Below, piece by piece: positions 1-24,041 of a DNA stretch of 24,041 nt (the first letter of the stretch is position 1; every line of letters begins with the position of its first letter). The notes beneath the pieces were generated by a model, which did no database searches, was not told where the DNA came from, and worked only from the letters and a program-made list of their open reading frames with translations. Source of the stretch: a virus. A program made the translations under genes and the position numbers. The DNA lies in IMG/VR virus record IMGVR_UViG_3300047359_000821, positions 1 to 24,041 of that record; one strand, written 5' to 3'.

Positions 1-189
1 TACTATGTGATCCTGACGTGATTGTTTTGCTGTACGTACTTCGCCACTTAGTGGACTTGTAAAAGGAACTTCAGCAAGTCCTTTAGTTCCTTCTTTACCA
101 AATAGTAAATCGTAGATGAACCAGGTTATGCCAGATAAAAAAAGTGCGGCAATTAATGCGGCTGAAATAATAATAACGTAGTTTAGCAT
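1..189 (-). CDS. Partial small membrane protein (runs off the left edge)
   Basis: An ATG-started frame is open for 63 codons from 189 to the window edge with no stop, so the C-terminus is missing. The N-terminus is strongly hydrophobic (about residues 4-27, containing YVIIISAALIAALF), which predicts one membrane segment followed by a polar tail. Its ATG overlaps the stop of the upstream gene as TAATG, suggesting translational coupling. It is the last visible gene of the unit carrying the endolysin and spanins. A lysis-associated membrane role such as a holin is therefore possible, but the sequence shows no family signature and I assign no function. Confidence 0.7.
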   Translation of the reverse strand, partial: MLNYVIIISAALIAALFLSGITWFIYDLLFGKEGTKGLAEVPFTSPLSGEVRTAKQSRQDHIV

Positions 190-371
190 TATAAGCCTCT
201 ACGTGTTAATTCTTTCTTTACTTTAACTTTGTGCTTGGGACGTGAGTTATGATTTTCTAAAAATTCTTGTAACTCAGCTGTTGGTGTACTTTTAATATAA
301 AAGTGTGTTGTAATGTATTTGCCAGAGTTTTTATCTCTTACCTTCTGGCTAGGCCTAAATTTAATTGGCAT
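189..371 (-). CDS. Small basic conserved phage protein, unknown function
   Basis: A 60-residue Lys/Arg-rich protein beginning MPIKFRPSQK and ending KELTRRGL. A frame extending upstream to 422 exists, but I place the start at the internal ATG at 371. That ATG has a good Shine-Dalgarno (AGGAAA) directly upstream, and the longer form would run about 60 bases into the outer-spanin gene. With this start the overlap is only 11 bases. From memory, similar short basic proteins with this N-terminus occur in marine T4-like phages. No domain or catalytic motif is visible; the charge could suit nucleic-acid binding, but that is a guess. Confidence 0.75.
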   Translation of the reverse strand: MPIKFRPSQKVRDKNSGKYITTHFYIKSTPTAELQEFLENHNSRPKHKVKVKKELTRRGL

Positions 372-753
372 TTTCCTTTCCTGTTTCTTCTTTTGGTTCA
401 TAATATTCACGATACTGTTCAAGTGTTAAACCTTGTTGTATCATGTAAGCACGTATCTGTGCAAAGTTCTTAGATAACAACTCATAGTCATCATCACTTA
501 AACCAAACAGTACAGGGTCTTTGCCTTGCTCTTGCATTTTAGCAAATACTTCTTGTGCGTTTTCGCTAGTAATGATAGTCCATCTAAGTTCTTCTAGTTT
601 AGGTGTGTCAGGATTGGGTAGATTTAAAGGTGCTCTTTCTACTTCAGTAGCAAACACATCTAACTTTTGTACCGTACTACAACTAGTAAGGAATATAGTT
701 AGGGTTAGCAATGCTAGGACACTCAGAATTGATCTGTGATTTCTTAGTTGCAT
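361..753 (-). CDS. Outer-membrane spanin-like lipoprotein (Rz1-type)
   Basis: A 130-residue protein with a lipoprotein signal peptide: positively charged start (MQLRNHR), hydrophobic stretch at residues 9-22, and an LTSC lipobox giving lipidated Cys25. The mature part is about 105 residues, mostly hydrophilic and probably helical. That is long for an Rz1 but within the range for outer spanins of large phages. The gene starts 71 bases inside the upstream inner-spanin gene in another frame, the classic nested or overlapped spanin architecture. Endolysin and inner spanin come immediately before it. Expected role: the outer-membrane half of the complex that fuses inner and outer membranes in the last step of lysis. 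The call rests on lipobox plus context; sequence similarity to known o-spanins is not evident to me. Confidence 0.72.
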   Translation of the reverse strand: MQLRNHRSILSVLALLTLTIFLTSCSTVQKLDVFATEVERAPLNLPNPDTPKLEELRWTIITSENAQEVFAKMQEQGKDPVLFGLSDDDYELLSKNFAQIRAYMIQQGLTLEQYREYYEPKEETGKENAN

Positions 754-1168
754 TAATCTCTTTCTCCGTTAGCGGTGACCCCATAGCAATTTCTACACAT
801 CTCATTGCTTTTTTGGTAGCACCATTAATAACACGTTCAACTGAGCTACTACGCTCAACAGCAAGTTTACCTATATCACGTACTTTACCTGCACCGTTGA
901 TTTTATTAAAGCGTTCATCTAGTGCTTTAAACTCGTTTGATAAAACTTTGTTTTGTGCTTGTAGTTTTTCGTTAGCGGCTAGTATTGATTTAAAATCATT
1001 AGCCTGCTGTGCAATTACAGCCTTCTGTCCATCAATGGACGCTTCTAGTAATATATTATTTGCTTTAGCTGTTTCTAAGTCTGCTTTAACATTTTTGTAA
1101 TGTAGAAAGCCGCCGCCTGCTGTAGCAAGGGCAACGACTATCATAGCAATTTTAATTGAACTAAACAT
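683..1168 (-). CDS. Inner-membrane spanin-like protein (Rz-type)
   Basis: A 161-residue type II membrane protein. It has a short cytoplasmic N-terminus, one hydrophobic segment at about residues 5-22, then a long predicted coiled coil at about 27-95 rich in Ala/Leu/Glu/Lys heptads, and a periplasmic C-terminal part with Cys124 and Cys150. This is the layout of inner spanins (T4 PseT.3, lambda Rz). The gene lies 8 bases downstream of the endolysin and overlaps the outer-spanin lipoprotein gene by 71 bases. Expected role: pairing with the outer lipoprotein across the periplasm to disrupt the outer membrane. The two cysteines could form disulfides, as reported for other spanins. Function is inferred from topology and gene order. 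Confidence 0.75.
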   Translation of the reverse strand: MFSSIKIAMIVVALATAGGGFLHYKNVKADLETAKANNILLEASIDGQKAVIAQQANDFKSILAANEKLQAQNKVLSNEFKALDERFNKINGAGKVRDIGKLAVERSSSVERVINGATKKAMRCVEIAMGSPLTEKEINATKKSQINSECPSIANPNYIPY

Positions 1169-1176
1169 AATTGTAA

Positions 1177-2043
1177 TTAGCCTAGTAACTCTCCGAGTGT
1201 AGCAGGTCCGGCTATTCCGTCTGCTGTTAAGCCTTTACTTGCTTGCCACTCTTTTAATTTGCGTTCTGTACCTGGACCAAAAATTCCATCTGCGCCAATG
1301 CCTAATGCTTCTTGCATCATTTGTACACCTTCGCCTCTGCAACCTTTGCGTAGTACTCCAATATCATCGATATCAAAATCATCATCACCTGCATCGTCTG
1401 CAAGTGTTACTGGGCTACCAAATACTTCCATTGCTTTTGTATAACGCTTCTGACGTGACTCAAGTCCGATGTTACCACCGTTAATTTTCTTAGTCATTTT
1501 TACAACGTCATCTGTGTCTGCAATAGAATTTAAATTATTTGCGTCCCAGAACCAACATGCTGATTCAACAGCACCCTTTTCAGTAGCAACATATTCAGCC
1601 GCTTGTTCTGCTGTCATGTCTACTGTTGCGCCAAAACGTGTATAGTTTTCACGTCCTGTTAATTGCTTTAGTCCACGTCCTCTAAATAACCAACCGTCAC
1701 CTTCGTTAACGTTGCCCATTTTATATTTACGAAACTCGTCTTGATAAACATAGTTAGCAATCATCTCTGGGTTACGTGCATATTCTGCCGCATTACGTTT
1801 TGGTGCTGGACCAAAGTATCTGCCAAAGACTGCGTTAAGTGCTTTTTCACTATAGTTTAAATTTTCTTGTAAACTACGGAAGTTGTTAGATTCATGTGCG
1901 CACTGACTAATAAAGTGTGCGGCACGTCTTACTGTGTTAATACCATACTTAGGCATAATTGCTACAAGAGCTTCATGCCATCCGTCAACGTTATCGTTCC
2001 CTGGAATTAATTGTGCCAGGTGTTCTTTTTGTAGTTCAAACAT
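1177..2043 (-). CDS. Endolysin: GH19/chitinase-like lysozyme with peptidoglycan-binding domain
   Basis: A 288-residue protein. The N-terminal catalytic part (about residues 1-210) has GH19/lysozyme-like features: AHFISQCAHES with likely catalytic Glu51, and GRGLKQLTGRENY at 122-134. A short acidic linker (about 216-227, DDAGDDDFDIDD) leads to a C-terminal peptidoglycan-binding-1-type domain (about 228-288) with the characteristic ADGIFGPGTERKL and ADGIAGPAT repeats. There is no signal peptide, so it should need a holin to reach the wall. An AAGGATC Shine-Dalgarno lies within the end of the preceding gene. It is followed directly by spanin genes, forming a lysis cassette. Wall cleavage is well supported; the exact bond cut is not readable from sequence. 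Confidence 0.9.
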   Translation of the reverse strand: MFELQKEHLAQLIPGNDNVDGWHEALVAIMPKYGINTVRRAAHFISQCAHESNNFRSLQENLNYSEKALNAVFGRYFGPAPKRNAAEYARNPEMIANYVYQDEFRKYKMGNVNEGDGWLFRGRGLKQLTGRENYTRFGATVDMTAEQAAEYVATEKGAVESACWFWDANNLNSIADTDDVVKMTKKINGGNIGLESRQKRYTKAMEVFGSPVTLADDAGDDDFDIDDIGVLRKGCRGEGVQMMQEALGIGADGIFGPGTERKLKEWQASKGLTADGIAGPATLGELLG

Positions 2044-2044
2044 T

Positions 2045-2761
2045 TTAGATCCTTTTTAAAACGAGACCCTTATCTTTATTCTCAAAGACAAGTTTGTCTC
2101 CATACTTACTTATGTTGTAGTCACCAATATACTTGGTCAAAAAGAGTATTTCAGGATAGCTCTCCATTATGTCGAATTTGCCATCAATGTTATCTTTTAT
2201 ATTTACTACATCACCGAAATCAATAAATTCAAAGAATAACGGATCTGAATATTTCTTTGATATACTTAACTTAGTTTCTTTAAGTTCTACTTCGTCTAAA
2301 AAGCTCTTATTAAAGAACTCTTTATAATTACTCATTCTTGCTTCTTCAACTTTAATACCATAGTTGTCTGGGTCATTTGGTATAAGTTCTTCTAATGCTT
2401 CTTGTGTTACATCATTTGAACGCCAGTTTTTATAGTATCTAAATTTAAAGTCGTCCATTTCAGCAAGACTCTTAACACCATCTATTAGTTCCATGATGTT
2501 ATTGTGTACTTCTTTATCTCTAGCAAGTTCAACAAACACTTTATATGTGCCGTCACGTTGTTCGCCTGATGTTGCATCTGCGTCTAGTATAAATCCGTAA
2601 CCTCTTTCTAAGAAAGCCATTAAGTCATCTGCCGCGGCTTTTTCTTTAAGACTAAAGCTCATTGTTACAATGTCTTTATCTTCACCCATTTTGCTTGCAA
2701 AAGAGTCAACTTCAAATGTATGATCTAATGTGTCTCTAAGATCGCCTGCTTTTAATCCCAT
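2045..2761 (-). CDS. Conserved T4-like marine phage protein, unknown function
   Basis: A 238-residue soluble, acidic protein beginning MGLKAGDLRDTL, with no signal peptide, membrane segment or recognisable catalytic motif. Its ATG overlaps the stop of the upstream gene (TAATG), and its own end carries the endolysin Shine-Dalgarno, so the three genes appear translationally coupled. The unit has a late-promoter box at 3323-3330, which fits a virion or assembly role. I associate this N-terminus with a family conserved in marine T4-like myoviruses, but this is from memory and no function is known to me. A structural or chaperone role is plausible only from late expression. Confidence 0.75.
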   Translation of the reverse strand: MGLKAGDLRDTLDHTFEVDSFASKMGEDKDIVTMSFSLKEKAAADDLMAFLERGYGFILDADATSGEQRDGTYKVFVELARDKEVHNNIMELIDGVKSLAEMDDFKFRYYKNWRSNDVTQEALEELIPNDPDNYGIKVEEARMSNYKEFFNKSFLDEVELKETKLSISKKYSDPLFFEFIDFGDVVNIKDNIDGKFDIMESYPEILFLTKYIGDYNISKYGDKLVFENKDKGLVLKRI

Positions 2762-3294
2762 TATACTGTCGCCTCTACTTCAGGTGCTGGAGCCGCCGCT
2801 ACTGCCGCGTCTGCTGGTTGTTCTTCTGCTTGTGCTTGTGGTGCCGCATCGTTAGCAGGTTGTTCTGCATATGATTCTGTATCCATTTGTCCTACTATAT
2901 CTATAATAAGTTTCTTAGGCATTTGAATCTCTACTATCCAAATTGGTTTACGATCAAGTTTACCTTTTTTACTACCAGGACGTATATCATCAGGGTTAGT
3001 AATTTTTCTAGGAACTAGTATTGTATCTTTCTTAAAGCGTACTTTACAATCATAATCTAGTAAACGCTTGCCTCCCATAGGATCAGGCATATTTTCCTTT
3101 TCCCACATAAAGCCACAGGTTACCCAATGTCTATCAATTTGTGGACCCATAGCAAGTTCGCCATCTTCCCAGTTCTTATAAACGTAAAGATCAAGTTCGT
3201 CTAGGACTTTTTCAAAGTCTTTTAATACATTAAATGCTGTATTGCTATCATAGATAGATTCAACATTTTTAATAATATTCATTATATCTTGCAT
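2761..3294 (-). CDS. Conserved late phage protein with Ala/Pro/Glu-rich tail, unknown function
   Basis: A 177-residue protein. Residues about 1-140 look globular, with a WVTCGFMW segment and a basic SKKGKLDRKPIWIVE strand. The last ~40 residues are low-complexity Ala/Gln/Glu/Pro (APQAQAEEQPADAAVAAAP), probably disordered. No enzyme motif is visible. It is the first gene of the leftward late unit, 28 bases downstream of a GATAAATA box, and couples by TAATG to the next gene. Late expression suggests a virion, assembly or lysis-timing role; this is inference. Confidence is high that it is a real gene and low on role. Confidence 0.75.
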   Translation of the reverse strand: MQDIMNIIKNVESIYDSNTAFNVLKDFEKVLDELDLYVYKNWEDGELAMGPQIDRHWVTCGFMWEKENMPDPMGGKRLLDYDCKVRFKKDTILVPRKITNPDDIRPGSKKGKLDRKPIWIVEIQMPKKLIIDIVGQMDTESYAEQPANDAAPQAQAEEQPADAAVAAAPAPEVEATV

Positions 3295-3322
3295 GAGTTT
3301 GCTTCCAATATTCTTATATACT

Positions 3323-3330
3323 TATTTATC
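3323..3330 (-). promoter_or_regulatory. T4-type late promoter box (GATAAATA) for the 3294-1 unit
   Basis: On the minus strand the sequence reads GATAAATA, close to the T4 late consensus TATAAATA that is recognised by the phage gp55 sigma-like factor with gp33/gp45. It lies 28 bases before the ATG at 3294, in the only gene-free stretch on this side. The same box recurs at a similar distance before four other minus-strand genes in the window. Confidence 0.7.
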
Positions 3331-3356
3331 CGCATAAGTTAGTTAACATATATTTT

Positions 3357-3362
3357 TATAAT
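3357..3362 (+). promoter_or_regulatory. Possible sigma70 -10 element for phoH
   Basis: A perfect TATAAT occurs 87 bases before the phoH ATG, in AT-rich sequence. No convincing -35 exists at 16-18 bases upstream (only ATAAGT near 3334-3339). A TTAACA at 3343-3348 is too close. The call is weak, but some promoter must lie here because phoH is the only plus-strand gene in the window and its upstream neighbour is divergent. Confidence 0.4.
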
Positions 3363-3366
3363 GAGT

Positions 3367-3411
3367 CTACGGAGGTAAATACTTTTGTAGGAGATATAGC
3401 CTACGGGTAAA
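3367..3411 (+). repeat. Direct repeat and small hairpin in the phoH leader
   Basis: CTACGGAGGTAAA (3367-3379) and CTACGGGTAAA (3401-3411) are near-identical copies differing by a 2-base indel. Between and overlapping them, GTAGG (3387-3391) can pair with CCTAC (3400-3404) around an 8-base loop. If transcription starts near 3369, both copies lie in the phoH 5' leader, upstream of the true Shine-Dalgarno (AGGAGG at 3437-3442). This could be an operator or mRNA-binding site; it could also be chance. Confidence 0.4.
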
Positions 3412-3449
3412 CATTTCCTGCTCCAGTTATCCATATAGGAGGACAATTA

Positions 3450-4175
3450 ATGGGTGCAAAGAGAAAAGCTCGTGATAAACGGGTCGCAAACGGTAACAGC
3501 AATGTTATCGAATTCAATACTTTTAACAAGAAAACATCAGTACAACTTATTCCAAGAAATAAACATCAAGAAACATATATCCTAAAATTGCTAGATACGA
3601 CCAAATCAATAGTTTTTGCTATTGGTCCTGCTGGCACGGGTAAAACTATGTTAGCAGTCCAAACGGCTGTGAAGAAGTTTAAAGAAGGTAATATTGATAA
3701 GATCATTGTAACAAGACCAGCAGTATCGGTCGACGAAGATCTGGGGTTTTTACCAGGTACGCTAGAACAAAAAATGGCGCCTTGGACAAGACCTATATTT
3801 GATGTGTTAAGAGAATATTTTGATGCAAAACAAATTGAAGGCATGATTGAAGAAGGCATAATTGAGATTGCTCCACTAGCATTTATGCGTGGTAGAACTT
3901 TCAAAGACGCATATATTATTGCAGATGAAATGCAAAACGCAACCCCTAACCAGATGAAAATGTTATTAACAAGGCTAGGAGATAACTCAGAGATGGTCGT
4001 TACTGGTGACTTAGCTCAAGCAGATCGTAAAGTAGATAACGGTTTGATTGACTTTATTCACCAATTTGAATCACACGGTCAAAACAAGCACCTGGACGTA
4101 GTCCGTTTCGAACAAGGAGACATTGAAAGGCATGAGGCTGTAAAAGAAGTTTTATCGGTCTATGGCGACGAATAG
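3450..4175 (+). CDS. phoH: PhoH-like P-loop ATPase
   Basis: A 241-residue protein with the PhoH core: Walker A GPAGTGKT (residues 59-66), VTRPAV (88-93), Walker B hydrophobics followed by ADEMQN (158-163), and the sensor-like VTGDLAQ (184-190). A basic N-terminal extension (MGAKRKARDKR) precedes the domain. A strong AGGAGG Shine-Dalgarno fixes the start. PhoH-family proteins are very common in marine phages. They are predicted NTPases, and some bacterial forms are linked to RNA metabolism, but the phage role is not established. It is the only plus-strand gene here, divergent from the 3294 unit and convergent with sufE, so it is transcribed separately from its neighbours. Confidence 0.93.
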   Translation: MGAKRKARDKRVANGNSNVIEFNTFNKKTSVQLIPRNKHQETYILKLLDTTKSIVFAIGPAGTGKTMLAVQTAVKKFKEGNIDKIIVTRPAVSVDEDLGFLPGTLEQKMAPWTRPIFDVLREYFDAKQIEGMIEEGIIEIAPLAFMRGRTFKDAYIIADEMQNATPNQMKMLLTRLGDNSEMVVTGDLAQADRKVDNGLIDFIHQFESHGQNKHLDVVRFEQGDIERHEAVKEVLSVYGDE

Positions 4176-4182
4176 AATTTTA

Positions 4183-4202
4183 GGGGAGGCTTAGGCTTCC
4201 CC
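4183..4202. terminator. GC-rich hairpin between convergent phoH and sufE
   Basis: GGGGAGGC (4183-4190), loop TTAG, then GCTTCCCC (4195-4202) form an 8-bp stem with one G-T wobble, located 7 bases after the phoH stop. On the opposite strand the hairpin overlaps the sufE stop codon (4191-4193). The stem is unusually GC-rich for this AT-rich region and sits exactly where two convergent units meet, so a bidirectional terminator is likely. No long T-tract follows on either strand, so it may be inefficient or only shield mRNA ends. Confidence 0.6.
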
Positions 4203-4580
4203 GGTTTCCAAGACTTTCATTGTATTAATTAAGTTATTAACACCATTCTGTCTACCCATACTTAGCAACGGTGCTAAACCTATATCGGTAAGTGTGTTTA
4301 TACTGAACGACTGACGTTGTGTGTTAGTTGCTTGATTGTACCAATCACAAATCATACCTGCTAGTCCTTTTACAATAGCACTATCTGCTTGACATGTAAA
4401 TTGACTGTTAGAATACTTAACCCATAAAGAACTTGTACAACCTTTTATAAGATCGTTACTATTCCTTTCGAATTCTTGTACGCTAGATGCAGTAGTTCCG
4501 TATTCCATAATGAACTCGTACTTGTCCATTGCTTCCTCTAGTTCAAAGAGGTCTTCATACAAATTTTGAAATTCGAGCAT
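4191..4580 (-). CDS. sufE: SufE sulfur-acceptor protein
   Basis: A 129-residue SufE-family protein. The hallmark is IKGCTSSLWV (residues 46-55), with Cys48 as the expected persulfide-accepting cysteine; the family usually reads VxGCxSxVW at this place. The following segment (SQFTCQADSAIVKGLAGM) and the conserved C-terminal LGLAPLLS-type element (here IGLAPLLSMGR) also match. SufE takes persulfide sulfur from SufS, stimulates it, and passes sulfur to SufB. The start at 4580 has an AAGGAAG Shine-Dalgarno and overlaps sufS by 26 bases, so the two partners are translationally coupled. It is the last gene of the suf block and ends in a hairpin facing phoH. Length is close to the cellular family. 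Confidence 0.87.
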   Translation of the reverse strand: MLEFQNLYEDLFELEEAMDKYEFIMEYGTTASSVQEFERNSNDLIKGCTSSLWVKYSNSQFTCQADSAIVKGLAGMICDWYNQATNTQRQSFSINTLTDIGLAPLLSMGRQNGVNNLINTMKVLETGEA

Positions 4581-5718
4581 CGGCTTCCTTAATTGCTGTA
4601 AACGCTAGTTCTAATTCTTCTTTGGTAGTATAAGCACCCCAACTAACTCTTAATAGCCCTTTGTTGACGCTTATATTGCGTACTAGAGGCTCTGCACAGA
4701 GGTTCCCTCCACGTATCATAATATTTTTAGCATCAAGAAGCATTGTAAAATCTTCTATAGTACCGTGTTGTGGCACCATAGTTATAAGTCCTGTTTGGCT
4801 TGCGTAAGGATTGTTTTCGCACAAGTCATTAGCAACTACTGCTAGTGCTTTATCATGTGCAAGTATATCACTTTGATTTCTAATAAGCCAATTTAATAAG
4901 TTTGGCAAAGTGAATATTGCTTGTAAGTTTGGTGTACCGCTTTCAAATTTTTGTGCGTTAGTTAGATATGTTTCATGTAGATAACTTACTGCTGATACAC
5001 TGCCACCGCCTGGATGTACTGGTGCTTTTTCTAACCACTTAGGATCAATCATTAAACAACCAAGTCCTGATGGTCCGTATACTTTATGCCAACTCCATGC
5101 TACAAAATCAAAACCTTCGTAGTTATGATGTATTTTCCCCATGCTTTGACATGCGTCTACTATTGTAATTGCATTATATTGTCCTGCAATGAATCTTATT
5201 CGTTCTAAATCATTGATAGTACCGGTAACATTACCAACGGCAGTTACAGCAATTATCTTAACTTCAGACTGGTCTTCACGTAGAGTTGCTTCTAAATCAG
5301 ACAAATCTAACACACCAGACTCAGTTAGTTTTATATAATGACAATGATTGTAGCCTGTTGAGTGAAAGGGTAATGTAAGACTGTGATGAAAGTCACCGCC
5401 AACAAATACACTAAAGTCATCTTGTCTCCGTGTTGCTAATTGTATTGCGTCATACAATCCTTGTGTTGCACCACTGTTAAAAACAATTCTATCTTGTGGA
5501 TCAGTAATACCAAGCCACTCGCCTATTTTTTCTTTTGCTGTATGATACTTCTCGTCTATAAATGCACCCATGCTATGCCCACTACGGTGTGCATTTGCTT
5601 TATATGTTAGAAACGTTCCTGTGTCAGTAATTACAGTGTCAAGTGTTTGACTTGTAGCGGCACTGTCCAGATACGTTAGGTCAGGGTGTTCTTTAAAAAA
5701 CGGAAATCTATTTCTCAT
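4555..5718 (-). CDS. sufS: SufS-type (group II) cysteine desulfurase
   Basis: A 387-residue PLP enzyme that removes sulfur from cysteine, leaving alanine and an enzyme persulfide. Visible landmarks: YLDSAATSQ at the N-terminus (16-24), NAHRSGHSMG (42-51), FHHSLTLP where cellular SufS has EHHANxxP (110-117), VDACQS with the PLP-pyridine Asp188, PLP-binding Lys212 in SWHKVYGPSG, the SAVSYLHETYL and FESGTPN segments, catalytic Cys341 in RGGNLCAEPL, and RVSWGAYTTKEE near the end. Length is slightly below the usual ~405. Departures from consensus are the missing Glu before HH and VDAC for the usual VDGAQ-type motif. All core catalytic residues are present, so it should be active. Start at 5718 has AAGGAAAG upstream and overlaps sufD by 11 bases. 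Confidence 0.92.
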   Translation of the reverse strand: MRNRFPFFKEHPDLTYLDSAATSQTLDTVITDTGTFLTYKANAHRSGHSMGAFIDEKYHTAKEKIGEWLGITDPQDRIVFNSGATQGLYDAIQLATRRQDDFSVFVGGDFHHSLTLPFHSTGYNHCHYIKLTESGVLDLSDLEATLREDQSEVKIIAVTAVGNVTGTINDLERIRFIAGQYNAITIVDACQSMGKIHHNYEGFDFVAWSWHKVYGPSGLGCLMIDPKWLEKAPVHPGGGSVSAVSYLHETYLTNAQKFESGTPNLQAIFTLPNLLNWLIRNQSDILAHDKALAVVANDLCENNPYASQTGLITMVPQHGTIEDFTMLLDAKNIMIRGGNLCAEPLVRNISVNKGLLRVSWGAYTTKEELELAFTAIKEADARISKFV

Positions 5719-6163
5719 ACAAACTTTCCTTAAGAATATCTTTATAGTTTGTTATGCCTTTACTATGCAAATAGTATCTATCTTCTTGGCTAAGTGTACC
5801 AAGTGCATTACCATGTGCGGCTTTAATGTCGTTATTTAAAACAAACATTTCAGGTCGTGCCTGGATTCTGCTTTTATCAAAAGGCCAACTTCTAATTTGC
5901 ATATCAGTATCTACACCACTTGCGTCTTTAGCAACATAGCAACTAAGAATACAATCAACACTAGCATTGTTTTCAGCATATATTCTTACATTTATCTTAC
6001 TTAATGAATCTTTCTCAGGATGTACATTAATACTAACAGGACAATGTCCATGTTCTTGTATAACAGTAATATTATATTCTTCGTGATTTTCTACATCTTG
6101 CGGATGTAAATTTAACGATATACCGTTTTCGTTTGTGTATATTTTATTATAAGGTTTGGCCAT
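5708..6163 (-). CDS. sufD: Mini-SufD: truncated SufD-like scaffold subunit
   Basis: At 151 residues this is far shorter than cellular SufD (about 400). The C-terminal part carries the SufD signature: RPEMFVLNNDIKAAHGNALG (103-122), with His117 at the position of the conserved KxxHG histidine (His360 in E. coli SufD, from memory). LSQEDRYYLHSKGI (124-137) follows, matching the SufD DEEALFYLRSRGI region. The N-terminal ~80 residues alternate like short beta strands, fitting a shortened beta-helix core; the N-terminal helical region is absent. It lies between sufC and sufS with overlaps of 17 and 11 bases, so it is not a decaying fragment. It probably pairs with SufB and SufC. SufB is also related to SufD, but full-length SufB is encoded separately. 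Confidence 0.82.
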   Translation of the reverse strand: MAKPYNKIYTNENGISLNLHPQDVENHEEYNITVIQEHGHCPVSINVHPEKDSLSKINVRIYAENNASVDCILSCYVAKDASGVDTDMQIRSWPFDKSRIQARPEMFVLNNDIKAAHGNALGTLSQEDRYYLHSKGITNYKDILKESLYEK

Positions 6164-6803
6164 TTGACAACTCTATTTGTTTAGTTGGGTAACTATCTTG
6201 TAAAAGTTGATCGTGTGTTACCAGAAACACAATACCACCGTCATCACATACTGACTTAATTAAATCAGTAACTTGTGAACGACTAGACTGTTCTAATCCA
6301 CTGTCGGGCTCGTCTAACAATAGTACACGAGGCGTTTTTAATTTTGCCTGTGCTAGTTCATTCTTCTTACGTTCGCCACCACTTGCTCCGTGATTGAAAT
6401 CTCTTTGTGTCCAATCTTCAGGCAATGATAGTTCTTTAAATACACCTTTTGTTTGACGTATGATTTCAATCTTACGTGCATCAGGTGAATCAAACTTTGC
6501 AAATTCACTAAACAAAGACAATGTGTTTACACCGTCTAGTGTTGGCGGTGATTGATGTGCAATAAAGAATCCATTACGTGATCTTTCAAAGCATTCCATG
6601 TCTAGTACATCTTCACCGTTAAATTCAATTTCTCCATCAACATCAATATCTGGACGTCCCATAATAGTATGTAATAAGGTACTCTTACCACTTCCATTAT
6701 GCCCTGTAACTAGAATACATTCGCCAGCATTTGCTTCTAAGTCAATACCATCAAGTATTTCTTTTCCGTTAATGCTTGCTTTTAGGTTTTTAATTTTGAG
6801 CAT
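6147..6803 (-). CDS. sufC: SufC ATPase of the SufBCD Fe-S scaffold
   Basis: A 218-residue ABC-type ATPase with Walker A GHNGSGKST (34-42), Q-loop AHQSP (82-86), signature ASGGERKKNE (140-149), Walker B LLLDEPDSGLE (161-171) and H-loop His197 in VTHDQ. The SGGE(R/K)K(K/R)NE form of the signature and DSGL(D/E) after Walker B are typical of SufC rather than transporter ABC proteins. Cellular SufC is about 250 residues; here the protein stops about 20 residues after the H-loop, so the usual C-terminal tail is missing. Walker B reads DEP instead of the DE(S/T) common in SufC. It drives conformational change of SufB/SufD during cluster assembly. A GGAGG Shine-Dalgarno precedes the ATG; the gene overlaps grx by 14 bases and sufD by 17. 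Confidence 0.93.
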   Translation of the reverse strand: MLKIKNLKASINGKEILDGIDLEANAGECILVTGHNGSGKSTLLHTIMGRPDIDVDGEIEFNGEDVLDMECFERSRNGFFIAHQSPPTLDGVNTLSLFSEFAKFDSPDARKIEIIRQTKGVFKELSLPEDWTQRDFNHGASGGERKKNELAQAKLKTPRVLLLDEPDSGLEQSSRSQVTDLIKSVCDDGGIVFLVTHDQLLQDSYPTKQIELSNGQTL

Positions 6804-7098
6804 TCAATGCCTCCGCTAATGATTTATCATGGAACATATCTACCATGATATCGCTTCCACCTTGGAATTCTCCATCAATATAAAGTTGAGGAATTGTAGG
6901 CCATTCACTATATTCTTTAATATTTTCACGTAGTTCAGCATCTGCTAGTACGTTACGTGTTTCAAAGTCAGCACCTAATACTTCTAGTATTTTTACTGCC
7001 TTCATACTAAATCCACACGCCGGAGCGTCTTTAGTACCTTTCATAAACAAAACTACTTTGTGTTCGTTTACTAAATTGTCAATTTCTTGTTTTGTCAT
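6790..7098 (-). CDS. grxD: CGFS monothiol glutaredoxin (Grx4/GrxD type)
   Basis: A 102-residue monothiol glutaredoxin. The active site is CGFS (28-31) preceded by MKGTKDAPA, with WPTIPQLYI (67-75) and the GGSD glutathione-binding motif (81-84). Proteins of this class bind a glutathione-ligated 2Fe-2S cluster as dimers and deliver or store clusters rather than reduce disulfides. The gene is inserted between sufB (4-base ATGA overlap) and sufC (14-base overlap). No A-type carrier (SufA/IscA) gene is in the window, so this protein is the natural candidate for cluster carrier downstream of the phage Suf scaffold; that role is inferred. Length and motifs are fully intact. Confidence 0.95.
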
Positions 7099-8519
7099 CC
7101 TATACTCCCTTCCATTTGGACTTCTAATAATTTGTTTGCTTCAGCGGCAAACTCTAATGGTAATGTGTTAAGTACTGAATCACAGAAGCCGTTAACAATA
7201 GTACTAACTGCTTGTTCAGGATCTAATCCTCTACTCATTAAGTAGTATAACACTTCTTCACTTACTTTACCTGTGCTTGCTTCGTGTTCAATTTGTGCTG
7301 TTTCATTAGCAACATCAGTATACGGAATAGTATTACTAATACTATTACCACCAATCATTAAACTATCGCACTGTGTAAAGTTCTTTGCGTTGTCAGCACC
7401 AGCACCCATTTTAACTAAGCCACGGTATGTATTTTTACTGTAACCTAATCCAATGCCTTTTGAAACAATAGTGCTTTTGGTATTCTTACCAATGTGCCAC
7501 ATCTTTGTTCCTGTGTCTGCTTGTTGTCTACCTTTGGTTACTGCAACACTGTAGAACTCTCCTACACTGCCGTCACCTTTAAGTATACAACTTGGGTACT
7601 TCCAAGTAACTGCACTACCTGTTTCAACTTGTGTCCAAGTAACACGACTGTTGTTGCCTCTACACATTGCACGTTTAGTTACAAAATTGTATATACCGCC
7701 TTTGCCATTTTCATCGCCTGGGTACCAATTTTGTACTGTGCTGTATTTTATTTCAGCATTTTCTAAAGTAACAAGTTCTACTACTGCGGCATGTAATTGA
7801 TTTTCATCACGCATTGGTGCAGTACAACCTTCTAAGTAACTTACATAACTATCGTCGTCTGCAATAATAAGTGTGCGTTCAAACTGTCCTGTGTGTTCAG
7901 CATTGATTCTAAAGTATGTGCTTAGTTCCATTGGACACGTTGTGCCTTTTGGAATGTACACAAAACTACCATCTGAAAATACTGCACTGTTAAGACAACT
8001 AAAGTAATTGTCTTTTTGTGGAACAACACTGCCTAAATACTTTTTAACTAAGTCTGGATAGTCTTTTACTGCTTCACTAATACTACAAAATATTACACCG
8101 TCTTCTAAAAGTATATCTTTAAAAGTAGTTGTAACACTTACACTGTCGTATACTGCATCAACAGCAACACCTGCTAGTTTTGCTTGTTCGTCTAATGGAA
8201 TACCTAGTTTAGCAAAGTCTGCTAAAATTTCTGGATCTACTTCGTCCAAACTGTTTAGTAATTTTTTAGGACGACTGTGGTAATACAATTCATCATATTT
8301 AATTTTTGGATAATCTACTTCTGCCCAATTAGGTTCTTTCATAGTCTGTAAGGCTGTAAATGCTTTAAGTCGCCATTCTAATAACCACTCAGGCTCGTTG
8401 TTCTTATCGCTTATCAATCTAATTGTTTCTTCAGAAAGTCCCTTACCAAGGTATTCTGTCTCTACATTGGAAGACCAACCAGCAGTATACTCTTGTGAAA
8501 CTTCTTTTTCTTCAATCAT
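7095..8519 (-). CDS. sufB: SufB Fe-S cluster scaffold protein
   Basis: A 474-residue, near full-length SufB (cellular about 470-495). Recognisable blocks include [12 protein letters not shown] (123-134), [19 protein letters not shown] (188-206), [19 protein letters not shown] (230-248), the [12 protein letters not shown] segment (277-288), [11 protein letters not shown] (381-391) and [13 protein letters not shown] (410-422). Cys384 is 90 residues from the C-terminus, the same distance as the key Cys405 of E. coli SufB (from memory). Cys232 in EGCTAP is close to the place of Cys254. SufB receives sulfur from SufE and builds the nascent cluster with SufC and SufD. It is the first suf gene, overlapping the dCMP deaminase by 8 bases and grx by 4, so the block continues the nucleotide-metabolism operon without its own obvious promoter. 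Confidence 0.95.
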
Positions 8520-8919
8520 TATGTATCACCTTTACTTTAGATTTCTTTAAAAATTCTATACCTACGCTACTTCGATATGCATCTTTATAATATACAGTAC
8601 TTATACCGCTCTGGTATATTAACTTAGCACATTCGATACAAGGAGCATGAGTACACAGTAATGTGGCATTTTTACCACTTTCGTGTGAACTTGCTAACTT
8701 TGCAATAGCATTACTTTCTGCATGTAATACTTCAGGCTTAGATTTAAAGTGTTCATCTTCGCATGTATTATCCCATCCTGTGGGCATACCATTATAACCA
8801 ATACTAATAATGCGATCATCTTTAACAACAACAGCACCTACTTGTAAACGTTTGGCATGACTTAACTGTGCAAATCTTTCTGCTACGTCCATGTATGCAT
8901 CTATAAACTTCTGCTTCAT
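8512..8919 (-). CDS. dCMP deaminase
   Basis: A 135-residue zinc deaminase of the ComEB/T4 gpcd family. It has the zinc-site HAESNAI (66-72; His66, catalytic Glu68) and [11 protein letters not shown] (91-101; Cys94 and Cys97). The N-terminal [21 protein letters not shown]-type strand is also present, as is the additional CEDEH segment of dCMP deaminases. It converts dCMP to dUMP, feeding the ThyX encoded two genes upstream. It is a little shorter than T4 Cd. The ATG overlaps the preceding gene by ATGA and the 3' end overlaps sufB by 8 bases, tying pyrimidine metabolism to the suf block. Confidence 0.92.
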
Positions 8920-9134
8920 CTTTTTAACTGCTCAATCAAGTGTTCGTTTCTAGTATAGATATATTCCCAACTGCGTCCTTTAATAGGAGGTTTACCTAAA
9001 TCATCATAATACGTGTGTTGAACATAGTACGGCGTTAGCCACATAAGTTTATGTGACCCACTGCGTGTAGGCCACCAAGCAAACTTTTCTTCAACAGTTC
9101 TCTGCGGATCAGCTTGCCAGTTTGCTCCCATCAT
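8916..9134 (-). CDS. Small conserved phage protein rich in Trp/Tyr, unknown function
   Basis: A 72-residue protein starting MMGANWQADP, if the first of two tandem ATGs (9134 and 9131) is used. An open frame continues to 9179, but it would run deep into thyX; the tandem ATGs directly at the thyX TGA make a shorter form more likely. It is notably aromatic (KFAWWPTRSGSHKLMWLTPYYVQHTYY), with no known domain visible to me. Position between thyX and the dCMP deaminase with stop-start overlaps on both sides suggests a real operon member, possibly tied to nucleotide metabolism. Function unknown. Confidence 0.7.
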   Translation of the reverse strand: MMGANWQADPQRTVEEKFAWWPTRSGSHKLMWLTPYYVQHTYYDDLGKPPIKGRSWEYIYTRNEHLIEQLKR

Positions 9135-9805
9135 AAACTCTTTGCGATCGGAAACACTTCTGCTATTACTGTTGCACATGCTTTTGCAACATCCATATGT
9201 TCTTTTTGTGTACCATTAGCACTGCGTAAATCAATGTAGTGTATCCAACTACGCAATGTACCGTTCATATACAAACGTGTTTTAGTAAGACCTTCTGGCA
9301 ATACTTTACGTGCTACTTCTTTAGCAATACCATTTTCGATTGCCCAGTCATATGCACGACCACATGTATAAATTACATCTTGTTGTAATTCTTCCCACTT
9401 GACTACTAGTTCAGCCATACCATCTTCTGACAAGTCTAATTCAATAGAGTTTTGTCTATTTTTAATATCCTGCATACGTGGTTCACTTGTAATAAACACT
9501 TCGCCCATTTCACCTGGCTCTGCATAGCGTTGACTGAATTCTTGAAACGCAAAACTTCTGTGTCGCACAATTTGGTGTGCAATGTCTCTTGTAGTTTCAA
9601 TTTCAATTACAGCATTTACCATTTCTAACGGTGACCAATGCTGATGTTTGATCAAATACTTAATCAAACGTTCACTTGTTTCTGTATTAATTTGTGCCGC
9701 AGGGTTTGATACCTTTGCACAAAATGCAACAAGCTCTTGAAGATCTGTTAAACCTTCTTGTGCAAATTCTGGTGTTGCTTGCGAATAACTTACTAGTTTA
9801 GCCAT
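9131..9805 (-). CDS. thyX: Flavin-dependent thymidylate synthase ThyX
   Basis: A 224-residue ThyX. The family signature RHRX7S is exact: RHRSFAFQEFSQRY (81-94). It is preceded by HQHWSPLEMV (54-63) and IETTRDIAHQIV (69-80), and followed by the C-terminal RKVLPEGLTKTRLYMNGTLRSW block, which positions the nucleotide-binding Arg. It methylates dUMP to dTMP with FAD, methylene-tetrahydrofolate and a reductant, and is unrelated to ThyA. Together with the downstream dCMP deaminase it gives a dCMP to dUMP to dTMP route for phage DNA synthesis. The gene overlaps its neighbours at both ends. A ferredoxin gene lies one small gene upstream; a role as reductant would be speculative. Confidence 0.95.
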   Translation of the reverse strand: MAKLVSYSQATPEFAQEGLTDLQELVAFCAKVSNPAAQINTETSERLIKYLIKHQHWSPLEMVNAVIEIETTRDIAHQIVRHRSFAFQEFSQRYAEPGEMGEVFITSEPRMQDIKNRQNSIELDLSEDGMAELVVKWEELQQDVIYTCGRAYDWAIENGIAKEVARKVLPEGLTKTRLYMNGTLRSWIHYIDLRSANGTQKEHMDVAKACATVIAEVFPIAKSL

Positions 9806-9989
9806 GTTTACTTAAATCCTCTCCATTGCGACCACGGTCTCTATTACCGTCGCCATTAAGCTCTGTTAAATCTTGTTGTTTTATTTTTTGATCTTTGTTG
9901 CCAAAGATTTTATCATAGTTGTCTCGATACTTTTCTGTAGGAGTCTTGCTTCTTAGTTCGTCCCCAGTTATATCGTTTCGTGTCGTCAT
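9798..9989 (-). CDS. Small charged phage protein, unknown function
   Basis: A 63-residue, strongly hydrophilic protein ([20 protein letters not shown] and a [10 protein letters not shown] core, then a Gly/Asn/Asp/Arg-rich tail). It has an AAGGAAATAAA Shine-Dalgarno, overlaps the ferredoxin stop by ATGA, and overlaps thyX by 8 bases, so it is a tightly coupled operon member. From memory, short proteins with a YxDNYDxIF core occur in marine T4-like phages. It is probably largely disordered; no function can be read. Confidence 0.68.
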
Positions 9990-10336
9990 TTTATTTCCTT
10001 AAGAGGTATAATACCAAACTCTTCATATTTGTTAGGATATCCATCCCATTTGTCGTGGTCGTCCAAAGGCGCAATTTGTTCAGCAAGTACCGGAGCACCT
10101 GAATCAACAACTTTACGGTTTATGTCATCCCACTTCTCTCGTTCTTCACTACGCAATTCAGTATCCTCAAAGATAGCACCAACTGGACATTCTGGAACAC
10201 AGACTCCACAGTCAATACATTCTTCAGGATTGATTGCGAGAAAGTTTTCTGCCTCATAGAAGCAGTCTACTGGACAGACTGCTACACAGTCTGTATGTTT
10301 GCATTTAATGCAGTTGTCTGTTACTAAGTATGTCAC
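9986..10336 (-). CDS. fdxA: 7Fe ferredoxin (FdxA type, 3Fe-4S plus 4Fe-4S), GTG start
   Basis: A 116-residue ferredoxin beginning with GTG, which overlaps the clamp-loader stop as TAGTG. Cysteines at 9, 12, 17, 21, 25, 40, 43, 46 and 50 follow the Azotobacter FdI/FdxA arrangement. Cys9, Cys17 and Cys50 fit a 3Fe-4S cluster, and Cys21, Cys40, Cys43 and Cys46 fit a 4Fe-4S cluster. The segments [20 protein letters not shown] and [16 protein letters not shown] are nearly textbook for proteobacterial FdxA. The C-terminal ~55 residues form the usual extra region seen in 7Fe ferredoxins. It carries electrons in the cytoplasm; its partner is unknown. It lies in the same operon as the suf block and is a clear Fe-S consumer, likely of host (alphaproteobacterial-like) origin. 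Confidence 0.94.
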
Positions 10337-11250
10337 TACAACCTCGCTAGTTTAATTAGCACTGCGGCTAAGTTTATCTCCGGATCAACAACAAGTGTAT
10401 GATCCACCAGTCCTTGTTTAATAATTAGCACTGCTTGATCCTGCTGGGTATCATCTCCGAACAGCGATATGTTATCATACAACCATCGGTAAACTTCTTC
10501 CATCTCTTCAGGACGAATAGCGCCACATAGCAATTTACGTGCTTCTTGAATCTTGCCTGCTTTAAACAATTCAACCATGTCAAGTTTCCAATCACTTTCA
10601 CCTGTATCTCCTTCATTAGGAGCAAGTAGTGATCCGTCTTGCACGTTCATCTGTACCATATTTATGCACTTACGTAAGTCAGGGTATGTTGCTTTTACAT
10701 AGGTATCGAGCGTATCCAAATCAGGAGTAACACCTTCGGTAATAAGTATTTCAGCGACTCGAGCTGTGAACTCTGTTTGGTCAATTTTAGCAATGTGAAA
10801 ACCTTGACACCTACTATGCAAAGCGGGAATAACACGATTTGGATAGTTACAAGTAAGAATGAAACGAGAAGTAGTATGATACTCTTCCATAACACCACGC
10901 AACGCCGCTTGAGCGTTTGGGCTAAGATAGTCTGCCTCATCTAGTAATACAACCTTAAAGTCCCCAAATGGGATCATCTGTACAAAGTTTACAATTTTAT
11001 CACGTACATCATCTACTGAGTTTGTTCGCGATGCGTTTATTTCTAAAATGTCTAAGTCATTCAAATCTAATTCATTAAACAATAATTTAGCAAGTGTTGT
11101 CTTACCAATACCTGCGTTACCACTAAACAGCAAATGCGGAATAGTTTTTTCTTTAATCCAGTTTTTTACTTGACTGCGTTGTGCTTCATCACGAAATACG
11201 TAACCATCTACTGTTTTCGGACGATACTTTTCTACCCATAATTCTTTCAT
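10336..11250 (-). CDS. Sliding-clamp loader ATPase, large subunit (T4 gp44-like, RFC small-subunit family)
   Basis: A 304-residue AAA+ ATPase. It opens with [15 protein letters not shown], the RFC/gp44 N-terminal box. Walker A is GNAGIGKT (44-51), Walker B is VVLLDEAD (100-107), sensor-1 is ILTCNYPN (131-138), and HSRCQGF (145-151) is the arginine-finger SRC motif that distinguishes clamp-loader subunits. It loads the gp45-type clamp for phage DNA replication and, in T4-like phages, indirectly for late transcription. The AGGAAAA Shine-Dalgarno precedes ATG, which overlaps the upstream membrane-protein stop (ATGA). The gp62 partner gene that normally follows gp44 is not here; a ferredoxin gene follows instead. 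Confidence 0.93.
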
Positions 11251-11411
11251 CTGTTTTCCTGTTGTAATCTAAATTGACAATACATATGTCCCCACAAGTA
11301 TTCGTATATCATATATGCTAGTATAGCACCAAAGATAGGAATTGTAAAGAAGAAATACATAATAAGATATGCGTATACTACTGCCGCCGGATAGTCATAC
11401 CATCTAATCAA
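11247..11411 (-). CDS. Small membrane protein, probable TTG start
   Basis: The frame is open from an ATG at 11483, but the first ~24 codons lie out of frame over the end of the upstream small gene. I prefer a TTG at 11411, a few bases after that gene's stop, with GGAG placed 9 bases upstream. This gives 54 residues beginning IRWYDYPAAVVYAY after the start. Two hydrophobic stretches (AAVVYAYLIMYFFF and IPIFGAILAYMIYEYLW) could be a hairpin of two membrane segments, followed by a short polar tail. It overlaps the clamp-loader ATG by ATGA. It may be an early inner-membrane protein acting on the host; function unknown. The start choice is uncertain. Confidence 0.65.
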   Translation of the reverse strand: MIRWYDYPAAVVYAYLIMYFFFTIPIFGAILAYMIYEYLWGHMYCQFRLQQENR

Positions 11412-11412
11412 A

Positions 11413-11592
11413 TTATTCGTCTCCGCGTTCTTTGGCTTCTTTCTTCTTTTTACGTCTTGCGTAAAATCCGCCTTTGTAATCAATTTCTTCAGAACGTTGT
11501 CCTGCTTCGTAGTAGGTTATCTTTCCGCCGTTTTTTAAATATTCTTGGACGAGTCTATCGTCTGCGGTCTCCTCTTTTGCTACACGTTTCAC
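11413..11592 (-). CDS. Small basic protein (59 residues), GTG start
   Basis: A GTG-started frame of 59 codons. The product begins MKRVAKEETADDRLVQEY, has a KNGGKITYYEAGQRSEE centre and ends with a Lys/Arg cluster (ARRKKKKEAKERGDE). Support: GGAGT Shine-Dalgarno 7 bases before the GTG, a GTGA stop-start overlap with the upstream exonuclease, and TAA two bases before the proposed TTG of the next gene. It fills what would otherwise be a 180-base hole in a tightly packed operon. No domain is recognised; the basic tail could bind nucleic acid. Confidence 0.72.
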   Translation of the reverse strand: MKRVAKEETADDRLVQEYLKNGGKITYYEAGQRSEEIDYKGGFYARRKKKKEAKERGDE

Positions 11593-12125
11593 CTTTGTAC
11601 TCCTAACTCCTTGTACGCAACCTGGATTGCTTTTGATTGATAATAAGCATCCGCTAGTGCGTTATGCAAATCGTTTTGTATTGCTTTACGTGGATCTTTC
11701 TCGCAACATGCAAAAAGTGTTCTAGAATCTCTTATTTGCCAGAAGTTCCACGGAATAGGTTTTCCGCCTTGGCGGAACATGTCTTCCATAATGGTATAGT
11801 CAAAACCGTATCCTTGTCCCCAAAACGTATCAACACCAACACTAAACTTACTAATTTGCTTTAAAGCCTCATCTACTGTAACTGCTCCTGTTTGGTCAAA
11901 CGCTTCTTCACGTATCTCCGGTTTTTGTTTCGCCCACCACTCTATGGTGTCGTCACTTGCACTGCGACCTAACCTATCTTGGTCGTCTATGCTAATTTTA
12001 ATATAGAATTCTGAGTGCGGTTCGCCGTTAGTTTTTGGATCAAACTTAACACCACCTAGACTTAATACAGTAGCACCTGGCTTTGTATCAATAGTTTCTA
12101 AGTCAATTGTTGCGTGAATAGCCAT
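11589..12125 (-). CDS. DEDDh 3'-5' exonuclease (T4 DexA-like)
   Basis: A 178-residue exonuclease with the DEDDh residues visible: Asp8 and Glu10 in TIDLET (ExoI), Asp109 in GYGFDYTI (ExoII), His154 and Asp159 in LHNALADA (ExoIII). The TVLSLGGVKFDP and WWAKQKPEIREEAF segments match the DexA/Rv2179c-like subgroup. It digests single-stranded DNA or RNA from the 3' end; in T4 DexA is dispensable and of unclear role. It is the second gene behind the early promoter at 12310-12338, and its Shine-Dalgarno (ATAGGAAAT) is in the end of the preceding small gene. Whether its substrate is DNA or RNA cannot be told from sequence. Confidence 0.88.
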   Translation of the reverse strand: MAIHATIDLETIDTKPGATVLSLGGVKFDPKTNGEPHSEFYIKISIDDQDRLGRSASDDTIEWWAKQKPEIREEAFDQTGAVTVDEALKQISKFSVGVDTFWGQGYGFDYTIMEDMFRQGGKPIPWNFWQIRDSRTLFACCEKDPRKAIQNDLHNALADAYYQSKAIQVAYKELGVQR

Positions 12126-12127
12126 TT

Positions 12128-12286
12128 TTATTTCCTATTCTCTTGTCCAATGCCTGAAATAATTAACATTACATATAGCAAAGGCCAGCCCCAACCTGTA
12201 ATGTATCCGCTTAAATGTAGTACTAATAGGGCTACGCCTGTTGCACCGGTAGTACCAATACCGCTTGTTTGCGATGATATTTTCAT
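12128..12286 (-). CDS. Small hydrophobic protein (52 residues), first gene of the early operon
   Basis: ATG at 12286 with a strong AGGAG Shine-Dalgarno 6 bases upstream; TAA at 12128-12130, just before the exonuclease ATG. The product starts MKISSQTSGIGTTGATG and continues with a hydrophobic stretch (VALLVLHLSGYI, then WPLLYVMLIISGIG), ending QENRK. That suggests one or two short membrane segments. It is too short for a domain call. It is the first gene behind a near-consensus sigma70 promoter, so it should be made immediately after infection. A host-takeover or membrane-modifying role is possible, but nothing in the sequence specifies it. A longer frame over the same bases in another phase lacks a Shine-Dalgarno and is a shadow. 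Confidence 0.75.
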   Translation of the reverse strand: MKISSQTSGIGTTGATGVALLVLHLSGYITGWGWPLLYVMLIISGIGQENRK

Positions 12287-12294
12287 AGAATCTC

Positions 12295-12331
12295 CTAACG
12301 TTTATACATATTATAACGCATAAACTGTTAG
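12295..12331. repeat. Imperfect palindrome centred on the early -10 box (candidate operator)
   Basis: CTAACGTTTATAC (12295-12307) pairs with GCATAAACTGTTAG (12318-12331): 12 base pairs with one bulged T and one A-C mismatch. The -10 hexamer (12310-12315) lies in the 10-base centre. Most of the right arm is upstream of the predicted transcription start, so the symmetry acts at DNA level rather than as an mRNA hairpin. A dimeric regulator binding here would block or shape promoter opening. Confidence 0.6.
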
Positions 12332-12338
12332 GAGTCAA
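12310..12338 (-). promoter_or_regulatory. Early sigma70-type promoter for the 12286-4191 operon
   Basis: On the minus strand: TTGACT (12333-12338) as -35, exactly 17 bases of spacer, and TATAAT (12310-12315) as -10. This is one mismatch from the full consensus. The predicted start near 12303 leaves a leader of about 17 bases to the ATG at 12286 with its AGGAG. It is the best promoter I see in the window and precedes sixteen co-directional genes with no clear internal terminator, including the whole suf block. Confidence 0.88.
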
Positions 12339-12354
12339 GTATTATTTTAAGTTT

Positions 12355-12708
12355 TTAGATAAAATTGGTAAGTTCAGGTGCTTTCCAGCCTTCTGGCTTT
12401 AGTACTTTACCATCTTCACGTTTAATAACTTTGCCTGTAGTTGGATCTATTTTAGCAAAGTTTGTGTCCATTACTTCTTTCCATGCACCTTCGGCGTTCA
12501 TTCCGCCTGCTCGAACTGCACCTATTGTAACAACTAAGATATCAATCAATGCATCTAACTGTTCAATTCTGTCGTTGTCTGCAATAGCATCTTCTAGTTC
12601 GCCTACTTCTTCTCGAATTAAATCAAGATACATCTTATAGTTTGCTTCGCTTGGTGCTTGATCGCATGCCGTTGCGAATTTATTAATATCTTCAAATACG
12701 TTTGTCAT
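12355..12708 (-). CDS. mazG: MazG-like nucleotide pyrophosphohydrolase
   Basis: A 117-residue all-alpha NTP pyrophosphatase of the MazG/dUTPase superfamily. The metal-binding motif is present as EEVGE (33-37) followed by EQLDALIDI (49-57), giving the ExxE...ExxD pattern, with a second Asp four residues on. Phage MazG proteins hydrolyse (d)NTPs and were proposed to affect ppGpp levels, which is disputed for cyanophage forms. Start: ATG at 12708 with AAGGAAAC upstream; the frame is open to 12825 but that part lies in another frame over the co-chaperonin gene. It ends just upstream of the early promoter, so it belongs to the preceding unit. Confidence 0.85.
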   Translation of the reverse strand: MTNVFEDINKFATACDQAPSEANYKMYLDLIREEVGELEDAIADNDRIEQLDALIDILVVTIGAVRAGGMNAEGAWKEVMDTNFAKIDPTTGKVIKREDGKVLKPEGWKAPELTNFI

Positions 12709-12716
12709 TTGTTTCC

Positions 12717-13124
12717 TTATGCGTTTATGAAATCTTGTGGATTGATATCTACTGATCCACCGTTGGCTGTTTCGTCGCCAATTTGATGATCGTTTGGTTT
12801 TTCGTCTGCCATTGCTAGTATACATTCATCGTCTACCATATGAATTGTAATTTCGCCTTCGTCGTCTGTTTCAACTTTCATACCACGTGTCCAACGTCCA
12901 TGTTCAATTAGAACCCATTGATTCTTTTCGTACGGATCATTGTTCTCAGGTCCTTTAGAATAAACTCTAGCCCAACGTGGATATATGCCACGCTGTTTAC
13001 CGTCGTCGCCTGCGATAATAATTCCACCTCTAGTAACTTGTTCACCAAAGTGCATATCAGTTACAAGTACTCGCTTACCGATTGCTCTTAAATTACCTTT
13101 TATTGCGTTTACATTAGTTGGCAT
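12717..13124 (-). CDS. GroES/gp31-like co-chaperonin
   Basis: A 135-residue protein with a GroES-type beta-barrel pattern: AIGKRVLVTDM (14-24), a Gly-rich mobile-loop region FGEQVTRGGIIIA (26-38), and YPRWARVYSKGPE (48-60) resembling the GroES segment that reads GxVxAVGxG. VLIEHGRWTRGMKVE (71-85) and DDECILAM (98-105) close the barrel. The last ~30 residues are a polar extension. In T4, gp31 replaces GroES on host GroEL to fold the major capsid protein gp23; the same job is likely here. AGAGGAAAACA precedes the ATG. Similar proteins are conserved in marine T4-like phages. Sequence identity to GroES is low, so the call rests on motif order. Confidence 0.78.
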   Translation of the reverse strand: MPTNVNAIKGNLRAIGKRVLVTDMHFGEQVTRGGIIIAGDDGKQRGIYPRWARVYSKGPENNDPYEKNQWVLIEHGRWTRGMKVETDDEGEITIHMVDDECILAMADEKPNDHQIGDETANGGSVDINPQDFINA

Positions 13125-13134
13125 TGTTTTCCTC

Positions 13135-13719
13135 TTATTTTGTGTTGTCCCACCAGAGCCATCCGGTGATAATATATTTCGTATCTTCTTTTGCTATTTG
13201 TCCACGGTGTATATGTGTAAGTCCCGCAGGCCAAATAACTGTTTTGCCTTTTACTGCTTTTGTAGTTATCTCTTGGTGCATAAACTCAGTACCCCCATCT
13301 GGCACATCATTTAAGTAAGTCATATACACTAGAGCTCTATCACATGAAAGTTGTGTACCATCACAATGCCATTTATAAAAACCATCTCCTGGTTCATAGC
13401 ATTGTATTTGTGGTAACTGTTGCATTGCAAGTTTACCAGCAAACTTTAAAGTTTGATACTTTTCTAAATATTGATCAATAAATCCACACAGTTCTGTGTG
13501 ATAGTCTGGCCACTTAAACATTTCTGCAGGGCCAAGTTTTTCTGCTTCGTGCATTGGAAAGTCTACACTTTTCTTTGTAGAATGATCAACGGTGTCTGAG
13601 TCTCCAACAACACCGTCATTCGTCAAACCTCTTTTATAGCCTTCTTGATAAAGACCTAATAATGCATTGCAAATTGATTTATCGTTGAGCTCGTACTCCT
13701 CAATAAAACTGGGTAGCAT
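13135..13719 (-). CDS. 2-oxoglutarate/Fe(II)-dependent oxygenase (P4H-like)
   Basis: A 194-residue member of the prolyl-4-hydroxylase-type oxygenases. Iron ligands: His118 and Asp120 in YKWHCDG, and His169 or His171 in LTHIHRG; a basic residue for 2-oxoglutarate follows (Lys181 in TKYIITGW). CYEPGDGFYKWHCD and VYMTYLNDVPDGGTEF are typical of the family. These enzymes hydroxylate proteins or small molecules using O2, Fe(II) and 2-oxoglutarate; the substrate is unknown. They are frequent in marine T4-like phages. The ATG directly abuts the TAG of the upstream gene. It is another iron-dependent protein of this phage. Confidence 0.88.
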   Translation of the reverse strand: MLPSFIEEYELNDKSICNALLGLYQEGYKRGLTNDGVVGDSDTVDHSTKKSVDFPMHEAEKLGPAEMFKWPDYHTELCGFIDQYLEKYQTLKFAGKLAMQQLPQIQCYEPGDGFYKWHCDGTQLSCDRALVYMTYLNDVPDGGTEFMHQEITTKAVKGKTVIWPAGLTHIHRGQIAKEDTKYIITGWLWWDNTK

Positions 13720-14136
13720 CTACTCACCTTTTGGTACAAAATTTCCGTTGTCGTCTTCGATCCATTCTTGATCATCGCCAAATTCTTCTGCTTCTTTTGC
13801 AGTAGGTTCTGGAGCCTGTTCAACTTTTGCTTGCGCTCTAGTTTGCTTTTTTGCTTTAGGCTTTTCTTCTACAACTTCATCTGCTTGTATAGGTGCTGGT
13901 GATCTGCCAGGCATTTCTTCGTGTGCTATAGCATTGTTTGTTTCGTAGTACTCACGCATAAGTTCTTCACGCTTCTTAATGATTTTGCCACCTGGGCCAA
14001 TTTCATCACCACGTGCATTTACTCTTGCATTACCTACTGCTGGTGTTAATTCGTTACGTGCTTGTAAAAGATCCATATCGACCATTTTACCACGCATGGT
14101 TTTATAAGTTTTTCTGCTGTTACCTTTTAGTGCCAT
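13720..14136 (-). CDS. Conserved charged late phage protein, unknown function
   Basis: A 138-residue hydrophilic protein. The N-terminal half (KTYKTMRGKMVDMDLLQARN, NELTPAVGNARVNARGDEIG, GPGGKIIKKREELMREYY) is highly patterned and, from memory, conserved in T4-like marine phages. The C-terminal half is Lys/Glu/Ala/Pro-rich and acidic at the end, likely disordered. A GATAAATA box at 14164-14171 and AGGAG before the ATG indicate late expression. It directly abuts the oxygenase gene. A virion or assembly role is plausible; I do not recognise a named T4 counterpart. Confidence 0.78.
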   Translation of the reverse strand: MALKGNSRKTYKTMRGKMVDMDLLQARNELTPAVGNARVNARGDEIGPGGKIIKKREELMREYYETNNAIAHEEMPGRSPAPIQADEVVEEKPKAKKQTRAQAKVEQAPEPTAKEAEEFGDDQEWIEDDNGNFVPKGE

Positions 14137-14163
14137 TTTATTCTCCTAATGGGGTTATATACG

Positions 14164-14171
14164 TATTTATC
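14164..14171 (-). promoter_or_regulatory. T4-type late promoter box (GATAAATA) for 14136 and downstream genes
   Basis: Reads GATAAATA on the minus strand, 27 bases before the ATG at 14136, and overlaps the stop codon of the DnaE-like gene upstream (14167-14169). Confidence 0.7.
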
Positions 14172-14697
14172 TAAGGAACTCACGCCAATCCAGGTCATAT
14201 TGGATTGAGTTTATTTTGTGTACTCCTATTATGTACAGTACATATGATGCTACTGAACTACCTCTACCTACACCCCATACAATATCATTCTCACGCATAA
14301 AGTCTACAAGATATATCATATAGCGTAATAGATTGTGCATATCACGTTCGCCATATGCTTCCATTTCTTCCCATATACGATCTTGTACGTGTTGTGGGCA
14401 GGGTGTTTCTGCTTTGCCTAGTACATATTCATATACATTAATGTCTTTGTATTCATCAGGCATAAACCATTCACTTTGACATACACCGTCAAAAGTCTGT
14501 TGATCTACATCTAATGGAATATATTTTTGTAATTTGTTAAGGCCTTGTTCTTCCATTGCCTTATTAAATTGTTCCACGTCATCACTTGGATCGCACAGAA
14601 CTACATGCACTTTGTCTGCATGTCCTGTATAGATCATATCTACTAGATCCTTGTTAGAGAATCGTGGGATACCGAAAGAGTCTGTTTTCATAAGCAT
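14167..14697 (-). CDS. DnaE-like fragment protein (DNA polymerase III alpha homology without catalytic aspartates)
   Basis: A 176-residue protein. The C-terminal part (about 137-176) matches the bacterial replicative polymerase alpha-subunit region GxGRGSxxxSxVxYxLGIxxIxxxxYDLxxxRFL: here WGVGRGSSVASYVLYIIGVH, then YDLDWREFLR at the end. In DnaE the catalytic PDxDxD follows immediately; here the protein stops first. Residues 14-100 resemble the stretch just before it in DnaE only loosely. It is thus a truncated, probably non-catalytic polymerase-like module kept as a separate gene. T4-like phages replicate with a family B polymerase, so the role is unclear. Start is uncertain (ATG at 14697 or 14691; no clear Shine-Dalgarno). 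Confidence 0.72.
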   Translation of the reverse strand: MLMKTDSFGIPRFSNKDLVDMIYTGHADKVHVVLCDPSDDVEQFNKAMEEQGLNKLQKYIPLDVDQQTFDGVCQSEWFMPDEYKDINVYEYVLGKAETPCPQHVQDRIWEEMEAYGERDMHNLLRYMIYLVDFMRENDIVWGVGRGSSVASYVLYIIGVHKINSIQYDLDWREFLR

Positions 14698-14706
14698 ACA
14701 GTTAGT

Positions 14707-14946
14707 TTAACTGATATTAATTAAATTGTCAAGTCCTGATTCACCATTATCTTGGTTTTCTTGTTGACGCTTCTTTTCTGCTACCATACGTGTTTCTAAT
14801 TCTAGTTTGTACGTATCTAGTAGCATTGATATTTGTTCGTGTACTTGAGGATTGCGAGTTTGGAAAAATCGCTTGTTTAAAACTAAAATTTTATCTTCTA
14901 TTTCACTGGTAGAGAGATTGTCAGTACTTTCGAACAACGGGTGCAT
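14707..14946 (-). CDS. Small coiled-coil phage protein, unknown function
   Basis: A 79-residue protein beginning MHPLFESTDNLSTSEIEDKI, with a long helical stretch (about 14-68, containing ISMLLDTYKLELETRM) rich in Glu/Gln/Lys and a polar tail (ENQDNGESGLDNLINIS). It couples to the upstream structural gene through TAATG and lies in the late block between virion genes and the DnaE-like gene. From memory it belongs to a small family conserved in marine T4-like phages; its function is not known to me. Confidence 0.72.
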   Translation of the reverse strand: MHPLFESTDNLSTSEIEDKILVLNKRFFQTRNPQVHEQISMLLDTYKLELETRMVAEKKRQQENQDNGESGLDNLINIS

Positions 14947-15530
14947 TATGCATATGCGCCTATATAGTCAGCAAAGTATACGCTACCGTTAGTTGTCCAA
15001 ATTTCAAATATATGTACTTTAGAACTATTTGTTACAGGAGTTGACCAAAAACTTGATTCACTAAATTTAATTGTAACACTAGGGCTCCACGCTATTGTAT
15101 AAGATGCATCACTTGAAACTTCTAATATAACTTTTTGGTATGGACCAGCATATGCATAGCCAGTAATATCAAATGTAGCAGTGTTTGCAGTTGTGTTACT
15201 GCTTGATAATGAAATAGTATGATAGTCACCATCTGCAAAATCAATTTCAGTTCCAGTAGTTATATTCTTTTTAGTTTTAGTAAGTGCTTTTACGTTTGGA
15301 TTTGCAATAGTAACTGTATTAGTAGACGACTGAACATATGTTACGTCCTCATCTTTTCTAACAATATTAGTTTCTATATCTTCTAATCTTGTTTTAACAG
15401 CATTATTGTTTGTATTGATAACAGTAAAGTTATCTCTAAATCCTTGGCTATCGTTGTCTTGCCCTGGTACTGGAAATTCTACATCCAAATCTGTTATGTT
15501 AATTGGATTGTTTGCTGGTACGTCTGACAT
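14946..15530 (-). CDS. Virion structural protein (tail/fibre-associated)
   Basis: A 194-residue protein. The N-terminal module (ITDLDVEFPVPGQDNDSQGF, then RDNFTVINTN) is a recurrent N-terminal tag of tail or neck structural proteins in marine T4-like phages. A short helix (RLEDIETNIV) is followed by a Ser/Thr/Asn-rich beta-strand region and a C-terminal domain with TIAWSPSVTIKF and a final VYFADYIGAYA. That composition suits a beta-rich fibre or decoration domain. It has a GATAAATA box 22 bases upstream of the ATG and an AGGAGAAT Shine-Dalgarno. The exact position in the particle cannot be told. Confidence 0.75.
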   Translation of the reverse strand: MSDVPANNPINITDLDVEFPVPGQDNDSQGFRDNFTVINTNNNAVKTRLEDIETNIVRKDEDVTYVQSSTNTVTIANPNVKALTKTKKNITTGTEIDFADGDYHTISLSSSNTTANTATFDITGYAYAGPYQKVILEVSSDASYTIAWSPSVTIKFSESSFWSTPVTNSSKVHIFEIWTTNGSVYFADYIGAYA

Positions 15531-15552
15531 AATCTATATTCTCCTGTTGCAG

Positions 15553-15560
15553 TATTTATC
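15553..15560 (-). promoter_or_regulatory. T4-type late promoter box (GATAAATA) for 15530
   Basis: Reads GATAAATA on the minus strand, within the 34-base gap between two structural genes, 22 bases before the ATG at 15530. Confidence 0.72.
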
Positions 15561-15564
15561 GTAG

Positions 15565-18522
15565 TTAGACGTTAAAGTCGTAATTTGCGAATAGTATATA
15601 CTGATCGTTGCTGTTTCCTCTAGTGCTATCTATGATATATCTATCAACTTCAAAGTTAATTGATTTAAAATCAAATGCACTATTTTTTATATTTAATAAA
15701 ATTTCATCTGCTGTTCCTGGTTTACAGTAAGTTAATACTACTGCTGGCGTATATCCAAGAGCTTCAATATTGTTTTCTTGTGGTGTACGCATCCATAATG
15801 GTAAAAAGTTATTATCTGTTTCACCTACAGCGGCTATTCTATTTCTCATATTAGTTATGTTACTAATATATTTTTGTTGTTGTTTGTCCTCATCTACTTT
15901 AATTGCATCACTATCAATCTTAAGTGTATTGGTTATTGGTCTTTGTCTAATAGGACTATTGTCAACTACGCCACTTGTATTGTCAAGTGTTTCGTATTGT
16001 ATGCTGTTTATTGTTCTATCAATTTTACTTTTTACTTTTAATGTTGATTGAACATTGCCTGAACTATGATCTTGTGGATCTATTACTTCAATGTATACAA
16101 CTTCGTATACTGGTATTTTAGTTCCAAGTTCATATGCTACTGCTTTTTTAATACTACCAAATTTAAATTGTTTGCGTTTATGATTTTTGGCAGCCGCCGC
16201 AACAAACTTGTTCATGTCAACAGTTTCAATTCCTGCATACATTAACATTTTTAAATCAGACTGTGTTCCAAATCCTGTATCGTTTGGTCTGTAAATTTTT
16301 GCTGGATCAAAAACAATAGGATCACTAATAAAACTATTATATAAGAATTTTTGTTGCGATCCAAGAAATGCTTTAACTATAATGTTACTGAATACTAAAT
16401 CATTAGGATCATTAATTACAATAGTAAAGTCTCTTCTAATAGCACTAAATCCGTATTGGTCTTCAGCTCTTGTTTTAAATGTGTAAGTTTTATCAATGCT
16501 TGTAGTATTACCGTCAAACAACATATCGTTTGAATCAAATGTAGTTAAACCACTTACTGCAAATCCTGCATACACTTCCCATTTTGCAGTATCACTTATA
16601 AACTCTGCTTGACTAGTGTGTGCAATTAAACATTTATATTTTGTTGAGCCTACTTTAACAATGTCATCACTAACATATGCTCTGTTTGTTTTCCAAAAAC
16701 TTTTATATCTGTTTTCACCAAACTGTTGTACCTTACCAAATATTTCACCGTCGAGTGCTAAAGATAATCCTGGTGGCAATCTGCCTTCTTCTTTTATATA
16801 TCTTACGTTTGCGCCTTGAACACTTGTAGTAGCATTTATACTAAATGTACTTGTTAGGTTAGCATTAATAGTTCCTAATGCTTTAGGACTTATCCAATTA
16901 AGTGTACTATCTATTTTACCTAATAACTTAACTGTAAATGTTTTGTCTTTTGGTGAAGAGTTTGTATCTTCTTTGCCAGGTATTGTTACAGTAGTTGTAA
17001 ACGTTTCGTCTACATTTAAACGTGCATCTAATGCTTTTGTAAAAATTAAAACATCAAACAAATAACTTGCGTTATTAATTTCGCTTACTGTATATAATGT
17101 ACCTTTAAGGTTAAAAGTTTTACCTTTTAGTTTAGCAAGATAAGGACTCTTCTTAATTCTTAGTGTGTACGCACCGCCGGCTTGTTTAACTAAACTTTCG
17201 TTTGTTCCACTAGTAGGACCTGATGATGTAAATATTGTTCCAATATTATTATTTGCCGCACCAACAGTTGTATAATCTGTAGTACCATATACACTTACAA
17301 TTTCATAATTTTTACCTGCCTTCATTTTTGTTGCAGGAGTTCTATTCTGTGGGTATGTTGTTTCGTATACTTCGAAACTTAAATCTTCTGTGTTTGTTGC
17401 AGGACCAACATAACGTGTTGCTGTAACTGTAAACTTATACTCTTTAGTAACATTAGGCTGATAAGGAACTATGCCTGCTAGTTCGCCAGTGCCTGTATCT
17501 AGTGTCATGCCTGGTGGTATAGAACTTTGACTACCGTCATCGTTTGTATCTTTTAATGCATATGTAATAAATCCTAATGTATTACTAGCATCAATTGTAT
17601 CAAGATATAATGTTACATAATTATCAGCTCTACGATAACCTAAGTCTGCAGGTGTAAGCCATATAGGTGTTCTTACAAAAGTTGCATCAGCACCAAATAA
17701 AGTGTTACCCGATTGCATAATAGTATTGTCTGAACGTAGGAAGTCATCACCTACAACATATATTCTAAACAATCTTTTTTGTATTGTGTCTCCGTCACTT
17801 ACACTTACACGGAATTGATAGTTTCTATTTAATTTTTTAGGTGACTTAGTAGCAACACTTTTATCATAGAATTCAATATCATAATAAAAACTGTCGTAAC
17901 CATTTGCAGGCCTTGTACCAAAATCAAAAGGAAATGCACCATAAGGACTATCATCATAAAATCCTTGCTGTGCCGCTTTGTCTAATGCAAGTACAGGATC
18001 TACAACGCCAACAATTCTACCATCTCTAGTAAGTTGTATGCCTGGCGGTAATTCGCCATCGCCACTAGCAATAAAGTATTCTAGTGTTTCGCCTGCTTCT
18101 GTATCTGTATCAGTTGCAATTAATTGAAAGTCAATTGGCGCACTATCAAGTATGTAGTATGTTTCATTGTTTCCAATTGGAAGTGAACCTGCTGTAGTTC
18201 CCCATATAGGTTGATCAGCACCTTTAACGCTAACATTATATGTTCGGTCTTCGATGTTGCCATCTTTACTTGCTCGTAGAACAAATTTAAAATCTGTTTC
18301 TCGTGCTACTTCTAAAGGTGTTCCCTGAAGTGTTCCTTCTTTAATTCTAAGTCCTGGGGGCAAACTTCCGCTTATAATACTAATAGTGCTACCAGTTATT
18401 ACACCTAAATCAATAGGCAACAGGCCAGCCGATCTATTTTCACCCGTTTTAGCTGGGCGAAGTGTCTGACCTTCTTCTACTTCTCGAAGAGTAATGTTAT
18501 TTGCTAGTGTCCACAGAGCCAT
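15565..18522 (-). CDS. Large virion protein with repeated Ig-like (He_PIG/cadherin-like) domains
   Basis: A 985-residue secretion-signal-free protein. At least four repeats carry the He_PIG signature LPPG(L/I/M) followed by a Gly-rich turn: SGSLPPGLRI with GTLQGTP (51-69), DGELPPGIQL with DGRIVG (155-172), SSIPPGMTL with TGELAG (333-350), and GRLPPGLSL with DGEIFG near residue 580. Spacers contain FRVSVSDGDT- and YKFTVTATRY-type strands typical of Ig/cadherin folds. A segment SYWKTNRAYVSDDIVK-like (here KSFWKTNRAYVSDDIV) recalls carbohydrate-binding or cell-surface attachment modules. The C-terminal ~250 residues look like a separate globular domain. Likely a baseplate or fibre adhesin; the T4 equivalent is unclear. 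Late promoter box and AAAGGA Shine-Dalgarno lie upstream. Confidence 0.82.
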   Translation of the reverse strand: MALWTLANNITLREVEEGQTLRPAKTGENRSAGLLPIDLGVITGSTISIISGSLPPGLRIKEGTLQGTPLEVARETDFKFVLRASKDGNIEDRTYNVSVKGADQPIWGTTAGSLPIGNNETYYILDSAPIDFQLIATDTDTEAGETLEYFIASGDGELPPGIQLTRDGRIVGVVDPVLALDKAAQQGFYDDSPYGAFPFDFGTRPANGYDSFYYDIEFYDKSVATKSPKKLNRNYQFRVSVSDGDTIQKRLFRIYVVGDDFLRSDNTIMQSGNTLFGADATFVRTPIWLTPADLGYRRADNYVTLYLDTIDASNTLGFITYALKDTNDDGSQSSIPPGMTLDTGTGELAGIVPYQPNVTKEYKFTVTATRYVGPATNTEDLSFEVYETTYPQNRTPATKMKAGKNYEIVSVYGTTDYTTVGAANNNIGTIFTSSGPTSGTNESLVKQAGGAYTLRIKKSPYLAKLKGKTFNLKGTLYTVSEINNASYLFDVLIFTKALDARLNVDETFTTTVTIPGKEDTNSSPKDKTFTVKLLGKIDSTLNWISPKALGTINANLTSTFSINATTSVQGANVRYIKEEGRLPPGLSLALDGEIFGKVQQFGENRYKSFWKTNRAYVSDDIVKVGSTKYKCLIAHTSQAEFISDTAKWEVYAGFAVSGLTTFDSNDMLFDGNTTSIDKTYTFKTRAEDQYGFSAIRRDFTIVINDPNDLVFSNIIVKAFLGSQQKFLYNSFISDPIVFDPAKIYRPNDTGFGTQSDLKMLMYAGIETVDMNKFVAAAAKNHKRKQFKFGSIKKAVAYELGTKIPVYEVVYIEVIDPQDHSSGNVQSTLKVKSKIDRTINSIQYETLDNTSGVVDNSPIRQRPITNTLKIDSDAIKVDEDKQQQKYISNITNMRNRIAAVGETDNNFLPLWMRTPQENNIEALGYTPAVVLTYCKPGTADEILLNIKNSAFDFKSINFEVDRYIIDSTRGNSNDQYILFANYDFNV

Positions 18523-18544
18523 ACAAAAAATCCTTTATATAGCA

Positions 18545-18552
18545 TATTTATC
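18545..18552 (-). promoter_or_regulatory. T4-type late promoter box (GATAAATA) for 18522
   Basis: Reads GATAAATA on the minus strand in the 40-base gap between structural genes, 22 bases before the ATG at 18522. Confidence 0.72.
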
Positions 18553-18562
18553 GTCTCTTGAC

Positions 18563-19285
18563 TTACAATCCGTCGCCAAGATCTAAACTTACATTTGTGC
18601 CGCCACCTGCAATAGCACCAAAGTCTACAACTGCTGTTTGGAACATAAAGTCGTATAAGTTAGTTACTGTAACAGGCGTAATAGATCCAAAGTTCCAACT
18701 GTTTGTAGGTTCTTTATAATAGTTAAGATCTCTTATATCAATGTTATGTACATTACCTGTTAAGTCGCCTGCAAAGTTTGCTGTTACTGTTGTTGCGTTT
18801 ATTAAACCAACGTTACCTAAATTGTATCCGTCGGCGTTAAGGCCTGCCGCAAGTCTTGGTGCTGGGTCATCTTGTAATGATCCTAACGCACTTGAGTCGA
18901 TAGTAATATTGCTACCATTTACTGTTGTTGAAATAAGTGTTCCACCTTGGACTGTGTAACCATTATTTTCTGTTACTGTTAAACTACCAGTATCGGCAGC
19001 CACAATAAATTGTGTAACACCTGCATCAACGTTTACAGTAATTTCATTATCTGTAGATGCTAGTGTTACATTGTTTCCGCCTACTAATGATTTAAATTGT
19101 AATTCGGCAACATTTGAACTGGCATATAATCCTTCGCCACTTCCTAAATTAAGAACAGTAGTTGCTTCTGGTGTTCTTAAATCTAGATCGTTAAAGTTAA
19201 AAACAACTTTTTCAAATGCTTCTCTTAGATCATCACCTGTGCCGTCATTTGCAACTCCGCCTAGGTTTATAGTTTTTAGTGCCAT
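18563..19285 (-). CDS. Tail-fibre/baseplate-associated structural protein
   Basis: A 240-residue protein opening with INLGGVANDGTGDDLREAF, then a VVFNFNDLDLR-type helix. This N-terminal module (NDGTGDxLRxAF.KxNxNF.EL) is widespread in phage tail-fibre and baseplate proteins. The remainder is Asn/Thr/Gly-rich beta repeats (TVNGSNITIDSSALG, NATTVTANFAGDLTGNV) of the kind found in fibre shafts. It lies between the long fibre and the Ig-like protein and has its own late-promoter box. It is probably a fibre connector or short fibre; particle location unknown. Confidence 0.78.
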   Translation of the reverse strand: MALKTINLGGVANDGTGDDLREAFEKVVFNFNDLDLRTPEATTVLNLGSGEGLYASSNVAELQFKSLVGGNNVTLASTDNEITVNVDAGVTQFIVAADTGSLTVTENNGYTVQGGTLISTTVNGSNITIDSSALGSLQDDPAPRLAAGLNADGYNLGNVGLINATTVTANFAGDLTGNVHNIDIRDLNYYKEPTNSWNFGSITPVTVTNLYDFMFQTAVVDFGAIAGGGTNVSLDLGDGL

Positions 19286-19304
19286 GTTTGTCTCCGCTTT
19301 ACTA

Positions 19305-19312
19305 TATTTATT
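19305..19312 (-). promoter_or_regulatory. T4-type late promoter box (AATAAATA) for 19285
   Basis: Reads AATAAATA on the minus strand, one base off the form seen elsewhere in the window, 19 bases before the ATG at 19285, and overlapping the stop of the fibre gene (19311-19313). Confidence 0.6.
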
Positions 19313-22300
19313 ACATACGTCCTACAACTACTTCAATGACACCTTTGCCATCGCTGTCTTTGCTTTCGACTGCTTTACCAATTACTGTACCTAGTTTAGG
19401 ATCATTATCAACCATTGCATAACCTGGTATTGCACTTGTTACAAGCATGTCACCTTTTTCAACAGTGCCAATAACTTTACAAGGTACACGCCCTGTTAGT
19501 GCCAGTTCAACAACTGTATCACCTTTTAGTGCATTGTTCATTAAGTATGCAGGATCTGTTGAAACAACACCTGCAACCTTACGATCACCTTTTGCTGTAC
19601 AAATTGTAACTTCATTGTCGCCACCAAATACTAATACTGTACCTGGCTCGTATGCTTGATCACCTACATATTTCTCAGCCAAGTCAGCAAAGTTAGCTGA
19701 ACTTGCTGTACCACTAAAGTTAGTTGCTGTTAGTGTTGAATCACTAGGTCTGTATTTTAAACCATTTCCACCATCTTTATCAATGCTTAGTGATTGTGAT
19801 GCACCGTTTGAATCTGTAAATGTAATAAAATAGTCACTAGCACTAGAGTTAGTATTAGAAACTGCTATATTTGCACTTGCACCATTTGATACTGCATTAG
19901 CAACATCAGTTGTAGTTGCATAGTTATTATTACTAAGATATGTTGATACTCTAGTGTCTGTGTAGTATAAGTTAGTACCTTCTGATAAGTCAGCAGTATC
20001 ATGGTTTGATAAACTAGATACTTGACCAGTAACGTCTCCAGTAAATGTAGCATCGTCTCCATCAGTTCCTGCTTCAAGTATTTTACTTGTTCCGTCACTT
20101 GCGTAAATGTCTGCTGTTAATAATCCAATACTACTTAAATTGCTACTACCAATGTTAATTGTATCTGCGCCAAGTTGACCGTTTAATGTTAAGTTACCGT
20201 TACTTGGATTCAGTTTAAAGTTAGCAGTAGTAAATGCCGCATGTCCTGTTCTAGATGTATGAGCTGGGTTACTTGTTACCCATAGTGGATAAACATCTGC
20301 ATCTGTTGCAGTACCATCTTCCTGCGATGATTGAAGTGTGTCTGCAACACCTGCAGTATCAACACCACCTGTTAATGGACCATTAAACTTACCATAGAAC
20401 ACACTAGCGTTAGCATCTGAGCCAGCTAGTACTGTACCTACATCAACAATTACGTTACCACTACTGTCTTTAATATCACCGTGATGTGTACCATAGTTAT
20501 CAGTAACATATGCTTTACTCCAAGGAGTACCACTTGTACCAAGAGTCTCTGTATTATTTGCTACTATGTTAGCACTAGATGTTATTGTATCACTAATTAC
20601 AAGTCTATTAGCAGTTGTACTTACGCCACTTGCTGTAGCAAACACAATATTACTTCTCTCGCCGGAGTTAGTTACTTCAGTAGCATTTGCAGTAATAGTT
20701 GATTTTATTTGATCTAGTGTAGTTGATACTGCACCATTACTTTGGAAAGTAATAACACCTAAGTCATCACCACCAGCAACATTGTCAGTTGTTTTTTGGA
20801 ATTTTAAATTAAATCCTGCCGCACCGTTATCATCAAGTCTAAGTTCTAATACTTCGTCAGTGATAATAGCGTTTGTTGTAATAGTATCTGTAACTGCATT
20901 TCCTAATTCAATGTTACCATTAAACGCAACATTACCAGTAACAGTTAAGTCATTATCAATTAGAACATTGTTACTAAATTGAGCATTACCATCATTTTCC
21001 ATATCGAAAGTTAATGCGTCAAACATAGTACCGGCATCGTTGCCACGTATACTTAATATTTTATCTTGTTCTAGATAATCTAGATTTAAACCATTTGCAG
21101 TATTAGCAAACTTAAATATGTCAGCTGTTGCATCTTTAATTACAACGTCACCACCATTTGCATTAAGTTCAATGTCAAGCTCTGCATCTAATACAATGTT
21201 ACCTGTTGCTTCAACAGTAAAGGCTTTTTCTGTTCCGTTAACATCAATAGTAAACGCACCCTGTGTTGTAAGCTCTTGAGCATCTTCAGTAGTAGCAAAG
21301 TTTAATCTTTCATCAGTACCGTCTTTGAATATAACATTCTCGCCAGCTGGGTTAAGTATAATGTCACCACCTGTACCAGGAGCAACTGTAACAGTTTCAA
21401 TTTCAAAGTCACCGTTAGTTCTACTAATTTTATTACCATCAAACACACTGTCGTCAACTGTAATGCCAGCGTTTGCTGTAACAGCTTCACTAACACCCAA
21501 CGTACCAACAATACTAGTATTACCTGTATTACCTGCTACACTAAATTTAACATCTGTGCCATCAACAATATTAAATGAGTTATATACGCTAGTTGAACCG
21601 TTTAAAATTTTAACACGAGTTACTTCGTTAGTACCTAGTAAAATTTCTGTTTCTTTTACTTTAAATGCATCAGTATAACCAGCAACTACTAAACCAATCT
21701 CTTTTAGACCAGTGTGTCTACCACCAGCGCCAATTGATATACCAGTACCTTCACTTGTAAGTTCACCTGGTGCTTGAATGTAGTTTGTGTAAACCCAAGG
21801 TGTAACTAAGTATGGTTCACTATTTGATTGAGTAGGACCTTCAGTGTTCTGTTGGAAGTTACCTGCAAATCCACCATAGTTAATAGGATCTTTAAGAATA
21901 GTTGTTGAACCAATTTGTACTGAAGCATTTGGTATGCTAACTGTACTCTTATCTGAAAGTGGTGTATTAGCTGATGGTGCAGTACCTTCAATTTGTATAC
22001 TTAAATGATCGTTTGGAGTGTATATAGAAAGTGTGTCACTTTGTGTATCTAGTACTCTGCGACTATCTACTAATAAACCTCTAGGGTTAATCCAACCACC
22101 TAAGTTAAGTGTATTATCTACACCTGAAATTGTGTCACCGTTTTTAAGTGTTCTAACTATACTATCGTCTGAACCTGTTTTACTAATTATACTAGATCCA
22201 TAAACTCCGTCACGTATTTTAACAAGTGCTGAGCCTAGTAAATTCTGTGAAGTAATAACTGATGTTGGAACACTTTGTGTACCTAATGCACTACCACTTA

Positions 22301-24041
22301 CAATTTGTAGTTGTCCTGTAGTATTAAATGTTCCTGCTGTATCTACAAGCACCAATTCGTTTTCAGTATTTACTGCACCTTGTATAGTACCTGTAGCACC
22401 TGTGTTACCTACCTGTGTAATATTAGTACCGTCTGGTAAAGTAAGTTCTCCAGTAGTAACAATAATTGTACCTGAAACTTTTGTTAGTACACTATCGTTA
22501 AAGTCTTTATCTTGTAGACCTCCACCTTCATCAACTACTAAACTAAATGGTATAGCTCTAGCAATACCACTTTCGCCTGCACCTTCTTGTTCACCATCAA
22601 AGTCAATATCAGCACGACCAATAAGTGTTTTCTCTGGTAAGTCTTGTATCTTATCAAAAGTAATACCACGGTCTTTAACATTTATAAAGCCTGTATTTAA
22701 TATTGTATTAATAGTTGTATTACTTTGTGCATCAGCATCTTGTGTATAGTCACTTTGGTTAATAGATATTCTTGTAAGTCTATTTGCACCAGCATTACCA
22801 ATAGTAAATGCTGTTGATACTCTAACTTTAATTTGGTTAACGCCTGTGTCAGTAGCAACTACGTATGCTTCTTTTGCACCAGCAGTTTGTGTAATAACAT
22901 CATTGACTGCTAGTGATGCAATAAACGCTGTAACGTCAGCACCTTGTAGTGTCCAAATTTGATCTTCAGCAAACACATCTGCATTAAATGCCGCTAAACC
23001 TTGATTGGCTTGTTTTGTACGTTGTCCTGCTGTACTTGCATCTTCAAAGTTATTACTGTTAGTAAGTACAGGAGCATTATTCATATCAAGTTTTGATTGT
23101 ATAATATCTGCTTCGTTGTTTACATCAGCATTAATAATACTTTGTGCTTGTAGTTGTAGGTTAACTTTAGTTGAACCTGGGTCTAATAATTGACCATTGC
23201 TATCCATTGTACCACGTATACGCTCGACTGCAATGTTAACATCACTTCTTGTTGTACTTCCTGGTACGCCATCACCTGACAGATTTGATTCACTTGCGTT
23301 TGCAAATTCTAATGTAGTTGTTACAACTGCACCATCAAAGCCGCCTGTTGTATTACCATATGCACCATCTGTATTCTCTATCTTTTCATTACTAAAGTCT
23401 GATACAGTTGGTATTGTTATTGATAATGGGTAAACTGTTGTTGAAACTGCTGTACCAAACAAGTCTGTAATTGTTAATACGTTTGCACTATTACCAGCAA
23501 CAAATGTACCAGTTGTGTTAATTAAACGTATTTCATTACCTTGTGTTACTTGTCTATTTTCATTTGTTGTACTTTGATCTTGTTCCCAAAGTATTTCACC
23601 TGTAGCACCTGTGCCAGACTGTGTAACAGTAAATCCTCTTTGTGCTGTTAAGTTATTGTTAGCACCACTAGTTTGAATACTTGTAATTTGTAATGGTGAG
23701 TATGTTAGTACATATATTTCTTCACCGTTATCAAGTGTCTTGGCTTCTAGGTCTTCAATGTATGCCGCTGTTTCAGAAGCAACACCAGTAATTAATTGTC
23801 CAATTCTCCAATCATCTGGGTTACCAATTGTTTGTTTAACATAGACTCTTCTGTTACCTGTAAGTACTAATAAATCGTTTTTACCATAATCATCTTCAAA
23901 ACTAATATCATTTAGTTCAATGTCTTTAAGTTCTTGAACTTCGTCATTAGCAAAAACACGCTTATCAACATATTGTTTTGTAGTTGCATCTAAGTCATCA
24001 GTTGGATCTGCTAACTGTACAAGTCTACCTGACTGCATGTT
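19311..24041 (-). CDS. Long tail-fibre protein, 5' end outside the window
   Basis: At least 1575 residues. The frame is still open at the right edge and an Asn codon precedes the first ATG at 24038, so the true start is probably outside. The visible N-terminus (RLVQLADPTDDLDATTKQYV) is the common fibre motif. It is followed by long Gly/Asn/Thr/Ala-rich beta repeats. The late shaft has TGDVTGQVSSL and LSEGTNLYYTDTRV, a motif of many phage fibres. The C-terminal ~120 residues form a distinct domain (YEPGTVLVFGGDNEVT, VAGVVSTDPAYLMNN, ALTGRVPCKVIGTV, GDMLVTSAIPGYA, IEVVVGRM), which from memory caps many marine phage fibres. It most likely mediates host recognition. No S74-type self-cleaving chaperone motif was noticed. 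Confidence 0.85.
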   Translation of the reverse strand, partial: NMQSGRLVQLADPTDDLDATTKQYVDKRVFANDEVQELKDIELNDISFEDDYGKNDLLVLTGNRRVYVKQTIGNPDDWRIGQLITGVASETAAYIEDLEAKTLDNGEEIYVLTYSPLQITSIQTSGANNNLTAQRGFTVTQSGTGATGEILWEQDQSTTNENRQVTQGNEIRLINTTGTFVAGNSANVLTITDLFGTAVSTTVYPLSITIPTVSDFSNEKIENTDGAYGNTTGGFDGAVVTTTLEFANASESNLSGDGVPGSTTRSDVNIAVERIRGTMDSNGQLLDPGSTKVNLQLQAQSIINADVNNEADIIQSKLDMNNAPVLTNSNNFEDASTAGQRTKQANQGLAAFNADVFAEDQIWTLQGADVTAFIASLAVNDVITQTAGAKEAYVVATDTGVNQIKVRVSTAFTIGNAGANRLTRISINQSDYTQDADAQSNTTINTILNTGFINVKDRGITFDKIQDLPEKTLIGRADIDFDGEQEGAGESGIARAIPFSLVVDEGGGLQDKDFNDSVLTKVSGTIIVTTGELTLPDGTNITQVGNTGATGTIQGAVNTENELVLVDTAGTFNTTGQLQIVSGSALGTQSVPTSVITSQNLLGSALVKIRDGVYGSSIISKTGSDDSIVRTLKNGDTISGVDNTLNLGGWINPRGLLVDSRRVLDTQSDTLSIYTPNDHLSIQIEGTAPSANTPLSDKSTVSIPNASVQIGSTTILKDPINYGGFAGNFQQNTEGPTQSNSEPYLVTPWVYTNYIQAPGELTSEGTGISIGAGGRHTGLKEIGLVVAGYTDAFKVKETEILLGTNEVTRVKILNGSTSVYNSFNIVDGTDVKFSVAGNTGNTSIVGTLGVSEAVTANAGITVDDSVFDGNKISRTNGDFEIETVTVAPGTGGDIILNPAGENVIFKDGTDERLNFATTEDAQELTTQGAFTIDVNGTEKAFTVEATGNIVLDAELDIELNANGGDVVIKDATADIFKFANTANGLNLDYLEQDKILSIRGNDAGTMFDALTFDMENDGNAQFSNNVLIDNDLTVTGNVAFNGNIELGNAVTDTITTNAIITDEVLELRLDDNGAAGFNLKFQKTTDNVAGGDDLGVITFQSNGAVSTTLDQIKSTITANATEVTNSGERSNIVFATASGVSTTANRLVISDTITSSANIVANNTETLGTSGTPWSKAYVTDNYGTHHGDIKDSSGNVIVDVGTVLAGSDANASVFYGKFNGPLTGGVDTAGVADTLQSSQEDGTATDADVYPLWVTSNPAHTSRTGHAAFTTANFKLNPSNGNLTLNGQLGADTINIGSSNLSSIGLLTADIYASDGTSKILEAGTDGDDATFTGDVTGQVSSLSNHDTADLSEGTNLYYTDTRVSTYLSNNNYATTTDVANAVSNGASANIAVSNTNSSASDYFITFTDSNGASQSLSIDKDGGNGLKYRPSDSTLTATNFSGTASSANFADLAEKYVGDQAYEPGTVLVFGGDNEVTICTAKGDRKVAGVVSTDPAYLMNNALKGDTVVELALTGRVPCKVIGTVEKGDMLVTSAIPGYAMVDNDPKLGTVIGKAVESKDSDGKGVIEVVVGRM

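Follow-up and report, generated by a model that had tools for sequence, protein, structure and literature searches.

The window analysed here is an entire IMG/VR virus record of 24,041 bases. Between positions 4191 and 8519, its minus strand carries six open reading frames (ORFs), neighbours overlapping by 4-26 bases, that encode SufB, a CGFS glutaredoxin, SufC, a SufD-like protein, SufS, and SufE (Table 1). This overlapping block had been described in an earlier note made from the sequence alone, and we confirmed its gene content and limits. All six ORFs score above the Pfam gathering thresholds. The curated cut-offs of NCBIfam are stricter, and only SufB and the Grx4-type glutaredoxin reach them. 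SufC, SufD, SufS, and SufE are recognised by NCBIfam models with scores below the cut-offs (in the case of SufS and SufE, equivalog/subfamily cut-offs), and we thus regard these four as divergent members of their families.

Table 1. Features of the window, with the matches that identify them.
Feature	Position	Strand	Length	Evidence or remark
SufB	7095..8519	-	474 aa	Full length; NCBIfam SufB 822 bits (cut-off 717); PDB 5awf_A, E=4e-187
Monothiol CGFS (Grx4-type) glutaredoxin	6790..7098	-	102 aa	TIGR00365 134.8 bits (cut-off 117.1); CGFS at residue 28
SufC ABC ATPase	6147..6803	-	218 aa	TIGR01978 163 bits (under the 212.8 cut-off); PDB SufC, E=6e-31
Mini-SufD	5708..6163	-	151 aa	SUFBD_core positions 129-221 only; alignment; predicted fold
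SufS cysteine desulfurase	4555..5718	-	387 aa	Aminotran_5 226.7 bits; SufS family 215 bits (below cut-off); PDB SufS, E=8e-39
SufE sulfur-transfer protein	4191..4580	-	129 aa	PF02657 83.6 bits; PDB SufE, E=1e-7
FdxA-type ferredoxin	9986..10336	-	116 aa	NCBIfam FdxA 137.1 bits (cut-off 135)
Fragment of DNA polymerase III alpha NTPase domain	14167..14697	-	176 aa	Stand-alone gene; near the SUF block in relatives too
Truncated end of giant tail-type gene	19311..24041	-		Intact relative (L143) has 4085 aa

Gene content of the block and its surroundings

The block resembles the bacterial SUF system (E. coli sufABCDSE, SufBC2D, PDB 5AWF and 2ZU0) in having SufB, SufC, SufS, SufE, the residues of the cluster site, and the order B-C-D-S-E. 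It differs from the E. coli system in being borne by a phage, in the presence of a CGFS glutaredoxin gene between sufB and sufC, in the lack of sufA within the block, and in the reduction of both SufD and SufC described below. The ferredoxin gene lies upstream of the block on the shared strand. FdxA is also present in relatives carrying SUF genes, such as the contig G033, and its product is probably a client for Fe-S clusters and a donor of electrons.

The earlier note saw in these genes a complete set from sulfur mobilisation to carrier. The six genes, including the glutaredoxin, bear out most of this description, but the window contains neither a SufA/A-type carrier nor SufT. A near-identical contig of 40 kb (G001) encodes an A-type carrier at 8586-8891, past the right end of the window; no SufT-like gene was found in its 40 kb. 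In G033, the genes next after the block are a SufT-like gene (PF01883), a gene of unassigned function, and an A-type carrier (PF01521), and a second A-type carrier and FdxA are found some 20 kb away. Most SUF phages have a SufT-like gene after SufS or SufE. In the phages with a short SufD, a gene of ~121 aa lacking any Pfam match lies between the SufT-like and the A-type carrier genes (L132:6501-6866, with homologues in L006, L007, L008, L042, L043, and L048) and is a candidate for a new Fe-S factor. Other phage contigs (L016, L018, L021, L025, L027, L030, L036, and L037) have sufB-C-D-S followed directly by the SufT-like gene, and no SufE was found in them using the SufE of the window as query.

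Single Fe-S genes were already known in marine viruses, as the earlier note stated. The published reports concern carriers or single steps in marine phages, T4-like ones among them, and not an operon leading from sulfur to scaffold. PMC5332604 describes single A-type carrier and iscU genes, and also a T4-like genome in which an A-type carrier and paaD accompany 12 radical-SAM genes; in the virome of an oxygen-minimum zone, sufE occurs unaccompanied by sufS (PMC8940887).

Distribution and phylogeny of the phage SUF genes

Three more contigs are 99.9% identical to the window over 18.4-18.5 kb, and the side of the block between dCMP deaminase and SufB is also covered by a fourth contig, at 91-94% identity. 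In diverged contigs, in which SufB is ~75% identical, the order B-(Grx)-C-miniD-S-E is repeated and followed by the small DNA polymerase fragment, a clamp loader, and PhoH. The identical order B-Grx-C-miniD-S-E occurs in G033, a contig of 235.6 kb that encodes the Gp23 capsid protein, as do the SUF contigs G015, G022, and G027; no capsid gene is present in the 24-40 kb contigs of the window's own lineage. The label 'T4-like' given earlier to the window is consistent with the Gp23 of these relatives. However, the window's clamp loader has its nearest isolate counterpart (55.6% identity) in jumbo Pseudomonas phages of the PA5oct/Paride type, in which, unlike in the window, we found no SufB.

The best bacterial SufBs are ~69% identical to that of the window. 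The tree that we built with most care separates the core phage SufBs from bacteria as a single clade (bootstrap 100, SH-aLRT 99), within which the phages with the short SufD are also grouped with high support (100/98). The bacterial sample was picked by similarity to the SufB of the window, which makes this tree fairest for the window lineage. The phage grouping also holds in larger, quickly built trees of SufB, SufC, and SufS, which contain some long branches. Where it could be measured, dN/dS among relatives ranges from 0.03 to 0.18 over the six genes.

These results bear on whether the block could come from bacterial contamination or a chimeric assembly, or be what is left of a decaying system whose sufD is broken. 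The earlier note had named breaks in read coverage near the ends of the block and recent single-genome contamination in the trees as signs of such an origin, and the recurrence of the gene order on further phage contigs as something to look for. Both junctions recur in other contigs, the trees reveal no recent single-genome bacterial source, and the order is found in diverged phages. Bacterial-looking suf genes do occur in records labelled as phages, MaAM05 being an example, so that the concern is legitimate in general. Yet the near-identical contigs and the 91-94% relative, the PhoH gene after the block in diverged phages, the distance to the best bacterial SufBs, the phage-only SufB clade, and the low dN/dS of the short SufD all speak against it here, and we regard such an origin as extremely improbable. 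Judged from sequences, the SUF block is inherited within a phage lineage, in a broad clade, and is not contamination.

The matches to SufB in the phage database consist of MaAM05 and of fragmentary or host-like records, and none of these records matched the short SufD. In Microcystis phage MaAM05 (MW495066, L041), sufBCDS-iscU is surrounded by genes of cellular type such as panB/panC, and the phage clade does not include its SufB; this record looks at least partly bacterial. The SufB of L033 (G027) and the SufS of L012/L017 (G010/G015) nest among SAR11 sequences, and this position in the trees suggests that these phages acquired the genes separately, from hosts resembling SAR11.

Conserved sites and a miniature SufD

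We compared the residues of the phage proteins with those of the E. coli proteins (L144). All ten SufB residues tested are kept in the window and in every aligned phage copy, including C254, C405, and E434 (Cys232, Cys384, and Glu413 in the window). The same holds for the Walker, Q-loop, and His residues of SufC (K40, Q85, K152, E171, D173, and H203), for H123, K226, C364, and others in SufS, and for C51 of SufE. The residues singled out earlier were thus correctly read: Lys212 and Cys341 of SufS correspond to K226 and C364, Cys48 is the SufE cysteine, and the SufB cysteines, the ABC motifs of SufC, and the CGFS motif are in place. The C-terminal tail of SufC is ~30 aa shorter than in E. coli, both in the window and in the relatives with the short SufD, and the only cysteines of the window SufC are at 29, 71, and 186.

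The largest departure from E. coli concerns SufD, which has 423 aa in that bacterium; the window protein cannot be much longer than annotated, its stop-to-stop frame having 154 aa. Described earlier as 'SufD-like', it is indeed a member of the SufD family that keeps H360, as His117, but it has only about a third of the usual length, and this conserved miniature form (hereafter mini-SufD) had been overlooked. The position of C358 is occupied by Ala115. H360 was judged essential in E. coli (PMC5571166), and it is invariant across all the SufDs that we aligned. The match covers only positions 129-221 of the 232 in the Pfam SUFBD core, and the protein is devoid of the N-terminal domain, of part of the beta-helix, and of the last helix of the C-terminal domain, which binds SufC in SufD. 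It therefore lacks the full-length, three-domain architecture of SufD by which a SUF system is recognised.

A short SufD of 143-154 aa, ~46-52% identical to the window copy, is present in all relatives of the sub-clade that cover the gene, with dN/dS of 0.03-0.11 between relatives where measurable. On account of this conserved length and low dN/dS, we rejected the idea that mini-SufD is a pseudogene or a broken sufD. We also considered that the missing portion might be encoded elsewhere, and rejected this because no additional SUFBD_core match exists in the 235 kb of G033. An AlphaFold2 model built from a 16-sequence alignment has nine strands and two helices (pLDDT 87.4, pTM 0.81); a model from four sequences only was weaker (pLDDT 72). 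When we searched the PDB with Foldseek, the fourteen best matches were all chains of SufB/SufD type, with E-values of 0.004 or weaker and a top query TM-score of 0.70 to E. coli SufD (2zu0_A). As modelled, mini-SufD thus has the SufD fold, reduced to half a beta-helix and two helices.

The SufD frames of other phages have 195-201, 287, or about 394-435 aa, and this series of lengths suggests that SufD was trimmed stepwise in phages. There may have been more than one episode of trimming, since the SufB of L033 groups with SAR11 (100/98) while its SufD has only 192 aa. Bacterial SufD lengths were compared in Pseudomonadota, among the best-scoring matches listed, and shorter bacterial SufDs may exist beyond those. 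Two Pelagibacteraceae genomes (G052 and G053) have SufD frames of only 312-315 aa, and shrinkage may also occur in SAR11.

Assembly, clients, and significance

We think it probable that the block is a working SUF system, inherited by the phage, whose main task during infection is to mature Fe-S proteins encoded by the phage itself. Here we infer the expression of the genes, the formation of a complex, its assembly of clusters, and the identity of the clients. Its mechanism can be sketched by analogy with the E. coli model (PMC5571166). SufS would take sulfur from cysteine and pass it through SufE to Cys232 of SufB, whence it would travel through the beta-helix to Cys384. The cluster would be built, driven by SufC, at the interface between SufB and mini-SufD, with Cys384 and Glu413 of the former and His117 of the latter as ligands. 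Since C358 is gone, Glu411 or His412 of SufB would have to serve as the fourth, redundant ligand. Together with the A-type carrier whose gene lies just beyond the window, the CGFS glutaredoxin would then hand the cluster on, to ferredoxin in the window lineage and to many radical-SAM enzymes in its relatives. The loss of the C-terminal helix of SufD and of the SufC tail may change the docking of SufC. Because mini-SufD misses most of SufD and SufC is trimmed, the proteins may fail to form a SufBC2D complex of the normal kind.

This raises the question of whether the scaffold consists of SufB and SufC alone, or of these with the host's full-length SufD, mini-SufD being an accessory, a chaperone, or a competitor. 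The absence of both terminal domains from mini-SufD fits such a scheme, and archaea do have SufD-less systems of the SmsB/SmsC type (PMC12584684). These minimal SMS or SufB2C2 systems (PMC12584684, PMC12192291) are likewise reduced scaffolds around SufB and SufC. However, the phage retains a SufD remnant with the invariant H360, keeps C405 and E434 in SufB, has SufS and SufE, and its SufC lacks the set of three C-terminal cysteines (C218/C237/C240) that holds the cluster in methanogen SufC/SmsC (PMC12584684). The presence of mini-SufD and the positions of the SufC cysteines rule out a system of the SMS type proper, and we find a scaffold independent of mini-SufD quite unlikely.

The genes for sulfur mobilisation could also have another purpose. 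Cysteine desulfurases serve several pathways (PMC8300815), and SufS and SufE might supply sulfur to tRNA thiolation or another sulfur modification, SufBCD being secondary. But they lie in a single overlapping block with a complete scaffold and an Fe-S glutaredoxin, to which relatives add A-type carrier and SufT-like genes, and this role is very unlikely.

Within our preferred explanation, a working system that matures the phage's own proteins, the clients are best seen in the larger relatives. The four SUF contigs bearing Gp23 (236-340 kb) have 17, 23, 11, and 22 radical-SAM matches, against 0, 1, 0, 0, 0, 5, 0, 1, and 1 in nine reference T4-like genomes without SUF (147-252 kb; one-sided Mann-Whitney p=0.003, in a test that ignores phylogeny). 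The contrast is weaker with SUF-less IMG/VR relatives, where one has 8 matches over 192 kb and another 10 over 78 kb, and these fragments may have SUF elsewhere. Radical-SAM enzymes are thus likely clients of SUF in the large relatives. In the window lineage, the ferredoxin is the sole client identified, with no radical-SAM match within the 40 kb known, and radical-SAM clients of the window itself are inferred from those of its relatives. The load of such enzymes suggests a more specific motive for a SUF operon than a generally raised Fe-S demand. In G033 (the record of locus L044), roughly twelve radical-SAM genes are clustered in an island at ~146-166 kb (L136, L137), next to genes that seem to act in glycan or surface modification. 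One of the radical-SAM genes encodes a fusion protein of 850 aa, which combines two stretches of radical-SAM sequence with SPASM. A B12-binding radical-SAM lies at 22-25 kb.

The same counts can be weighed against a function in which SUF mainly supports the Fe-S metabolism of the host, under oxidative stress or host gene shut-off, as classic auxiliary metabolic genes do, phage clients being incidental. Single viral Fe-S genes have been interpreted in this way (PMC8940887), and the lack of radical-SAM matches in the window lineage accords with it. As numerous Fe-S clients are found among the genes of the large SUF phages, we consider host support unlikely to be the main function, although the two are not exclusive. 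More tentatively, and at somewhat less than even chances, we propose that these phages have a SUF lineage of their own, in which SufD has been reduced to an exceptionally small cap that sits on the beta-helix of SufB and carries the histidine, and which is dedicated to loading the virus's radical-SAM enzymes, making its cofactor supply partly independent of the host.

In the full-text literature searched, which excluded preprints and most subscription journals, we found neither a complete SUF operon of a virus nor a miniature SufD described. Beyond the single Fe-S genes previously described, the inheritance of an entire assembly line means that a phage may produce an essential cofactor itself, and the radical-SAM load suggests a reason for the operon that can be put to the test. 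Mini-SufD is a natural deletion experiment on the role of SufD, retaining the sole residue found essential by mutagenesis (PMC5571166) and discarding most of the rest, and it could also serve as a compact part for making Fe-S enzymes.
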